The notes beneath the pieces were generated by a model. It saw only the letters and a list, made by a program, of their open reading frames with translations. It had not been told where the DNA came from and did no database searches. A stretch of 64,000 nucleotides of DNA. It comes from Iodobacter fluviatilis. Its GTDB lineage: Bacteria > Pseudomonadota > Gammaproteobacteria > Burkholderiales > Chitinibacteraceae. The stretch's first letter is position 1, and every line of letters starts with the position of its first letter. Positions 1 to 64,000 of the stretch are shown here, piece after piece. The stretch spans positions 3,348,001 through 3,412,000 of the forward strand of contig NZ_CP025781.1 in NCBI RefSeq assembly GCF_004194535.1. Direction: 5' to 3'. Made by a program: the position numbers and the translations under genes.

Positions 1-175
1 ATACGCCAAAGCCTAGTGTAAAAAATAAAACCAGCGAGCCATACTTGCCGGCTTTAGAATCTGCAGCCAAGCGGTAGATAATAAAGCCCATATAGATAAT
101 GAGGGCGGTACAAAGGATGGACACTGATAATGTGGTGAATGTTTCCTCCGATATGTTTTTCAGCGCCTCTAGCAT
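1..175 (-). CDS. DUF2788 small membrane protein (partial, 3' end outside window)
   Basis: The reverse strand from ATG at 175 reads an open frame to the window edge, starting MLEALKNISEE. It has one hydrophobic segment (about residues 19-34), a charged stretch ending in SKAGKYGSL, and then a second hydrophobic segment. This hairpin of two membrane segments around an SKAGK-type linker is the pattern I recall for DUF2788 proteins of about 70 residues in Neisseriales. An AAAGGAA Shine-Dalgarno lies about 7 bases upstream of the ATG. No function is known for the family. The assignment rests on memory of the family pattern. Confidence 0.6.
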   Translation of the reverse strand, partial: MLEALKNISEETFTTLSVSILCTALIIYMGFIIYRLAADSKAGKYGSLVLFFTLGFGV

Positions 176-193
176 GCTGGTTTCCTTTTACGC

Positions 194-222
194 ACAAAGC
201 CGGCAGCTGCCGGCTTTGTTTA
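194..222. terminator. Hairpin terminator between argG and the DUF2788 gene
   Basis: A perfect inverted repeat (ACAAAGCCGGC / GCCGGCTTTGT) around 194-219 is followed on the plus strand by a T-rich run. It lies just downstream of the argG stop codon, so it probably ends argG transcription. The T-rich side is better placed for the plus strand. Confidence 0.6.
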
Positions 223-252
223 TTTATTGACGATTAGGTGTAACTTGCGAAT

Positions 253-1467
253 TTAATTACGTAACTTCGCGGCAATTCGCATACGTAATGCATTCAGTTT
301 AATAAAGCCTGCAGCATCTGCTTGATTATAAGCACCGCCATCATCTTCAAAGGTGGCAATATTGGCATCAAACAGCGATTCTTTAGAATCACGGCCCACT
401 ACAATTACATTGCCTTTATAGAGTTTGAGCCGAACCCAACCATTAACATGAGCTTGGCTGGCATCAATCATGGTTTGCAGCATCAGGCGCTCTGGTGCCC
501 ACCAGTAACCGTTATAAATGAGGCTGGCGTATTTTGGCATCAGCTCATCTTTGAGGTGAGCCACTTCGCGGTCTAGGCAGATGGATTCAATGGCGCGGTG
601 TGCCTTGAGCATAATCGTGCCGCCAGGGGTTTCGTAACAGCCACGGCTTTTCATACCAACAAAACGGTTTTCAACCAGATCTAGACGGCCAATGCCATGC
701 TTGCCACCTACTTTATTTAATGCAGCCAGCACGCTGGCAGGGCTCATTTTTACACCATCGATGCCGACGATATCGCCGTTTTCGTATTCAAGCTCTACGT
801 ACTCAGCTGCATCTGGTGCCTGCTCTGGGCTAACCGACCATAGCCACATATCTTCTTCTGGCTCGGCGGCTGGGTTTTCCAGCATTTGGCCTTCGTAAGA
901 GATATGCAGCAGATTGGCATCCATAGAGTAAGGGCTGCCGCCGTTCTTTTTCTTGGCGATATCCATACCGTGTTTTTCGGCGTAATCCAGCAGTTTTTCA
1001 CGGCTGTTTAAATCCCATTCACGCCATGGTGCAATCACTTTGATGTCTGGGCGTAGTGCGTAATAACCTAGCTCGAAGCGGACTTGATCATTGCCCTTGC
1101 CGGTTGCGCCGTGGCTTACGGCATCTGCGCCGGTTAAATTAGCAATCTCAATTTGACGCTTGGCAATCAGTGGGCGGGCAATCGAGGTGCCCAGCAGGTA
1201 TTCACCTTCGTAAACCGTATTGGCGCGAAACATTGGGAATACAAAGTCACGCACAAATTCTTCGCGCAAATCATCAATAAAAATGTTTTCTGGTTTAATG
1301 CCAAATTGCACTGCTTTTTGGCGGGCAGGTTCTAGTTCTTCACCCTGGCCCAAGTCTGCGGTAAAGGTTACCACTTCACATTGATAGGTATCTTGCAACC
1401 ACTTCAAAATCACCGAGGTATCGAGGCCACCGGAGTAGGCAAGTACTGCTTTTTTTACATCAGACAT
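253..1467 (-). CDS. argG: Argininosuccinate synthase
   Basis: This cytosolic enzyme joins citrulline and aspartate using ATP to give argininosuccinate, the penultimate step of arginine synthesis. The 404-residue protein has the N-type ATP pyrophosphatase P-loop [10 protein letters not shown] at residues 9-18, the [13 protein letters not shown] substrate-binding segment near residue 120, and the usual family length. The ATG at 1467 is preceded by TTGGAG at 8 bases. The gene lies alone on the minus strand. argF lies 0.8 kb upstream in the same orientation, separated by an exporter gene, so the arginine genes are clustered but probably not one transcript. Confidence 0.97.
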
Positions 1468-1500
1468 GTAGGAACTCCAAGGGGGAGGAAAGGCAATGGA

Positions 1501-2121
1501 TTAGCTAGAGAGCGCAAGTCGCAGACCAAAACTGATGAAAAGTACACCAGTTAGGCGAGCGAGCCAACGGCCCAACCACTGTTTGCCTGCTAGTCGCCTA
1601 GAAAGGCCAGCACCAGCAAAGATTAAAAAGGTCAGATAAGCCAAACTTACGGCTTGAACGATCATGCCAAGGATTGCAAAAGTCAGTGGAACGCGATCAT
1701 AAGTCGGATCCACAAACTGGGGGAAGAATGCCATAAAAAACAAAATGGCTTTCACATTAACCAGAGAAATAGATAACGCCTGCTTATAAATATGGCTAGA
1801 CGGTATATTTACTGGGGTATCACTCGCTGTTTGCGGTTTAGCAAGCAGCATTTTTATGCCCATCCACGATAAATACGCGGTACCTGCATAGCGAACCCAG
1901 TTAAATGCTTCAGGATGAGTACGCATTAATGAAGCAACGCCTACGCTGGCTAGTAGCATTAAAATTAGATCACCCGTCACAATGCCAGCTGCCGCAGCAT
2001 AACCCGCGCGCACGCCTTGCTTGGCTGCTACGGATAAAGCAAAAATGGAATTTGGGCCCGGTAATAAAATAATAAAAACAGTGCCTAGAAGGTAGCTCGT
2101 TAAATCGGTAATGCCAAACAT
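1501..2121 (-). CDS. LysE/RhtB family amino-acid exporter
   Basis: The 206-residue inner-membrane protein has about six hydrophobic segments. It carries the family's early signature LLPGPNSIFALSVAAKQGVR (residues 19-38), with the conserved PGPN and the G-x-R/K-x-G turn, and a mid-protein segment KAILFFMAFFPQF typical of RhtB/LysE translocators. Such proteins export amino acids such as threonine, homoserine, leucine or lysine/arginine. The substrate cannot be read from sequence. Its place between argG and argF might suggest a basic amino acid, but that is speculation. Confidence 0.85.
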   Translation of the reverse strand: MFGITDLTSYLLGTVFIILLPGPNSIFALSVAAKQGVRAGYAAAAGIVTGDLILMLLASVGVASLMRTHPEAFNWVRYAGTAYLSWMGIKMLLAKPQTASDTPVNIPSSHIYKQALSISLVNVKAILFFMAFFPQFVDPTYDRVPLTFAILGMIVQAVSLAYLTFLIFAGAGLSRRLAGKQWLGRWLARLTGVLFISFGLRLALSS

Positions 2122-2266
2122 TTAAGTACTCATACAAAAGTGATCAGATTGTTGCTAAGTTTATTTCTCCTCGCTCCCACTAGAGATTACGTAAAAAGAA
2201 GCGTAATCCTAGATGGCAGAGCTAGAAATAGCGTGAAAATAAGCTATTTCTACGGTTTTTGAGTAT

Positions 2267-3181
2267 TTAGCCCTCTACTTTACCGAGTAATAGATATTCA
2301 ATCACTGCTTTTTGCGTATGCATGCGATTTTCTGCTTCATCCCATACTACTGATTGTGGGCCATCGATCACTTCAGGGTCTACTTCTTCGCCTCGGTGTG
2401 CGGGTAAGCAGTGCATAAACATTGCATTTGCCTTGGCTTGTAACATGACTTTTTCGCTTACGCGGTAGTGTAAAAAGTCTTTTCGGCGTTGCAGTGTTTC
2501 GCGCTCAAATCCCATTGAAGTGCAAACGTCGGTGGTCACGATATCGGCATCGCGTGCGGCTTGGTATGGGTCGTAGAATGTTTCGAAATGCTCGATACCA
2601 TATTTCTGCCCGTCTAAAACTGTCATCTCGTAACCGCGAGGACAGGCTTGGTTGAGTTTAAAGTTGAAGATTTTCGCCGCTTGCAGCCAAGTGCGGGAGA
2701 TATTATTGCTATCGCCAATCCAAGCTACAGTTTTGCCTTCGATCGAGCCGTTTTTTTCGATATAAGTAAAAATATCAGCCAAAATTTGGCAAGGATGATA
2801 TTCATTGGTTAGCCCGTTAATCACAGGGACTAAAGAATTATCAGCAAAGCGCTCGACAATACTTTGCTCAAAAGTGCGCACCATGACGATATTGGTCATG
2901 CGGCTAATCACTTTTGCCACATCTTCGATCGGCTCGCCACGGCCTAGCTGGGTGTCTTTAGATTGCAAAAACATCGCATGGCCGCCGAATTGGGCCATGC
3001 CAGCTTCAAAAGAAACGCGGGTTCGAGTGGATGATTTTTCAAAAATCATGGCCAAGACTTTGCCGATTAGCGGTTGGTATAGCTCGCCCGCGGCCAGTTT
3101 GGCTTTAAGGATGGCGGCGCGTTTGAATAGATATTCGTATTCTTCGCGGGTGAAATCGGTGAATTGCAGATAATGGCGCAT
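2267..3181 (-). CDS. argF: Ornithine carbamoyltransferase
   Basis: The enzyme makes citrulline from ornithine and carbamoyl phosphate. The 304-residue protein shows the carbamoyl-phosphate motif SSTRTRV at residues 50-56, the HPCQ(I)LAD motif near residue 129, and the ornithine/catalytic motif HCLPAHRGEEV near residue 258, all as in the anabolic family. Length is typical. An arginine-repressor site could lie in the 3182-3548 intergenic region, but I could not identify a clear ARG box. Confidence 0.97.
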   Translation of the reverse strand: MRHYLQFTDFTREEYEYLFKRAAILKAKLAAGELYQPLIGKVLAMIFEKSSTRTRVSFEAGMAQFGGHAMFLQSKDTQLGRGEPIEDVAKVISRMTNIVMVRTFEQSIVERFADNSLVPVINGLTNEYHPCQILADIFTYIEKNGSIEGKTVAWIGDSNNISRTWLQAAKIFNFKLNQACPRGYEMTVLDGQKYGIEHFETFYDPYQAARDADIVTTDVCTSMGFERETLQRRKDFLHYRVSEKVMLQAKANAMFMHCLPAHRGEEVDPEVIDGPQSVVWDEAENRMHTQKAVIEYLLLGKVEG

Positions 3182-3548
3182 AGGGCACAGTCCGTACGGG
3201 CTGCCAAATTAAGAGCGTGATCGAGTTCTGTTAATACAACGTGCCTGAGCGTCATCTGCATTATTTGAGCGGTGCGGATAGCTGCTACAAAAAATACTTA
3301 CAGCTTTTCGGCCGCGCATTATGATTTTTGGAGTTCATCAAAAAACGATCATTCTTAAAATGGATCTAGCCACTTTGAGAAAAAACAACCATTATTCAAC
3401 CGTTTGCAGGTGGCTGGCAAGCTTTGTCAGTGTGTCGGGTGTTTACGTAGTAACTTGTACGGAGAATAGACTAAGAATTTCTAAGGCGGCAATTTGCCCT
3501 TGGATGGTATAATCTGAAAGATATTCAATCCGCCACGCTGTTTTTCAA

Positions 3549-3863
3549 ATGATCTGTAATCCATACGAAATCATTATTCAGGGCATTACCAGTAATGGCC
3601 GTGAATTCCGACCTAGCGATTGGGCAGAGCGCTTGTCAGGTATTTTATGTACCTTTGGCGCCGACCAAAAGCTTTCTTACGCCCCTTTTGTACGTCCAAT
3701 GATGCACGAAAACGTGCGCTGCGTAGCCGTAGATAAACAGCTTGAAAAAGTGGACCCACGCGTTTTTGACTTTATCATGACTTTTGCACGTGATAATGAT
3801 TTACGCATCGTGGATTGCCGCTCTTTATTGAGCGAGCATTACGCCGACAAACCAGCAGAATAA
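3549..3863 (+). CDS. DUF3579 domain protein
   Basis: This is a 104-residue cytosolic protein of unknown function. Its N-terminal half (EIIIQGITSNGREFRPSDWAE) and central segment (SYAPFVRPMMHENVRCVAVD) match my memory of DUF3579, a family found in Betaproteobacteria commonly beside argF, as here (divergent). No catalytic motif is evident. No strong Shine-Dalgarno precedes the ATG at 3549. The upstream 3182-3548 stretch holds only the divergent promoters and no other gene. Confidence 0.8.
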   Translation: MICNPYEIIIQGITSNGREFRPSDWAERLSGILCTFGADQKLSYAPFVRPMMHENVRCVAVDKQLEKVDPRVFDFIMTFARDNDLRIVDCRSLLSEHYADKPAE

Positions 3864-4126
3864 GCGTATTGTCTATTTTCCCAGCAGTGACACTACTGTT
3901 GGGGGCCGCTTTGTTTGGTAAATCTGCTTAGCCTCTCTTTTTTATCTGCTCTCACTCTGCATGTTTTACTCCCTTTGTTTGTGTAATGGCGTTTGCTAAT
4001 GTCTAGTGCTGTCATTTTTCTAAAGTGCGCAGATTTTGACTTGTTGCATTGCACAAGTTACGTCTATGCTGAGTTTGTTGTGCCTGCTAGCTGCAGCCGT
4101 TTCCAATTGATCGATAAGGTGTGCAT

Positions 4127-4867
4127 ATGAGACTCAAAGACAAAGTAACTATTATCACGGGTTCTGCCAGCGGTATTGGCCAAGCCACCGCCATTAAGTT
4201 TGCAGCAGAAGGCGCTAAAGTGGTGGTTTGCGATGTAAATCAAAGCGGTATTGACGCAGTGGTGTCTAGCTTGGTACAAAGCGGCGCTGTAGCGGTGGGC
4301 TATGTGGTTGATGTCACCAATAAAACCCAGATCGCTGAAATGGTGGCGGCGGTGAAGGCGCAATTTGGACGCATTGATGTGCTGGTGAATAACGCAGGGA
4401 TTGTGCAAGACGCACAGTTGATCAAAATGACTGAAGATCAGTTTGATCGCGTGATCGATATCAATCTGAAGGGCGTATATAACTGTGCTCGCGCCGTGGT
4501 TGACACCATGGTGGAGCAGGGCAGTGGTGTGATTTTGAACGCTTCATCGGTGGTAGGTGTATATGGCAATTTTGGCCAGACCAATTATGCTGCGGCTAAA
4601 TTTGGGGTGATTGGCTTTGTAAAAACGTGGGCTAAAGAGCTGGGTAAAAAAGGCATACGTGCCAATGCAGTGTGCCCTGGCTTTGTAGCAACGCCGATCC
4701 TAAAAGCCATGCCAGAAAAAGTCATCCAAGATATGGAAGCACGCGTGCCAATGAAGCGCATGGCTAGGCCAGAAGAAATTGCCAATGTGTATGCGTTTTT
4801 AGCCAGCGATGAAGCTAGCTATATCAACGGCGCAGCGATTGAAGTGACGGGTGGATTGACGTTGTAA
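4127..4867 (+). CDS. SDR family oxidoreductase, FabG-like
   Basis: The 246-residue short-chain dehydrogenase/reductase has the cofactor motif TGSASGIG near residue 13, NNAG near residue 88, the catalytic serine in NASSVVG and the YAAAK Tyr-Lys pair, so it should be active with NAD(P)H. The C-terminus ([14 protein letters not shown]) is FabG-like, suggesting reduction of a 3-oxoacyl or similar ketone. I chose ATG 4127 because GATAAGG lies 7 bases upstream. A GTG at 4121 in frame is too close to that site. It stands alone. The true substrate is unknown. Confidence 0.88.
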
Positions 4868-4880
4868 GTTTGTACCCTCT

Positions 4881-4990
4881 AAATTCTGTAGACACGGAGA
4901 GTACAGAGTGTGTAAGGAGAGAACACGGAGAAAACCAAATGTTTAGTTTTCTCCGTGTCCTTCGTTTTGCTCTGTGCCTACAGAATTTTT
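4881..4990. repeat. Long imperfect palindrome between converging genes
   Basis: Outer arms AAATTCTGTAG (4881-4891) and CTACAGAATTT (4978-4988) and inner arms ACACGGAGAAAAC (4923-4935) and GTTTTCTCCGTGT (4946-4958) can fold into one extended stem. It lies between the SDR gene and the converging csoR, so it may end transcription from both sides. The CACGGAG core also occurs near 7930-7945 inside the mobile element, suggesting a dispersed repeat. Confidence 0.6.
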
Positions 4991-4993
4991 GAT

Positions 4994-5314
4994 TTACCCC
5001 AGCGTTTTCCCACTGAGCTTTTTAACCACCATCATCAGCTCATCAATCGCCGCATCTCCTTCCCCATCTTTAATTGCTTGTGCTACGCAGCCATGAGCAT
5101 GGTTTTCTAATAGCTGCATGGCGACTGAATCCATGGCTGATTTAATCGCCGAGATTTGCGTTAACACATCCACGCAGTATCTATCTTCATCGACCATCTT
5201 AATCACGCCACGCACTTGGCCTTCGATGCGATTGAGCCGAGATAGCAGCTTTTGCTTGCCCGGCTGAATTACTTTTGGCCCTTCATCTGGGGTGCAGCAA
5301 TCAGACAAGCTCAA
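4994..5314 (-). CDS. csoR: CsoR/FrmR-family copper-sensing repressor
   Basis: This small all-helical DNA-binding repressor releases its operator when Cu(I) binds. The family core RLNRIEGQVRGV is present, followed by the Cys in RYCVDVLTQ and the His/Cys pair in NHAHGCV, which correspond to the C-H-C copper ligands of CsoR. I place the start at TTG 5314, with AAGGAG 6 bases upstream, giving about 106 residues. An in-frame GTG at 5338 has no ribosome-binding site. The start overlaps the end of copZ by 14 bases, so translation is coupled in a copA-copZ-csoR operon. It probably acts on the palindrome at 7802-7822. Confidence 0.88.
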   Translation of the reverse strand: MSLSDCCTPDEGPKVIQPGKQKLLSRLNRIEGQVRGVIKMVDEDRYCVDVLTQISAIKSAMDSVAMQLLENHAHGCVAQAIKDGEGDAAIDELMMVVKKLSGKTLG

Positions 5315-5507
5315 AGCCTGCTCCTTCAATGGCTTCACTCAAGGTAGCGAGCGAAGTAAGCGCCGCATTGTGATCTACTTTAGCGATGCCGCTTTCTAAA
5401 TCAATCGCCACATGGCTAACGCCGGGCAGGGCGCTTAAAGCGCTAGTTAAAGATCGCACGCAACCCATACAAGTCATGCCTTCGATTTTAAGAGTGCTGT
5501 GTTCCAT
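5301..5507 (-). CDS. copZ: Heavy-metal-associated domain copper chaperone, CopZ-like
   Basis: The 68-residue single HMA domain has the metal site GMTCMGC at residues 10-16 and the usual beta-alpha-beta-beta-alpha-beta length. Such chaperones carry cytosolic Cu(I) to the CopA ATPase. An AAGGAG sits 7 bases before ATG 5507. The gene lies 119 bases downstream of copA and overlaps csoR, matching a copper-export operon. Confidence 0.9.
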   Translation of the reverse strand: MEHSTLKIEGMTCMGCVRSLTSALSALPGVSHVAIDLESGIAKVDHNAALTSLATLSEAIEGAGFELV

Positions 5508-5626
5508 TTTTTTACTCCTTTCTATGCATAAAAAATTAGGTAGGGCGGGTTAGGCCGCTCTTGGTGCTGATTAGGGGGCTGATCTCTTTGCGGTGGGTAC
5601 GTGGACAATAAACCGTTCTCAGCCTT

Positions 5627-7777
5627 TCAATTGCCTAGCCCACCCTGCGAGGGCTGACTGGCGCTAGATTTTTCCTCTGAAACCCCTTCGCTTTTCCATC
5701 GCCTTAGCAGCAATGAATTACTCACTACCGAAACTGAACTCAGCGCCATCGCAGCTCCCGCCAATACAGGGTTAAGCAGGCCGATGGCCGCCAGTGGTAT
5801 GCCCAGCGTGTTATAGAAAAACGCGAAGAATAAATTCTGGCGGATTTTGCTGATGGTGGCGCGGGATAGGGCAATCGCGTCGCTCACCGCTAGTAAGTCG
5901 TTATGCAATAGGGTGATGTCAGCCGCTTCAATCGCCACATCGCTACCTGCACCCATCGCAAAGCTTACTGCTGCAACGGCGAGTGCAGGGGCGTCGTTTA
6001 CGCCGTCACCGACCATAGCGACGACCTTGTTTTGCTGTTGAATAAACGCAGCCTTGTCTTGTGGGTGCATTAAGGCTTGGTACTGGCTGACGCCGCTGGC
6101 CTTGGCAATGGCGGTTGCGGTGGCTGGCTGATCACCCGTAAGCATCACCACTTCAATGCCCATCTCGTGCAAGCGTTTGACGGCTTCGACTGAGCTGGCT
6201 CGAAGTGTGTCGGCAAGTGCTAACTGCCCTAGCAGAACACCATTTTTGGCGATACTGACCAAAGTATGCGGCTGAGTGTTTTTCTCAGGCATTTCGCCTG
6301 CCCAGCTTGGGATGCCGACTTTGATTTCACTGCCATCGTCCAGCTTGCCCATCACGCCTTGCCCCGGTACAGCGACAAAGTCACTGATAGGCAAGAGTGG
6401 CAGGGTGTTTGCAGCCAAAATGGCGTGGGCTAGCGGGTGTTCTGAGCCTTGCTCTAGGCTGGCAGCTAACTGAAGCAAGCCCTCTTTAGATAGCTCGCTC
6501 TGTAAGCTGATAATCTCTACCACCTTGGCCTGCCCTGTGGTCAGCGTGCCCGTTTTATCCACCACCAGCATTTCAATCTTGCCTGCATGCTCTAGCGCCG
6601 TGGCATTCCTAAATAAAATACCCTGCTGCGCTGCACGCCCTATGCCGACTGAGATTGCGGTTGGTGTGGCCAGCCCCAGTGCGCAAGGGCAGGCGATGAC
6701 CAGGACGGCAACGGCGTGGATCAGCGCGGTAACGGCGCTATCCCAGTACCAAAAGTTGCCCAAAAAGGTCAGTACGGCAATCGCCGCTACGATGGGCACA
6801 AAGACGCCGGAGATCTGGTCGGCAAGGCGCTGGATAGGTGCTTTAGAGCCTTGGGCATGGGCCACCAGCCGCACAATTTCTGCTAGCTGGGTTTTGCTGC
6901 CCACGCTGCTGGCGCGGATTTTGAGCATCCCGCTGCTGTTTTTAGTGGCGGCAAATACTTTGCTGTCTATGTTTTTTTCGACCGGCAAGCTCTCTCCTGT
7001 CAACATACTTTCATTGACCGCTGCTTGGCCTTCAATGACCACGCCATCTACGGGAATCACTTCACCGTGACGCACAATCACGATATCGCCTAACTGGAGT
7101 TGGCCAATGGCGACGTCGATAAGTCCTTCTGCCGTTTCTACCCTGGCTGTTTTAGGCTGCAGCTTCAAAAGCTCACTAATCGCCCCTGATGTTTTCTTTT
7201 TAGCGCGGCTTTCTAGCCATTTGCCTGTCAATACCAGCGTAATAATCATCGCGCTGGCTTCAAAATAAACGTGTTGCTCGTGGATGCCCAGCAGGGTCAC
7301 GACGGCTGATAGCCCATAAGCCATGCTTGTGCCCAGTGCCACCAGCACATCCATATTCGCTCCACCATTTTTCAGTGCAAAAAACGCGCCGCGATAAAAG
7401 CGCCAGCCCAAAATAAACTGCACCGGCGTAGCCAGCAGCATTTGCAGCCAGCGTGGTAGTAGCTCGGCGTGCTCAAGGCTAAACATGCTGGCCATCAGCG
7501 GCAGGCTAAGCAGCGCGGCAATCAGCAGTGGCCAGCGCTCGTCTTTCTCTGCCGCAGCAGGCGTGCTGGCTAGCTCGGCCGTAAATCCCGCGCGGCTAAT
7601 CGTTGCGATCAGCGATTCAGCCGTAATGGCCTTATCGCTGCTGCGGATATGCGCGGTTTCAGTCGCAAAATTCACCTCGGCGGCCACGCCAGTTTGGCGA
7701 TTAAGGATTTTCTCAATCCGCGCAGCACACGCTGCGCAGGTCATACCACCAAGACGAAGTTGGATTTCTGAAGTCAT
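5627..7777 (-). CDS. copA: Copper-exporting P1B-type ATPase
   Basis: The 716-residue inner-membrane pump exports Cu(I) from the cytosol. It has one N-terminal HMA domain with GMTCAAC (11-17), TGES of the actuator domain (260-263), the transmembrane CPC metal site (363-365), the phosphorylation motif DKTGT (407-411), the SEHP motif (445-448), MLTGD and GDGVNDAP (590-597). All P1B-1 signatures are present and length is normal for a single-HMA CopA. The start at 7777 has CAGGAGGG 5-6 bases upstream. The promoter region holds a CsoR-type palindrome. Confidence 0.97.
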
Positions 7778-7801
7778 TTTGCCCTCCTGTTTGAAATGAT
7801 A

Positions 7802-7822
7802 ATATACCCATGTAGGGTATAT
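7802..7822. promoter_or_regulatory. CsoR-type operator upstream of copA
   Basis: ATATACCC and GGGTATAT are perfect 8-base inverted arms around a 5-base centre. The TACCC-N5-GGGTA core is the pattern expected of CsoR-family operators. It lies 24 bases upstream of the copA start codon and would let the csoR product repress its own operon when copper is low. Confidence 0.75.
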
Positions 7823-7877
7823 TGGAAGGGTTTTTAGGGAGAGGACAAAATAGTGCGTTCCGTGAGTGCTTACTTAA

Positions 7878-8280
7878 CTGATGTTACGCAGCCAAACCCA
7901 AATCTTGAACCCGCGATGCTACAGAGAACACGGAGTTTCACGGAGAAAGACAAGGCTTGAGTTAAGTTGTTTTGTAGGTTTTAAGTATTTTAAAACCCCA
8001 GTACTTAAGGTTCGTATCGCAGCGAGTGGCACGGGGCTTAAATCTCCCCTTGAAACACGCAAGCTCCGAACAAGCGGGGCGGGGGATCGCTTGGGAGCAA
8101 GGCAGCGAGCCAATCCCGCCCGCCGCCGACTCGATTGGACCGCAGCAGGGGCCTTCGTGTTATTGGTGTTGTGGCTTGGCTTCGTTTCTTGGCCACACAA
8201 AAATCATATAGTTCGCGGGATGCCCGCACCAAAATAAACGTGCCGAATGCACTAAAAAGAGGATCGCTGCGTAACATCAG
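7878..8280. mobile_element. 403-bp non-autonomous transposable element (MITE-like)
   Basis: The ends are a 15-base perfect inverted repeat, CTGATGTTACGCAGC (7878-7892) and its complement (8266-8280). They are flanked by an exact 8-base direct repeat TTACTTAA (7870-7877 and 8281-8288), which is a target-site duplication. There is no transposase inside. The several short open frames across it lack ribosome-binding sites and look like those of a GC-rich repeat. The CTGATG terminus recalls IS4-family ends, but the mobilising family is not settled. It inserted between the copA promoter and the phzF-like gene. Confidence 0.85.
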
Positions 8281-8635
8281 TTACTTAAAAGAAGCTTAGT
8301 GAATGATGGCTTCTGCTATGTAGCGGTAAAGTACTTTCAGACACCAATATCGGTTTTTTTGCTGCCATTTCTTGTTCGTAAATGATCGGTGGTTTGTACC
8401 TTGGGCGGAGTAAAATTGCATGTTTTACCCCATTCTTTCGACCTGAACAGTCATTTGTATCGGGTTTGACCCGTATACTTAGTGGCCTAATCGGCAGGCA
8501 GAGACTGGCCCACCGCGGCCGGTCAGCAGCAATATTGTGGTCTGCCCTAGATTGATTGCGTGCTCGGACAAAAATCAGCAATTTACCCTAAGTCAGTTTT
8601 CAATCAGCGCCAACAGTATTGTAGGAATCGGAAAC

Positions 8636-9511
8636 ATGAAAGCTTACACACTCAACGCATTTGCGAAGACCAGTCAAGGCGGCAATCCAGCCGGAGTCGT
8701 CTTCGATGCCGACACTTTGACTGAATCGCAAATGCATGAAATTGCCAGAATCATCGGCTTCAGCGAAACAGCCTTTGTGATGAAATCCAGTGTCGCGGAC
8801 TTCAAAGTGCGTTTTTTTACGCCAACAGATGAAGTGGATCTTTGTGGTCATGCCACGATAGCAACGTTCTATGCTTTGGCGAAGTTGGGATTCGTGCTGC
8901 CCGGCCAGTACATGCAGGAAACCAAAGCTGGGTTGATGAAAGTCGTTGTAGCCGATGATTTGTCGATCCTGATGGATCAGCAAGCCCCAAGTTTTTTTGA
9001 CGTTTTAGAACCTGCTGATATTGCAGCTTCCCTGAATCTGAATGTAGATGAACTTATGGCGGGCATGCCCATACAGATAGTGAGCACCGGCATCCGAGAT
9101 ATTATGGTGCCGGTCAAGTCCTTGAAAATCCTTCACGAAATGAAGCCGGATTTTGACCGAGTTGCCGACATTAGCAGGCAGCGGAACGTCGTGGGCTTTC
9201 ACGTATTCACACTAGAGACTTTGAACGAAGGGATGGCCCACTGCAGAAACTTGGCACCACTTTATGGCATTCCAGAGGAATCCGCGACAGGGACGTCTAA
9301 CGGGGCTCTTGCTTCGTATCTGTTTCAGCAGGGGCTAGTTAACGCTTTACAAGCAAAAAAACTCATCATGGAGCAGGGCTATTCGATGGAAATGCCTTCA
9401 GAGATCGTGGTGTCTTTGACAACTAATGGAAATACCATTTTGCAGGTGAAGGTTGGAGGCAAGGCTTTGAATTTGACTGAGCGGGAGATTGAACTGTCCT
9501 GCTCCAAATAA
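8636..9511 (+). CDS. PhzF family epimerase/isomerase-like protein
   Basis: The 291-residue protein has the PhzF-fold motifs QGGNPAGVV near residue 15, GFSETAFV (catalytic Glu) near residue 42, DLCGHATIATFYAL near residue 68 and a C-terminal ESATGTSNGALASYL, which corresponds to the usual ATG-S/T active-site loop of the second half. PhzF relatives catalyse isomerisations by acid-base proton shuttling. No other phenazine genes are nearby, so a phenazine role is unlikely. The frame is open further upstream to 8537, but ATG 8636 with AGGAATCGG before it matches the usual N-terminus. Confidence 0.88.
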   Translation: MKAYTLNAFAKTSQGGNPAGVVFDADTLTESQMHEIARIIGFSETAFVMKSSVADFKVRFFTPTDEVDLCGHATIATFYALAKLGFVLPGQYMQETKAGLMKVVVADDLSILMDQQAPSFFDVLEPADIAASLNLNVDELMAGMPIQIVSTGIRDIMVPVKSLKILHEMKPDFDRVADISRQRNVVGFHVFTLETLNEGMAHCRNLAPLYGIPEESATGTSNGALASYLFQQGLVNALQAKKLIMEQGYSMEMPSEIVVSLTTNGNTILQVKVGGKALNLTEREIELSCSK

Positions 9512-9699
9512 AAGATAAACTGAAAACGATAGCCGGCGCGAGACTTGCAGGAGAAGGGGAGCCCCCCCTTGGAGAACAAGATGCCGGTGATCAAGTGCGG
9601 AGCTAACGTAACCGGCCGACGAAGTAACCTTGCTAGTAGTAGGTCTGCAGAAAAATAGCGATGGGAAAGCACATACTTGAGTTACGTCCAGTACCGCAT

Positions 9700-10584
9700 T
9701 TACTCAGAAGAGCGTTGAACAAGATTCGTGAGCCACTTCCTCGCCGAGCTACCAGAGGATCGACGATGCCAGCCAACCACGACGTCGAAAGTTCCCATCT
9801 CAGAATCAAATGATAGGATGTTGAGATGACTTGAACGCGCCAGGGCAGATGGAACGAATGCTACAACGTCATTGAATTCGAGAAAAGGGATTAGGGACGT
9901 ATAACAAGGAAGTACCGCAGTGACTTGTCGGGAGACCGAGTGTTTATGTAAGAAGGATTCCACATTATCCACAAGGTGGGATGCACCATTTGCAAACCCA
10001 ATATGTGAGTGGTTTTGGAGGTCGCCAACAGTACGAATGGAGGATGATATAAGTGAGTTTTTACCCACAACCCACGAATACTGTTCTTTCTTTAGGTGCG
10101 CTTTAACTACACCTGCACTGACGAACTCGGAGAACCCAATAAGTATATCTGCATCTCCACTTGCCAAGCTTGCCTCATGAGTTTGTGGATCGAAATCTTT
10201 CACATGCAGCCTCACGCTAGGTGCTTCAAGCGCAATCAAGCTTGAGAGACGTGGGATGATCGTTAACTGAGCATACTCATTTGCTATCAGCCGGAACGTC
10301 GCCGTAGAGGTAGTGGCATCAAAAGAGCTATCGTTGAACAGACCATCAACGTCCAGCAATATTTTTTCGAATTTTGCTGCCAAGCCCAAAGCGAAGTCCG
10401 TTGGCTTCAGCCCACTACTCTGCCTGAGAAACAACTCATGAGGAAAAGCTTCTCGGAGACGCTTGAGATACCCGCTAATAGCCTGCTGCGACACGCCTGT
10501 TTCCTCGGCCACCTTGGACACATTGCCCACCCTTACCAGCTGAAGGAAGATCCGCATGTGCTTCAGATCGAATTTATCCATCAT
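9700..10584 (-). CDS. LysR-type transcriptional regulator
   Basis: The 294-residue protein begins MMDKFDLKHMRIFLQLV and has a LysR winged helix-turn-helix (VSKVAEETGVSQQAISGYLKRL, spanning about residues 24-45), followed by a periplasmic-binding-protein-like effector domain. An upstream in-frame TTG at 10605 exists, but it lies inside the operator-like palindrome, so I prefer ATG 10584. It is divergent from the SDR gene at 10678 and convergent with the phzF-like gene, and probably controls the SDR gene and itself. The effector is unknown. Confidence 0.88.
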   Translation of the reverse strand: MMDKFDLKHMRIFLQLVRVGNVSKVAEETGVSQQAISGYLKRLREAFPHELFLRQSSGLKPTDFALGLAAKFEKILLDVDGLFNDSSFDATTSTATFRLIANEYAQLTIIPRLSSLIALEAPSVRLHVKDFDPQTHEASLASGDADILIGFSEFVSAGVVKAHLKKEQYSWVVGKNSLISSSIRTVGDLQNHSHIGFANGASHLVDNVESFLHKHSVSRQVTAVLPCYTSLIPFLEFNDVVAFVPSALARSSHLNILSFDSEMGTFDVVVGWHRRSSGSSARKWLTNLVQRSSE

Positions 10585-10599
10585 GAAAAGTTGTATCTC

Positions 10600-10628
10600 A
10601 TACAATTTTATTATGATTTTAATTGTAT
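10600..10628. promoter_or_regulatory. Palindromic operator between lysR and the SDR gene
   Basis: ATACAATT (10600-10607) and AATTGTAT (10621-10628) form an interrupted palindrome with a 13-base centre, containing the T-N11-A arrangement typical of LysR-type binding sites. It sits in the divergent intergenic region, where autoregulation is expected. Confidence 0.6.
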
Positions 10629-10677
10629 CATGGCTAGTTTAGTATGAGGTCACAAACTTCATTACTAGGAATTTTCC

Positions 10678-11286
10678 ATGAAAACTGTAATTCTTATTGG
10701 CGCAAACGGTAAAATGGGTCAAGCGGCGTTGACTGGGCTTGGTAAACACCGCGTTATTACTGCTAGCCGCAGCGGAGAGGGTGTCGATTACAAGGTCGAC
10801 ATTACCGACAAAAACTCCATTCAAGAGCTGTACAAAAAAGTTGGTAGCTTCAATGCTGTGGTAAATACAGTCGGCGTCTGTGAGTACGCTCCGTTTGAAT
10901 CTATGACCAGCGAGCAGTGGGATACCACTATTCAAAGCAAACTGGTTGGTCAGATCAACTTGGTGAGCGTTGGCTTGCAATATATCGAGGACGGCGGCTC
11001 GTTCACCCTGATCTCGGGCATCTTGAATATGAAGCCGATTCCGTTCGCTATCGCTGATGCCACCACCAGCGGAGCTATTGACACCTTCGTAAAATGTGTC
11101 GCCCATGAGCTGCCGCGCGGTATTCGCATCAACGTTGTGAACCCAACCGTTCTGGAAGAAGCATGGCACGTCTACGGTGAAATGATGCCAGGCTTCCAAC
11201 CGGTACCAAGTGTATTGGTGGGTAAAGCGTTTGAACGTTCTGTTGACGGCTTCATCAGCGGGGAGGTTATCTTCGTAGACGCGTAA
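10678..11286 (+). CDS. Atypical short SDR-family protein (PRK07578-like)
   Basis: The 202-residue Rossmann protein has the N-terminal nucleotide motif GANGKMGQA (residues 8-16), VVNTVGV in place of NNAG, and a serine in LISGIL. However, the Tyr-x-x-x-Lys catalytic pair is absent: the expected place reads FAIADATTSGAIDTF. The C-terminal LPRGIRINVVNPTVLEE is as in a compact SDR subfamily I recall as short chain dehydrogenase, provisional. Reductase chemistry by the usual mechanism is therefore doubtful. It is divergent from a lysR gene, its likely regulator, and ends at a hairpin terminator. Confidence 0.8.
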   Translation: MKTVILIGANGKMGQAALTGLGKHRVITASRSGEGVDYKVDITDKNSIQELYKKVGSFNAVVNTVGVCEYAPFESMTSEQWDTTIQSKLVGQINLVSVGLQYIEDGGSFTLISGILNMKPIPFAIADATTSGAIDTFVKCVAHELPRGIRINVVNPTVLEEAWHVYGEMMPGFQPVPSVLVGKAFERSVDGFISGEVIFVDA

Positions 11287-11327
11287 GTTGCTAAAAGCGT
11301 CAGTCTATATTTATCAGAATGAATCAG

Positions 11328-11354
11328 AACTCCGCTTCACGAGGCGGGGTTTTG
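11328..11354 (+). terminator. Rho-independent terminator after the SDR gene
   Basis: AACTCCGC and GGCGGGGTT pair around a 7-base loop, followed by TTTTG. It lies 40 bases after the stop codon of the SDR gene. Confidence 0.7.
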
Positions 11355-11580
11355 ATTCGTAGTTTTTCTGAAATGCTCACTAAACCTTCTCCGATTTCAC
11401 CTGACTGAGGGGCAGTACACAATGTTTTGATATAAGCAGTTTGTACTGCTTAGCGTGTACCTACAAAGCACAGCTGTATACGGAAGAGGGCGAGCAGCCT
11501 TGAATGATGAGGTGGCGTAAATACTGGGTTTTTCTAGGGTTTGCGAACTGTGGCGAACCCCTTAAAACTGCTTTCTACTT

Positions 11581-11820
11581 TCATTTAAAACCTAGCGTAG
11601 GCATTTGCGCGGTTTTCCCTGGTAACTCGTCTTTATCCCATTGCAATAAAAGCCGCCCCCAGCCTATTTGATAGGCAAGCAAATCGCATGTAGATATTTT
11701 ACTTTCTATTTCGGGCCGCCTTGTATCTTGCTCAGGAATGGTGGCGAGCTCATTAATGAGCTTGGAATAGGCGCTGTCAAAGTTTAGAAGCAGCTCTGCT
11801 TTATTGCATGGAAGTGGCAT
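11581..11820 (-). pseudogene. Truncated ClbS/DfsB (DinB-like) family protein
   Basis: From ATG 11820 (AGAGGA 6 bases upstream) the frame reads MPLPCNKAELLLNFDSAYSK and continues to a WGRLLLQWDKDE segment and PTLGFK, then stops. The start and the helix with WxxxLLxW match the N-terminal half of ClbS/DfsB four-helix proteins, which are usually about 170 residues. Here only 79 residues remain, and no continuation of the family is found downstream in other frames. It is probably a 3'-truncated gene, though a short functional protein cannot be excluded. Confidence 0.5.
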
Positions 11821-11948
11821 GGCATGTCCTCTGCTAATTAATTTAATGGCATAAATTAAAATACGGCTCAAAATATGTAAATAATCTGGGTATCTGCTCT
11901 GGCATATTCAGGTTAACTTGAGCATCCATCATCCCATGCAGAGTGATT

Positions 11949-12977
11949 ATGCTTAGCCGATTCCTCAGTTTTACTCTGGTTTTATCCGTCATGAGTTCGG
12001 CGGCTTTCGCTGCCGCCCCGACTCTGCAGCATTTTATTTACATTAATCACCGCGAGGCGGGTGGTGAAAATATTAAGGCGGATAAGGGGCTGCTTGATCC
12101 ACGCTTTAGTGGTGCGCAAATTGTCTATAAATGGCGGGATCTTGAGCCGACTAAAGACAACTACGATTTTAGCGCCATTAAAGCAGATATCGTCTATTTG
12201 AATTCGATGAATAAAAAGCTGTGGATTCAGCTACAAGAAAAGTCATTTTCGCCCCGCCCCAATGTGCCTGCCTATCTTTTGCAAGACCCTATTTATAAGG
12301 GCGGCGCGATTAAGCAAAGTATGCTGAGTGCGCCAGAGCGTGATCCTAATAAGCCGGTTACGGATGATGAATACGGTTGGTCGCCCAAAATGTGGGAGCC
12401 ACCAGTACGTGATCGTTATCAAAAATTAATCCAGCAATTAGGTCGTGAATTTGATGGCAAGATTGCAGGGATTAATTTCAGCGAAAGCTCAATTGATGTT
12501 GGCACTGAAAACGCCGATGGCAGTACCACTTTCCCTCAGGATTTCAATCCTAAGGCCTATGTGGATGCGATTGGCGACAATATGCGCGTATTGGCTGGGT
12601 CGTTTAAGCAATCCACCGCCATGGTGTATTTAAACTTCCTGCCCGATGAATGGCTGCCAGGTGATGATAAGGGTTATATGCGCGGCTTATTTGCCTTGGC
12701 CAAATCGCTAAAAATGGGAATTGGCGGACCAGATTTAATGCCCTACCGCAAAAGCCATATGGCGCAGACCTATGGGTTTTTTAAAGATTATCCTAACAAT
12801 TTGGTAAAGGGCATGGCGGTGCAAGACGGCAACCTTCGCCAAATTAATCCTAAGACCGGCAAAAAAAATACGGTGGAAGATATTCTGAGTTTTGGTCAAA
12901 ATTATCTCGGCTTGGATTATATTTTTTGGGTAGAAGACGAGCCTTATTTTACGAATGAGGTACTAAAAAAACTTTAG
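11949..12977 (+). CDS. Secreted glycoside-hydrolase-like protein
   Basis: The 342-residue protein (ATG 11949) begins with a signal peptide MLSRFLSFTLVLSVMSSAAFA. The mature part has YKWRDLEPTKDNYDF and a following KKLWIQLQEKSF segment, resembling the beta-2/beta-3 strands of TIM-barrel glycosidases (GH42/GH5-like) in which a W-x-x-lEP-x-x-g-x-y-d-f motif recurs. A later GINFSESSID could carry an acidic catalytic residue, and EDEPYF is near the C-terminus. Family and substrate are not established. An in-frame GTG at 11943 is also possible. Confidence 0.6.
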   Translation: MLSRFLSFTLVLSVMSSAAFAAAPTLQHFIYINHREAGGENIKADKGLLDPRFSGAQIVYKWRDLEPTKDNYDFSAIKADIVYLNSMNKKLWIQLQEKSFSPRPNVPAYLLQDPIYKGGAIKQSMLSAPERDPNKPVTDDEYGWSPKMWEPPVRDRYQKLIQQLGREFDGKIAGINFSESSIDVGTENADGSTTFPQDFNPKAYVDAIGDNMRVLAGSFKQSTAMVYLNFLPDEWLPGDDKGYMRGLFALAKSLKMGIGGPDLMPYRKSHMAQTYGFFKDYPNNLVKGMAVQDGNLRQINPKTGKKNTVEDILSFGQNYLGLDYIFWVEDEPYFTNEVLKKL

Positions 12978-13084
12978 TATTTTTTTAAATGCAGCTTCTT
13001 TGTCTTAATAAAACGTGAGAAAGGAAGCTAAATACAGTTTTACCGCTGCTCATTTTTTATCTGTTATCTGGGAGTTTTAATTCT

Positions 13085-13678
13085 TTGAGTACCATCCCTT
13101 CTGACTTGCTTAGCATCCTGCCTTACCGACAGACTTCCGGGCAGGTGCGGCGGGATATTGCTTTGCTGATGCATCGTGTATGGCCTGATCAGTCTGCTCC
13201 CTCTCAGGGCGAAGCCGTGCCAGAGGAGCATGATCCGGAGCTAGATGCGCTTTGCTGCTTTATATACCGGGGCAATCGCCTGCTGAGCTACGCTGCGATC
13301 CTGAACTTTACACTTAGCCACGCTGAGCAGACCTTTTCCGTGGCCGCATTGAGCTGTGTGGCAACCGACCCTGCCTATCAAAATCAAGGCCTAAGCAGTT
13401 TAGTTGTCAGTGCAGCCACTCGTTGTATTGAAAACAGCCATGCTGATATCGGCTTGTTTACTTGCGATCCACCACTTGCTTCGTTCTACGCCAAAGCAGG
13501 CTGGCCAGCGGTTTCTGGCGTGGTAGTGATTGGAAGCCATGATGCGTGCGCATTATCTAGCGCAGAGCTGGGCAAGGTGGTGCTGCTTCGCCTGTTGTCT
13601 GAGCATGCACACGACCACGCTGCGGCATTTGCGAATACCACTCTTTCACTGGGGTTGCCGCTGGGGCAGTTTGTCTGA
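13085..13678 (+). CDS. GNAT family N-acetyltransferase
   Basis: The 197-residue protein has the acetyl-CoA segment VATDPAYQNQGLSSLVV (residues 96-112, with the Q-x-x-G-L/x-x pattern of motif A) and the later ASFYAKAGW, typical of the GNAT C-terminal half. The N-terminal region (residues 1-60) is variable. The start is TTG 13085, with GGGAG about 10 bases upstream. There is no nearby ATG. Substrate unknown. It stands alone between a secreted protein gene and a membrane protease gene. Confidence 0.78.
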   Translation: MSTIPSDLLSILPYRQTSGQVRRDIALLMHRVWPDQSAPSQGEAVPEEHDPELDALCCFIYRGNRLLSYAAILNFTLSHAEQTFSVAALSCVATDPAYQNQGLSSLVVSAATRCIENSHADIGLFTCDPPLASFYAKAGWPAVSGVVVIGSHDACALSSAELGKVVLLRLLSEHAHDHAAAFANTTLSLGLPLGQFV

Positions 13679-13813
13679 TTCTGTAATAAGATGGGCATTG
13701 AGCCTTCTCTGAACTTACCCACAGTGCTTGCCCCTAAAAACTCAGAAACCCGTAAAATGCCCGCATTCGCTCTAAACTTTATGCATATTGACTTTTATTG
13801 AACTGGATACACC

Positions 13814-14911
13814 GTGGAATTATTAAATATTAACTGCCTAGGCAAAGCGCTTAGGCTGGAAGGAACGCCAGCGGGCTGGCAGCAGTTGTTTTGGGACAAT
13901 ACCTTAGTTGCAGAAAAAAACGCCTCGGCTGAGCGCGAAGGATTGAGCGCTTTGCAATTTGAGCTATCGGCGGTTAGCCCCGATGGCACCGCAGCAACGA
14001 CGCGTGTTCGCCTAGAAACAGATCTGCAATGGCAGCCCTTTTTGCTCAAATATCGCCTACTCGTTGATGAGCAAGAGGCGGTACAGGGCCAGCGCAATAC
14101 ACAGGATATCGAGCGGCAAACCCCCGTTGTGCCAATCACTAAAACCAATAAACTGAGCCTGCTTGGCTTGGGTGCTTTGGCGTTGAAACTGCTTAAAAGT
14201 GCCAAACTGGTGAAAGTAGCTTTAGCAGGGGCGAGCGTTGCGGCATATTCATGGTTGTTTTCTTTCCAATTTGCAATCGCCTTGATTGCCTGTTTGGTTT
14301 TTCATGAATACGGCCATATCAGGGCGATGAAATACTTTGGCATTAAGACCAAGGGCATTTATTTAATCCCCTTTATGGGCGGATTAGCGTTATCAGATGA
14401 AAAAATTAATACTCGCTGGCAAGATGTAGTGATTTCAATTATGGGGCCGACCTTTGGCTTATTATTGTCGATTGCATCGTTGGTGATTTATTGGCTAACC
14501 GGCTCGATGTTCTTTGCAGGCTTAGCCGCATTTAATGCGCTGCTTAATCTATTTAATCTATTGCCTATCCTGCCGCTTGATGGCGGCCACATTTTAAAAA
14601 GCATTAGTTTTTCGATGAATAGTGTGCTGGGCTTAGTGGCCTGTGTGGTAGGTGCTGCCTTCGGCGTATTTATCAGCTACACCCTTGGTTTGGCGTTATT
14701 AGGATTTTTATTGCTGATTGGTAGTGTGGAAATCGTCTTTGAATGGCGAGGCCGTCACCAAAGCCATCTATTGCCACTGGATCGCTATGGGCAAATCTTC
14801 TCTGCGGTGTGGTATTTAATCACCGTTGGCGCATTGATTGGCATCATCTGGTATTTTGCAGGGCATGGCGATGACATGTTGCGCATGCCTTTGCAGATTT
14901 TGAAGAGTTAA
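13814..14911 (+). CDS. M50 family (site-2-protease-like) membrane metalloprotease
   Basis: The 365-residue integral membrane protein has the zinc motif HEYGH at residues 164-168 within a hydrophobic segment and the third-ligand motif NLLPILPLDGG at 248-258 (Asp256). These are the two hallmarks of intramembrane M50 proteases. About 110 residues of soluble N-terminal sequence precede a basic hydrophobic stretch and five to six membrane segments. No PDZ domain is visible. The start codon is GTG. The substrate is unknown, and there is no sigma/anti-sigma pair next to it. Confidence 0.85.
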   Translation: MELLNINCLGKALRLEGTPAGWQQLFWDNTLVAEKNASAEREGLSALQFELSAVSPDGTAATTRVRLETDLQWQPFLLKYRLLVDEQEAVQGQRNTQDIERQTPVVPITKTNKLSLLGLGALALKLLKSAKLVKVALAGASVAAYSWLFSFQFAIALIACLVFHEYGHIRAMKYFGIKTKGIYLIPFMGGLALSDEKINTRWQDVVISIMGPTFGLLLSIASLVIYWLTGSMFFAGLAAFNALLNLFNLLPILPLDGGHILKSISFSMNSVLGLVACVVGAAFGVFISYTLGLALLGFLLLIGSVEIVFEWRGRHQSHLLPLDRYGQIFSAVWYLITVGALIGIIWYFAGHGDDMLRMPLQILKS

Positions 14912-14933
14912 GGTGTTGCTTAGTTTGTAATAT

Positions 14934-14964
14934 AAAAAAGCCAGATTTAATGATCTGGCTTTTT
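14934..14964 (+). terminator. Rho-independent terminator after the M50 protease gene
   Basis: Perfect arms AAAAAGCCAGAT / ATCTGGCTTTTT around TTAATG lie 23 bases after the stop codon. Confidence 0.9.
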
Positions 14965-15162
14965 AATGGGGAAAAAAGTTTGACTTGTTTCATTAAATAC
15001 TTCTCGCAGATAAAGCCAGCAGATTCATGTTTAGGCTTCTTGTTTAATAAACCCTACGAAATGCTAATTCAGATTAAGATAAAAGCTGAAGTTGATAGGG
15101 GTGGGGTGAAACTCACGTATTTTTCAGCATCGCTCTGGGGGGAAATGGATTTTTAGCAAAGC

Positions 15163-15549
15163 CTAGAGTGGGGCTTTATTGTTGCCAGAAGGTCGGAAGT
15201 AATCTGTGCTGATGACCTCATCAAACCAAGTGTTTACTGTATGGCTACAAATGTATTTTCTTATTACTCCTGGCTCTGGATATTCCATGTGAAAGTTAAA
15301 TGTTGCAGGCACGCTTGGGTTTTTTCCTCTTTTATTTAGGTAGGAGTGAAAAATTGAAACCGCTTCTTGCTCTGAGTAATGAATAATCAGTGCTTTAAGT
15401 ACTCCATGTGCATTTTGTTCACTAATTCTATGTGTTGGAATATGCTCATGAAATACCTCTACGAATAGACCATTGTTGTATAGCTCAACGCGAAAGCATT
15501 TTTCTTTTTTTCTTAATTTTTTACATATTTTGAAATTGGAATAATTCAT
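15163..15549 (-). CDS. Hypothetical protein, 128 residues
   Basis: An open frame with AAGG 8 bases before ATG 15549. The N-terminus is strongly basic (ICKKLRKKEKCFRVELY). The body is soluble, with no signal peptide or membrane segment, and contains a SEQEAVSIFHSYL helix and aromatic-rich beta-like segments. I do not recognise it. Its DNA is more AT-rich than its neighbours, which suggests recent acquisition. The 14965-15162 stretch beyond its 3' end holds no gene. Confidence 0.5.
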   Translation of the reverse strand: MNYSNFKICKKLRKKEKCFRVELYNNGLFVEVFHEHIPTHRISEQNAHGVLKALIIHYSEQEAVSIFHSYLNKRGKNPSVPATFNFHMEYPEPGVIRKYICSHTVNTWFDEVISTDYFRPSGNNKAPL

Positions 15550-15787
15550 GCGAAAGCCTTATAAGTGGTGTAATTATAAAAAATATTTTTTGGGTCTTGA
15601 TGGAAATGTTAATGAGTATTTTCATGGCACAATATATTCATAAATAAGATGCTTCCTTTCCTAATAACTTAAGCTTAGCATTTTTCTTTTTTTTCGTAGT
15701 TGCTTCAGTCTTTTGCTCTATTCTTACATCCCCTATTCTTCTATAAACCCGTAAAATACCCCCCTTTGCCTCAGCCAGATTTACGCC

Positions 15788-17260
15788 ATGTCGATTATTC
15801 TTTCTACTTTAAACGCTCGCTACACCCATGCCTCGCTTGGGCTGCGCTATTTGCTGGCCAATATGGGCGATTTGCGGGGGAAGACGCAGTTGGTGGAGTT
15901 TGTGATTGGCACCAAAACCACTGAAATAGTCGAGCAATTGCTGGCTAAGCATCCCAAGATTATTGGTTTTGGCGTGTACATCTGGAATGTGGAGGAAACT
16001 GAGCGGGTGGTGGCGATGCTGAAACGCGTTGCGCCGCAGATTAAGATTATCCTCGGTGGGCCCGAGGTATCTTATGAAAGCGCTGAGCAAAGTATTGTTC
16101 AGCTGGCAGACTATTTAATTACTGGTTGGGGCGAGGTGACTTTGCCTCAGCTTTGTAAGCAAATTTTGAACGGCCCGCAGCCCTTGATGAAAACGCATGT
16201 GGGTGTGCAGCCGCCGCTCAATGACTTGGCGCTGCCGTATTCCCTTTATACCGATGAAGATATTGCACACCGCACCCTGTATGTGGAAGCTTCCAGAGGC
16301 TGCCCGTTTAAGTGTGAATTCTGTTTGTCGGCGCTGGATAAAACGGCGTGGCCGTTTGATTTGGATGTGTTTTTGGCCGAGATGGAAACACTGTATCAGC
16401 GCGGTGCGCGGCTATTCAAATTTGTGGATCGCACGTTTAATCTGAATATCAAATCTAGCTTAAAGATCATGCAGTTCTTTCTGGATAAAATTGCCGCCTA
16501 CCCAGATGACCCTGTGTTTGCCCATTTTGAAGTTGTGCCCGATCATTTACCCGAGGCCTTAAAAGCAGGCATTAGTCAGTTTCCTGCCGGTGCTTTGCAA
16601 TTTGAGATTGGTATTCAAAGCTTTAATCCTGAAGTGCAAGCCTTGGTAAGCCGTAAGCAAAATAATGAAAAGGCGGCGGATAATATTTCTTGGCTGATTG
16701 AGCATTCGCACGCGCATTTGCATGTGGATTTAATTGCCGGTTTGCCGGGGGAAGATATGGCGAGTTTTGGGCGCGGTTTTGATCAGCTTTACGCCTTGCG
16801 CCCGCATGAAATTCAATTTGGTATTTTAAAACGCCTGCGCGGCACGCCAATTATTCGCCATACTAGCGACTTTGGCATGGTGTACGATCCTTACCCGCCT
16901 TACACCATTTTGGCCAATGGCCTGATAGATTTTGCCAACATGCAGCGTTTGGTGCGCTTTTCGCGCTATTGGGATTTAGTTGCCAATTCTGGCCGCTTTG
17001 CTAACACTTTGCCTGTGCTGCTGGGTGATGCGCCATTTGCGCGTTTTATGGCGTTTAGCGATTGGCTATATGCCAACACCGACGCCACCCACCGCATTGC
17101 GCTAGATAGATTAGCTAAAATGGTCGGCGAGTGGTTGGTGTTGCACAGCTTGTCTGAGCTTGCTGCTGCTGAGTTGATTGCATCAGACTATGCAGGTAAA
17201 TCTAAACGCGGAAAAAGCGGTGCAACCCCTCAGCGGCAAGCCATGCATCTACCCGCCTAA
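15788..17260 (+). CDS. B12-binding-domain radical SAM protein with DUF4080-like C-terminus
   Basis: The 490-residue protein has an N-terminal cobalamin-binding-like Rossmann domain (IIGFGVYIWN and ILGGPEVS near residues 58-95), then the radical SAM cluster motif C-x3-C-x2-C at Cys172, Cys176 and Cys179 (GCPFKCEFC). The radical SAM barrel ends with VDLIAGLPGED. The C-terminal 150 residues resemble DUF4080. The usual B12-ligand D-x-H-x-x-G is not obvious, so cobalamin binding is inferred from the fold only. The reaction is unknown. It probably has its own promoter in the AT-rich 15550-15787 region. Confidence 0.85.
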   Translation: MSIILSTLNARYTHASLGLRYLLANMGDLRGKTQLVEFVIGTKTTEIVEQLLAKHPKIIGFGVYIWNVEETERVVAMLKRVAPQIKIILGGPEVSYESAEQSIVQLADYLITGWGEVTLPQLCKQILNGPQPLMKTHVGVQPPLNDLALPYSLYTDEDIAHRTLYVEASRGCPFKCEFCLSALDKTAWPFDLDVFLAEMETLYQRGARLFKFVDRTFNLNIKSSLKIMQFFLDKIAAYPDDPVFAHFEVVPDHLPEALKAGISQFPAGALQFEIGIQSFNPEVQALVSRKQNNEKAADNISWLIEHSHAHLHVDLIAGLPGEDMASFGRGFDQLYALRPHEIQFGILKRLRGTPIIRHTSDFGMVYDPYPPYTILANGLIDFANMQRLVRFSRYWDLVANSGRFANTLPVLLGDAPFARFMAFSDWLYANTDATHRIALDRLAKMVGEWLVLHSLSELAAAELIASDYAGKSKRGKSGATPQRQAMHLPA

Positions 17261-17399
17261 ACTCAAACCACGCTACTCAATAAAAGTTAAAAGTAAGGTT
17301 CAGTAATCAGGGCAGGGTATAAATCCGAGCAATAGCCTGTGTAATCTGCCACTCAGAATAGATAACCTGTGATTGCAAGGCATAGCTCTTCGGGTTTAG

Positions 17400-17522
17400 C
17401 TCATTTTTGGGGCGGAACGAAAGTTAAAAATCGCTCATGGTACTCGTACCATGTCGCAATTTTCTCCTTGTTCAGCCCCAAAACTGGGCCAAACGCAGCC
17501 GTGAATGAAACGTCAACAGACT
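17400..17522. repeat. Dispersed repeat with IS5-like end
   Basis: This stretch has a central palindrome CATGGTAC/GTACCATG near 17436-17453 and ends in GAATGAAACGTCAACAGACTCTAG. The same terminal word recurs at 36701-36725 and, shorter, at 36228-36246. TCAACAGACCCTAG-type ends resemble the terminal repeats of some IS5-family elements. The other end was not found, so boundaries are approximate. Confidence 0.4.
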
Positions 17523-17690
17523 CTAGCAGCCTGTCGGACTTAGCATCAGTCAGCTGCAAAATCACCTGATCGGCCTATATTTCACCAGATTTTTAACCAA
17601 TAACGCGTTATTGGCGCTGCAAATCCGGCAAAATCTGGTCTAGATCATGCGATTTTTCGCTTCGACCGTCTAAGTCCGACAGGCTACTAG
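17523..17690. mobile_element. 168-bp CTAG-targeted MITE, subtype A, copy 1
   Basis: Terminal inverted repeats TAGCAGCCTGTCGGACTTA and complement (one mismatch: GGCTACTAG) bound a 168-bp palindromic element lacking an open frame. The interior carries GATCGGCCTATATTTCACC, and the copy at 43039 has the same interior in the opposite orientation. The element starts and ends with CTAG. It appears inserted into the CTAG at the end of the preceding repeat, so the two are nested. Confidence 0.85.
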
Positions 17691-17821
17691 GATAAAGTTA
17701 AAACCAAAATAGTTGCCATCGCAGTCGGGATTCCACCCCGTGGCGTTAGTGATACGCAAAGCTGGCCAGCATCGTTGCTGGTTAATTCAAGATCACCATT
17801 GTGAGCTAGATTCTTAAATGT

Positions 17822-17861
17822 AAAAGCGGGTGAAGCACTGAAAAATGCTTCACCCGCTTTA
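17822..17861 (-). terminator. Rho-independent terminator after pepN
   Basis: Arms AAAGCGGGTGAAGCA / TGCTTCACCCGCTTT around CTGAAAAA lie about 35 bases beyond the pepN stop. On the minus strand the stem is followed by TTTTA. Confidence 0.85.
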
Positions 17862-17895
17862 TGTCAGCTCAGATAAATTAAGCCAATGGCCTTAC

Positions 17896-20514
17896 TTAGC
17901 TTAAAGCTTTATTCACAATCTCAGCCAGATCACTGGACAGCTCGTTTTGCTGGGCAATGCGTTGCAGCTCTGCTTGCATCATTTGCTTGCGTTGCGGCTC
18001 CATTTTCTTCCAGCGGTTAAAGCTGGAGGCTAAGCGGGCAGCGACTTGCGGGTTGATTTTGTCGAGTTCAATAATCCGGTCGGCAGCAAAAGCATAGCCA
18101 TAGCCATCTGCAGCGTGGAAGTGCACTGCATTTTGCAGACAGAAACTCATTACCAGCGAGCGTACTTTATTCGGGTTTTTAATTGAAAACGCCGGATGAT
18201 CCATCAGTGCTTGTACACGGCTGAGGGCGCCGGGGCGGCGACTAGTAGATTGCAGGGCAAACCACTTATCCATTACCAGCGCGTCGTCGTGCCATTGCAC
18301 CGCAAAGTCAGCCAGCTGTGCTTCACCACCATCTCGGTTAACCAGTGCTTTGAGCGCGGCTAGGCGATCAGTCATATTGTCGGACAGGCGATATTGCTTG
18401 CTGAGCAGCTCGGTGACTAGGGGGTCATCCAGCTCGGCTAGGTAATCTAGACAGATATTTTTCAGGCTGCGTTTACCGGCGTTTTCATACTTGTAAGCAC
18501 TGCCATCGTTGAGCTTGTTGTAAGTTGCGATCAGCTCTGCACGTAATTCGCGGGCAATTTGCGCTTTAATACTGTGATGCACCAGATGCAGGCGGGCCGG
18601 ATTGACTTCATCTAGCTGCTCCAGCAGATAGTTTTCGCGTGGCAGCTCCAGCATCAGTGCAATCAGCGAAGGATCAAGCTTTTCACTTAATACTTTACGC
18701 AGTGCATTGATAAAGCTTGCTGGGGCTAAAGGCTGCTCTTCGTTGCCGGCGTAAAGCGCCAGCAGCAGGTTTTTAGCGAAGGTATTGGCCGCTTCCCAGC
18801 GATTAAAGGCATCGCTGTCGTTAGCCATCAGAAACACCAGCTCTTCATCGGTGTAGGCGTAGCTGATCTTCACAGGCGCAGAGAAATCACGCAGCAAGGA
18901 GGGTGTAGGCGCAGCCGTGACATTAATAAAGCTAAAGCTCTGCTCCGCTTGTGTTAGTGCTAAGACGCGGGTTGTGCCTTGTGCAGCGGTTTCGCCTGTG
19001 AGTTGCAGCGGCAGATCTTTGCCTTGTTTATCCAGCAGGCCAACCGCCAGTGGAATATGGAAAGGGCGTTTTTCTGCTTGGCCTGGGGTGGCTGGGCAGC
19101 TTTGTTTTACATTTAAATTATAAGTTTGCGTGGCTGCATCGTAATGGCTACTGATAGTAAGTATTGGTGTGCCAGCTTGCTTATACCATTCTTCAAATTG
19201 TGTGAAATCGACACCATTAGCATCCGCCATCGCTGCGCGGAAATCATCGCAGGTTACGGCTTGGCCATCGTGGCGCTTAAAGTACAAATCCATGCCCTTA
19301 CGGAAACCTTCGCGGCCAAGTAGGGTGGCATACATGCGGACTACTTCCGAGCCTTTCTCGTAAATGGTCATGGTGTAGAAGTTGTTTATTTCTGAGTAAG
19401 CTTCAGGGCGAACTGAGTGCGCCTGCGGGCCTGCATCTTCGGCAAACTGCATCTCGCGCAGTACTTTAACATTATTAATACGCTCAACCGAGCGGCTGCC
19501 GATATCGCTAGAGAATTCTTGATCGCGATAAACCGTTAAGCCTTCTTTTAAACTGAGCTGGAACCAATCACGGCAGGTCACACGGTTACCCGTCCAATTA
19601 TGGAAGTACTCGTGCGCAACCACGGCATCAATGCCGTCAAAATCAACGTCTGTAGCGGTTTCTGGTTTGGCCAACACGTACTTAGTGTTGAAAATATTCA
19701 AGCCCTTGTTTTCCATTGCACCCATATTAAAGTCGCTGGTGGCCACGATCATATATGTGTCTAGATCGTATTCCAGACCAAAGCGCTCTTCGTCCCAACG
19801 CATGGCTTTTTTAATCGCCGCCATGGCGTGATGGCATTTATCTAGATTGCCAGGCTCTACAAAAATTTCTAAAGCCACGCGGCGGCCACTAGGCGTGGTG
19901 TGCTGATCGGCCAGCATCACAAATTTACCGGCGACTAGTGCAAATAAATAGGCGGGTTTTTTAAATGGATCAACCCATTTTACCCAATGCCGATTTTTAT
20001 CTAACTGGCCGCTGTCTACGCGATTACCATTAGATAGCATAATCGGGTAGCGAGTCTTATCCGCAATAATGGTAGTGGTAAATTTAGCCATTACATCAGG
20101 GCGATCTAAATAATAAGTAATCTTACGGAAACCTTCCGCCTCGCATTGGCTTACAAAATTGCCACTGGATACATACAAGCCATTGAGGCTGGTATTACTC
20201 AGCGGATTAATAATGGTGACGATTTCTAAAATAGCCTCGTCTGGCATGGCGGCAATCACAAGGCCAGTGGGTGATACGCTATAGGCATCGGCTTTGAGTA
20301 GTGCACCGTCTAGCTTGATTGATTCAAGCAATAGCTCTTCACCGAATAGAGACAGGGGCAGGCCAGCCGCCGCTTCGGGGTTACGCTTGAGTACCAATCT
20401 AGATTGAACCCGTGTTTGGCTTTCTTCAAGCTCAAAAGTGAGATCTACGCGGTCGATTAAAAAGGCCGGAGCGGTGTAGTCGAGGCGATTAATTTGCGTG
20501 CTTTGGAGTGTCAT
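17896..20514 (-). CDS. pepN: Aminopeptidase N (M1 family)
   Basis: The 872-residue cytosolic zinc aminopeptidase recycles peptides by removing N-terminal residues. It has the M1 substrate loop GAMENKGLN near residue 264 and the zinc motif HEYFHNWTGNRVT near residue 300, with the third ligand Glu in SLKEGLTVYRDQEF. Length and the C-terminal helical domain match the bacterial PepN type. The gene is monocistronic, with a strong terminator downstream. Confidence 0.96.
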   Translation of the reverse strand: MTLQSTQINRLDYTAPAFLIDRVDLTFELEESQTRVQSRLVLKRNPEAAAGLPLSLFGEELLLESIKLDGALLKADAYSVSPTGLVIAAMPDEAILEIVTIINPLSNTSLNGLYVSSGNFVSQCEAEGFRKITYYLDRPDVMAKFTTTIIADKTRYPIMLSNGNRVDSGQLDKNRHWVKWVDPFKKPAYLFALVAGKFVMLADQHTTPSGRRVALEIFVEPGNLDKCHHAMAAIKKAMRWDEERFGLEYDLDTYMIVATSDFNMGAMENKGLNIFNTKYVLAKPETATDVDFDGIDAVVAHEYFHNWTGNRVTCRDWFQLSLKEGLTVYRDQEFSSDIGSRSVERINNVKVLREMQFAEDAGPQAHSVRPEAYSEINNFYTMTIYEKGSEVVRMYATLLGREGFRKGMDLYFKRHDGQAVTCDDFRAAMADANGVDFTQFEEWYKQAGTPILTISSHYDAATQTYNLNVKQSCPATPGQAEKRPFHIPLAVGLLDKQGKDLPLQLTGETAAQGTTRVLALTQAEQSFSFINVTAAPTPSLLRDFSAPVKISYAYTDEELVFLMANDSDAFNRWEAANTFAKNLLLALYAGNEEQPLAPASFINALRKVLSEKLDPSLIALMLELPRENYLLEQLDEVNPARLHLVHHSIKAQIARELRAELIATYNKLNDGSAYKYENAGKRSLKNICLDYLAELDDPLVTELLSKQYRLSDNMTDRLAALKALVNRDGGEAQLADFAVQWHDDALVMDKWFALQSTSRRPGALSRVQALMDHPAFSIKNPNKVRSLVMSFCLQNAVHFHAADGYGYAFAADRIIELDKINPQVAARLASSFNRWKKMEPQRKQMMQAELQRIAQQNELSSDLAEIVNKALS

Positions 20515-21000
20515 GCTGAGGATTCAAAGTTCGGTTGAAATGCGAGGATACCCCTCGTGCAAGAGCCGTGTAAATAAATCACGATGAGCAAGGCAAGGTA
20601 GGCAGAAAATTATCCGCAGCTTAGGGCCTTCAAGTTAGGGTTTATGCTGCTAAATAGCTTGTTTATTAAGCTTTAATTAGTGAGGGGGTGGAAGGTTAAT
20701 CTCGCAAAATTTACCGCGTAGCGTTTGTTGCATTTGCGTATAGCCATTGCACTATGGGAGTGTCAGATTAAAAGAAGCAAGGCCGTGCTTTATATACACA
20801 TTGTGGCCTAACCTTATTCATAAATAGTCATTTAGTTTACAAAGTGCCGCTGGTATAGTCGGAACAATAAATTGACTTCCTCGTCAGGCTGAGCAAGTAC
20901 AGGGGTAGAAATCTCTGCAGGTGGTGAGATTATCTGCCCTTTTTGTTGCCTGTTTATTGGCAGCGACGGATAGCACTATCCCTTTTTCTGGATGATTCAG
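20515..21000. other. Intergenic region between pepN and the sulfite/nitrite reductase gene
   Basis: About 490 bases with no supported gene. It must hold the divergent promoters of pepN and the reductase. An inverted repeat or CysB-type site could not be identified with confidence. Confidence 0.5.
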
Positions 21001-22662
21001 ATGTATATTTACGACGACTACGATCAACGCATCGTAGACCAGCGTGTGGTTCAGTACCGTGATCAAACTCGTCGCTACTTAGCGGGAGAATTGAGTGAGG
21101 AAGAATTCCGCCCGCTGCGTCTGCAAAATGGCCTGTATATCCAACGCCATGCCCCTATGCTACGTGTGGCGATTCCCTACGGGCATCTCACGAGCACCCA
21201 ATTGCGCAAGCTGGCAGAAATTGCACGTAAATACGATAAAGATTACGCACACTTTACTACTCGCCAAAATTTGCAATACAACTGGCCTAAATTAGAAGAT
21301 ATCCCCGATATTTTGGCTGAATTGGCAACGGTGCAAATGCACGCCATTCAAACCTCGGGCAACTGTATTCGTAATACCACCACCGATCAGTTTGCCGGTG
21401 TTGCGCATGATGAGCTGCTCGACCCGCGCCCGTGGTGCGAAATTATTCGCCAATGGTCTACTTTCCATCCTGAATTCGCGCATTTGCCACGCAAATTTAA
21501 AATTGCCGTTAACGGCGCTGTGGAAGATCGCGCTGCGATTTGGGTGCACGATATTGGCCTGAATGTGGTGCAAAATGCCGCAGGCGAATTAGGCTTTAAA
21601 GTGATTGTGGGTGGTGGCCTAGGCAGAACGCCAATTATTGGTAGTGTGATTTGTGAGTTTCTACCCTGTATTCATTTGTTGACTTATTTAGAGGCGGTAT
21701 TGCGTGTTTATAACCGCTATGGCCGCCGCGATAATAAATATAAGGCGCGGATTAAGATTTTAGTAAAGGCACTTACGCCTGAAGTATTTGCTAGCAAAGT
21801 AGCCACAGAATGGGCGTTTTTAAAAAATGGCCCACAAACGTTAACCACCGCCGAAATGACACGGATGCAGGGCTTTTTTACCACGCCTGATTACGATTCT
21901 TTTGTGGGTGACGATCTCGACTTTATTCAGCAGCAATTAGATAACAAAGCCTTTAGCCGTTGGGTAGAGCGTAATGTGTTTAAGCATAAGCAAGCGGGTT
22001 ATGCTGCTGTTACTTTAAGTCTTAAAAAGCATGGTGTAGCCCCTGGGGATGCATCGAGTGAGCAATTGGCTGCTGTCGCCGATTTAGCCGATCGCTATGC
22101 TTTGGGTGAATTGCGCGTTTCTCACGAGCAAAATTTAATTTTATCGGATGTCAAACAATCTGATTTATTTGCACTATGGGAAAAAGCTAAGGAAATTGGT
22201 TTTGCCACACCCAATATCGGCTTGATGACGGATGTGATTTGCTGCCCAGGCGGTGATTTTTGCTCTTTAGCCAATGCTAAATCTATCCCGATTGCAATTG
22301 CCATTCAAGAGCGCTTTGATAATCTTGATTACCTCTATGATTTAGGTGAGATTGATTTAAATATGTCCGGCTGTATGAATGCTTGCGGTCATCATCATAT
22401 TGGCAATATCGGTATTTTAGGTGTCGATAAAAATGGTTCAGAGTGGTATCAGGTTTCTTTAGGCGGGCGGCAAGGTAATGGCGCTACTTTAGCTAAAGTG
22501 GTGGGGCCTTCTTTTGCTCAAGAGCAAATGCCTGACGTGATTGAAAAAATCATGAATGTATTTGTAGAAAACCGCTTGGGTGAAGAGCGCTTTATTGATG
22601 TGTTTGATCGCATTGGTATGTTGCCCTTTAAAACTCGTGTTTATGCGAAGGAGGCTGCATAA
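21001..22662 (+). CDS. cysI: Nitrite/sulfite reductase hemoprotein (CysI-type)
   Basis: The protein of about 553 residues has two ferredoxin-like repeats and the siroheme/[4Fe-4S] ligands: C-x5-C in CCPGGDFC and C-x3-C in SGCMNACGHHH. It should reduce sulfite to sulfide for cysteine synthesis, the usual role of this type in Neisseriales. In-frame ATGs occur at 20992 and 21001. I prefer the second because the family begins MYxYxxxD and GGA lies about 10 bases upstream. Its stop overlaps the start of the DUF934 gene by one base, so the two are co-translated. Confidence 0.9.
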   Translation: MYIYDDYDQRIVDQRVVQYRDQTRRYLAGELSEEEFRPLRLQNGLYIQRHAPMLRVAIPYGHLTSTQLRKLAEIARKYDKDYAHFTTRQNLQYNWPKLEDIPDILAELATVQMHAIQTSGNCIRNTTTDQFAGVAHDELLDPRPWCEIIRQWSTFHPEFAHLPRKFKIAVNGAVEDRAAIWVHDIGLNVVQNAAGELGFKVIVGGGLGRTPIIGSVICEFLPCIHLLTYLEAVLRVYNRYGRRDNKYKARIKILVKALTPEVFASKVATEWAFLKNGPQTLTTAEMTRMQGFFTTPDYDSFVGDDLDFIQQQLDNKAFSRWVERNVFKHKQAGYAAVTLSLKKHGVAPGDASSEQLAAVADLADRYALGELRVSHEQNLILSDVKQSDLFALWEKAKEIGFATPNIGLMTDVICCPGGDFCSLANAKSIPIAIAIQERFDNLDYLYDLGEIDLNMSGCMNACGHHHIGNIGILGVDKNGSEWYQVSLGGRQGNGATLAKVVGPSFAQEQMPDVIEKIMNVFVENRLGEERFIDVFDRIGMLPFKTRVYAKEAA

Positions 22663-23162
22663 TGGCGCGTATCATTAAAGACCACGCTATTATTGATTGT
22701 GAAGCAGAACTCCTTAGAAATGCAGAGGATGGAAGCTTTACGGTATTACCCAGTAGTGGCTTAATTATTGTTCCTTTGGCTCAGTATTTTGCGCAAAAAA
22801 TAGAGTTGCAATCGCGTGGCGATTTTGGTGTTTGGTTTGCTCCAGATGATGAGCCAGAAAGCTTAGGTGGCGAAGCCAATAGCCTAACGCTTATTGCGGT
22901 TGAATTCCCAGTATTTACGGATGGCCGTGGTTTTTCTATTGGCCGTTTATTGCGTGAGCGTTATGGCTTTACTGGTGAATTACGTGCTTTTGGTGATGTA
23001 TTTAAAGACACAATCGTTTATTTAAAGCGCTGTGGATTTAACGCTTTTGTTGTAAATAGCGATAAAAATATTGAAGACGCTTTATTAGGCTTAGATGCCT
23101 TAGCTGAGTCTTATCAAACGGGTACGGATCAGCCTGTGCCTTTATTTAGACGCCGTAATTAA
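22662..23162 (+). CDS. DUF934 protein associated with sulfite reduction
   Basis: The 166-residue soluble protein has the family's FPVFTDGRGFSIGRLLRERYG segment (about residues 86-106) and a C-terminal CGFNAFVV. DUF934 genes regularly follow cysI-type reductases in Betaproteobacteria, as here with a one-base stop/start overlap. An accessory role in sulfite reduction is inferred from that linkage, and no catalytic motif is seen. Confidence 0.88.
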   Translation: MARIIKDHAIIDCEAELLRNAEDGSFTVLPSSGLIIVPLAQYFAQKIELQSRGDFGVWFAPDDEPESLGGEANSLTLIAVEFPVFTDGRGFSIGRLLRERYGFTGELRAFGDVFKDTIVYLKRCGFNAFVVNSDKNIEDALLGLDALAESYQTGTDQPVPLFRRRN

Positions 23163-23175
23163 GCGGCTTACTTAT

Positions 23176-23202
23176 AAATCCCCGCCACAAGGTGGGGATT
23201 TC
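23176..23202 (+). terminator. Terminator after the cysI-DUF934 operon
   Basis: AAATCCCCGCC / GGTGGGGATTT with a short ACAA loop, 13 bases after the DUF934 stop codon. Confidence 0.85.
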
Positions 23203-23286
23203 TGCATTAAGGGGAACTACTTTTTATTTGCCAAGTCTTATTCTTTATTAAGTCAATTTCTGCGTGCAGATAGGTTTGGAGATCTG

Positions 23287-23673
23287 ATGATGAGTGCATT
23301 GCCCCCGATTACCGTGTCTACTTTAGATTGCGATCGTCTTTATGCTTTGTTGGATAAATTACCAGCGGATGCTTTTCCTGATGCAGCGGCATTAGAGGCT
23401 GAATTAGGTCGCGCCACCGTGCTTGAGCAAGCTGATATGCCCGCAGATGTGGTAACAATGCATTCTACGACGCGCTTTTTAATGACCCCGAGTAATAAAG
23501 AGTTTGAGCTGACTTTATGTTTCCCGCACGAAATTGATGGCACAACGGGCAAGGTTTCCGTTACTGCGCCAGTAGGTAGCGCCCTCTTGGGTTTATCGGT
23601 AGGGCAAAGCATTGATTGGCCTGCGCCAGGCGGCCATGAGGTTAAAGTAAAGATACTAAGTGTTAGTCGATAG
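23287..23673 (+). CDS. rnk: Nucleoside diphosphate kinase regulator / GreA-GreB-like protein
   Basis: The 128-residue cytosolic protein has a short N-terminal helical region and a C-terminal GreA/GreB FKBP-like domain with VSVTAPVGSALLGLSVGQSIDWPAPGG (spanning about residues 92-118), as in Rnk. Rnk proteins bind RNA polymerase without the long coiled coil of GreA. ATG codons are doubled (23287 and 23290), with GGAG about 7 bases upstream. Confidence 0.85.
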   Translation: MMSALPPITVSTLDCDRLYALLDKLPADAFPDAAALEAELGRATVLEQADMPADVVTMHSTTRFLMTPSNKEFELTLCFPHEIDGTTGKVSVTAPVGSALLGLSVGQSIDWPAPGGHEVKVKILSVSR

Positions 23674-23684
23674 GTGAGGGCAAG

Positions 23685-23721
23685 AAAAACACCGGCATAG
23701 TTGATATGGGCGGTGTTTTTT
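23685..23721 (+). terminator. Terminator after rnk
   Basis: AAAAACACCG / CGGTGTTTTT arms with a loop of about 16 bases, ending in TTTTTTA. It lies between rnk and the converging EAL-HDOD gene and may serve both. Confidence 0.8.
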
Positions 23722-23733
23722 ATTTAAATTAAA

Positions 23734-24936
23734 TCAACCTAATTCATTTGCCCAACTCATTGCGGCTAGCAGCGCTTCAAAATCACAGGGTGGATTTGAA
23801 TTACTAATTGGGTCTCTGTCTTCTGCGAGTAGTACTTGGCTAAGAAGCAATCCTAGTGCATTTTTTTCTCCCAGAAGTGCATCTTTTACATTGTCGGCTA
23901 AATTTAGCGGCTCTAATAATTCTTGTAGTGGCGCACTAAAAAACACATCAATTAAAGAAAACATCCCCACCATAAATGCTTGATCAGCCAAGCTTTGGTC
24001 GTGTGGGCTTTGTTTTAAAGATAATAACTCCATAAATTTGCCACGAATGGCTGCTGTTTGCACCAGTGGATTACTACGTATGGATTTGCCTGATTGTTGT
24101 ACATAGGCTAATAAATGAATCCAGCGCCCCATTTGCCTACGCCCTAATACGGTGATGGCGGCAGCAATGCTATCTATTTTTTTGGGGGAGTTAGATCCTA
24201 CTGAATTAACCAGCTTTAGTAAATTAATGGTTAAGTCGGGAGAGTGCTTAAAAGCCATCTCAATATCACTATTGTCAGCATTACTATTTATTAGCCCTAA
24301 TAAATGCAATAAGGCCAGTTGCGAAGGTTGTGGTTTGCTGCCAGATAAAATGGTGGGCTTAGCAAAGTAATAGCCTTGAAAGAGATCAAAGCCTAATTTC
24401 ATGCATAAAAGATGTTGAGCTGGATTATCAACTTTTTCTGCCAAAATTTGTAATGGGTAGGCGCGCAACTCTCTAATTAGCGCGTTCATTTGGCTCTTGT
24501 TCATGCCTAATACTTCCAGCTTTACAAAGCTGATATGGGGCAATAGAGAGCGTTGAGTGTCATCTAATTGAATAACATCATCAAGTGCGAGTTTAAAGCC
24601 CTTTTTTTTAAGGGCAAGGCAGCGATCAACAATTAAGGGGGTAATTTCAACCGTTTCTAGTATTTCTAATACGACTTGCTGGGGCGGGAGTAATTCTAAG
24701 ACATCTGATAGCAATAAATCAGCATTAACATTAATAAACCCGAGTTTATCCCCTAGTACACTGCTAGCACCTAAGGTGCTAAAGGCATGTTGAATCACAT
24801 CAAGGGTGGCTAAAAAATCGTCAGAAACAATGGCTTCATTGCGTTGACTGCTGTTTCTAAATAGCAGTTCGTAAGCAACTAATTCTTGCTGGCGGTTTAA
24901 AATGGGTTGTCGCCCCAAATGATATGAATTTTGCAT
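23734..24936 (-). CDS. EAL-HDOD (YuxH-type) signalling protein
   Basis: The 400-residue cytosolic protein has an N-terminal EAL-type domain (residues 1-195) in which the catalytic EAL is replaced by YELLFRN. The domain ends FQGYYFAKP. A C-terminal HDOD domain (about 200-400) has ITVLGRRQMGRWIHLLAY. EAL domains without the Glu and metal ligands do not hydrolyse c-di-GMP but may bind it, so this is probably a regulatory scaffold affecting motility or surface behaviour. It is monocistronic. Confidence 0.88.
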   Translation of the reverse strand: MQNSYHLGRQPILNRQQELVAYELLFRNSSQRNEAIVSDDFLATLDVIQHAFSTLGASSVLGDKLGFINVNADLLLSDVLELLPPQQVVLEILETVEITPLIVDRCLALKKKGFKLALDDVIQLDDTQRSLLPHISFVKLEVLGMNKSQMNALIRELRAYPLQILAEKVDNPAQHLLCMKLGFDLFQGYYFAKPTILSGSKPQPSQLALLHLLGLINSNADNSDIEMAFKHSPDLTINLLKLVNSVGSNSPKKIDSIAAAITVLGRRQMGRWIHLLAYVQQSGKSIRSNPLVQTAAIRGKFMELLSLKQSPHDQSLADQAFMVGMFSLIDVFFSAPLQELLEPLNLADNVKDALLGEKNALGLLLSQVLLAEDRDPISNSNPPCDFEALLAAMSWANELG

Positions 24937-25033
24937 GGCGGTCTAAATAGTGAAGATTGATTCAGTCTAGACCTTAATTTTTAAGACTGGCGAATTCCCT
25001 TTTATTTTATTGTAGTGTGACAAGACAATCGGT

Positions 25034-25879
25034 TTATTGCGTGCGGCTTTTAAGTGCGGCCTTTACTCGAAGTAGGTCATGCCATGCACGCGATTTGTCG
25101 GGTAAGTTGCGCAGCAGGTAGCTTGGGTTGTAGCTGACAACCAGCGGAATCTGCTTGTATTCTTGCAGCGCTTCGCGCAGCACGCTAACTGGCTCGTCGG
25201 ATTCGAGTAGTGTTTTCATGGCAAAGCGCCCAAGCAGCAGCAGGGTTTGGGGTTGAATAAGCTCGATCTGGCGCTTTAAAAAGGGCGCGCATTGCAATGT
25301 TTCGGCAGCTTGTGGGTTGCGCTTATTGGGTGTGCGGCATTTTAAAAGATTGGCCTTATATACCTGCTCATCTTCACCAATCGCGGCTAGCATATTACTG
25401 AGCAACTTCCCTGCATCACCCAAAAATGGCGTTTGCTGGGTTTCTTCATCTGCATCAGGTGCTTCACCAATTACCATAATATTGGCTTGCATCGGGCCAG
25501 TACCAAACACCGTTTGCCCTCCGGTTTTTTGCCTTGCTTCGCAAAGCGGGCAGGCGGTACACGTGCTAACGGCATCATTGAGCTCTTCCCAATTCATGCG
25601 TGCAATGCGTTGTGAGCGCTCGTCCTCAATGGGATCATTGGCAGGAATGGTTTGGGGCGGGGGCGGGGTGAATTTAGCTTGGTTAACCAGTGGGGCGAGA
25701 GCTTGATGAGCCGCTACCGCTACGGGTGAAAAGCCTTGCGGGCGAGGTGCCGGTGAATGAGACTCAACGCTAGCCAGCATAGGCTCAGTGGGATTGGCTT
25801 GTAGTCCAGCCAAGATGTCCTTACGTACCCAGACAGGGCTTAAGCCCAATTCATCCAGTATCAGCGCCCGGCGATTCAT
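25034..25879 (-). CDS. Family 4-type uracil-DNA glycosylase
   Basis: The 281-residue protein has a variable Pro-rich N-terminal region (1-85), then a UDG domain with iron-sulfur Cys pair CTACPLC, motif GEAPDADEE (water-activating loop, family usually GEAPG) and FLGDAGKLL, ANLLKCRTPNKRNP with the third Cys, and the C-terminal SYNPSYLLR (family HPS, here NPS). It should remove uracil from DNA. The Asp for Gly and Asn for His substitutions are worth noting. It is the last gene of tsaB-rimI-udg, sharing a base with rimI. Confidence 0.88.
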   Translation of the reverse strand: MNRRALILDELGLSPVWVRKDILAGLQANPTEPMLASVESHSPAPRPQGFSPVAVAAHQALAPLVNQAKFTPPPPQTIPANDPIEDERSQRIARMNWEELNDAVSTCTACPLCEARQKTGGQTVFGTGPMQANIMVIGEAPDADEETQQTPFLGDAGKLLSNMLAAIGEDEQVYKANLLKCRTPNKRNPQAAETLQCAPFLKRQIELIQPQTLLLLGRFAMKTLLESDEPVSVLREALQEYKQIPLVVSYNPSYLLRNLPDKSRAWHDLLRVKAALKSRTQ

Positions 25880-26331
25880 TAGTGTGTACCCATCATCATG
25901 GCAAAAATTAAAGCATCTTCACGGCCAGAGCCGCTGGCTGCGGGGTAGTAAGCGGGGCGAATACCGGTTTCTGCAAAACCGGCCTTCTCGTAGAAATCCC
26001 GTGCGCGGCGGTTGGATTGCCGTACTTCTAAAAATAAGCTTTGCGCACCCACGGCATATAGTTGTTTGACAAGGGAGTTAAAGATATTTTGTCCCAGCCC
26101 TTGGCCTTGTAAGGCTGGCCTGACGGCAATCAATAGTAGCTCGGCTTCATCGGCCATTCTCATGGCAATGGCAAAGGCGGCAAGCCCTTTATCGTCATCA
26201 ATGCCAAGGCAAACATCGGCTTTTAGCGAGTGTTGCCAATGGCTATCTGCCCAAGGGTGCGAATTGGTGGCGGCATCTAGCTGCATCAGCGCTTGGATAT
26301 CACGCTCATCTAATTGGCGTACTTGTTTCAT
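25879..26331 (-). CDS. rimI: Ribosomal protein S18 alanine N-acetyltransferase
   Basis: The 150-residue GNAT protein has RPALQGQGLGQNIFNSL (acetyl-CoA Q/R-x-x-G-x-G/A loop, residues 74-90) and the family's FLEVRQSNRRARDFYEKAGF near residue 99. RimI acetylates the N-terminal alanine of S18. Placement directly after tsaB, with a 4-base overlap, is the common bacterial arrangement and supports the call. Confidence 0.92.
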   Translation of the reverse strand: MKQVRQLDERDIQALMQLDAATNSHPWADSHWQHSLKADVCLGIDDDKGLAAFAIAMRMADEAELLLIAVRPALQGQGLGQNIFNSLVKQLYAVGAQSLFLEVRQSNRRARDFYEKAGFAETGIRPAYYPAASGSGREDALIFAMMMGTH

Positions 26332-27008
26332 TTACTCATCCGCTCGTGGGTTTTGAGCGCGACTTTATTGCGTAAATATACGAGCTCCGCCTCATGCGCG
26401 GCAAGGCCTTTGCCCGCTACAAAATCAGGTAGGGCTAAGGCGAGAATATCTTTGGCAAGCGGCAAACGTGTGGCATCAATGCCACTGATCTGCTCACCTA
26501 GGCGGCATTTAAGTGCGTCGCTATACATTGCAAAGCCGCTTCCCGCTGCCATCCAGTTATCTCCATTAGGAAGAGGAATATGATCTGGATCGCATAAGCA
26601 GGGGGCGATTTCCTCTAGCCATGTGCCATGTTCTTTGCGATAGGCTGCGCAGTAAACTTGATTCATTCGCGCATCAAGGCAGGCATAGACCTGATCTGCA
26701 TCGCAGCCCGCAGCAAGGGCTGCTAGGGTCGAAACGCCTAGCACCGGAATGCCTCGTGCAAAGGCCAAGCCTTGGGTGATGCCTGCGGCAATGCGTAAGC
26801 CAGTGAAGGAGCCAGGGCCATTGCCAAAGGCGATGCCTTGGATATCTTTCATTGTCAGTTGGCATTCTTCCAATAGCGCGGCTAAGCAAGGAAGAATCAT
26901 CTCGGCATGCTTTTGCTCTGCAGGCCAGTCATGGGCAATGATGCCTTGCTGGCTGCTAATGGCTAGGGAGAGAGATTCGGTAGAGGTGTCAAGCGCTAGA
27001 TAGGGCAT
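26328..27008 (-). CDS. tsaB: tRNA threonylcarbamoyladenosine modification protein TsaB
   Basis: The 226-residue ASKHA-fold protein starts MPYLALDTSTESLSLAI and has GNGPGSFTGLRIA near residue 66 and GITQGLAF after it, the TsaB hallmarks. TsaB partners TsaD and TsaE to make t6A37 in tRNAs. I use ATG 27008. The frame is open to a TTG at 27026, but the family N-terminus fits the ATG. It is first in a tsaB-rimI-udg operon. Confidence 0.94.
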   Translation of the reverse strand: MPYLALDTSTESLSLAISSQQGIIAHDWPAEQKHAEMILPCLAALLEECQLTMKDIQGIAFGNGPGSFTGLRIAAGITQGLAFARGIPVLGVSTLAALAAGCDADQVYACLDARMNQVYCAAYRKEHGTWLEEIAPCLCDPDHIPLPNGDNWMAAGSGFAMYSDALKCRLGEQISGIDATRLPLAKDILALALPDFVAGKGLAAHEAELVYLRNKVALKTHERMSK

Positions 27009-27074
27009 GGGTAGGCAGAAAAACAATTAAGGGGAGATTCTACCATGCGCGTGTGTTAGATTTTGCAGATAAAC

Positions 27075-27102
27075 AAAAGCCCACGCAGTGGTGGGCTTTT
27101 TT
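27075..27102 (-). terminator. Terminator for the small gene at 27128-27340
   Basis: AAAAGCCCAC / GTGGGCTTTT arms around GCAGTG. It lies beyond the minus-strand small gene and upstream of tsaB. Confidence 0.8.
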
Positions 27103-27127
27103 ACGTTAGATCTTGCTATTCAAATGA

Positions 27128-27340
27128 TTAATGAAATTGCACTTGGATCTGTTGTTTGGCTAAAGCTGCGGCGCTAGTTAAAACGCTATGTAGTTTATTG
27201 TCGTGAGCTTGTGGGGCAGCTTGCCAGTCTGTAACTGGTTTTTTTTGCTTGCCGTGACAAACGACGATTTGATACCAACCTTCCATACCGGTGTGACGGG
27301 TGGACGGACGAGCTTCTACGATAAAATCAAATTGTGCCAT
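27128..27340 (-). CDS. Small hypothetical protein, 70 residues
   Basis: From ATG 27340 (TAGGAG 6 bases upstream) it encodes MAQFDFIVEARPSTRH and a body with EGWYQIVVCHGKQKKP and a C-terminal helix. It is soluble, with no recognised domain. A strong ribosome-binding site, a following terminator and stable codon use support it as real. An open extension to 27388 is not needed. Confidence 0.7.
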   Translation of the reverse strand: MAQFDFIVEARPSTRHTGMEGWYQIVVCHGKQKKPVTDWQAAPQAHDNKLHSVLTSAAALAKQQIQVQFH

Positions 27341-27701
27341 GATGGCTCCTAGTAATTGGCCATCCAAGGACGGATGGCGAAGCACCAAAAGAAGAGCACC
27401 TGGTTCGGGGAGAACTTGCAGAAAAGCTGAGAAGGCTTGCTGGATAGTACTACTACAAACACATTGCGAATCAAAAATATTCGCTTTACAAGGTTATGCT
27501 CAATCAAATTAGTGGATCGATTGTTGCTGTATTTTTTATCTCTGTCAACACTTTGTTTGGTTTTTTGTTAAAAATGTGCAAATTAGTCATTTTTTAGGCT
27601 GTTTTGTGCTCTAGTTTGCTGTTTTTAAAGCATTTGTTACATTTTGGTTACTTTTGATTACTCGCTAAAGCGGCCGAATTATCCGCCTTAGCTTGTTTAT
27701 T

Positions 27702-28535
27702 TTAGTGTGTGCCCTGTTTTGAAACATTCTTTTTGCTTGCATTTACATGGGGTGATGGGCTGGGCCGTGCCGCGGGCACAATGACGGGGCTGCCATCGCT
27801 GGGCGCTTGTAAAATATCTGCGTGTACACCGTAAAGCGTATGCACGAGCTCAGTGCTTACGATCTCACGCGGTGGGCCATTGGCGATGATTTTGCCGTCT
27901 TTCATGGCAATTAATACATCTGCGTAGCGGGCTGCGGCAATTAAATCGTGCAGCACCATCACGACGGTTACTCCTGTTTGAGTGAGCGCTTTTACTAGCG
28001 ATAGCACTTCTACTTGGTGGCCCAAGTCCAGCATGCTAATCGGCTCATCGAGCAGCACCAGCGGTGCTTCTTGCGCCAAAATCATGGCGAGCCAACAGCG
28101 CTGACGTTGCCCGCCGGATAAACGTTCTAGGGTGCGCTGGGCTAAATCGTGGGTGTTGGTGCTTAATAGGGCGGCGTTAACCACTTCTTCATCACGGGCG
28201 GACCACTGGCGAAATAAGCCTTGGTGAGGATGGCGGCCATAGCGTACTAAATCAGTTACGCTGATGCCCTCAGGAGCAATCGGGCTTTGGGGGAGCAGGG
28301 CAATGGCGTGCGCCGCTTTGCGTGGTGATAGCTGCCAAACATTTTGCCCATCCACTAAAATTTGGCCATTTTTTGGTTTTTGTAAGCGGGCAATACTGCG
28401 CAATAATGTGGATTTTCCGCAGCCATTGGGGCCAACAATCACTGCAAGCTGGCCTGCTGCCACGCTTAAACTCACGCCATCTACAGCTAAGTGCTGCTCA
28501 TAGCTCACCTGAATATTTTTAACCATCAGACGCAT
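27702..28535 (-). CDS. Iron-siderophore ABC transporter ATP-binding protein (FepC/FecE-like)
   Basis: The 277-residue ATPase has Walker A GPNGCGKST (35-43), the signature LSGGQRQRCW, Walker B VLLDEPIS and the switch His in VLHDL. It would power import with the two permeases encoded just upstream. It is the last gene of a five-gene minus-strand operon. The C-terminal 30 residues are a Pro/Ser/Lys-rich tail. Confidence 0.93.
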   Translation of the reverse strand: MRLMVKNIQVSYEQHLAVDGVSLSVAAGQLAVIVGPNGCGKSTLLRSIARLQKPKNGQILVDGQNVWQLSPRKAAHAIALLPQSPIAPEGISVTDLVRYGRHPHQGLFRQWSARDEEVVNAALLSTNTHDLAQRTLERLSGGQRQRCWLAMILAQEAPLVLLDEPISMLDLGHQVEVLSLVKALTQTGVTVVMVLHDLIAAARYADVLIAMKDGKIIANGPPREIVSTELVHTLYGVHADILQAPSDGSPVIVPAARPSPSPHVNASKKNVSKQGTH

Positions 28536-28551
28536 TGTAAATTCTCTTTTT

Positions 28552-29586
28552 TTATTGTTTTGACAGCAAAACCCATAGCAAAAATGGCCCGCCCAAGATG
28601 CTGGTAATCACCCCTACCGGCACCTCAGCATGGCTGCTGGTGATGCGACCTAGCGTATCGGCGCAGATAATCACGATTGCGCCGATTAGGGCAGATCTAA
28701 AAATAGGAACATGGGCGGGATCGGCAAAGCGGCTGGCGATGATGGGCGCGGCAAGGGCGATAAAGCCTATAGGGCCGCCAATGGTGACACCCAGCCCCGC
28801 TAGGCCAATGGTGAGTAGCATAATGAAAAATTGTGTTTTGTTTACATTTAGGCCAAGGCTGGCGGCTAAGTCTTCTTCAAAGCGTAAGAGGGCAAGGCGG
28901 CGGCTGAGCAAGAGTGCGGCGGGCAAGAGCAGCGTCAGGCCAAAAGCTGCGGGCAGCGATGCGCTATAGCCTCGGCCTACTAAGCTGCCAAGGCTCCATG
29001 TATATAGCGTGCTGGCGTGCTGTAAGCTAACGGTAGACATGAGTAGCTCAATCACCGATCGCAGCATAACGGCAATGGCAAGACCAATCACCAATACGCG
29101 GTAACCTTGGCGGCCCCATCGACCAGCTAGCGTAAAAATCAGCAGGGCACAGGCGGCCGCTCCGATCAGGGCAAGCCACCAACTGCCTAAGATATTGCCA
29201 ATAATCAGTCCTAGGATAATCGCCAGCGTTGCACCATTGTTAATGCCTAATAAATCTGGGGACGCTAAGCGATTACGCGCCATGGTTTGGATTAAGCAGC
29301 CTGCAGAGCCAAGGGCTGCTCCGGTAATCAAGCCCGCAAAAATACGCGGCAAGCGAATTTCTTGCACCAGTAAGAGCGTGCTATGGCTGCCTTGGCCAAA
29401 AATAGCGGGAAGAGCCGCATTTAGTGGAATAAAAGTCGAGCCCAGAGCCAAAGAGGCGATCACGGAGATCAGCAAGATTAGGCTGATTACGATGGTGCTA
29501 AAGAGGGCGCTATGCGATAGCAGCAAGGAGAATCCTTGGTAACGCATCACCGTGCTGTCGTGATTGATTGGAGGCGTATTGATCAT
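28552..29586 (-). CDS. Iron-siderophore ABC transporter permease (FepG-like)
   Basis: The 344-residue FecCD-family permease has about nine to ten membrane segments, IRLPRIFAGLITGAALGSAGCLIQ near residue 76, GLNVNKTQFF, and the ATPase-coupling segment GGPIGFIALAAPIIASRF. Its start overlaps the stop of the preceding permease by 4 bases, so the two form a heterodimeric channel. Confidence 0.92.
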   Translation of the reverse strand: MINTPPINHDSTVMRYQGFSLLLSHSALFSTIVISLILLISVIASLALGSTFIPLNAALPAIFGQGSHSTLLLVQEIRLPRIFAGLITGAALGSAGCLIQTMARNRLASPDLLGINNGATLAIILGLIIGNILGSWWLALIGAAACALLIFTLAGRWGRQGYRVLVIGLAIAVMLRSVIELLMSTVSLQHASTLYTWSLGSLVGRGYSASLPAAFGLTLLLPAALLLSRRLALLRFEEDLAASLGLNVNKTQFFIMLLTIGLAGLGVTIGGPIGFIALAAPIIASRFADPAHVPIFRSALIGAIVIICADTLGRITSSHAEVPVGVITSILGGPFLLWVLLSKQ

Positions 29587-30596
29587 ATTGTGCTGACTTT
29601 GCTAGAGCGCACTAGCAAGATTAAAAATGGTGCGCCGATAAAAGCTAAGATCACGCCAACAGGGGAGTCAAAGGGGCGGATCACTAGCCGTGCCAAGATG
29701 TCGGCGCTGAGCAAGACTAATGCGCCAATAAGCGCTGCAAGTAAGATTTGGCTAGCAATTCGTGGCCCTACAATGTGGCGTGCCGCGTAGGGGGCAACGA
29801 TACCCAAAAATACCAGTGGCCCTGCCAAGGCAACGGCTATGCCGCTCATGAGCGTGACTGTAAGGGCAATAATGCTGCGGGTTAAGGTGGGATTGTGGCC
29901 TAGCGCACGGGCGCTATCATCGCCAAGTAATAACGCGGATAAGGGCCTTGCCATAATCAATGCCAGCAGTAGCGCAAAGACACTGATTGGCAGTAATTGC
30001 AGAGTCATGCTCAGGCTTACGCCAGAGAGCGAGCCTAATACCCAGAAGCGGTACTGATCAAAAGATGAAATATTACTGAGCAATAAATATGAGCTTAAGC
30101 CTTGAAAGGTGGCGCTGATGGCCACGCCCGCCAGTACTAGCTTTAGCGCACTGGCTCGGCTGGCCACCAACAGTACTAAGCCATTGCCCAAGAGTGCCCC
30201 GCCAAAAGCCCATAGCAAATAGGCGTAGCCGTCTTGCGCATTCGCAAAGCTAATCCCAATGACCACGCCCAATGCCGCTCCAGCATTCACGCCAAGTAAG
30301 CCACTTTCTGCAAGTGGATTGCGGGTGGCTGTTTGCAACAGCACCCCTGCACTGCCTAAACAGGCCCCTACTATAATGGCGGCTAAGGTGCGCGGTGCAC
30401 GCAAGCTTTGAATCACCATACTTAATTGTTCATTGGTACGGGCTTGGGTATCGCCAGCTAAATAAGCCAAGCTATCTTTCATACCTAAATGGCCTGAACC
30501 AATCAGGAGAGATAAAAAAGCAAGGCCGAGTAGTAAAGCCGTTAGTAAGAGCATCCAGCGCAATAGCTGCGCAAGAGTGGGGGAAGAAATAAACAC
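29583..30596 (-). CDS. Iron-siderophore ABC transporter permease (FepD-like)
   Basis: The 337-residue FecCD permease has LRAPRTLAAIIVGACLGSAGVLLQ near residue 64 and the coupling segment GPLVFLGIVAPYAARHI, the typical FepD form. The start is GTG 30596, with GGAG 8 bases upstream. It partners the next gene as the second half of the channel. Confidence 0.92.
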   Translation of the reverse strand: MFISSPTLAQLLRWMLLLTALLLGLAFLSLLIGSGHLGMKDSLAYLAGDTQARTNEQLSMVIQSLRAPRTLAAIIVGACLGSAGVLLQTATRNPLAESGLLGVNAGAALGVVIGISFANAQDGYAYLLWAFGGALLGNGLVLLVASRASALKLVLAGVAISATFQGLSSYLLLSNISSFDQYRFWVLGSLSGVSLSMTLQLLPISVFALLLALIMARPLSALLLGDDSARALGHNPTLTRSIIALTVTLMSGIAVALAGPLVFLGIVAPYAARHIVGPRIASQILLAALIGALVLLSADILARLVIRPFDSPVGVILAFIGAPFLILLVRSSKVSTI

Positions 30597-30722
30597 AAAA
30601 AAACTCCAAACTTAAAACAAGCGGTCTTTAACAAGACCTTTATTACTCAAGGCTGAGACATATTTCAGGGCTTAGCGAACTCTAGCCGCCATTTATGGAC
30701 TGTGGTGAGGGGGCTCAGGTGA

Positions 30723-31700
30723 CTAAAGCTTGGCAAGAGATGCTTTGGGGCTAAGCAAGAATTTTTCTACGTCGTTCAAAATAGCCAGTGCAGCAAGCGG
30801 GCCACCCGCGCTGGTCCATAAGGAGCCATCAATGACCACGACATGGTTTTGTTTAACCGCATTCAGTTGAGCAAACGCAGGGGAGTCTTTAACAGTTTTA
30901 AGCATATTAGCGGCTTCGCCTTCAGGAGAAAGCGTGCCCAAAAATAACCAATCGGCATCAATTTGATCCAAGGCCTCAAGGCTTAATGGGTGAGAGTGCG
31001 CAACACCTGGTTGCATTTGGCTTTTTGGCCGAGCGAGCTGCAAATCGCGGATCACTAAGCTTGCAAAAGCGTCATTGAACATATAGCCAGGACCTTTAGG
31101 GTTCCAGCGCACAATGCTAACCGTTTCATTTTGATGGGCGGCCAGTTTGCCTTGAAGTTGATCCGCGCGGTCTTGGTATTGCTTTAAAAATACCTTGGCC
31201 TCAGCATCACGGTTTAAATAGCCTGCAAATTGGCTAAAGGCAGATTTCCATTCGGTGCCATTTTTGATTGAAACCACGGTTGGGGCTATTTTTTGTAGCT
31301 GGTTCAGTATTTGCTCATCATTAATGGTGCTGGTGATGATGAGATCGGGCTGGGCCGCAATCACTTTATCCATAGTGGGCTGGGCAAATGCACCGACGCT
31401 GGGAACTTTTGCTGCAATGGTTTGCAAATAATTGGGGGCGGTTTGTTGGCCTCGGCCATTGCTGGTGCCAACGGGCTCAATCCCAAGAGCGAGTAGCGCG
31501 TCTAAATCAAACTCACCTAAAGCAATAACTCTTTGTGGCTTAAGCGGCAGGGTCACTTTTCGCCCCATTGCATCTGTAATGGTATGCATGGCGACGGGGG
31601 CCAAGGCCTGGCTCTCAACCGCTTGTTTTGGGCTAAAGCTGAATGCAGCTAAGATTGCCAGAACGAATACTGTGCCAGCCAAAAGGTATTTTTTATTCAT
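30723..31700 (-). CDS. Periplasmic iron-siderophore binding protein
   Basis: The 325-residue protein has an N-terminal hydrophobic segment (residues 5-21) acting as a signal, then the class III binding protein domain with VIALGEFDLDALLALGIEPVG and ITSTINDEQILNQL. Such proteins deliver ferric siderophores to FecCD permeases, whose genes follow. No lipobox Cys is seen. The gap to the next gene (126 bases) holds no obvious gene. Confidence 0.9.
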   Translation of the reverse strand: MNKKYLLAGTVFVLAILAAFSFSPKQAVESQALAPVAMHTITDAMGRKVTLPLKPQRVIALGEFDLDALLALGIEPVGTSNGRGQQTAPNYLQTIAAKVPSVGAFAQPTMDKVIAAQPDLIITSTINDEQILNQLQKIAPTVVSIKNGTEWKSAFSQFAGYLNRDAEAKVFLKQYQDRADQLQGKLAAHQNETVSIVRWNPKGPGYMFNDAFASLVIRDLQLARPKSQMQPGVAHSHPLSLEALDQIDADWLFLGTLSPEGEAANMLKTVKDSPAFAQLNAVKQNHVVVIDGSLWTSAGGPLAALAILNDVEKFLLSPKASLAKL

Positions 31701-31759
31701 GATGAGGTTATCGCTTGTTAAGAGTGGGCCAAGGCTACGCTTGCAAATGAGATGGTGGC

Positions 31760-32578
31760 TTAAGCGGGGGTAAGCACTTCATCCATAGTGCGATGGCGCT
31801 CCTCGTGATAGGCCTCTTCACTGTGTTGGTTTTTCCAGTAAGGCACGGCATAGCAATGGCTGACGGTTAGTTTTTTTTCTAGGCGCAGATAATTGCGGAT
31901 CAATACCACGGCCTTTGCTTCACCGGCCACGGTGGCGGAAACAACTTGCTCTGGCCAAGGTAAGTCCAAAACGGCTTGGGGAAGCCGCGAGCTAGGTGTT
32001 GGGCTGATTAACCAAGTCAGCTTGATGCCCTCGGGATGTTGCAGTGTTTGCTGGTCTTGCTCGGAGGGGATTTCGATAAAGGCATGGCCAATAGCATTGC
32101 TTGGCAGCATTTCTAGTACTGCAGCAATCAAAGGTAGGGCGGATAGATCACCTGCCAGTAAAAAATACTCAGCATCTGGATTAAAGAGTGCAGGCCCGCC
32201 TGGGCCGCCAAGGCCTACTTCATCGCCAATCTGTGCGTGTTTGGCCCAAAAAGAAGCGGGGCCATATTCATCATGAATCACAAAATCAACGGTTAGCTCT
32301 TTGCGCTCTTCATTAAATTGACGAATGCTATAAGTGCGCACTAAGGGCCTATCTTGCGCCGCTGGCCAGATCAAACCTTTAGGCCCTGCCGTAGGTAGCG
32401 TGAGCGCTTGCCCTTGCTGCGGTAACAGCAGCTTGATATGTGCCCCATTACTGCCACTAGGAAAGTGCTCTAATTCTGGGCCGCCCAAGGTGAGGCGTTG
32501 CAGATGAGGCGTTAGCTGTACACTTTTTAGGACTTGTAATCGACGTGGTTTTTTTTTAGGCGTGGCTTCTTGGCTCAT
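31760..32578 (-). CDS. Siderophore-interacting protein / ferric-chelate reductase (ViuB-like)
   Basis: The 272-residue flavoprotein has the FAD-binding motif RTYSIRQF near residue 87, GPASFWAKHAQIGDEVGLGGPGG, and a C-terminal NAD(P)H-binding half (FLLAGDLSALPLIAAVLE), as in SIP/ViuB enzymes that reduce iron out of imported siderophores. It is the first gene of the operon, downstream of a Fur-box palindrome, which supports iron regulation. Confidence 0.92.
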   Translation of the reverse strand: MSQEATPKKKPRRLQVLKSVQLTPHLQRLTLGGPELEHFPSGSNGAHIKLLLPQQGQALTLPTAGPKGLIWPAAQDRPLVRTYSIRQFNEERKELTVDFVIHDEYGPASFWAKHAQIGDEVGLGGPGGPALFNPDAEYFLLAGDLSALPLIAAVLEMLPSNAIGHAFIEIPSEQDQQTLQHPEGIKLTWLISPTPSSRLPQAVLDLPWPEQVVSATVAGEAKAVVLIRNYLRLEKKLTVSHCYAVPYWKNQHSEEAYHEERHRTMDEVLTPA

Positions 32579-32616
32579 GAGGGCAAACTTCTTAAGGCAT
32601 TCACAATACCTCTACC

Positions 32617-32632
32617 TTATCATGAATGATAA
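32617..32632. promoter_or_regulatory. Fur box upstream of the siderophore operon
   Basis: TTATCAT and ATGATAA are perfect 7-base inverted arms around GA, a close match to the NATWAT-type Fur consensus. It lies about 40-50 bases upstream of the siderophore-interacting protein start. Confidence 0.75.
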
Positions 32633-32654
32633 TGCTTACCAATTGTATTTGTTT

Positions 32655-32703
32655 CAAAAAAATCCCTTATTGCCGTAAGTATTACGTTTACGGCAATAAG
32701 GGG
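32655..32703 (-). terminator. Terminator of the osmoprotectant transporter operon
   Basis: A strong stem CCTTATTGCCGTAA / TTACGGCAATAAGG is followed on the minus strand by ATTTTTTTG. It lies about 45 bases beyond the stop codon of the ATPase gene at 32747. Confidence 0.85.
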
Positions 32704-32746
32704 CTTGGGCTGAATCGCTTATTGTTGGTGGCTAGTTGGTGGCTGG

Positions 32747-33877
32747 TTAGACTGCCAAGGTGATTGCTGGGCTACTGAGGTGGCGCGCTATATCGTCTTG
32801 CGATATTTCACCCTGATAACTGTTTTCGTCGTCCACAATCGGCATCCAAACTAGATTGTGTTCGTATAATTTAGACAGAATGATGCGTAAATTATCGCTG
32901 GCTTGTGCTGTTGCTTCAAAAGCATGAACCTTATCTGCACATACTCCTTCTGCATGACGCGCTTCTTTACGTGAGACATAGCCTAATGGCTTGCCAGCTT
33001 CGTCCACGATGGTCAGAAAACGCTGATCGTTATCATCCATTAGATTAAATGCTTCTTTTAACGCGGTGCTAGGTTTCGCCGTGATGGTGGTTTGTCCATC
33101 ACACACTTGGCCAGCGTTAATCAGCAGTAGGCGTTTTAAAGTTCGATCTTGGCCCACAAAGGAGCCCACAAATTCATCCTTAGGGGCGGCCAGCAGCTGA
33201 TCTGGGCTGGTATGCTGCACAATTTTACCTTGCTTGAAGATGGCGATACTGTCACCTAGCTTGAGGGCTTCGTCGATATCGTGGCTAACCATCAGCACCG
33301 TTTTATTGAGTTTACGCTGCATCAGTAGAAATTCGTTTTGGATGGATTCACGGTTAATTGGATCGACCGCGCCAAAAGGCTCGTCCATTAGCAAGACTGG
33401 TGCATCGGCGGCTAGTGCACGGATTACCCCAATCCGCTGCTGCTGGCCACCAGACATTTCGCGTGGATAGCGGCTTAAAAAACGTTTAGGATCAAGCGCC
33501 ACCATATCCATCAGTTCACGTGCACGCTCGCGGCTTTTCTTTTTATCCCAGCCCAAAAGACGCGGCACGATGCAGATGTTTTCTTCAATGGTCATGTTTG
33601 GAAACAGACCAATCTGCTGAATCACATAGCCAATTTGGCGGCGCAGCGCTACCACATCTATTTCTTGGGTATCTTGCCCATTAATGAGAATACGTCCAGA
33701 AGTGGGCGTAATCAGGCGATTGACCATTTTAAGCGTGGTGGTTTTGCCGCAGCCCGATGGGCCAAGCAGGACGCAGATTTTGCCTTCTTCAACATGCAGG
33801 TTCACATTGTTGACAGCCTGCATGCTCTGGCCATTTTTTTGGGTAAAAGTTTTACTGAGATTTTCGAGCGTAATCAT
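32747..33877 (-). CDS. Osmoprotectant ABC transporter ATP-binding protein with CBS domains (OpuCA-like)
   Basis: The 376-residue ATPase has Walker A GPSGCGKTT (39-47), signature MSGGQQQR, Walker B VLLMDEPFGAVDP and a C-terminal pair of CBS domains (about 250-370), which in OpuCA/ProV relatives sense ionic strength. Its start overlaps the stop of the permease gene by 4 bases. It is the last gene of a four-gene operon for quaternary-amine uptake. Confidence 0.9.
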   Translation of the reverse strand: MITLENLSKTFTQKNGQSMQAVNNVNLHVEEGKICVLLGPSGCGKTTTLKMVNRLITPTSGRILINGQDTQEIDVVALRRQIGYVIQQIGLFPNMTIEENICIVPRLLGWDKKKSRERARELMDMVALDPKRFLSRYPREMSGGQQQRIGVIRALAADAPVLLMDEPFGAVDPINRESIQNEFLLMQRKLNKTVLMVSHDIDEALKLGDSIAIFKQGKIVQHTSPDQLLAAPKDEFVGSFVGQDRTLKRLLLINAGQVCDGQTTITAKPSTALKEAFNLMDDNDQRFLTIVDEAGKPLGYVSRKEARHAEGVCADKVHAFEATAQASDNLRIILSKLYEHNLVWMPIVDDENSYQGEISQDDIARHLSSPAITLAV

Positions 33878-34524
33878 GAGCGGATACCTTTAGGAGTGAG
33901 GTAGTGCTGGATGCTGCTAAGGATTAGATCCATCACAATGGCGAGCAGGCTGATCATCACTGCGCCAACGATCAATTGGCGGATGTCGCTCTGGCTAATA
34001 CCATGCAAAATCAGCAGGCCAAGGCCACCTGCGCCGATGGTGCTGGCAATCGCCATCACACCAATATTCATCACCACGGCGGTGCGAATCCCGCAAAAAA
34101 TCAGTGGTACAGCCAGCGGTAGCTCTACCCAGCACAAGCGCTGGAAAAAACTCATACCTAGGCCTTTGCATGATTCGCGAATACCTGGATCGATCTGCTG
34201 AAATGCGGCGTGGGTGTTGCGGATAATCGGCAGGAGTGAGTATAAAAACACCGCCGAAATGGCTGGAACATAGCCAATCCCCTGATTAATCAGCGAGAAA
34301 AGCGGAATCATCAGCCCAAATAGCGCAATGGATGGGGTGGTTAAAATCACGGTGGCAAGGCCAAGCACCCAAGGGGCGAGCGCGGGCAGCCGCATAATCA
34401 GTACACCAATCGGCACACCCAACAAAATGGCAAGGCCAACGGCAATCGAGACCAGCATCATGTGCTCACGGGTTAATCCCATAATAAAGCTGCTGTTTTC
34501 CCAAGCATAGTGAATGATTTCCAT
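33874..34524 (-). CDS. Osmoprotectant ABC transporter permease (OpuCB/YehW-like)
   Basis: The 216-residue permease has about five to six membrane segments and the coupling motif ESCKGLGMSFFQRLCWVELPLAVPLI, a BPD_transp_1 EAA loop. It pairs with the second permease encoded upstream. Two permeases with one ATPase and one binding protein is the OsmF/Yeh-type arrangement. Confidence 0.9.
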   Translation of the reverse strand: MEIIHYAWENSSFIMGLTREHMMLVSIAVGLAILLGVPIGVLIMRLPALAPWVLGLATVILTTPSIALFGLMIPLFSLINQGIGYVPAISAVFLYSLLPIIRNTHAAFQQIDPGIRESCKGLGMSFFQRLCWVELPLAVPLIFCGIRTAVVMNIGVMAIASTIGAGGLGLLILHGISQSDIRQLIVGAVMISLLAIVMDLILSSIQHYLTPKGIRS

Positions 34525-34525
34525 C

Positions 34526-35404
34526 TTATTTTCCTTGCAGTAAGCCTTTGTCTTTTAGAAACTGAGCGGCCACTTCGTCCACACGCAGGTGTTCAATATC
34601 TACTTTGGCGTTAAGCGTAGAGATCGTATCGTTGTCGAGTAGCGCAGACAGGGTGTTGAGGGCTTCTTCAAGGCCGGGGTTGGCATCCAGTACGGATTTT
34701 TCTACGACGGGTGTTGCCGCGTAGCTGGGGAAAAAGTGTAGATCGTCTTCGAGAATAATAAAATCAAAGCCTTTGACTCGGCCATCTGTGGCATAGACCA
34801 AGCCCACGTCAACAAAGCCATCACGAATGGCGTTGTAAACCAGGCCTGAATTCATCTGCTTCATTTGTGGGCGATCCAACGTCAACTGATATTTTTCTTG
34901 CATCGGTTTTAAGCCATCAGGCCGGCCTGCAAACTCGATATCCAGCCCTATTTTCCAATTTTTATGCTGGTTGAATTGTTTGACCATACCGCTCATGGTG
35001 CTGATGCCTAGCGCCTCGGCCCGTTTGCGTTGCATGGCAAAGGCGTAGGTATTGTTCATGGCGGCGGGCTTAAGCCAGACCAAGCCATTGGGAATATCCA
35101 GCTCCTTCACTCTTTCATAGCTCTGCTCGGGGTTTACTTCGGTGAGCTTGTGATAAACGATTAGCGCCGTGCCGGTGTAATCCCAAACCAGATCCAGCTG
35201 ATTGTTGATCAGTGCGCCGCGTAGGATGACGCTGGGTAGGTCGGTGGTCGCGGTGACTTCAAAGCCTTTTTCTTCAAGGTAGAGGCGAGTCATCGCAGAG
35301 AGTAAATGCTGCTCGGTAAAGTCTTTACTACCTAAGCGAATCTGCGCTGCGCTGGCAAAACTAGCCGCCAGAATAAGGCTGATGTTGATGATAAGTCGTT
35401 TCAT
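34526..35404 (-). CDS. Periplasmic glycine betaine/choline-type binding protein (OsmF/YehZ-like)
   Basis: The 292-residue protein has a cleavable signal ([19 protein letters not shown]) and the OpuAC-type opening [35 protein letters not shown] provides part of the aromatic cage for quaternary ammonium compounds. It sits between the two permease genes. The ligand (betaine, carnitine or choline) cannot be told from sequence. Confidence 0.9.
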
Positions 35405-35416
35405 GGCCGTTTCCTT

Positions 35417-36118
35417 TTAGTGTGCAGCATGTCCGGCAAAGACACGTCCAAGGCCAGCAACGGCTTGATCAAGTGCTAAGGCGACAATGGCGGTCGCCCC
35501 TGCGCCAACCAGTAGCTGGGCATGATTATTTAAAAAGATGCCGGGGAAAATTAGCTCGCCATAACTACTGGCTCCAATGAGGAAGGTCAGTGGCACGGTG
35601 CCCACATTAATCACCAGTGCTAGCCGCACCCCCACCAAAATAACGGGAGCAGCATTGGGTAGCTCAACAAAGTAAAGGCTTTGCCTTGGGGTCATGCCAA
35701 GGCCGCGTGCGGCTTCAAGCAAGGCGGGCGATACACCGCAAAGGCCGGTGTAAGTGTTACGAACAATGGGGAGTAGTGAAGCTAAAAAGAGGGCGATGAT
35801 GGCGGGTTGATCGCCAATGCCAACCAGCACCATGGCCAGCGCGAGTACGGCAAGCGGGGGCAGAGTATTGCCGATGTTAAAGATTTGCAGAATCGGTTCG
35901 GCAAAGCGTTTGGCCCAGCTGCGGCTGAGTATGACCCCAGCGGGTAGCCCAATAATCAGCGCTAGAAACATCGAATAGGCAACCAAGCGCAGATGCTGCT
36001 GCCCTAGGTAAATTAGATCGCTCTGGTAAGTTTTTAGCCAAGCCGGATGCGACTGAATAATGGCGAAGATGGCCGCCAAAAAGACGACGAACCCACCACG
36101 TTTTAGATATACAGACAT
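35417..36118 (-). CDS. Osmoprotectant ABC transporter permease (second, YehY-like)
   Basis: The 233-residue permease has membrane segments and the EAA loop EAARGLGMTPRQSLYFVELPNAAPVI. ATG 36118 has AAGGAG 7 bases upstream. Open frame to 36157 exists, and ATG 36124 is too close to that site. It is the first gene of the four-gene operon. Promoter and possible regulatory sequence lie in 36119-36250. Confidence 0.88.
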   Translation of the reverse strand: MSVYLKRGGFVVFLAAIFAIIQSHPAWLKTYQSDLIYLGQQHLRLVAYSMFLALIIGLPAGVILSRSWAKRFAEPILQIFNIGNTLPPLAVLALAMVLVGIGDQPAIIALFLASLLPIVRNTYTGLCGVSPALLEAARGLGMTPRQSLYFVELPNAAPVILVGVRLALVINVGTVPLTFLIGASSYGELIFPGIFLNNHAQLLVGAGATAIVALALDQAVAGLGRVFAGHAAH

Positions 36119-36158
36119 GTGCATACTCCTTATTGTAGAGCGGCCAAAACCGCTCACA

Positions 36159-36942
36159 ATGGTGAGAGTGACAACTTAGGAATTGAGGGTTGCCTTACTT
36201 TGGGCTGGTTTTGCTGCGTGAGCGCAGAAAAACTCAACAGACCCTAGCGATTTAAAAATCGCAGATGGGGTGCACTGGCTGAGGCCGTAATGATGTTTTA
36301 CGGCCCATTTCGATGAAAATCAGTGGCTAAGCGCCGCGATATCGTCAGTGCAAATAGAAAGGCTTTAGGCCTTGATCACTGCTGTATGCAGAGTGATTTT
36401 TTAGAAGAGGACAGTTTTTAACACGTGCTTACGCTGGACTACAATGTAAATGAAGCAACTTGTAACTATTGGTGAAACTGTTTGTATGGCGTTTTTGGCA
36501 TAGCAAATCAACCAAGTTGATGACGTTTTTGCTCTATAGATCGTCTTTATGGCGACGTCCACGAATAGCAAGCAGCGCACCTACTTCATGTGCGGCTTTG
36601 CTACGACGCATGGGCAGACATTCACTGCGTTATGCTCCTCGACAATAACCCGTTATTGTCTTCGTCACATGCCTTGTGCCTGGCCGTTTTCCGGCTCAGC
36701 GCAATGGCGAATGGAACGTCAACAGACCCTAGCATCCCTTATTAAAAATGACGCTTAGGAAAATGCTCTTATAAGGGCTTGGTATTCGGCATATTTACCA
36801 ATAGGTGAAGGCCGCAAATAGCATGGAATAGCAAAAGCAGTAAGAATGATGAAAGTGAGGCTGGGGGGGGCTTTGGCATGTGTAATGCATTGTGACAGTA
36901 TGGGTTATTCAATATTTTTTCACATTCTTTAGGTGGCGATCG
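36159..36942. other. Intergenic region with repeat fragments, no supported gene
   Basis: About 780 bases between divergent genes. TCAACAGACCCTAGC-type words occur at 36228-36246 and 36711-36726, and the stretch 36570-36725 has a central palindrome GACAATAACCCGTTATTGTC. These look like remnants of IS5-type or MITE sequences. A 69-residue open frame at 36549 lies inside this repeat and is not supported as a gene. Confidence 0.5.
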
Positions 36943-37908
36943 ATGCGTGCAGTTATTCAGACCAAGCCATTACTTTCTTTAGGCCACGCAGAGCTGCCCC
37001 ACGTGCAGGCTGGGCAGTTATTGATACAAGTTTATGTCGCCGGGATTAATCGGGCAGATTTAGCCCAAGCTGCAGGGCGCTACCCAGCTCCTGCGGGGGA
37101 TTCGCCCATCTTGGGTTTAGAAGTAGCAGGTGTGATCACTGCGGTGGGTGAGGGCGTGAGTCGTTTTGCTCTGGGAGACGAGGTATTCGGCCTTGTGGGG
37201 GGCGGCGCTTATGCAGAATATTGCATAATAGAATCTAGTCTTGCCATGAAAATACCCGCTGGGCTCTCGTTTACCGATGCAGCCAGCCTACCTGAAGCGT
37301 GGATGACTGCGTGGTTTAATTTGGTGCAAATTGGAGGTCTAAAAGCAGGCCAGCGGGTGCTGATTCATGCGGGGGCCAGTGGCGTAGGGGCTGCAGGTAT
37401 TCAGCTTGCTAAGCATTTAGGTGCTTGGGTTGCCACCACGGCAGGCGGCACTTTGAAAGGTGAGTTTTGCCGCCAGCTTGGGGCTGATCTAGTGGTGGAT
37501 TACCAGCAAGATGATTTTGCCGCCATCGTCAAAGAAGCCGGTGGAGTGGATTTGATTTTGGATGGGGTAGGCGGTGATTATCTCGCTAAAAACCAAGCGT
37601 GCTTGAATATGGATGGGCAGATTGTGTTGATAGGCTTATTACGTGGCATAAGTGCCGAGGCTCATCTTGGTTTACTGCTGATGAAACGCCAGCGCATTAC
37701 CGGCTCCACCCTTAGGGCTCAACCTTTGGGCGTGAAAGTTGAATTAGCTACCGCACTGCGCGAAAAAATACTGCCTTTAATCGCTATTGGTGATTTAAAA
37801 ATAACCATTGATTGCGTTTTTGATTGGGGAAAAGTAGCCGAGGCCCATCAATATATTGCAGAGAATCGTAATCTAGGTAAAGTATTGTTAAGTATGATTG
37901 ATTTTTAA
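36943..37908 (+). CDS. NAD(P)H:quinone oxidoreductase, zinc-independent MDR family
   Basis: The 321-residue medium-chain reductase has NRADLAQAAGRYPAPAGDSPILGLEVAG, GDEVFGLVGGGAYAEYC and the NADP Rossmann motif HAGASGVGAAGIQLAKHLGA near residue 143, as in the PIG3/QOR group. No structural zinc Cys cluster is seen. I use ATG 36943, with AGGTGG 6 bases upstream, rather than the longer frame from 36892. Substrates of such enzymes are quinones or enones. Confidence 0.9.
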   Translation: MRAVIQTKPLLSLGHAELPHVQAGQLLIQVYVAGINRADLAQAAGRYPAPAGDSPILGLEVAGVITAVGEGVSRFALGDEVFGLVGGGAYAEYCIIESSLAMKIPAGLSFTDAASLPEAWMTAWFNLVQIGGLKAGQRVLIHAGASGVGAAGIQLAKHLGAWVATTAGGTLKGEFCRQLGADLVVDYQQDDFAAIVKEAGGVDLILDGVGGDYLAKNQACLNMDGQIVLIGLLRGISAEAHLGLLLMKRQRITGSTLRAQPLGVKVELATALREKILPLIAIGDLKITIDCVFDWGKVAEAHQYIAENRNLGKVLLSMIDF

Positions 37909-38149
37909 TTTTTTTTAAATTTATATAAAAATTATGTGCTTTAAATGATGATTGTTTGATTACATACTAATGTAATAAACGTATTTTTGGTGTTTTAATG
38001 AAATACTCGATAAATTAGAAATACCTATTTGTTTTTTAGGGTTTGATTAATTAATATAATGAATGTTCGCTTGTGCTTTGTTTTAAATTTATGTAAGCAG
38101 AGGTGAGGTTTATTTATCACTTTATAATCAACTTTTAAGGTGAGAATAG

Positions 38150-38644
38150 ATGAATATCTTTAAATCACTGATTGCAGGTGTCATGTTTGCAGCAAGTACG
38201 GCGGTGTTTGCCGCCGCGGCTACGTAAGCCACGTTTGAAGAAGGCGTGGCAACTGGGGGTTTTAAAGTAGTTAAGACCAATAAATATGATTTCTCGATTG
38301 ATTTTGGATCCACATTAAAACAAGGCTATTTGACTTGGTCTATTGTGCAAAACGCATATAATGCGGCAACTAAACCCACAGCAAATGCATCTGTAAGCAT
38401 GTGGCTAGATGGTGTAATGCTTGATTCATTTGCTAATAAAAAAGCTTATGAAAATAGCCTGACATTAGCTACTCTAACTGGTAAGCATTTATTGCAGTTT
38501 CAAACCGGCACCTAAAATGGTTATATTGGTGCAGGCTCCTTTAGTATCGTGCCGGCCATGCCTGTTCCAGAGCCAGAAACCTACACTTTAATGGGGTTGG
38601 GCTTAGTGGGCTTGCTTGTTACCCGCCGTCGTTTGGCTAAATAA
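38150..38644 (+). pseudogene. PEP-CTERM protein interrupted by two in-frame stops
   Basis: One unbroken frame starts MNIFKSLIAGVMFAAST with a signal peptide and ends VPEPETYTLMGLGLVGLL then TRRRLAK, the PEP-CTERM sorting signal (PEP box, hydrophobic helix, Arg cluster). TAA codons occur at 38225-38227 (codon 26) and 38513-38515 (codon 122) with no frameshift. Both could derive from CAA by one C-to-T change. No exosortase is in this window. Such proteins are exported, and their sorting signal is cleaved by exosortase. The gene is probably dead, but the reading frame is otherwise well kept, so loss looks recent. A terminator follows. Confidence 0.75.
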
Positions 38645-38676
38645 TTTTCGCCCTGCGTATTACAGTAAATTGGCAT

Positions 38677-38712
38677 TAAAAAGGCCATCATTTAATTTAG
38701 CGATGGCCTTTA
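38677..38712 (+). terminator. Terminator between the PEP-CTERM pseudogene and the GST pseudogene
   Basis: AAAAGGCCATC / GATGGCCTTT arms with a TTTAATTTAG loop. It lies between converging genes and may serve both. Confidence 0.75.
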
Positions 38713-38738
38713 CCCATTAGCCTAGCCAATTTTCCATA

Positions 38739-39433
38739 TTAATTGCTTTGCATGGCAACATCAGGATGTTGCCAATTGGGCAGTTGGCGTATCGCGCTTA
38801 GCCAGCGGTTAATATTGGGTAAGTCTGCCTCTAAAATGCCGATTTGATCTAGCCAAAATAAATATGCTGAGCAGCTAATGTCTGCAATGCTTGGCCCTGA
38901 TGCCAGCAAAAATTCACGGCCAGCAAGTTTGTCTTCCAGCATGGCCAGATCGGCCATTAGCCGTGCATGTAAATAGGCCATAACCTCGGGCCCTTGCGGG
39001 GCCCAGAGCAGAGCATAGCGGTAATTGGGCGCGCTAAAGCCGATGCGGTTCGCCTCCCAAGATAACCACTCTAGCAGCCTGTCGGACTTAAGACTGATCT
39101 ACTACGGAAAAGCCGGATTTGGCCATATTTCACGCATTTTCTCGTTGAATAGCCAGCTATTCGCCTCAAAAACCCACGAAATCTGTCTCAAACCGGTCTT
39201 TCCCTCGCTACGATCGCTTAAGTCCGACAGGCTGCTAGCACCGCTTGCCGCTCTTCATTTCCTGTGAATTGCCCACTTTGCTGGGCAAGGTAACTTAGAA
39301 TTGCATTCGATTGGCAGAGTACTCTGCCTTGATCGACTAAAATGGGTACTCGCCAAAAGGACTGGCTGTAAGCAGAAGGAATAAGCGGATTTTATAAGAG
39401 TGGCCAGAGTCGGTGCTGCCATAGAGAAGCATA
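38739..39433 (-). pseudogene. Glutathione S-transferase gene disrupted by a MITE and a deletion
   Basis: Reading the minus strand from ATG 39433: MLLYGSTDSGHSYKIRLF (GST N-terminal strand), then a loss of about 20-25 codons with a frame change near 39350, then VPILVDQGRVLCQSNAILSY (thioredoxin-fold end with the SNAI glutathione motif). Next comes the MITE at 39071-39238, and then EWLSWEANRIGF and the C-terminal helical domain to AMQSN. Excising the MITE with one TA rejoins AVL-EW in frame. The C-terminal piece alone (80 residues from 38981) is open but lacks the glutathione site. Confidence 0.85.
39071..39238. mobile_element. 168-bp CTAG-targeted MITE, subtype B, copy 1 (inside GST pseudogene)
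   Basis: Terminal inverted repeats TAGCAGCCTGTCGGACTTA and complement bound a 168-bp element with an interior (GATTTGGCCATATTTCACGC, CGAAATCTGTCTCAAACC) shared with the copy at 57030. Both ends read CTAG. The target, once the element is removed with one TA, restores the GST codons, which shows a TA duplication within CTAG. Confidence 0.9.
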
Positions 39434-39566
39434 AAGCATTGTCCTTAAGGCTTAAGCGGCCATATTGGCGGGCTTACATTAAAAAAAAGGGATTATAGAG
39501 CCTTCTTTTAAGCCGCATGTAATTTTTCAAATACGCCATTTTTGCTTGCAGTGCTACAATCAAGAA

Positions 39567-39887
39567 ATGAAAAAAGTGTGGTTTTTCTTATTGCTAGTGT
39601 CAGTGCTGTCGTTGAATACGGCAGGCTGGCTTGCGTCTGCCGCTAGCACGCCTTGCCACATGTCTCAGTCTCATGGCCCCTGTCAGATGGATTCTGCCAT
39701 GCTGGATATGGCCGACTGCGTACAAGCATGTACTAGCCATTATCCTGCCTTGCCTAATGTGCTTCCTTTTGCTGCTTTTACGGCGATAAAGCCGGTTTTT
39801 AGCGCCGCGCCCGTTCAATTCTTGCCTGATCCTCCCCTTGAATCTCCTTATAAGCCACCTACTCTAGGCGCGATTATTTCGTTCTAG
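39567..39887 (+). CDS. Small secreted Cys/His/Met protein, likely copper-related
   Basis: The protein of about 106 residues begins with a signal MKKVWFFLLLVSVLSLNTAGWLASAAS and carries CHMSQSHGPCQMDSAM then MADCVQACTSH, rich in Cys, His and Met that could bind copper. The C-terminal tail is Pro-rich. It precedes a DUF411 and a multicopper oxidase gene on the same strand, so a periplasmic copper role is likely but not shown. ATG 39567 is chosen because the signal peptide starts there. Confidence 0.65.
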   Translation: MKKVWFFLLLVSVLSLNTAGWLASAASTPCHMSQSHGPCQMDSAMLDMADCVQACTSHYPALPNVLPFAAFTAIKPVFSAAPVQFLPDPPLESPYKPPTLGAIISF

Positions 39888-40040
39888 TTAAGCGCTTTAC
39901 TATCCTTATGCACGAGATGTTTTGCAGGGTGGGTCATACTCGCCCGAATGGCTGTTTGCTCTGTTGGTGAGCAACATCTTTTGTGTATTTTAAATGGGCT
40001 GCTGCACGTCTGTAGCTTGCTGTTTATAAGAGATTTAATC

Positions 40041-40460
40041 ATGAAAAAATTATTCTTAATGCTGTTGGTTCTGCTTGCCCAACCGGCCTTTGCGGCGATC
40101 AATGCCACCCTTTATAAAGATCCTGCTTGTGGCTGCTGCGAGGAGTACGTGAAGTACCTTGAGAAAAATGGCTTTAAAGTAAAAGCTGTTAATAGTAGCG
40201 ACATGTCTACGCTTAAAAAGCAGTATGGCTCGGCGCAATTGGCCAGTTGCCATACCACTCGTATTGGGCAATACACGGTAGAAGGCCATGTGCCGGTGGC
40301 GGCGATTCATAAGTTACTTAAAGAAAAACCGCAAATTGCCGGTATTAGCGCGCCTGGTATGCCGAAAAACTCGCCTGGAATGGGGCCAGAAATCAAAGGT
40401 ACATTAAAGATTTATGAGCTGGGCCAGTCGGCAGAACCTAAACTTTTCTCGATTGAATAG
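40041..40460 (+). CDS. DUF411 periplasmic metal-binding protein
   Basis: The 139-residue protein has a signal peptide (MKKLFLMLLVLLAQPAFA) and the DUF411 pattern YKDPACGCCEEYVKYLEKNGF with C-x-C-C, then LASCHTTRIGQYTVEGHVPVAAI. DUF411 proteins occur with copper/silver resistance genes. It is 5 bases upstream of the multicopper oxidase gene, an evident operon. ATG 40041 fits the signal peptide, and the frame is open further upstream. Confidence 0.85.
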   Translation: MKKLFLMLLVLLAQPAFAAINATLYKDPACGCCEEYVKYLEKNGFKVKAVNSSDMSTLKKQYGSAQLASCHTTRIGQYTVEGHVPVAAIHKLLKEKPQIAGISAPGMPKNSPGMGPEIKGTLKIYELGQSAEPKLFSIE

Positions 40461-40465
40461 GGGCT

Positions 40466-41956
40466 ATGGATATGAATCGCAGACATTTTTTACATGCCAG
40501 CCTTGCATCGGCAGGCTTTGCGCTGATGTCGAAGCCGCTTTGGGCCGCTATGCAGCAGGCGCATAGCCAAATGCCGAGCATACCTTTGAAAATAGCGGCA
40601 GATAATCTACCACTGCTGGCTGCCGATGCGTTGCCAGCTGGCCAGCCCCATGCCGCTTTATATCGCCTGCCTAATCTCAGCTCTAAAAAGGGCATGGTGT
40701 CGGCAACACTAACGGCGGAGCCATATGAAGTAGAGTTGCTGCCGGGTAAAAAGACCACGGTGTGGGCCTATAACCAGCATATTCCTGGCCCGCTGATTGA
40801 GGCTTTTGAGGGGGATATCGTAGAGATTCGCTTTATCAATAAGCTGGCTCAGCCCACTACGGTGCACTGGCACGGCTTGCCGGTGCCATCCGATCAAGAT
40901 GGCAACCCGCAGGATGCGGTGCCGGTGGGGGGCGAGCGGTTGTATCGGTTTAGCTTGCCTAAGGGCTGCGCAGGCACGTATTGGTATCACCCCCATCCGC
41001 ATGGCGATACGGCGGAACAAGTTTATCGCGGTTTAGCCGGGTTGTTTATTGTGCGGGCTAAAGACGATGTGTTGGCGCATCTGCCTGAGCAGCATTTGGT
41101 GATCTCTGATCTAAAACTCGCCGCCGATGGCAGTATTCCAGACAACACTATGAATGACTGGATGAATGGCCGAGAAGGGCAGTTTGTATTGCTTAATGGC
41201 CAGCGCCAGCCGCTGATTAAAGTGGCAGAAGCGCAGCGCTGGCGCATCTGGAACGCCTGCAGCGCCCGTTATCTGCGGCTGGCTTTGCCAGGTAGAAAAA
41301 TCATTCTGCTGGGTTCAGACGGCGGTTTGCTGGAAAAAGCCCAGCAGCTGGATGAGCTATTGCTCGCGCCAGGATCGCGTGCAGAATGGCTAGTCGCTGG
41401 CCCCGAGGCTGAAGTTGATTTAATGGCAATGGCTTACGATAGGCATAAAATGGGGGCGGTAGCGCCTGAGCAAGATATTAAGTTAGCCACCATTCAATTT
41501 ATCCAAAACACGAGTGCCCAATTGCCAGAGCGCTTACGCAGTTTGCCGCCCAAGCGCATCCCTGTGGCTAAAAAGCGGGTGGTTTTTAGCGAAACCATGA
41601 GCATGGAAGGGGGCCAGCATTCGATGCAGTTTTTGGTAAATGGCAAAAGCTATGATATGCAGCGGGTGGATTTTGTCAGCCGAGTAGGGGATACCGAGTT
41701 ATGGGAGATCTTTAACGATTCGCATATGGATCACCCATTTCATATGCATGGTATGCAGTTTGAAATGATAGATAGTACGCTCAAAGGCAAAACCAGCCCC
41801 GCACCATGGCGTGCATTGATTGATACGTTTAATCTGCTACCCCAGCAAAGCGCCCGTATTTTAGTGACGCAGCAACACAAAGGTTTACGCATGTACCACT
41901 GCCATATCTTAGAGCACGAAGGGCAGGGCATGATGGGGCAGGTGTTAGTGAAATAA
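40466..41956 (+). CDS. Multicopper oxidase (CueO/CopA-type)
   Basis: The 496-residue protein has a Tat signal (NRRHFLHASL near residue 4). The copper ligands are HWHG near residue 131, YWYHPHPHG near 171, HPFHMHG near 425, and the type 1/3 site H478-C479-H480, H484 and M489 at the C-terminus. It should oxidise cuprous ions in the periplasm. It follows DUF411 by 5 bases, in a copper-tolerance cluster separate from copA-copZ-csoR. Confidence 0.93.
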   Translation: MDMNRRHFLHASLASAGFALMSKPLWAAMQQAHSQMPSIPLKIAADNLPLLAADALPAGQPHAALYRLPNLSSKKGMVSATLTAEPYEVELLPGKKTTVWAYNQHIPGPLIEAFEGDIVEIRFINKLAQPTTVHWHGLPVPSDQDGNPQDAVPVGGERLYRFSLPKGCAGTYWYHPHPHGDTAEQVYRGLAGLFIVRAKDDVLAHLPEQHLVISDLKLAADGSIPDNTMNDWMNGREGQFVLLNGQRQPLIKVAEAQRWRIWNACSARYLRLALPGRKIILLGSDGGLLEKAQQLDELLLAPGSRAEWLVAGPEAEVDLMAMAYDRHKMGAVAPEQDIKLATIQFIQNTSAQLPERLRSLPPKRIPVAKKRVVFSETMSMEGGQHSMQFLVNGKSYDMQRVDFVSRVGDTELWEIFNDSHMDHPFHMHGMQFEMIDSTLKGKTSPAPWRALIDTFNLLPQQSARILVTQQHKGLRMYHCHILEHEGQGMMGQVLVK

Positions 41957-41973
41957 GCCTAAGGCTAGCAGCG

Positions 41974-42069
41974 ATGTGTCTGGCCTTGGTGCTGAGTTTG
42001 GCGGGTGAGGCGTTGCGGCTGGATGCTTTATCTGCCTATTTGTTGCTAACAACGGGGCTGTTTAAATAG
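41974..42069 (+). CDS. Possible 31-residue membrane peptide
   Basis: ATG 41974 (AAGG about 9 bases upstream) opens a short frame MCLALVLSLAGEALRLDAL and a second hydrophobic stretch, ending TAG at 42067. It lies between the multicopper oxidase and App1-like genes on the same strand. No family is recognised and it may be chance. Confidence 0.25.
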   Translation: MCLALVLSLAGEALRLDALSAYLLLTTGLFK

Positions 42070-42080
42070 GGAGCTTAGGT

Positions 42081-43025
42081 ATGCGTATGTGTAGAGCGGT
42101 TCAGCTTATTGTCATTGCAGTTATCGGCAGTTTTGCCGCGTCAGCGTCCGCCCTGCAAGCTATTGTGGACGATGGCTGGAGTAGCGCTCAGGGCTATCGG
42201 TTTTCTGGCAGATTAACTGAGGATAATCATCAGCCTGCCAAAGCAGGCTCTGGGGCAGTGCAAAGCCTGCACCGTAATACACGGCTGCTTTTTGCCAGCA
42301 GTGCTGAGGGTAAGGTGAGCTGGCAGATTGATGGGGCGCAGTGGCAAAGCCGTGTGGATGATCACGGTTATTGGGAGTTAACCAGTAATCAGCCATTAAT
42401 GTTAAGTAGCGGCTGGCAAAGCATCCGTAGCGATCCTGCTGCAAGTAGCCCCGCCTTTTTGCTGGTGCATGATCCTCGTAATCAATTCGGCATTATTTCT
42501 GATATTGATGACACTATTTTAGTCAGTGAAGTGCCAGACAAAATAAAACTACTCCGTAATAGCCTGACACTTCCACCAGAATCACGCCAAGCGGTGCCGC
42601 AGATGGCCCAAACCTATCGGCAGTTGGCTGAGCGCAATGCCAACCCCGCCGCCTCCCCGATTTTCTATGTTTCAGCGTCTCCAAAGCAGCTTACGGATGG
42701 CATTCGGCGTTTTTTGCAGAAAAACGGCTTCCCACAGGGCATATTGATGCTGAAAGAAATTGGGGACGAAAGCACCGATTCTATTCTTGACCAACGGGCC
42801 TATAAACGCGCGCGCATCACTGCGATCATGCATGATTTTCCTGAGGTGAAATTTGCGCTGGTGGGTGACGATGGTGAATCTGACCCGCAAATCTACGCCG
42901 AAATAGCCCTGCGCTATCCTGAGCAAATCAGCGGTATCTGGATCAGAAAAGTAAAAACCAATGCTTCGCCTTTGCCTGCTGGGCAGAATGATCTTCAGCA
43001 ATTACTAGGGCAACCTTCTTTCTGA
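42081..43025 (+). CDS. App1-type phosphatidate phosphatase (DUF2183), secreted
   Basis: The 314-residue protein has a signal peptide (ending SAL near residue 25), an all-beta N-terminal region, then the HAD-like phosphatase motif DIDDT near residue 142, IFYVSASPKQL near 195, LKEIGDE and LVGDDGESDPQIY near 258. These are the App1/DUF2183 signatures of Mg-dependent phosphatidate phosphatases. An outer-membrane or periplasmic lipid role is inferred. It is followed directly by a MITE. Confidence 0.85.
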   Translation: MRMCRAVQLIVIAVIGSFAASASALQAIVDDGWSSAQGYRFSGRLTEDNHQPAKAGSGAVQSLHRNTRLLFASSAEGKVSWQIDGAQWQSRVDDHGYWELTSNQPLMLSSGWQSIRSDPAASSPAFLLVHDPRNQFGIISDIDDTILVSEVPDKIKLLRNSLTLPPESRQAVPQMAQTYRQLAERNANPAASPIFYVSASPKQLTDGIRRFLQKNGFPQGILMLKEIGDESTDSILDQRAYKRARITAIMHDFPEVKFALVGDDGESDPQIYAEIALRYPEQISGIWIRKVKTNASPLPAGQNDLQQLLGQPSF

Positions 43026-43038
43026 TAAAGGAAATGGC

Positions 43039-43206
43039 CTAGCAGCCTGTCGGACTTAGACGGTCGAAGCGAAAAATCGCATGGTCGAGACCAGATTTTG
43101 CCGGATTTACAGCGCCAATAACGAGTTATTGGTCAAAAATCTGGTGAAATATAGGCCGATCAGGTGATTTTGCAGCTGACTGATGCTAAGTCCGACAGGC
43201 TGCTAG
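43039..43206. mobile_element. 168-bp CTAG-targeted MITE, subtype A, copy 2
   Basis: Same terminal repeats and interior as copy 1 at 17523, in the opposite orientation (the GACGGTCGAAGCG end comes first). Both ends read CTAG. It lies 13 bases after the App1-like stop codon and may act as its terminator through its hairpin. Confidence 0.9.
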
Positions 43207-43221
43207 CCTTGTACCTGCCAC

Positions 43222-44667
43222 TTAATAGGTCTTAACTAGTCTAGCCAAATGGGCAATGTTTGCATCCATTTCTGCGCTTGGAACCTGAGCATAGCCAAGG
43301 ATATAACCATTGCAGGGAAGCGCTGGGCTGATTATGTATGCACTTAAAGGCCTAGCAATCAGCCGCTCGCTGAACGCTTGCTGGCTGATGATTTGATCGG
43401 GGTATTGTGGCTGCAATTTTATTGATAAATGCATGCCGGACGAGCCGCCATAGATAGGCGCAAGGGGGCCAAAATGGCGCGTAATGGCTTCGCTCATGGC
43501 GTCTCTACGCTCGCTGTAAAGCTTACGCATTCGGCGTAAATGGCTGGCAAATTCACCACTGCGAACAAACTCAGCCAAAGCGATCTGCTCTATTTGCCGC
43601 CCGAGTGGATGGCACTGCGCCAACGCCGCTTCCACCGCCTGTGTAAATTGCAGGGGCACCAGCATAAATCCTGTACGCAGCGCGGGGAATAAAGTTTTGC
43701 TAAATGTCCCTAGATAAATCACGGGTGAGTTAGGCACTAAGCCTTGCATGGCCGGTAGGGGTGGGCCATCGCGGCGAAATTCGCTGTCGTAATCGTCTTC
43801 AATAATCAAGGCACCCACCGCTTGTGCTTGGCGGATTAGCATCAGCCGGCGTTCTAAACTTAACACGCTGCCCAGCGGATATTGATGCGATGGGGTGACA
43901 TAAATCAGCCGTGGCGGATGGTTTTGCCAGTCTTTTGGGCTAGGGTTAATGCCATTTTGATCGACGGCAATGCCACGCAGTAAAAGCTGGGCGGTACTAA
44001 AGGCATTGGTGGCCCCTGTATAGCCGGGGTTTTCTATCCAGGCTAAATCGCCGGCATCGGCAAAAAGCCTGGCGCATAAGTCCAAACTATTTTGCGTGCC
44101 ATCAGTAATAAAAACTTGGCTGGCATCACAGACCACTCCTCTTGCTGCGCGTAAGTGCCCCGCAATGGCTTCGCGCAAAGCAGGCTCGCCCGCTGCATGG
44201 CCATAAGCCAGTTGTTCTGGCTTGATATTGCGCCAGCTGCGGGCAATAAGTCGTTGCCAGCGGGCGTGGGGGAAATCCGCTAAAGAAGGCACGCCCGGCG
44301 TAAAGGCGGCCAAGGTATCTGGATCGATAAATGGGGTTTTAAACGCTCGGCCCCGCTGGGATAAGCCTTGCTGTGGTATCTCTGCCTTGCTAGTGGGGAG
44401 GCTTAAGCTAAGCGGGGCAACCAGTGTGCCACGCTGATCCGCACAAACTAAGCCCTCGCTAGCCAGCTGCTCGTAAGCGTAAATCACTGAATTGCGGGCA
44501 ATACCCAGCTCGGCAGAAAGCTGGCGTGTAGCCGGTAAGCGGGTTGCTGCGAGTAACTGCTGGCTTAAAATCGCCGTTCTGAGTGCTTCATAAAGCATAC
44601 GTTGGCGTGAGTAGTTGGCCGCAAGGTGTTGGCGCTGATACTGGGCAAGGATAAGTGCATAATCCAT
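43222..44667 (-). CDS. MocR/PdxR-type regulator with aminotransferase domain
   Basis: The 481-residue protein has a GntR-type winged helix (TRLPATRQLSAELGIARNSVIYAYEQL, beginning near residue 41) fused to a fold-type I aminotransferase domain with ENPGYTGA, IIEDDYDSEFR and the PLP lysine in GTFSKTLFPALRTGF. MocR proteins sense PLP or an amino compound. It is divergent from the flavin-binding gene at 44777, which belongs to a family often regulated by this type. Confidence 0.92.
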   Translation of the reverse strand: MDYALILAQYQRQHLAANYSRQRMLYEALRTAILSQQLLAATRLPATRQLSAELGIARNSVIYAYEQLASEGLVCADQRGTLVAPLSLSLPTSKAEIPQQGLSQRGRAFKTPFIDPDTLAAFTPGVPSLADFPHARWQRLIARSWRNIKPEQLAYGHAAGEPALREAIAGHLRAARGVVCDASQVFITDGTQNSLDLCARLFADAGDLAWIENPGYTGATNAFSTAQLLLRGIAVDQNGINPSPKDWQNHPPRLIYVTPSHQYPLGSVLSLERRLMLIRQAQAVGALIIEDDYDSEFRRDGPPLPAMQGLVPNSPVIYLGTFSKTLFPALRTGFMLVPLQFTQAVEAALAQCHPLGRQIEQIALAEFVRSGEFASHLRRMRKLYSERRDAMSEAITRHFGPLAPIYGGSSGMHLSIKLQPQYPDQIISQQAFSERLIARPLSAYIISPALPCNGYILGYAQVPSAEMDANIAHLARLVKTY

Positions 44668-44776
44668 TCTAATGTGTTGTGGTTCTAAAAAAATGATAAT
44701 AGATGGATCTTATGTGAGAGCCACTACTTTGGCTATGCTGCATGCATCTAAATTGAATCACACAAAGAGAATAATA

Positions 44777-45436
44777 ATGAACGCAGCCCCAAGTAGCCGT
44801 ACCCGCATTCGCCGTATCCCTGAGCTGGCCGTGTATGAGCGTGAGGTTTTGCATGGTATTTTAGATGCGGGCTATCTGTGCCACCTTGCGTTTCAAGATG
44901 AAAACGGCTCGCATTGCATTCCTATGGCGTATTGGCGTATCAATGATGCGCTGTATATTCATGGCTCTAATGGCAGCCGCTTAATGAAGCATTTGTCTAG
45001 CGGAGCAGAGGTCAGTATTGCTATCAGCCATCTTGATGGCTTGGTACTGGCCCGCTCGGCGTTTAATCATTCGATGAATTACCGCTCGGTGGTGATTTAC
45101 GGCAAGTTTGTGACGGTGATTGAAGCGGAGCAAAAAATGGCAGCGCTGGATGCCTTTATGGATAAGCTGGCCCCTGGGCGTAAGAACGAAGTGCGCAGCG
45201 GCAGTAAGCAAGAATTGGGCGCAACCATTGTGCTGAAAATCACCCTTGATGAGGCCGCCGCCAAGGTGCGCAGCGGTGGTGCGGAGGACGATACTAAGGA
45301 TATGCATATCGAGGTATGGGCGGGCGTTTTGCCATTTCAAACCTTGCAAGCTAAACCCGTGCCTAATGAGGATTGCAAAGTGGATGCGCCTCTTTATGTG
45401 GCCTGCTGGCAAGGGGGGAAACAAGGCCAGTCTTAA
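44777..45436 (+). CDS. Pyridoxamine 5'-phosphate oxidase-like flavin-binding protein
   Basis: The 219-residue split-barrel protein starts MNAAPSSRTRIRRIPELAVY and has HCIPMAYWRINDALYIHGSNGSRLMKHL, VLARSAFNHSMNYRSVVIYG and a C-terminal AGVLPFQ. These are hallmarks of the PNPOx-like family 2 with NimA-type FMN binding. It is divergent from a MocR regulator. Whether it handles vitamin B6 or detoxifies a small molecule is unknown. ATG 44777 was preferred to the upstream open frame. Confidence 0.82.
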   Translation: MNAAPSSRTRIRRIPELAVYEREVLHGILDAGYLCHLAFQDENGSHCIPMAYWRINDALYIHGSNGSRLMKHLSSGAEVSIAISHLDGLVLARSAFNHSMNYRSVVIYGKFVTVIEAEQKMAALDAFMDKLAPGRKNEVRSGSKQELGATIVLKITLDEAAAKVRSGGAEDDTKDMHIEVWAGVLPFQTLQAKPVPNEDCKVDAPLYVACWQGGKQGQS

Positions 45437-45484
45437 TTGCCAAAATATTGCAGGAGCTGCTTACTGCTCCTGTTCAAAATATGG

Positions 45485-45880
45485 CGTAGGTAAACAGCGC
45501 TCTTGCTGCGGGTTATGTGGATGCTTTTGCCAGCGTTGGGGTGGTGTGTTTGGCTGCGTTATTGATACTCAATCGCCCAACTTCAGAATTACCCCCCCCT
45601 CTGCTCGAAGTCATAAGTAAGGGCCCTGATCAGATTGCAGGCTCGGCAGTTATTGAATTAAAACCATTGTATCAGCCCATACTCCCAGAAATTAAGCCGC
45701 GCAAGCTGAATCACTGCGGCTTGCATCCGCCATTCCCGCCGCAGATGAGGTAAAGAAAGTGACTGATGCCATTACTGATCTATTAAAAAATGATATGCAG
45801 CAGCTATGGCAACGCTGGTATGAGTAGTACCCTGATTAGAGCTTGCCAGAGGAGATAAAGCAGAAACTATAGCGGCCCAA
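45485..45880 (+). pseudogene. Degraded coding remnant of unknown origin
   Basis: A frame reading NSALAAGYVDAFASVGVVCL and a Pro-rich segment runs to 45753. Around 45715 a second frame takes over (ADEVKKVTDAITDLLKNDM, then LWQRWYE) with TAG codons at each of three places where CAG would give Gln. The first part resembles the last membrane segment of an MFS-type transporter, and the second is unrecognised. No ribosome-binding site. The 45437-46032 stretch otherwise holds no gene. Confidence 0.35.
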
Positions 45881-46032
45881 AAGCCGCTAATGATAGGGGG
45901 AGTAAGGAGGAAGTTGTGCTTTAGTGGGCTGCATAGCCTAGCTGATTCATCTGTAGTGGCAATGTCATAAATATTTATTCAAAATAGAAACTTGCTTGCT
46001 GAGCAGCACTCTTACTCTGATTAATCCTGTGG

Positions 46033-46686
46033 ATGATCGAAGTGATGCCCGTTCAAATCAAGCAAAAAATAATGACACCACTCCTTGTTAGTTTACTGCT
46101 TGCACTGAGTGGTTGTGATCAAGCCAGCCAAATAGCTCAACAGGCCGCTTCATCGGCTGCGGGCATAGTCAGTGCTGAAATCAAAAAACAAAGCGATGGG
46201 GCATTAGAGCAGATAGCGGGTCAAGCCAATGACGTGTTGCAACCTTTGGGTATAGATGCTAATCAGCTTGCCAGCTCCGTTAAAGCCAAAGGGGTTTTAC
46301 TGGCGCAAAAAGCATTAAATAGCGATAGCAGTTGGCAGCAGCTAGAACAATATCAAGGCCAACTTCCTCAAAATATTGGGCTGTTTACTGCGGTAAGCCC
46401 AATTAGCGCAGAGCTAAAGAATATACTTAATAGCGAGCATCCAGCCTTTGTATCCCTGATGAGCTCGGCAAGTGCTCTACAATATGATGGTGTCTTATAT
46501 GTGCTGGGCAAAGCCCCTACGGATGCAAAAATTGGCACGGCTTGGCTGATGGTAGATACCAAAAATCGCACGCTGGAAGCTGGGCTGATCCGTAATGAAA
46601 TAGCACAAATATTTAGCAGCAAGGGAGAACCCCCGTTGCGCCCAACTGCTGTGCAAAAATTTATTCAACAATACGCAGCGGGTTAA
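46033..46686 (+). CDS. Putative lipoprotein, 217 residues
   Basis: The N-terminus has a hydrophobic stretch (TPLLVSLLLALSGC) with a lipobox ALSGC at about residue 28. The rest is Ala/Gln-rich and helical (QQAASSAAGIVSAEI), with later mixed alpha-beta sequence and no recognised domain. It is probably an outer-membrane or periplasmic lipoprotein. A start at ATG 46045 is also possible. Confidence 0.65.
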   Translation: MIEVMPVQIKQKIMTPLLVSLLLALSGCDQASQIAQQAASSAAGIVSAEIKKQSDGALEQIAGQANDVLQPLGIDANQLASSVKAKGVLLAQKALNSDSSWQQLEQYQGQLPQNIGLFTAVSPISAELKNILNSEHPAFVSLMSSASALQYDGVLYVLGKAPTDAKIGTAWLMVDTKNRTLEAGLIRNEIAQIFSSKGEPPLRPTAVQKFIQQYAAG

Positions 46687-46712
46687 TAACTAAGCCTATA
46701 GCAAACGTAAAT

Positions 46713-46738
46713 CGCTCAGTTAGGGGGGAAACTGAGCG
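46713..46738 (+). terminator. Hairpin after the lipoprotein gene
   Basis: CGCTCAGTT / AACTGAGCG arms around an AGGGGGGA loop. No long T run follows, so the call is weaker. Confidence 0.5.
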
Positions 46739-46850
46739 TTGCGTGTTGTGATCACTAAACACATTTTCTTCTCAAATCCTGAATCTCTTTTACTGTCCCT
46801 TGCGCTGCGCTACCATAAGGTGAACGATCGTTCTATTTTATGGGCTAGGC

Positions 46851-48029
46851 ATGCATACTTACACAAACCTTCAATTACAACGCCTAGCCTTAGCGCAGCA
46901 AGGCTTGCTTGGTGCGGCCTATTTTGGAGGGGGTATTACAGGCACGTTGGCGGCGATTGAGCATCTGGGCTATGTGCAGATCGATACTATTGCTAGGGTT
47001 GAGCGCGCACACCATCATGTGCTGTGGTCTAGAGTGCCCGATTATCGCTCGCCATACTTAAACCAGCTGCTTGCCGAGCGGCAAATCTTTGAATACTGGT
47101 TTCATGCTGCGTCCTATCTGCCCATGCGTGATTATCGCTTTACGCAGCGCCGCATGGCCGCCGCCAGAGATAGCGCGCAGTCTTGGCATAGTGAAATCAG
47201 CCCCGCGCTGATGCAGGATATTTTGCAAAAAGTGCGTGATGAAGGCCCGCTGCGGGTCCGTGATCTAGAAGGCCATAAAACCAAGGGCGGCACATGGTGG
47301 AACTGGGGCCCTGGTAAACGCGCACTAGAAAAGCTGTTTTTTCAGGGCGATTTAATGGTGAGCCAGCGTATCGGCATGGAGAAAGTCTATGATTTGAAGG
47401 AGCGTATCCTGCCGCCAGATCTGGATACCCGAGCGCCAGATTTAGCCGATTACGCCACCTATTTGCTGCGTAGTAATCTGCGTGCGCACGGCCTAATCAC
47501 GTTTGAGCAGCTTAGCCATTTACATAACGATAAAGCCCTTAAAAGCAGCCTGCGCGAACTACTGGCCGCACAAATCGCCAGCGGTGAAATCAGCGCGCTT
47601 ACAGATTGCGGCATCCCCAATGCCTACAAAGCAACGGCCGCACTGGCCATTTCCCCGATTGCTAGTCCCACCGTGCACCTGCTCTCCCCCTTTGATAATG
47701 CCGTGATTCACCGTAAACGCTTGCAACAATTATTTGGCTTTGATTACAAACTGGAGTGTTATGTGCCCGCCGCTAAACGCCAGTACGGCTACTTCTGCCT
47801 ACCGGTTTTATTTGGAGAGCGCTTTATTGGCCGCATCGATTGCAAAGCCCACAGACAAGCAAAACGCTTAGAAGTGATGCGCTTTCATCTAGAGGGTGAG
47901 ATGCCGGATAGCGATACCTTTGCTGCACCTTTTAGGGCAAAATTGCAGCAGTTTGCTGAGTTTAATGGTTGTGAAGCCGTGGTGTTTCAGGAGGAATGCA
48001 CGTCGGATTGGCTGGAAGGATGCGGGTAA
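46851..48029 (+). CDS. YcaQ-like winged-helix DNA glycosylase (HTH_42)
   Basis: The 392-residue protein has the HTH_42 fold signatures: GGGITGTLAAIEHLGYVQIDTIARVERAHHHVLWSR with the Q-x-D catalytic motif (Gln43, Asp45), EYWFHAASYLPM, KGGTWWNWGPGKRALE and a C-terminal LLSPFDNAVIHRKR. YcaQ/AlkX enzymes unhook DNA interstrand crosslinks. The gene stands alone. It is full length. Its stop is followed by IS remnants. Confidence 0.88.
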   Translation: MHTYTNLQLQRLALAQQGLLGAAYFGGGITGTLAAIEHLGYVQIDTIARVERAHHHVLWSRVPDYRSPYLNQLLAERQIFEYWFHAASYLPMRDYRFTQRRMAAARDSAQSWHSEISPALMQDILQKVRDEGPLRVRDLEGHKTKGGTWWNWGPGKRALEKLFFQGDLMVSQRIGMEKVYDLKERILPPDLDTRAPDLADYATYLLRSNLRAHGLITFEQLSHLHNDKALKSSLRELLAAQIASGEISALTDCGIPNAYKATAALAISPIASPTVHLLSPFDNAVIHRKRLQQLFGFDYKLECYVPAAKRQYGYFCLPVLFGERFIGRIDCKAHRQAKRLEVMRFHLEGEMPDSDTFAAPFRAKLQQFAEFNGCEAVVFQEECTSDWLEGCG

Positions 48030-48151
48030 GTCATCAATTTATTTTATAAGCTTTATCAATGGCCCATAAATGAAAGAGGATTCACGTTCAGCATTATTTA
48101 GTTGAGTTCGATGCAATAATTTCGTCATTTTGCAGTATTTGGCAAAGCAGC

Positions 48152-48303
48152 GTTGTTGCATAAATTGGTCAAATTTTGTTGCTGTTTAGAACAGTAGCAT
48201 GAGCAAATCCAAATCGAAAAAGTGTAAACCCACAAACTGGAAAACCGATCACGTAGCACTTAAATCGTGTGGTTCACTGTCTTGTCTGTTTTGTTTGATA
48301 TAA
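48152..48303 (+). pseudogene. IS5-family transposase 5' remnant with left end
   Basis: GTTGTTGCATAAATTGG resembles an IS5-family terminus. It is followed by ATG 48199 reading MSKSKSKKCKPTNWKTDHVAL and then SCGSL, like the start of IS5-family transposases, and stops at 48303. The rest of the element is missing. Confidence 0.55.
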
Positions 48304-48539
48304 ATGTGCAATGAATACCTAGCCAATAGATAAGCCGATTTTAGAGACGCGGCTATTCAGTTCTGCTTAATCGATCTGCCAATGGCAAAGACACCTTATT
48401 GCCATTATTTCGGTGTGTAAAAGTAGCGGCAGTCGATAGTACGGGTATCAAGGGTATTGATGCTAAAACCCTTGAAATACTTGCAAATGAAGTAACGAGC
48501 AATACTGTGGCTGTAGTGCACCAACGCATCCCAGCGTTT

Positions 48540-48850
48540 GCTGCTGTAATGCAGCTCTTTTGCTAGACCGCTATGGGGCGCTGTGGTGAGTCATATCTGA
48601 TCCAGCCACGTTTTGAAGTCGTTCAGTAAGGGCTTGGCTTCGAGCAAACGACGTCTCGCCCGCTCGGCAATGCGAGCCTCCAGATGGAGATCCAGCGCAT
48701 TGACCTCGCCTTCCAGCGCATACAGAGCCACGATGCGGCGCAGCGCTTAGGCGGCAATCGGGCTTTGGTTCGATTCATACAGTTCATAGGATTTGCGCCG
48801 TGCATGTGCCCGCCCAGCAGCCGAGTTCGGTCACGCCCGTGCTAAACAGC
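48540..48850 (-). pseudogene. IS66-family transposase remnant
   Basis: On the minus strand the frames around 48850-48595 read a GCWAGTCTAQ piece, then ALRRIVALYALEGEVNALDL, a run ending ARRRLLEAKPLLNDF and KTWLDQI, then a stop and GLAKELHYSSKRWDALVHY. This matches the middle to late part of IS66 TnpC (the IAALYAIE and FLxxLxxWL regions). Frame changes and stops show decay. The 48304-49498 stretch beyond it holds no supported gene. Confidence 0.6.
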
Positions 48851-49498
48851 GCTTTATCGCCTGCAAATCTCCCGTAAATCCTCCTGCCTGATAAAAACCT
48901 CAGCATGACGAAAAAAGAAAAGGGCGTTATATGGGAGGGCTGGGTGCTTACTGCTGGTGCATTATCTCTGATGGTTCAATTCGTGCAGGAGCTTCCTTGG
49001 GATTGAGCAAGAAAGTTGGAAGCAAATGGCTGTAGGCGCTGAATAAAAACAACCATATGTACTTGAAGCCTTGTTATTTAATGGTTTTTTTGGCATTAAG
49101 TCATATTTATTGAACGCCTCCTTTGCATACTCATCAGAGTTGGTATGTAGATTTAATCTGCTACGGATTTTGTATGCCTTGGTGCCTTGCTTTCGGGTTT
49201 TTTGTGTTAATCATGAATTCAGCAGATCAAGTGAATAGGTTAAGTGCAAATGCATTCCTGTAAAGGAAGGCTTTTGATTGCTGTATGTGTAATGCACCGA
49301 TAGTGAGTAATAACAAGGAGGGATGATTGTGTAAGCCCTTGTCTGTCTTATGGTAAACAATGCGCACACCGTAACTATCAATTTTGTATTTAATTTCTGA
49401 CCGATACTTCGTTATTTACCAACGCTCTTTTTGAAGGGCGTTTTGTAATATGGTGACAAAGCGGAGTTAAAAAAATTGTATAAAGGAACTGAAATATT

Positions 49499-50311
49499 AT
49501 GGCTATTTCTTATCCAGCATCAGCAGCCAGTGCCTTAATTGTTTTGCTGACCGCCTGTGGGGGCGGATTGAGTGTTGATTTTAATCCGCCACCTCCTATT
49601 GTTTTGGAGCCTTGGACTGGCCCTTCTAGCTATATGGCGTATAAGCCAGAAACGCTTGATGCAGCGAGCCTTGTTGTTGTGGCAGGCGCTGATGGCGCAG
49701 TGATTCTTGATGGAAAAAAACGTAATTTTCAAGCAAAGCAAACAGGCTTGCGTTTTAATTTTACTGCGGGTAGCCCTTGGAATCATGATGGTTTGAGTTT
49801 TATAGGTGGTTCAGAGCAATTAAACGATAGCCAAATTGATTATTTGATTTATTCTGATAAGAAATCTCGTGCTGATATTGGCAATGGCTCATCTAAAAAT
49901 GCAAATCCTGCAATGGATTTCATTTCTCTTTGCGCGCCAGATCAGCAGCATTTATTAATTAATGCAGCGGCAATCCAATTGAATGATATGAATAGTTTTT
50001 TAAATAAAACATTATCTAGTAAGCGTCATGATAAGGGTACTTGTTTAGACGATGGGCGTAGAAAAACTTTGATGTTTGATGCAGTTGGCGGTGCCAAAGA
50101 AATCATTACAGGTGAGCCAGCTATCGCTATTTCTGCGGATGACTTCAAACGGTTGCTTGCAGGGATGAGTTTAGCTACACAAGATAATCAGGGCAGTCGG
50201 ACGATGCGTTTTTATAAATTCAAAGACGCAAATGGCGAGCGATTAGGTATTCAAGAGTTTGTGCGCTACCCTGCGGATAACAACAAAAACTATATACGCA
50301 TCTGGTATTAA
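49499..50311 (+). CDS. Putative lipoprotein, 270 residues
   Basis: The N-terminus (MAISYPASAASALIVLLTAC, lipobox LLTAC) predicts a lipid-anchored protein, followed by a GGG linker and Pro-rich segment. Two Cys (SLCAPDQ, GTCLDDG) might pair. AAAGGAA lies about 9 bases before the ATG. No domain is recognised. The gene follows an IS graveyard and is moderately AT-rich, so it may be acquired. Confidence 0.65.
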   Translation: MAISYPASAASALIVLLTACGGGLSVDFNPPPPIVLEPWTGPSSYMAYKPETLDAASLVVVAGADGAVILDGKKRNFQAKQTGLRFNFTAGSPWNHDGLSFIGGSEQLNDSQIDYLIYSDKKSRADIGNGSSKNANPAMDFISLCAPDQQHLLINAAAIQLNDMNSFLNKTLSSKRHDKGTCLDDGRRKTLMFDAVGGAKEIITGEPAIAISADDFKRLLAGMSLATQDNQGSRTMRFYKFKDANGERLGIQEFVRYPADNNKNYIRIWY

Positions 50312-50599
50312 CTTGATTAGTCGCTGCTTAAAAGCCTGCTTTTTCTGAAAAAATGGCGGGGCGATCAGGGCTCAATAAATGTAAGTTATTATGATTACCC
50401 TTTTGTTAGGTGTTTATGCACTTAGCAAAAGGGTAATAAATTGTTTGTCATTGAGTTTTTTTGCATAAAGGTTGATGGAATTTACCATTTTGCCTAAAAA
50501 TTATTTAATGAAAAATGGAAATGGCCTAATGGGTATCGACTTGTTGTTACTAAAAAACAGATAATTTATCTTTTTTAACAGTTGCTCCGAGTGGGAGGG

Positions 50600-51040
50600 T
50601 TAGTATTTTTCAATAATCTGCTTAAGTACCTCTTCTTGATAAGGATGTACTTCGCTGGCGTCTTCCATATCGGCTAGTAATTGGGGGTTATTAAATTTCT
50701 TGCGCGCTTCTTCGTAATAGGGGATTTGTACGCGGCGATATAGATCGACGAACTCGTCGAAATCGAGCACATGGCAATAATTGCGGTATTGGCCGCGTGC
50801 TTTGATTTTGCCAAGGCTAATAAACGAGAGTAAATAGGTGCTGCCTTTGCTGCCTAAGAAATCAGTCAGAGGCACAGACGAGGGATAGGATGGCGGCTCG
50901 CACACAAATTTGTGGATGATTCTAAAATCAAAATCGTGCTGCTTGCTATCGTGCTGCCAAATCACATAGCCTTCATCAGGGGATGTAATGGTTTTGCCGC
51001 AGCTATCGCAAATCCATTCTTGCAGTGGTTTAAGCATCAT
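50600..51040 (-). CDS. Hypothetical protein with an N-terminal CxxC zinc-ribbon-like site
   Basis: The 146-residue soluble protein starts MLKPLQEWICDSCGKTITSP, with C-x2-C and a following His-rich segment (QHDSKQHDF, then FVCEPP) that could complete a zinc site. The C-terminal half is helical and acidic. No family is recognised. The 50312-50599 stretch beyond the stop holds no gene. Confidence 0.6.
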   Translation of the reverse strand: MMLKPLQEWICDSCGKTITSPDEGYVIWQHDSKQHDFDFRIIHKFVCEPPSYPSSVPLTDFLGSKGSTYLLSFISLGKIKARGQYRNYCHVLDFDEFVDLYRRVQIPYYEEARKKFNNPQLLADMEDASEVHPYQEEVLKQIIEKY

Positions 51041-51117
51041 CAGCTCCAGAGTTGTATTTTTATTTACTTTAGCTCGTTTTATTAGAAAGGCTAGTTGTTC
51101 ATCTCCATTTATCTGCT

Positions 51118-51154
51118 CAAAAATAGCCCCTGTGTAAGCGAAGGGCTATTTTTA
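51118..51154 (-). terminator. Terminator after the dsbB-dsbA pair
   Basis: AAAAATAGCCC / GGGCTATTTTT arms with a loop of about 13 bases lie immediately beyond the dsbA-like stop codon on the minus strand. Confidence 0.85.
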
Positions 51155-51167
51155 TGTTGCTGTTTGC

Positions 51168-51812
51168 TTACTTATTGAGCGCTTCATCAACTAAATCGCT
51201 TAATTGCTGGTAGCCAAAACTGAGCAGTGGTTTCCCATTTACAAAATAGCTTGGTGTTTTATTCACGCCCAGTGCTTTCGCATCGGCTATTTCTTGCTGA
51301 ATCACTATTTGAATGCCGCTGGATTGCATATCGGTTTGTAATTGCGCCATATCCAGCCCCAGAGGCGCGAGTAGTGGTAGTACGAGATCGACCTTGGCTT
51401 GATGGTTTTTTGTCCATTGATCTTGCGTAGCAAGCACGGTTTCAAGTGCGGGCCAATACTTGCCTTGTTTACGTGCGGCCTCTAATACGGCAATCACCTG
51501 CTCTGCGCCTTGATGCAATGGGGCGTAACGCATCACAAGGCGGATTTGCTCCGGATTTTTTGCAATCAGCTCTTTTACAAAAGGGTAAAACGCTGCACAA
51601 GCTTCGCAAGCGGGATCGATAAATTCAACAATTGTCACTTTTGCATTTTGCGCACCAATGATGGGCGAATGCATGCGGATTAAGGCTTCTTGATTGATCT
51701 GAACATGCGCTTGGGCCGCCGAGTGCTGCTTATTCTTAAATGCCAATGTTCCGACAATAAACAGTGCCAATAAAACCAGCGCTGCGGCGATAAAGATAAT
51801 TTTCTGCTTCAT
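51168..51812 (-). CDS. DsbA-family thiol-disulfide oxidoreductase (BdbD-like)
   Basis: The 214-residue protein has an N-terminal membrane anchor (IIFIAAALVLLALFIVGTLAF) and a thioredoxin fold with the active site CEAC in DPACEACAAF near residue 70 and the cis-Pro in NKTPSYFVNG. It should oxidise periplasmic cysteines. Its start overlaps the dsbB stop by 4 bases, so it is the substrate-oxidising partner of that gene. Confidence 0.88.
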   Translation of the reverse strand: MKQKIIFIAAALVLLALFIVGTLAFKNKQHSAAQAHVQINQEALIRMHSPIIGAQNAKVTIVEFIDPACEACAAFYPFVKELIAKNPEQIRLVMRYAPLHQGAEQVIAVLEAARKQGKYWPALETVLATQDQWTKNHQAKVDLVLPLLAPLGLDMAQLQTDMQSSGIQIVIQQEIADAKALGVNKTPSYFVNGKPLLSFGYQQLSDLVDEALNK

Positions 51813-52260
51813 TTTTTACCCTGAATAAATGTAGCGAATAAAGAAATATTGATCAGCGCAAAGGCGCAGACCGACATCAGTGGAATAGTCAGAAAGCCAA
51901 ACCATTCGGCTTCTATTTCAGAGCACGACGAGCCTTGGGCGCAAGGGCTGGCGGAAGGCGAAATGAGCCCCAGCTGCAAAAACCAGTGAAAAATCGCAAA
52001 TCCAAGGCCGATCAGCGCTAAAGGCAAGGCATAGCGGGCTACTTTAGTATCGAGTGGGAACAGCGCCAGCGGCAGGAAGATTGCCAGTGGAAACATAAAA
52101 ATCCGCTGATACCAACACAAAGTGCAGGGGGAAGACCCATCACCTCGCCAAAAAATAGAGCACCGAGTGTGCCGCTGGCAGCGATCAGCCATGCGATAAA
52201 AATAAGCACCCAGCAGCTTGGGTCGCTCTTGGATGTGGGGATAGGAGGGGGATGAGGCAA
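51809..52260 (-). pseudogene. dsbB: DsbB-like disulfide bond formation protein, frameshifted
   Basis: From TTG 52260 (AGAGGA 6 bases upstream) the frame reads MPHPPPIPTSKSDPSCWVL, then TLGALFFGEVMGLPP, the DsbB N-terminus. Then, in the next frame, CTLCWYQRIFMFPLAIF (with the C-x2-C active site) continues to the C-terminus, including a second Cys pair (PCAQGSSC). The break lies at a run of five G at 52127-52131 (C on the coding strand). A sixth base would restore LPPCTLCWYQR. It is either a real loss of function or a sequencing error. Confidence 0.8.
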
Positions 52261-52589
52261 AGTATTCCTCTTACGTGCAGTGTTTGGGAAAAGGAAGTAG
52301 ACCTTTATCGCGGAGCAGGGTTCAAGACTATTTAGTGGTAAAAATTGCGCTTACGCTCCATTTTTAAGCAAAATCTACCGGCACATGCTGCATAAAAACA
52401 TGCATCAAGCAAAATGATTGCGCCTACTAGTAAAGTACGCGCAATCCAGCTCAGAAAAATATCAGCGCAATATACGGTTTAACAATCAGACAGGATCGAA
52501 AATGGCTTAAAGCGCTTGGATTTGTAGCTAAGGATAAGTAATAAATGATGAATAGAGTGTTTAAACATCATTAAAATCCCTTATTGCTA

Positions 52590-52913
52590 TACAAGATAGC
52601 GAGCACGGTGACTTCGGACGGTCTGGTTGTTTTTGAAGTGGTGCGACAATTGAGATTTAAGCACCGAGTCAGCCAAGCGCCCAAAGGTAAGGCCGGAACG
52701 GAAATTGACGTATTTAAATGGCACAATGTGATGCTGGGGAATCTAAAAACGGCGCAATCAGGGACCTATCATGCATTCAAATACGGTAAATATGCGGGTC
52801 GCTATTTGGCAGAAATGTAGTATCGATTTAATCGGCGTTTTGATTTGTGTGCCCTACATGCCTTACTCATAGCCAAGCCTTGGGCGCTTGGCTGAGCAAG
52901 AAACATAATCAGG
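52590..52913 (+). pseudogene. IS1595-family transposase 3' remnant with right end
   Basis: The frame reads ASTVTSDGLVVFEVV, then VFKWHNVMLGNLKTAQSGTY and HAFKYGKYAGRYLAEM, an in-frame TAG, then YRFNRRFDLCALHALLIAKP. This is the C-terminal half of an ISXO2/IS1595 DDE transposase (the HNVMLGNLKT and YRFNRRFDL motifs). The 5' part is missing. The end CAAGAAACATAATCAGG abuts the stop codon of the nucleotidyltransferase gene. The stretch 52261-52589 holds no gene. Confidence 0.75.
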
Positions 52914-54236
52914 TTAATTAAAGTTATAAATCAGCTGTTTTAACTTTTCAGCGACCCCTACACGATCAAATTTATATCCTAAATACATCTCACCTGCATT
53001 GCCATGGCCATCCTGTAGTAAATGGCCAACCCCAAATTGATCTTCGTCAGGTCTCATAGCTAATAAATCACCGCTAAGTTTAATTAAACTATCTCTTACA
53101 TTGTTTTTTATATCTAAAACAACATCACTATTATTGCTTGCTATTTCATTTGGTGTCGTTAGAATATTAAAAATCAACCGTAATTTCAAATATTTACTCG
53201 CTAAAAAATCAGCTCCAAACCTACCACTCTCAGACTTTTTCATCCCATCCAGTACAACCTCTTTATCTAGGAAATATGACAATGTATGTATATTCGGTTT
53301 GCCGGTATCACCTTGAGGATAATAGATTCTGCCATTAGCCGCCTCCATCATTTCTTGCGCACAGATTAAATGCTTTGCCTCGGCAGGAACTTCATCGTCA
53401 ACTCTAGCCCCCACTTTATCATGCAATACTTTTAAAAAATCAGTCAGTAAAGGAACGAGTTTATCCTGATATACAATATAAGTTTGATTATCACAAGAAA
53501 ACATAACATCAATATCAGAACCCTCCTTTTGACTGCCCGTTGCATATGAACCATATAGAAATGATACAAAAGTGCCACCTAAATGTGTAGATAACTCCGA
53601 ACAAAATTTTTCTATTTCATATTTAACATTGATATTTTCCTCCCGTACTTCAACTGCGGTAATTATATCTTTAATCGTCTTTAATGCGCCTGGAGCGCAT
53701 TTTTGATGTGTTAATAAAGTAGGATAATCATATTTATCTACTTTTAATGGATAGAAACGATGTTCATTACTCAGTTCAATGTTGGAAGCATTCAATACTT
53801 CATGGTCATCGGTTATAAATGTCTCTTGACGAACATACAAATCACTTTCGGTAATATCATTACCATTTAATTCTAAAACATGAAACCATATGTAATCTGG
53901 ACGACTTCTCTTATCTACCTGATCATAAATATCATGATTGGGTCCACGTCTTGAATGCACAGTATTGGCGGTATCAATTAGCAATCTATCCCCATTTACA
54001 ACTTGGATACCTTCCTTTGCCATCAATAATGATCCATTGACTTTTTCCACTAAATGGCTCACGCCAATTAGAATAACCGAAAGAGGTTTAACTCCACAGT
54101 CTGCTTTTTCTGATTGCATATCAATAGCATCTATACTGACTTGTGAGTTTAATTCAACATTTTTTTCTTTCGGCATCATGTTTTCTGATGCTGAAAGAAA
54201 ATACGAGCTGGGCTGGCGACAAAGTTCAATAGGCAT
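52914..54236 (-). CDS. Protein with MNT-type nucleotidyltransferase domain and unknown N-terminal half
   Basis: The 440-residue protein has an N-terminal half (about 1-220) that I do not recognise, with segments SVILIGVSHLVEKVNGSLL and PDYIWFHVLELNG. A minimal nucleotidyltransferase domain follows: the core motif GSYATGSQKEGSDIDV at 229-244 (G-S-x10-D-x-D, Asp241/Asp243) and a third acidic residue near 280 (ARVDDEVP). It should transfer a nucleotide to a small molecule or protein. GGAG lies 7 bases before the ATG. It is downstream of and co-oriented with the decarboxylase gene, AT-rich, and ends against an IS end. Confidence 0.8.
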   Translation of the reverse strand: MPIELCRQPSSYFLSASENMMPKEKNVELNSQVSIDAIDMQSEKADCGVKPLSVILIGVSHLVEKVNGSLLMAKEGIQVVNGDRLLIDTANTVHSRRGPNHDIYDQVDKRSRPDYIWFHVLELNGNDITESDLYVRQETFITDDHEVLNASNIELSNEHRFYPLKVDKYDYPTLLTHQKCAPGALKTIKDIITAVEVREENINVKYEIEKFCSELSTHLGGTFVSFLYGSYATGSQKEGSDIDVMFSCDNQTYIVYQDKLVPLLTDFLKVLHDKVGARVDDEVPAEAKHLICAQEMMEAANGRIYYPQGDTGKPNIHTLSYFLDKEVVLDGMKKSESGRFGADFLASKYLKLRLIFNILTTPNEIASNNSDVVLDIKNNVRDSLIKLSGDLLAMRPDEDQFGVGHLLQDGHGNAGEMYLGYKFDRVGVAEKLKQLIYNFN

Positions 54237-54347
54237 ATTTTTACTCCATGGTATTATCGATGCATATACGTGGAAAACCCCACCCCTTTAATGCTTCAAA
54301 AATTGAAAAATAGGATGGTTTTAAAGTACATATAACCGCAATAAAAA

Positions 54348-56123
54348 CTAACGAATTGGCGAGCTAATATCTTCATTCGCTATAAAATAGCGCCCTGATA
54401 AAATCAATTGTTCATATTTTGAAAAAGCCATCATTATATGATCGACAAGCTCACGTGCTTTCTGTTTGCTCAAACCAGGGACCATGTTGTAACAAATAAA
54501 ACCATGTCCTAAATTGTTACCATATTCACGGCGAAAATCTTTAACGATGCTGATGCTAGGTATCTCATTTCCGCTATTGATTTGCTCAGTAACATACTGA
54601 TAAAAACCTTCGTAAATTTTATTATTTGAATGCAAAATGCTTAACTCTTTATTTGGCTGTATTGAAAAAATAATTTCCCACCCTAAAGAGTAATTATTTA
54701 ATATATTTACTTGGTTATATTCTAGAAGGCAATCTTTAATTTGTTCTGTTGAATGTAATAATTCAGCTAAATAGGTTCTAAGACCATTCTTGCCTAATCT
54801 TTGTAATGCAACCCATGAGCTTGCAATGCCTGAAGCAGAACGTGAGTTTTCAATTGTATTCTCAAATGCCTTTAACTCACCATAATGTAATGATTGTGCT
54901 TGCCCCTCATTTTCTTTACGTGTTGTGATTGCCATTTTTTTACTAATAAAAAAACTACTAGAGTAAGGAGAAAGTCCATTTTTATGTAGATCAACACCAA
55001 ATGAATCAAAATGCTTTATGTATTTAAACTTATTTAATACAGAATTAATTTTACTCTTAATTGGTTCATTAATATTCATTTCGTCATAAATCCCCTCAGG
55101 CGCCTGCATAAAACTCAGCCAGAGCCAACCTATAACACTATCCAGATGCAAATAAGGGAAATAATTAAGTTGATAGAGATTGACAATGTCTGAAACTGCT
55201 TTATGCACAACATGTGTATCTTCGCATAGAAAATCTAACGTTGTTCCTCCACAGACAATAATTGCAGCAACTCGTTTTTTTTTAGCAACTTGTGATGCAA
55301 ATGCTGCTTTTAAATCATCGGCTTGCATTCCATCAGAAGATTGAATAGGTACACGAATGCATTGCTGGCTGCCTAGCCCCAATAGGCTGCATGTGTGCTC
55401 AAGAGAATAATGTGCTCCATCAGCAACTAATATAACCAAATCATTTGGAATACCCACAATTGCTGCATTAGGCTCAATTCTATCAATTGCTGCCTTGATT
55501 CCATAAAAAAGAGTAAGCTTGCCTCCACTGCACGAAAGTCCTGTCGCCTGATCCCACCCTGCCAATTCACCTAAACTTCTTGCTACTTGCTGCTCAAACA
55601 ATAAGGATTTTCCACCGTAGTTATCCATAATGGCATTTATATTATAGAGCTGCATTAAAGATGCGGCTGCGATAGAATCTAACATTGGATTCGGCACCAT
55701 ATTAAATACAGCGTAAGGAGACGAAGGCCGAATACTCCCATCAACAATGTCTGCAAATGCGTTAAAAACTTGATCGCTTTTTTTTCCTATATCAGTCATC
55801 AATCCTTTTTGTATCATTTCTTCATAGGAATAGTCTGTCACAGGGAACTTCGGGCCATAAGCAATTTTAGCTTGAATATAATGATAGCCATTCCATAGTT
55901 TATCAAGGTAATTATCAATATTTTGGCCATTTTTATGAAAAAACTCATCACTGGGAAAAAGATGGCAAAACTTATTATGCATTTCTGGCTGATATTTAAC
56001 TTTTTCAAATTCAGAATCTATTTCCTGCTCACACGCTAAGTTATTTAGTGTTGTAGCTGTATTTCTACTTTGTGCAGTATTGGACAGCGGGTTCTGACTT
56101 GCAATTTGGTTCGGAATTGACAT
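54348..56123 (-). CDS. Group II PLP-dependent decarboxylase-like protein
   Basis: The 591-residue protein has the group II decarboxylase landmarks: SGGKLTLFYGIKAA near 199, the PLP-stacking His in ADGAHYSLEH near 238, the Asp that pairs with the pyridine nitrogen in YLHLDSVIG near 328, and the PLP lysine in FGVDLHKNGLSPYSSSFF near 381. It should decarboxylate an amino acid, but the substrate is unknown. It is clearly AT-rich relative to the rest of the window. I use ATG 56123, with AGG 7 bases upstream, over ATG 56129. It is followed after 111 bases by the nucleotidyltransferase gene. Confidence 0.85.
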   Translation of the reverse strand: MSIPNQIASQNPLSNTAQSRNTATTLNNLACEQEIDSEFEKVKYQPEMHNKFCHLFPSDEFFHKNGQNIDNYLDKLWNGYHYIQAKIAYGPKFPVTDYSYEEMIQKGLMTDIGKKSDQVFNAFADIVDGSIRPSSPYAVFNMVPNPMLDSIAAASLMQLYNINAIMDNYGGKSLLFEQQVARSLGELAGWDQATGLSCSGGKLTLFYGIKAAIDRIEPNAAIVGIPNDLVILVADGAHYSLEHTCSLLGLGSQQCIRVPIQSSDGMQADDLKAAFASQVAKKKRVAAIIVCGGTTLDFLCEDTHVVHKAVSDIVNLYQLNYFPYLHLDSVIGWLWLSFMQAPEGIYDEMNINEPIKSKINSVLNKFKYIKHFDSFGVDLHKNGLSPYSSSFFISKKMAITTRKENEGQAQSLHYGELKAFENTIENSRSASGIASSWVALQRLGKNGLRTYLAELLHSTEQIKDCLLEYNQVNILNNYSLGWEIIFSIQPNKELSILHSNNKIYEGFYQYVTEQINSGNEIPSISIVKDFRREYGNNLGHGFICYNMVPGLSKQKARELVDHIMMAFSKYEQLILSGRYFIANEDISSPIR

Positions 56124-56154
56124 AATCATACCTAGAAAGTTAGTTAAGCATTAA

Positions 56155-56418
56155 CCTGTTATGTCTCTTGCTCAGTTAATTATCCACGCGGACATGGCTT
56201 GGCTATAAGTAAGGCATGTAGCATACGAGGAACAAGGGCGCACAAATCAATACCCACGATTAATGTGTACACCCCAGTGACAATCCTTGCTGCCCACGGT
56301 TTGAGTTTAAAACGAAAAGTCTTGCACCGAATCAAAGCACCGCCGATGTGGATGCTTTTTATGCCGTACGAATTGCTAAATCAAGCCTTTTTTAGGAAGA
56401 GACATAATTAGGAAATTC
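56155..56418 (-). mobile_element. Internally deleted IS1595-like element with both ends
   Basis: The left end CCTGTTATGTCTCTTGC (56155-56171) and the right end GAAGAGACATAATTAGG (complement) are imperfect inverted repeats, related to the end at 52896-52913. On the minus strand, IDLCALVPRMLHALLIAKP before a stop is the transposase C-terminus. Most of the transposase is gone. It is inverted relative to the remnant at 52590, so the two-gene cassette lies between opposed IS ends. Confidence 0.7.
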
Positions 56419-56550
56419 TTATTTGGTTTGTAAAAATGGCATTGTATATACATACAACAGAAATACAATTAAAAATTGATCATTGTTTCTTTAGAAAGCC
56501 TCTGAATAAATGGCAGTGCTCCATTTTTAATGACGTGTTAATACCTGAAA

Positions 56551-56740
56551 ACGGTATTGTTGCACAAATCAATTTAAGGACGAACCGCCCCAAACTCCAT
56601 GCGGATTTACGCCACAATCGTTACTGGCGCACCTAATTGCGTGAAGCGATTTAAGATCGCAACACGCACTTGTAGTTCTGCCACTTGCACATACGTACAT
56701 TTTAGCAGTAGCAAGGTATGACTAATTTGTGTAACAACGC
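56551..56740 (-). pseudogene. IS5-family remnant with both ends
   Basis: TTGTTGCACAAATCAATT near 56553 and TAATTTGTGTAACAACG near 56720 are inverted end-like sequences. Between them the minus strand reads ELQVRVAILNRFTQLGAPVT, like the C-terminal end of IS5-family transposases. The element is degraded. 56741-57029 holds no supported gene. Confidence 0.5.
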
Positions 56741-57029
56741 CCATCCCAGCCACAATCCTTTGGGGAGTGGCGTAAGCGTGCGTGCAAACAGCACAGCTGC
56801 TATGTGCTCTTTAATATCATGCCGAGCGCTTGTAAGTAGGGGCGGCTGCTTACAAATAGCCCTGTTTCACACGCTTTTTGAGCCACGGCCTCTATAAAAC
56901 GTTGATGCACGGACCTGAGCTTGCTGTGCCGTTTGCCATGAGCGAGTCTGCGCCTCGGTGTTACTGGTATGAGCGGCTTTTAGGCGAGGAAGTAGCGTCA
57001 GTGCGCGCTCATAGCAAATGGGAAGGGCG

Positions 57030-57197
57030 CTAGCAGCCTGTCGGACTTAAGACTGATCTACTACGGAAAAGCCGGATTTGGCCATATTTCACGCATTTTC
57101 TCATTTAATAGCCAGCTATTCGCCTCAAAAACGCACGAAATCTGTCTCAAACCAGTCTTTCCCTCGCTACGATCGCTTAAGTCCGACAGGCTGCTAA
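57030..57197. mobile_element. 168-bp CTAG-targeted MITE, subtype B, copy 2
   Basis: Same terminal repeats and interior as the copy at 39071, in the same orientation and with only a few differences (for example TCATTTAATAG for TCGTTGAATAG). The left flank is CTAG and the right is CTAA, so only TA is shared, agreeing with a TA duplication. Confidence 0.88.
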
Positions 57198-57472
57198 GTA
57201 GATGTTTAGATTGTGCAGCTCGTCTTATAGCCGTAGCGCATTTTGTTAGGCAGTGGAATAAACGTGGGTTGCGTCAGCATTCTGGCATAAGCTTGCATTA
57301 ATTATTATTTTTAACGAATTTATGTATCAGAAAAATTAAAGAATGAAATTCGATTTTCTTTCATAAAGCTGATATTTTTTATCATAAATAGGCGGTTTGG
57401 GATTGGATATGCTTTATACGCAGATTTTTGAGAATGGGTGTTATTTATCACTTGGCAAGTGGTTGTTTTGGA

Positions 57473-57492
57473 ATATAATGAGAACAGTTATC
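57473..57492. promoter_or_regulatory. Fur-box-like sequence upstream of bfd
   Basis: ATATAATGAGAACAGTTATC resembles the Fur consensus (GATAATGAGAATCATTATC-like halves), 17 bases upstream of the bfd start codon. Bfd is commonly Fur-controlled. Confidence 0.5.
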
Positions 57493-57509
57493 AGTCTTAG
57501 AAGCCTGCC

Positions 57510-57728
57510 ATGTATGTTTGCATCTGTAATAGTGTTACCGACAAAGCCATTTACAAAGCCGTGGCCGGTGGCGTGCGCACCTTTGCTGAGTTACAAGAGC
57601 AAACAGCCGTGTCAACCTGCTGTGGTCAGTGCACCAGCTGTGCTAAGCAAGTGATGGCTGATGCTTTAAGCGCACAACCTGTGCCACAGGCCATACGCTG
57701 GATGCCACAGCGCATGGTTTCGGCATAG
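57510..57728 (+). CDS. bfd: Bacterioferritin-associated ferredoxin
   Basis: The 72-residue [2Fe-2S] protein has C-x-C at residues 4 and 6 and CCGQC further on (STCCGQCTSC), the Bfd pattern. It starts MYVCICNSVTDKAI. Bfd delivers electrons to bacterioferritin for iron release under iron starvation. The upstream Fur-like site agrees with this. Bacterioferritin itself is not in the window. Confidence 0.9.
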   Translation: MYVCICNSVTDKAIYKAVAGGVRTFAELQEQTAVSTCCGQCTSCAKQVMADALSAQPVPQAIRWMPQRMVSA

Positions 57729-57780
57729 CCGTTACAGGCTTATTACTTAAATTCGCAGGCCTTAAAGGCAGTTGTGGATT

Positions 57781-59094
57781 TTAAGCTTCTATGAGACGAA
57801 TGGTAAATCGTGCTCCACCTAGCGTTGATTGATCGACCCAAATTTCCCCTTGATGCAAAGTCACTGCTTTTTTAGCAATTGCTAGCCCTAAACCAAATCC
57901 TCCGCTCGCCCTGTCTCGGCTTCGATTGAGCCGATAGAAAGGCTCGAAAATATGCTCACGCTCTTTGTCTGGAATGCCAGGGCCGTCATCCTCAATGGTG
58001 ATTTCTAGCTCACCTGCGTTATTTTGTAAGGTGGATATCTTGATTTTATGCTCTGCATATTTGGCGGCATTGCGCAAAAGATTACTAAGCGCACGGCTTA
58101 GCAGTTTAGAGTCACCCAATACCATGCTATTTTGTGAGTGAATAGCATGGCTAACTTCTTTGCCGTGCATGACATGCTCTAGCGAATTTAAAACCATATG
58201 TAGCATTTCGGCCAGATTAATTTTATGCATTGGCAGTGCTTGTTGTTGCTCAATTTTTGTTAGGCTAAGTAGCTCGCTAACTAGCTCATTAAGTTCTTGT
58301 AAATCATTTTCCATTGCTAAAAAACGCGGGTTGAGATCATTATTTTGGGCATCTTTTTTGAGTAGTTCTAGGCCAAATTCTAGCCTAGCAATCGGCGTGC
58401 GTAACTCATGGGAAACGGAATGGAGTAATTCGCTCTGTGAATCAACTAAGCGCTCAATTCTTTCTGCCATTAAATTCATGCATTGGGCAAGCGGATAGAT
58501 GCTGGCGCTTTTTCTAACCTTTGCACGGCTAGATAATAGGCCAGAACCAAAGTCGTTCGCTGTTTTGGAGAGAGATTGCAATTCTCTCCAATGAAAATAA
58601 GACCAAACTCCGCAAAGAGTGAGTAATAAAAGAAAGATAATTGTGTATTGAAATCGTTTTATTTTGACAATTATGGAGGCGTGATTTTCTTTTTCAGGGG
58701 CATAAATAACCTGATTAGCGCTGCCGGGGAATTTTGAATTATCTATATCTACCCGGCGGAAATAAGCTTCGCTTTGAAAGTCAACCACCACTTTCTTTTC
58801 CAGCAACTTCTGTCTGTTGTGGGGAGCAATCATGGCTATTGCGCGTTCAAGTGGGATAAGGGTATAGCTATTATCGGATTTTTCCTGCAGCGTTTTAAAA
58901 CGCTTAAACCAGAGCGCCCCTTGGCTATCGTCTAGATATAGTTCAACTAAAAAAATCTGAGCAACCGCATCTTTAACTGAATATTGTTCAAGCTGCTCTG
59001 CATAAAAATGAGTGGTTATATAGCTGAGCACTTGCGTTAATGAAAGGGTGACGACGGCAATCAATACAAAGATACGTAAATAGATGCGATACAT
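57781..59094 (-). CDS. Sensor histidine kinase (RstB-like)
   Basis: The 437-residue inner-membrane kinase has two membrane segments (about 7-27 and 150-170) around a periplasmic region, a HAMP-like linker, the H-box HSVSHELRTPIARLEFGLELL near residue 228, the N-box NLLRNAAKYA, and G-boxes DDGPGIP and GFGLGLAIAKKA. It phosphorylates the regulator encoded 6 bases upstream in the operon (59101-59787). The pair resembles RstBA. The signal is unknown. Confidence 0.9.
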   Translation of the reverse strand: MYRIYLRIFVLIAVVTLSLTQVLSYITTHFYAEQLEQYSVKDAVAQIFLVELYLDDSQGALWFKRFKTLQEKSDNSYTLIPLERAIAMIAPHNRQKLLEKKVVVDFQSEAYFRRVDIDNSKFPGSANQVIYAPEKENHASIIVKIKRFQYTIIFLLLLTLCGVWSYFHWRELQSLSKTANDFGSGLLSSRAKVRKSASIYPLAQCMNLMAERIERLVDSQSELLHSVSHELRTPIARLEFGLELLKKDAQNNDLNPRFLAMENDLQELNELVSELLSLTKIEQQQALPMHKINLAEMLHMVLNSLEHVMHGKEVSHAIHSQNSMVLGDSKLLSRALSNLLRNAAKYAEHKIKISTLQNNAGELEITIEDDGPGIPDKEREHIFEPFYRLNRSRDRASGGFGLGLAIAKKAVTLHQGEIWVDQSTLGGARFTIRLIEA

Positions 59095-59100
59095 AGCGGT

Positions 59101-59787
59101 TTACTCCCAGGCTGAAGGGCTAAATAAATAGCCTTCACCCCAGATGGTTTTTATTTTTTTTGAATCATGATCGTTAAACTTGCGGCGTAAACGCGAAATA
59201 CTATTATCAATACTTCTATCTGTCCCATCAAATTCAATACCGCGCATGGATTTTAAAATATCATCGCGTGATAAAACACGGCCTGCGGATTCGGCCAGTA
59301 AGAGTAATAGTTTGAATTCCGAATTACTTAAATTATAGGTTTCATTTTTCCAGCGTACACTTCGATCTGTTTTGGATATTTCTAGTTCGCCAAAGCTAAG
59401 TGGGGCGTTTGGGGTACTCAGCTTTCTTGCGCCTCGTCTTAATAGTGCCCGTAATCGGGCGAGTAGAATTCGGGGTTGGATCGGCTTATTAATATAATCA
59501 TCTGCGCCTTGCTCAAGGCCAGAAACTTCATCAAACATATCTTCGCGTGCAGTCAGAATTAAGATAGGCACTTTACTTATTTCACGAATATGTTGGCATA
59601 CGACCATGCCATCTAAGCCAGGTAGCATCAAATCGAGCACAATAATATCGGGCAGAGTTGCCTTATAGTGGTCGAGAGCCGTGTCCCCGCGACTAATGAT
59701 CTCTACCTTAAACTCATAGCTGCTGAGGTACTCCTGAATGAGCGCCGCCAGCTTGGAATCATCTTCTACTAGCATTAACCTGTACAT
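59101..59787 (-). CDS. OmpR-family response regulator (RstA-like)
   Basis: The 228-residue regulator has the receiver acidic pair EDD at 8-10, phosphoacceptor Asp52 in LDLMLPG, Lys in NKPIQPR, and a winged-helix output domain (NSEFKLLLLLAESAGRVLSRDDILKSMRG, then SISRLRRKF). It is first in the operon with the kinase and divergent from the mipA-like gene at 60005, a possible target. Confidence 0.93.
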   Translation of the reverse strand: MYRLMLVEDDSKLAALIQEYLSSYEFKVEIISRGDTALDHYKATLPDIIVLDLMLPGLDGMVVCQHIREISKVPILILTAREDMFDEVSGLEQGADDYINKPIQPRILLARLRALLRRGARKLSTPNAPLSFGELEISKTDRSVRWKNETYNLSNSEFKLLLLLAESAGRVLSRDDILKSMRGIEFDGTDRSIDNSISRLRRKFNDHDSKKIKTIWGEGYLFSPSAWE

Positions 59788-60004
59788 TATTAGCCCTTAG
59801 CTTGATATGCAGTCGGTATTGTACAAGCGCTTGCCAGTGATGGCTTGGGGAAAGACACTTCGTTGCAAAGATCTACACTTTCTATACATCTTAATTTAGC
59901 TTTTTATTACATACAATTTTGCGACAAATTATAAACAACTCAAGAGGGATCTTTTTATGATCGAACTGTTATGATGGTTTACTTTCAAAAAACGAGTAAG
60001 CATC

Positions 60005-60775
60005 ATGCGTCGTATTATTGCTCTGGTTTCTCTATTTGTGGTTGCTCCCCTTTATGCCGCAGATCAGCCAGCAGATGAATCAAAAATAACCCTTGCTGTT
60101 GGAATGGCTTACGGCTCGGAGTTTGTAGGCGGCAAGAAGAATAAAGTATCCCCTCTCTTTTATGCTGATTATCAGGCTGCAAATGGTTTTTTTGCAGGCA
60201 TACGTGGCATTGGCTTTCAGGTAGGAAAAGGTATTTTTGATAGCAGTATTGCTTTAGGTTATGGGGGCAGTCGTGGTGACGATATTGCCAATTATTCAGA
60301 TACAAAAATTAAATTTAAGGGGATGGGAGATATTAAAAACTCGGCGCTATTAAATTTAAAGGCTGGGGTAAATCTATGGGAGATTGCGCATTTATCCTTG
60401 GGGGCAGAGTTGAAGCTGAATCATCGTGAAAATGGCAATGCCTATAATGTAACGCTGGCGGTTCCTATTTACTCTACAGAGGCTGATCAAATATCTATTG
60501 GTGCCTTTGCACATTATGCCGATGCTAAATACGCGCAAACTTATTATGGTGTGACTGCAGTGCAAAGCATTGCCTCAGGGTATAAGGCTTATGCGCCTAC
60601 GGCGGGGTTTGATACGGGCAGCTTAAGCCTGACGTGGAATCACTCCTTTGATAAAAACTGGGGGATTTCCTCATCTGTAGGGGTGAAGCGTTTATTTAAG
60701 AATGCTGAAAATAGCCCTTTAACAGAATCAAAAACTAGTCCTTTAGCTTCTCTTGCTGTGAGTTATTCGTTCTAA
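60005..60775 (+). CDS. MipA/OmpV-family outer-membrane protein
   Basis: The 256-residue protein has a signal peptide (MRRIIALVSLFVVAPLYA), then alternating beta-strand sequence beginning LAVGMAYGSEFVGGKKNKVSPLF (ITL preceding) and ending with SLAVSYSF, an aromatic C-terminal residue as in beta-barrels. It matches the MipA/OmpV family. It is divergent from the two-component system across 217 bases, as often seen where the regulator controls the porin-like gene. Confidence 0.85.
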   Translation: MRRIIALVSLFVVAPLYAADQPADESKITLAVGMAYGSEFVGGKKNKVSPLFYADYQAANGFFAGIRGIGFQVGKGIFDSSIALGYGGSRGDDIANYSDTKIKFKGMGDIKNSALLNLKAGVNLWEIAHLSLGAELKLNHRENGNAYNVTLAVPIYSTEADQISIGAFAHYADAKYAQTYYGVTAVQSIASGYKAYAPTAGFDTGSLSLTWNHSFDKNWGISSSVGVKRLFKNAENSPLTESKTSPLASLAVSYSF

Positions 60776-60805
60776 ATACGGCGCTGTGCGGTATGGGAGA
60801 TTGAA

Positions 60806-60886
60806 ATGAAACAACGAATTCTAGGTTTCGATTTGGCCCGTGCCTAGGCTATTTTTGGAATGGTGATTTGCAATTATTGGCCATAG
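60806..60886 (+). pseudogene. DUF418-like membrane protein 5' remnant
   Basis: ATG 60806 reads MKQRILGFDLARA, then TAG, then AIFGMVICNYWP, then TAG. The RILGFDLARALAIFGM pattern is the start of DUF418-type membrane proteins, with TTG to TAG at the break. The rest is absent, followed by IS3 sequence. Confidence 0.5.
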
Positions 60887-60959
60887 AGAAAAAAGCACTA
60901 CTAAAGCGGACCGGTTGAGCCTGTAAATCTTTCTGTGTAAGTGCCTTTGGAATTACTGG

Positions 60960-61340
60960 TGGTTGTTCAGTCGGTTCGTCCCCCTGTGTCAGGATAGTTG
61001 AGATACTCCCTTTTCACGAGCCCAAGAAACTTTCCATCCGCGCGTTGTCGTAGCAATTTCCCTTCCGACTCATCGAGGCTTATAAACCCGCCGCAACGAT
61101 TTTTTTTGGTAGCTATAAGAGCAATATTGGCTGCCGCGATTCGAGTGTAAAACCAAGCCTTTACTGGGACGTTTATGTGCCAAGGCCAGTGTTAATTCGG
61201 CACTTACTTACTTTTTCATCATTCGTGAACCCATTGGATAACGGACAATCTCACACGTAAATACATCCTTAACCCCCGCCAAATACAACCAGGCTGAAGG
61301 TCTCCGTTAACTCCATCATGCCTCATCCCTTCGGTTGTGG
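60960..61340 (-). pseudogene. IS3-family OrfB transposase remnant
   Basis: On the minus strand the pieces RPSKGLVLHSNRGSQYCS, SYQKK and MSRKGNCYDNARMESFLGS are the IS3-family DDE region (LVLHSDRGSQY and SRKGNCYDNAPMESF). The frames are broken and the ends are not found. The region to 61482 holds no other gene. Confidence 0.7.
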
Positions 61341-61482
61341 AATTATGTTGAAAGCAAGAAGCGGCCCCAACTATGGTTCGAAAACCTTAGCTCGCTAGGC
61401 CCGTTCAATGCTTTGTTTGAATCAAGCAAAACATCAAGCAAAACGAATAACGGTTGTGATGTGATGCCTAAGTGATAAGGCT

Positions 61483-62496
61483 TTAGTCGTAACTTAGCTC
61501 TGTAGCCGCCTTGCCATGAAAAACGCGATAAACGTAAGCGGTGTATGCGAGCACGACCGGTAGCACCACGGCAGCAACCACTAGAATCGCCCATAGCGCC
61601 TCCGTGTCACTTGCGGCCTGCCATATCGTCATTTTGCTGATAACGATATCTGGAAATATGCTGTAAGCAAGCCCCCAGAACGATAGCAGCACAATGCTTA
61701 CACACAGCACAAATGGCACCCAACAATAGCGGTCATCTCCTTGGGCCTGGCGGCGAGCAAGGCGCGGCAGTAAGTAATTCAGCAATGCAAATAAGCCAAA
61801 AGTGACTAGTGGCAGTGGCAATAGCAGCAGAAACTGCGGCAATGCAAACCACTTGACGGCGATCGCTGGGCTTGCCAAGGGGGTGGCGATAGAGACTAAG
61901 GCCACAGCTGCGATTGCGCCTAATAACACCTGTTTTGCCCAAACATAAGCACGAGCTTGCAATAAGCCTGTGGTCTTTAGAATTAGCCAACTGGCCCCTA
62001 GTAAGGCATAAGCGGTGCAAAGGCATAAGGCCGTTAACCAGGCAAAGCCCCAAGCCACCCATCCTTCGCTAAAACCCATCAGATAACGGCCCAGCATCAA
62101 GCCCTGCATCAGGGAAACCAGCAGGGAGCTGACGAAAAAAGCGCTATCCCATAATGGCTGGTGTGGCTCACGCGCTTTAACGCGAAAATCAAAGGCGACC
62201 CCACGGATAATGAGCCCGCCTAGCATGAAAGCAAGCGGCAGATAGAGCTCACTAGACACGAGTGAATTAGCGGCGGGAAATGCGGCGAGCAATAAGCCTA
62301 TTCCCAATACCAGCCAAGTTTCATTTGCATCCCAGAACGGGCCTATCGTCGCAAGCATCTGGGTTTTTTCCGCACGCTCTACGCGCGGCAGTAGCAGGCC
62401 GATTCCGAGGTCGTAGCCGTCTAGTACCACATAGATCAGCATCGACAAGGTTAACAAGCCAGCGAAAATAACAGGCAGCCAATAAGTCAGATTCAT
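61483..62496 (-). CDS. cydB: Cytochrome bd-type oxidase subunit II (CydB/CioB)
   Basis: The 337-residue inner-membrane subunit has about eight to nine hydrophobic segments. It starts with the typical MNLTYWLPVIFAGLLTLSM then YVVLDGYDLGIG, and has DANETWLVLGIGLLLAAFP. It partners CydA and overlaps its stop by 4 bases. No cydX-like small gene follows within the decayed IS region. Confidence 0.93.
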   Translation of the reverse strand: MNLTYWLPVIFAGLLTLSMLIYVVLDGYDLGIGLLLPRVERAEKTQMLATIGPFWDANETWLVLGIGLLLAAFPAANSLVSSELYLPLAFMLGGLIIRGVAFDFRVKAREPHQPLWDSAFFVSSLLVSLMQGLMLGRYLMGFSEGWVAWGFAWLTALCLCTAYALLGASWLILKTTGLLQARAYVWAKQVLLGAIAAVALVSIATPLASPAIAVKWFALPQFLLLLPLPLVTFGLFALLNYLLPRLARRQAQGDDRYCWVPFVLCVSIVLLSFWGLAYSIFPDIVISKMTIWQAASDTEALWAILVVAAVVLPVVLAYTAYVYRVFHGKAATELSYD

Positions 62497-63824
62497 GCGA
62501 GTTGCTCCTGTTGAGTGAGTACCTGAGCACTGGCGGCCTTTTTAGCCAAATGAAATAGCACCGACACGTAGGCGACAAGTAGAAACGCATATAGAGATAG
62601 GTACATGGCTAAACTAGAAGCCAGCATGGTTGGCGTAGCACCACCAGCGGCTTCAGCGGTAGTTAACACGCCTGTGACTAGCCAAGGCTGGCGCCCCATT
62701 TCTGTGACATACCATCCCGCCAATGTGGCGACCCATCCAGAAAAAGTCATTCCCACCAGAATACGCAATAGCCAGCGTGGTGATTCTTTGCGGCGCAGCT
62801 TCCATGCGGCCAGCCAAGAAACAAGCAGCATCAGCGAGCCGATACCCGCCATGACGCGGAAACTCCAAAACACTTTTGCTACAGGGGGATGTTGGGGAAA
62901 GGACTCAAGTCCTTTTATTTCTCCATCCAAAGAGTGGGTGAGGATCAGGCTACCCAGCTTTGGAATACCCAGCGCGAAGTCATTGTTGTGAGTCTGCTCA
63001 TTGGGCAGCGCAAACAATAATAAGGGCACAGATTGCTCCGTTCGCCAGATGCCCTCTATCGCGGCCAGCTTGGCGGGTTGTACTTCTCGTGTTTTCAAGC
63101 CATGCATGTCCCCCACTACAATCTGCAGTGGAATCAACAGCGCAGCGGCAAGCACGCCTGTTTTTAAGGTCAGGCTCACTCCTTCACTGCTGTCCCCCTT
63201 CAGCCGGCGATAGGCGGACAAACCGGCTAATAAGAAAGCGGCCGTTAGGCCAGAAGCAATCAGCATGTGCGCGAAGCGGTATGGGGCAGAGGGATTGAAG
63301 ATGACTTCTAACCAACTTGTCACAACGGCGTGGCCATTGACCATCTCGAAGCCAGCAGGCGTTTGCATCCACGAGTTAAGCGTCAAGATCCAGAATGTCG
63401 ACATGGTATTGCCGAGAGCCACGATCAAGGTGGCTAAGGTATGAGCACGTTCGGAAATGCGAGATCTTCCGAACAGCATCACGCCAAGAAAGGTGGCTTC
63501 TAAGAAAAAGGCCGTAAGAATCTCATAAGAGAGCAGCGGTCCAGCAATATTGCCGACGACACGCATAAAGCCTGGCCAATTGGTACCAAATTGGAAACTC
63601 ATGGTGGCACCGGTGACCACGCCTAGTGCAAATGACAATGCAAATATCTTGATCCAAAAAGCATAGGCGTCCATCCAAGCCTGTTGGCCGGTTTTAATAT
63701 AACGCCATTTGAAAAATAATAGAAACCAGCCCAGTGCAATGTTAATAGAGGGAAAAAGAATATGAAAACTGATATTGGCGCCAAATTGAATGCGCGCCAT
63801 AGTAAGCGCATCAAGTACGTTCAT
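62493..63824 (-). CDS. cydA: Cytochrome bd-type quinol oxidase subunit I, cyanide-insensitive (CioA) type
   Basis: The 443-residue subunit has heme ligand His19 in FGANISFHILFPSINIALGW, a second in YRFAHMLIASGLTAAF near 186, the WMQTPAGFEM motif and GRQPWLVTGVLTTAEA near 378. The periplasmic Q loop is short compared with E. coli CydA (522 residues), as in cyanide-insensitive CioA forms. It oxidises ubiquinol and reduces oxygen to water. It is first in the operon. 63825-64000 contains no gene that I can support. Confidence 0.93.
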   Translation of the reverse strand: MNVLDALTMARIQFGANISFHILFPSINIALGWFLLFFKWRYIKTGQQAWMDAYAFWIKIFALSFALGVVTGATMSFQFGTNWPGFMRVVGNIAGPLLSYEILTAFFLEATFLGVMLFGRSRISERAHTLATLIVALGNTMSTFWILTLNSWMQTPAGFEMVNGHAVVTSWLEVIFNPSAPYRFAHMLIASGLTAAFLLAGLSAYRRLKGDSSEGVSLTLKTGVLAAALLIPLQIVVGDMHGLKTREVQPAKLAAIEGIWRTEQSVPLLLFALPNEQTHNNDFALGIPKLGSLILTHSLDGEIKGLESFPQHPPVAKVFWSFRVMAGIGSLMLLVSWLAAWKLRRKESPRWLLRILVGMTFSGWVATLAGWYVTEMGRQPWLVTGVLTTAEAAGGATPTMLASSLAMYLSLYAFLLVAYVSVLFHLAKKAASAQVLTQQEQLA

Positions 63825-64000
63825 AGAGTGTCTTTGTAAGTTAAGGCGGGGTGATAAAGTAGGCGTGCCACCACTTCAGGCATCGGCATCAGCGAGTAGA
63901 GTGGCGGAAACACAAGTATTTAAGCGAGAAGTGGGCTTATAGGGCTAAGCAGAGCCATGACAAATCTATGTCATGGCATTTAAGGCAATCTCTGCTTTAT

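Follow-up and report, generated by a model that had tools for sequence, protein, structure and literature searches.

Among the stable mimics of aminoacyl-adenylates, agrocin 84 and microcin C target LeuRS and AspRS, respectively, and both are made by genes other than the pair described here. The available part of a review (PMC7916415) names a phosphoramidate bond in the two compounds (that of the N6 group in agrocin 84), and it names no natural inhibitor of MetRS or ArgRS. In the acm (ascamycin) cluster, AcmD resists the product of the cluster better than the housekeeping AlaRS does, according to the accessible sections of a second review (PMC12945691), which mentions neither "nucleotidyltransferase" nor "decarboxylase". 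In the open-licence literature (titles and beginnings of abstracts), no description of a gene pair coding for these two enzymes was found.

The window (the whole 64-kb stretch of DNA that was analysed) carries such a co-oriented pair, as the earlier note had proposed, and it is located on the minus strand. Both genes are intact ORFs with Pfam matches: a group II PLP-dependent decarboxylase of 593 aa (54348-56129; PF00282, 28.3 bits for a cut-off of 27) and an MNT-type nucleotidyltransferase of 440 aa (52914-54236; PF01909, E 6.6e-6, with the core spanning residues ~209-265). The decarboxylase is upstream, which is the usual order in the family. The 111-bp gap between the genes (54237-54347, minus strand) contains no minus-strand promoter- or terminator-like site according to the promoter/terminator scan, which counted 13 promoter-like sites, the mean for shuffled sequences being 17.6. 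The low GC content remarked on in the earlier note is confirmed by a strong difference from the rest of the window. The GC content is 35.5% for the decarboxylase and 35.1% for the nucleotidyltransferase (GC3 27 and 26%, respectively), while the 39 other non-overlapping ORFs of at least 200 aa have a mean of 48.8% (standard deviation 3.7; GC3 49%, standard deviation 7), and the pair is the lowest of the 41 ORFs.

The IS1595-type bracketing claimed for the pair is borne out by a Pfam match on the left and by inverted-repeat pairs between both sides. The left remnant (52590-52913, plus strand, the left boundary being that of the earlier note) comprises a 3' part of the transposase gene (52608-52817), in which the second, C-terminal half of the IS1595 transposase domain is recognised (PF12762, positions 82-148 of the 153 in the profile, E 1.5e-7), and a terminal end (52896-52913). 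The stop codon of the nucleotidyltransferase (52914-52916) follows directly after this end, just as had been noted. On the right is an internally deleted IS1595-like element of 258 bp with its own inverted ends (56155-56412, minus strand), and only 25 bp separate its inner end from the start codon of the decarboxylase downstream. Three inverted-repeat pairs (87-94%) link 52837-52908 with 56159-56253, and the inverted-repeat search found no IS end repeat between the two genes. The native promoter of the pair was probably displaced by the IS end and, because this end sits where a promoter should be, the pair may be poorly expressed.

The IS1595 copies are inverted, but the left transposase is a C-terminal remnant and the 258-bp right element shows no target duplication (8-bp flanks AGCATTAA and AAATTCTT), so a currently mobile or active composite transposon was rejected. 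The nucleotidyltransferase is absent from 99 other relatives and the decarboxylase from 40. The idea of a transferred module, here a horizontally acquired two-gene cassette, is supported with regard to transfer, given the composition, the absence from relatives and the IS remnants, and not with regard to present mobility, both IS copies being broken.

In the columns of the tree alignment, His240, Asp330 and Lys383 of the window decarboxylase correspond to the PLP-stacking His, the PLP-binding Asp and the Schiff-base Lys of the family. The enzyme is a group II decarboxylase adjacent to the nucleotidyltransferase on the same strand and retains the catalytic Lys, though its clade differs from that in the other loci. 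In the tree, which leaves out three cassette enzymes (ArgRS-type L047 and L049, MetRS-type L054), it groups with plasmid enzymes of Brevibacillus (pBRLA33), Melissococcus, Enterobacter (pIMI-5) and Kosakonia, with 36-43% identity over 85-93% of the protein. Unlike in the window, a class I/II aminotransferase adjoins the decarboxylase in three of these four. In the five plasmid neighbourhoods of same-clade decarboxylases that were read (their gene tables are incomplete), an aminotransferase is the neighbour in three and this nucleotidyltransferase in none, and no second case combining the two was found.

The nucleotidyltransferase contains the GS and DxD elements of the core (G229-S230 ... D241-x-D243), followed by the family motifs around H272, D280/E282/K288, R353-L354-N357-T360 and G415-L419-G420-Y421. 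The window protein, with this core and these C-terminal motifs, was aligned along the entire domain with 11 further members (18 columns are invariant among the 12), and tblastn against six of the fetched relatives gives E values of 4e-12 to 4e-5. The N-terminal extension of 198 residues (53643-54236, minus strand) is unique to the window protein: it has no match in Pfam above cut-off, in PDB sequences or plasmids at E up to 1, in the fetched loci at E 1e-4, or in PHROGs.

The nucleotidyltransferase search alone led to 24 other distinct loci with this gene beside a group II decarboxylase, spread over Actinobacteria, Bacilli, Obscuribacterales and one genome with TGA=Trp. A scan of 84,980 species (one genome per species) with three nucleotidyltransferase queries gave nine loci, and in all nine a group II decarboxylase is either the direct neighbour or separated by a single gene; in one of them, both domains are held by a single 765-aa ORF. 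The two genes overlap by 4 bp in a Streptomyces plasmid locus, an N. farcinica plasmid also carries the pair, and L089 consists of methyltransferase, nucleotidyltransferase and decarboxylase. A profile search of 148 Nocardia genomes found 22 places, with a decarboxylase in 16 of the 16 that had E < 1e-20. The earlier note had named a lack of recurrent linkage, or a base composition like that of the flanks, as the result that would speak against the pair; the linkage recurs in several phyla and includes a fusion, and the composition is strongly different. The linkage of the two families is not chance.

The resulting set of 25 loci (window included) omits the duplicates L045 (=L009), L021 (=L018), L023 (=L016), L064 (=L013), L065 (=L012), L087 (=L053) and L011 (the proteins of L008 on another plasmid), as well as L025-L027 and further short loci from places already represented. 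L058/L088, at a contig edge, has only the end of the nucleotidyltransferase and an ArgRS and was left out, while L056 and L057, from two genomes, were counted separately with near-identical decarboxylases. Weak profile hits outside the set are L059, L062 and L063 (which have ArgRS, reductase, truncated ArgRS and methyltransferase but lack a decarboxylase), L060 and L061 (matching neither decarboxylase nor synthetase), the short Bacillota loci L067-L073 and the short locus L075 (no decarboxylase match). Matches H26-H28, of 45 residues and with no annotated gene underneath, were dropped after one of them had been read.

A full-length aminoacyl-tRNA synthetase is present in 21 of the 25 loci, ArgRS in 13 (together with a methyltransferase) and MetRS in 8. 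It is missing from the stretch read in the window, two Streptomyces loci and L089. In all eight cassette genomes where ArgRS and MetRS were counted, the synthetase is an extra copy: each of the three MetRS-type genomes tested carries two metG over the cut-off together with a single argS (in G487, present only as two fragments on two contigs), and in each of the five ArgRS-type genomes tested there are two or three argS for a single metG. In S. anulatus, argS and metG each pass the cut-off once. The window genome likewise holds one MetRS and one ArgRS, the only synthetases counted there, hence no extra copy, and neither has a match within the 64-kb window. The decarboxylase position next to the Cys of H(A/C)D(A/G)C, on its C-terminal side, varies with the synthetase type, being Trp in 11/11 ArgRS-type and His in 7/7 MetRS-type tree rows. 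The arrangement varies: a distance of 3.3 kb, containing two opposite ORFs, separates ArgRS and decarboxylase in L016, and the MetRS of L056 and L057 is transcribed divergently. Full activity of the cassette synthetases is not certain, because the L018 ArgRS lacks the KTR(A/S)G pattern seen in the other cassette copies and KFSTS replaces KMSKS in the Nocardia MetRS.

All four cassette MetRS tested fit model PRK00133 best and all three housekeeping MetRS fit PRK12267, models which we equate with the MetRS types. Type 2 MetRS is reported to be insensitive to type 1 inhibitors in the portion available of PMC8165550. The cassette-type ArgRS occurs in 64 of the 148 Nocardia genomes, and the 20 loci read outside cassettes all lack the other three genes. 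In a tree of this ArgRS, copies from cassettes are interleaved with orphan ones (fewest changes 10), which might be the pattern of a resistance gene; with orphans so common in Nocardia, presence alone is weak evidence. Beyond the core genes, no family occurs in more than four of 23 actinobacterial loci (ORFs overlapping core genes set aside). A conserved exporter is thus missing from the picture, and this counts against a secreted antibiotic.

We give an even chance to the reading that the window pair is a divergent relative of rare, widely scattered two-gene biosynthetic cassettes making a nucleotidylated amine, in most relatives an adenylate mimic directed against ArgRS or MetRS. The decarboxylase, judged by its family and conserved catalytic residues, would turn an amino acid into its amine, and the nucleotidyltransferase would move an NMP, most likely AMP, from an NTP to the amine or a derived group. 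The product would be a stable mimic of an aminoacyl-adenylate; in the relatives it would inhibit ArgRS or MetRS, and the extra copy would serve as insensitive replacement or antidote. The window version would use a decarboxylase of another clade, with no synthetase gene in the cassette. It counts against an adenylate mimic that decarboxylation takes away the carbonyl which such a mimic would normally keep. The earlier suggestion that a decarboxylated amine might be nucleotidylated is still the most economical chemistry; the reaction itself is what we infer. The pair, if rightly read, marks a compact and readily testable group of biosynthetic routes to new inhibitors of aminoacyl-tRNA synthetases; in most genomes the likely target is encoded beside the pair, and the window member has no such pointer.

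More tentatively, the loci may form an undescribed family of minimal small-molecule poison-antidote cassettes, in which arginine, methionine or another amino acid would be converted into a decarboxylated adenylate mimic by the decarboxylase and nucleotidyltransferase (plus methyltransferase), the horizontally acquired insensitive ArgRS or MetRS would be the antidote, spreading also alone in Nocardia as orphan resistance, and the window would represent a proteobacterial branch with another target. If true, the products would be natural inhibitors of bacterial MetRS and ArgRS, and selection would explain why second MetRS and ArgRS genes have spread.

The nucleotidyltransferase might instead inactivate or store, by adenylylation, an amine or amine-derived product that is itself active, as AadA-type enzymes do with aminoglycosides. 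ANT(3'')(9) aminoglycoside adenylyltransferases are the best solved-structure matches of its profile (E 1.2e-5, core only), and an APH-family phosphotransferase adjoins the pair on both Streptomyces plasmids; an APH-type gene is also located ~2.5 kb upstream in L012. However, the match spans only ~60 residues of the common catalytic core, the fusion and fixed pairing with the decarboxylase suggest a biosynthetic step, and an extra synthetase would be redundant if the nucleotidyltransferase were protective, so we consider this role unlikely. Membership among the aminoglycoside nucleotidyltransferases was rejected (NCBIfam ANT_9, 14.8 of 340 bits; PRK13746, 12.1 of 193 bits). Similarly unlikely is a synthetase that supplies aminoacyl-adenylate or aminoacyl-tRNA as a biosynthetic partner and is not the protected target. 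There is precedent in PMC12945691, where AcmF uses Ala-tRNA from the extra AlaRS AcmD and SbzA uses Ile-tRNA, although AcmD doubles as resistance and the two roles are therefore not exclusive. The ArgRS fold is seemingly used in chemistry in Nocardia L059, L062 and L063, where a second, truncated ArgRS catalytic domain occurs with an aldehyde-dehydrogenase-type reductase in the place of the decarboxylase, but L059 has a complete ArgRS alongside, and the repeated occurrence of cassette-type ArgRS without the other genes would be odd for a dedicated biosynthetic enzyme.

For the window alone, the pair could be a chance or decayed assembly in which IS elements joined an orphan nucleotidyltransferase to an unrelated decarboxylase of the Brevibacillus type, which we judge improbable; as a general explanation, chance neighbours are ruled out by the linkage in several phyla and the fusion. 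The different decarboxylase clade, the gap in place of an overlap, the IS ends adjoining both ends and the lack of a second such combination among the loci found fit this explanation. Against it, the two genes are intact, share orientation and extreme composition, follow the usual order and are not separated by an IS end repeat, and in every genome-scan locus and every strong Nocardia place a member of this nucleotidyltransferase family has a decarboxylase beside it. Least probable of all is a toxin-antitoxin or anti-phage module with a nucleotidyltransferase acting on a macromolecule like MntA, HalB or a CD-NTase. The MntA type VII antitoxin normally has a HEPN toxin next door, while here the neighbour is a decarboxylase and not a HEPN, effector or HalA gene, and the partners in relatives are metabolic (decarboxylase, methyltransferase, aminoacyl-tRNA synthetase). 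The profile similarity to MntA (NF047752, 22.4 bits) and Hailong HalB (NF051895, 18.3 bits) is far under the curated cut-offs of 60 and 190 bits, and both assignments were rejected, as was a CBASS CD-NTase (best PADLOC cyclase model, for oligonucleotide cyclases, E 0.0085). The PADLOC models PDC-M05A and PDC-S09 match weakly (from E 3e-5) and in the core only, PADLOC giving no cut-off. A phage or viral origin was likewise dismissed, with no relative found in 50,697 phage records or five viral-contig scans. Of the conflict or defence role once considered for the pair, the poison-antidote part is strengthened for the relatives by their extra ArgRS or MetRS, and the anti-phage part is not.

Compared with known systems, the pair has a minimal nucleotidyltransferase core in common with MntA and HalB, next to a decarboxylase here. 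The polymerase-beta-like core is common to AadA/ANT(3'')(9), the likeness stopping after it; here the C-terminal motifs RLxxNxLT and LGY and the decarboxylase partner are constant. The cassettes would share the proposed product class with such aminoacyl-adenylate mimics as agrocin 84 and microcin C. The acm and sbz (SB-203208/altemicidin) clusters, as far as the consulted part of PMC12945691 describes them, resemble the relatives in having an extra aminoacyl-tRNA synthetase copy in a biosynthetic cluster, and differ in their sulfamoyl nucleoside or sulfonamide products and in the synthetases involved, AlaRS and IleRS there and ArgRS and MetRS here.

The window pair consists of two co-oriented ORFs, as the earlier note had claimed; both are intact, on the minus strand and separated by 111 bp. 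They encode a group II PLP decarboxylase (54348-56129), matching PF00282 with a score slightly above the cut-off, and a nucleotidyltransferase (52914-54236), which passes the cut-off of PF01909 and misses that of PF18765 by 0.1 bit (Pfam; core at approximately residues 209-265). Its reported AT-richness is borne out: among the window's 41 ORFs of 200 aa or more, these two have the lowest GC contents (35.5 and 35.1%, respectively, versus a mean of 48.8%, sd 3.7, in the other 39). The inverted IS1595-like bracket is also real, with both remnants broken. The right remnant ends upstream of the decarboxylase, 25 bp from its start codon (window 56126-56155), which may leave the cassette silent or transcribed from an IS promoter. 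Searches for the nucleotidyltransferase found it in 1 of 100 genomes among relatives and in 1 of 398 genomes spread over the phylum, and the decarboxylase in 1 of 41 genomes, the match being in each case the window's own genome; a 12-member nucleotidyltransferase profile matched 2 of 299 phylum genomes, its own and one other weakly (E 3e-7). Being near-absent from the searched relatives and phylum, the pair is foreign to its surroundings.

Linkage of the two families, searched by the nucleotidyltransferase alone, proved recurrent, as the earlier note had proposed to check. Among plasmids, the window protein matched only two from Streptomyces, where the gene overlaps that of a decarboxylase by 4 bp; the Streptomyces protein as query gave an additional match in Nocardia farcinica (gene order decarboxylase, methyltransferase, nucleotidyltransferase, ArgRS). 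One scan with these three proteins over genomes of 84,980 species yielded nine loci (two Bacilli MAGs, an Obscuribacterales MAG, Streptomyces anulatus, an actinobacterial MAG, three Nocardia and Frankia tisae). A group II decarboxylase is adjacent or one gene off in all nine; in the Obscuribacterales locus the two domains share a single 765-aa ORF. A profile search of 148 genomes of Nocardia, the genus of the N. nova locus L018, gave 22 places in 21 genomes. All 16 with E < 1e-20 adjoin a decarboxylase (three of them are L017-L019); of the other six, one is at a contig edge, three are weak with a reductase variant, and two are weak with no decarboxylase or synthetase match at either. In the phylum of L018 (376 genomes, at most seven candidates scored per genome), E <= 1e-8 was reached, among the matches listed, only in its own genome. 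The phylum of the Bacilli MAG locus L012 (344 genomes) gave nine places distributed over eight genomes; two of them, L012's own and L089, look real. Altogether 25 distinct loci, the window included, hold both genes. The Nocardia members are mutually related, not independent, and the roughly independent groups are Pseudomonadota, Actinobacteria, Bacilli, Obscuribacterales and L089. In the open full-text literature, with most subscription papers outside its scope, no paper describing such a pair was found by title or abstract start.

The divergent cassette L089 (7650-11910), from a reduced genome, encodes, besides a methyltransferase, a nucleotidyltransferase of 455 aa and a decarboxylase of 700 aa, the C-terminal part of which weakly matches an AbiEii nucleotidyltransferase (E 0.028). 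Its genes are interrupted at TGA, so the genome is probably that of a Mollicute reading TGA as Trp.

A full-length ArgRS with a SAM methyltransferase is present in 13 of the 25 loci (3.3 kb from the decarboxylase in L016), and a full-length MetRS, with no match to that methyltransferase, in 8 (in opposite orientation in L056 and L057). Neither synthetase was found within the stretch read in the window, L008, L014 and L089, the last of which has the methyltransferase. Synthetase genes were counted in nine genomes. Each of the three MetRS-type genomes contains two metG that score over the cut-off and a single argS (present in G487 just as fragments from two contigs). In the five ArgRS-type genomes metG is single and argS is present in two or three copies, and S. 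anulatus carries a single copy of either gene. The cassette ArgRS share 62-94% identity with that of L018, versus ~28-29% for three housekeeping copies; all those examined have the HVGH motif and all except L018 KTR(A/S)G. The MetRS signature is KMSKS in L012 and L015, KFSKS in L013 and KFSTS in Nocardia. All four cassette MetRS tested fit PRK00133 best, under its cut-off and over that of metG, and the three housekeeping MetRS from the genomes of MetRS type score over the cut-off of PRK12267; we take these models to represent type 2 and type 1 MetRS, respectively. Type 2 MetRS is described, in a passage of PMC8165550, as resistant to type 1 inhibitors.

Several other genes lie around the cassettes. 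In two Bacilli MAGs, a RelA/SpoT protein lacking the C-terminal part is encoded directly upstream of the decarboxylase-nucleotidyltransferase-MetRS cassette (L012:5073-6515, in two pieces; L015:4836-6275, a single ORF), and in L012 the cassette is surrounded by genes for an APH-type kinase, a NUDIX protein, a HisC-like aminotransferase and a zeta-toxin-like protein (L012:2992-4617, 8641-9696, 11399-12205). Two CRISPR-like arrays flank the N. farcinica cassette (L009:2855-3188 and 10745-11079), sharing a 29-nt repeat and a 61-nt period.

A tree of 30 decarboxylases unites the cassette enzymes in one supported group of 20 rows and places the window enzyme with those of Brevibacillus, Melissococcus, Enterobacter, Kosakonia and Rhodococcus plasmids (supports 99-100); this is a quick tree with long branches, the window's included. 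The PLP-binding Asp and Lys and the stacking His are kept in all rows listed. Immediately after the Cys of H(A/C)D(A/G)C, all 11 ArgRS-type and both Streptomyces rows have Trp, and all seven MetRS-type rows have His. This split, matching the synthetase type, suggests that the substrate would follow the synthetase, with an arginine-type product predicted for Streptomyces; kinship among the enzymes could give rise to it as well.

Cassette-type ArgRS (E <= 1e-100) occurs in 64 of the 148 Nocardia genomes: in 11/11 with a strong ArgRS-type nucleotidyltransferase versus 53/137 others (Fisher p 6e-5, uncorrected for relatedness). Such a second ArgRS stands alone in L120-L139 and L022, and in 20 loci outside known cassettes (9-16 kb fetched each) nothing matched the decarboxylase, methyltransferase or nucleotidyltransferase. 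Because it often stands alone, its presence in Nocardia is in itself weak evidence. Orphan and cassette copies interleave in the ArgRS tree, with 10 changes at the fewest (a quick tree in which 13 of the 37 inner branches are weak, with the copy at the contig edge and the reductase variants scored as cassettes). A resistance gene outliving or spreading from its producer would look like this. A CYTH and an HTH gene in N. nova L022 resemble their counterparts upstream of the cassette in N. farcinica (the CYTH likeness by eye).

With the gene content, linkage, fusion, extra synthetases and conserved catalytic residues observed, a pathway can be proposed in which the decarboxylase would convert an amino acid to an amine, the nucleotidyltransferase would nucleotidylate it, and the product, a putative aminoacyl-adenylate mimic, would inhibit the cognate synthetase, whose place the extra copy would take. 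Three Nocardia loci (L059:152-6246, L062 and L063) lack a decarboxylase and encode ArgRS, a reductase of aldehyde-dehydrogenase type, a truncated paralogue of the ArgRS catalytic domain and a methyltransferase, followed in L059 and L063 by a distant nucleotidyltransferase. This variant fits an alternative alteration of the carboxyl end of arginine, followed by the same last steps. The window pair shares with the family the nucleotidyltransferase family and gene order, and departs from it in its decarboxylase clade and in having neither synthetase nor methyltransferase; no relatives of its N-terminal nucleotidyltransferase extension were found. We regard it as a divergent relative and a candidate member, probably working alike.

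No conserved exporter was seen around the cassettes, which counts against a secreted antibiotic. An extra synthetase copy in a cluster has precedents, in passages of PMC12945691, in the AlaRS of ascamycin and the IleRS of sbz, and the product class proposed for the cassettes resembles the adenylate mimics microcin C and agrocin 84, as portions of PMC7916415 describe them.
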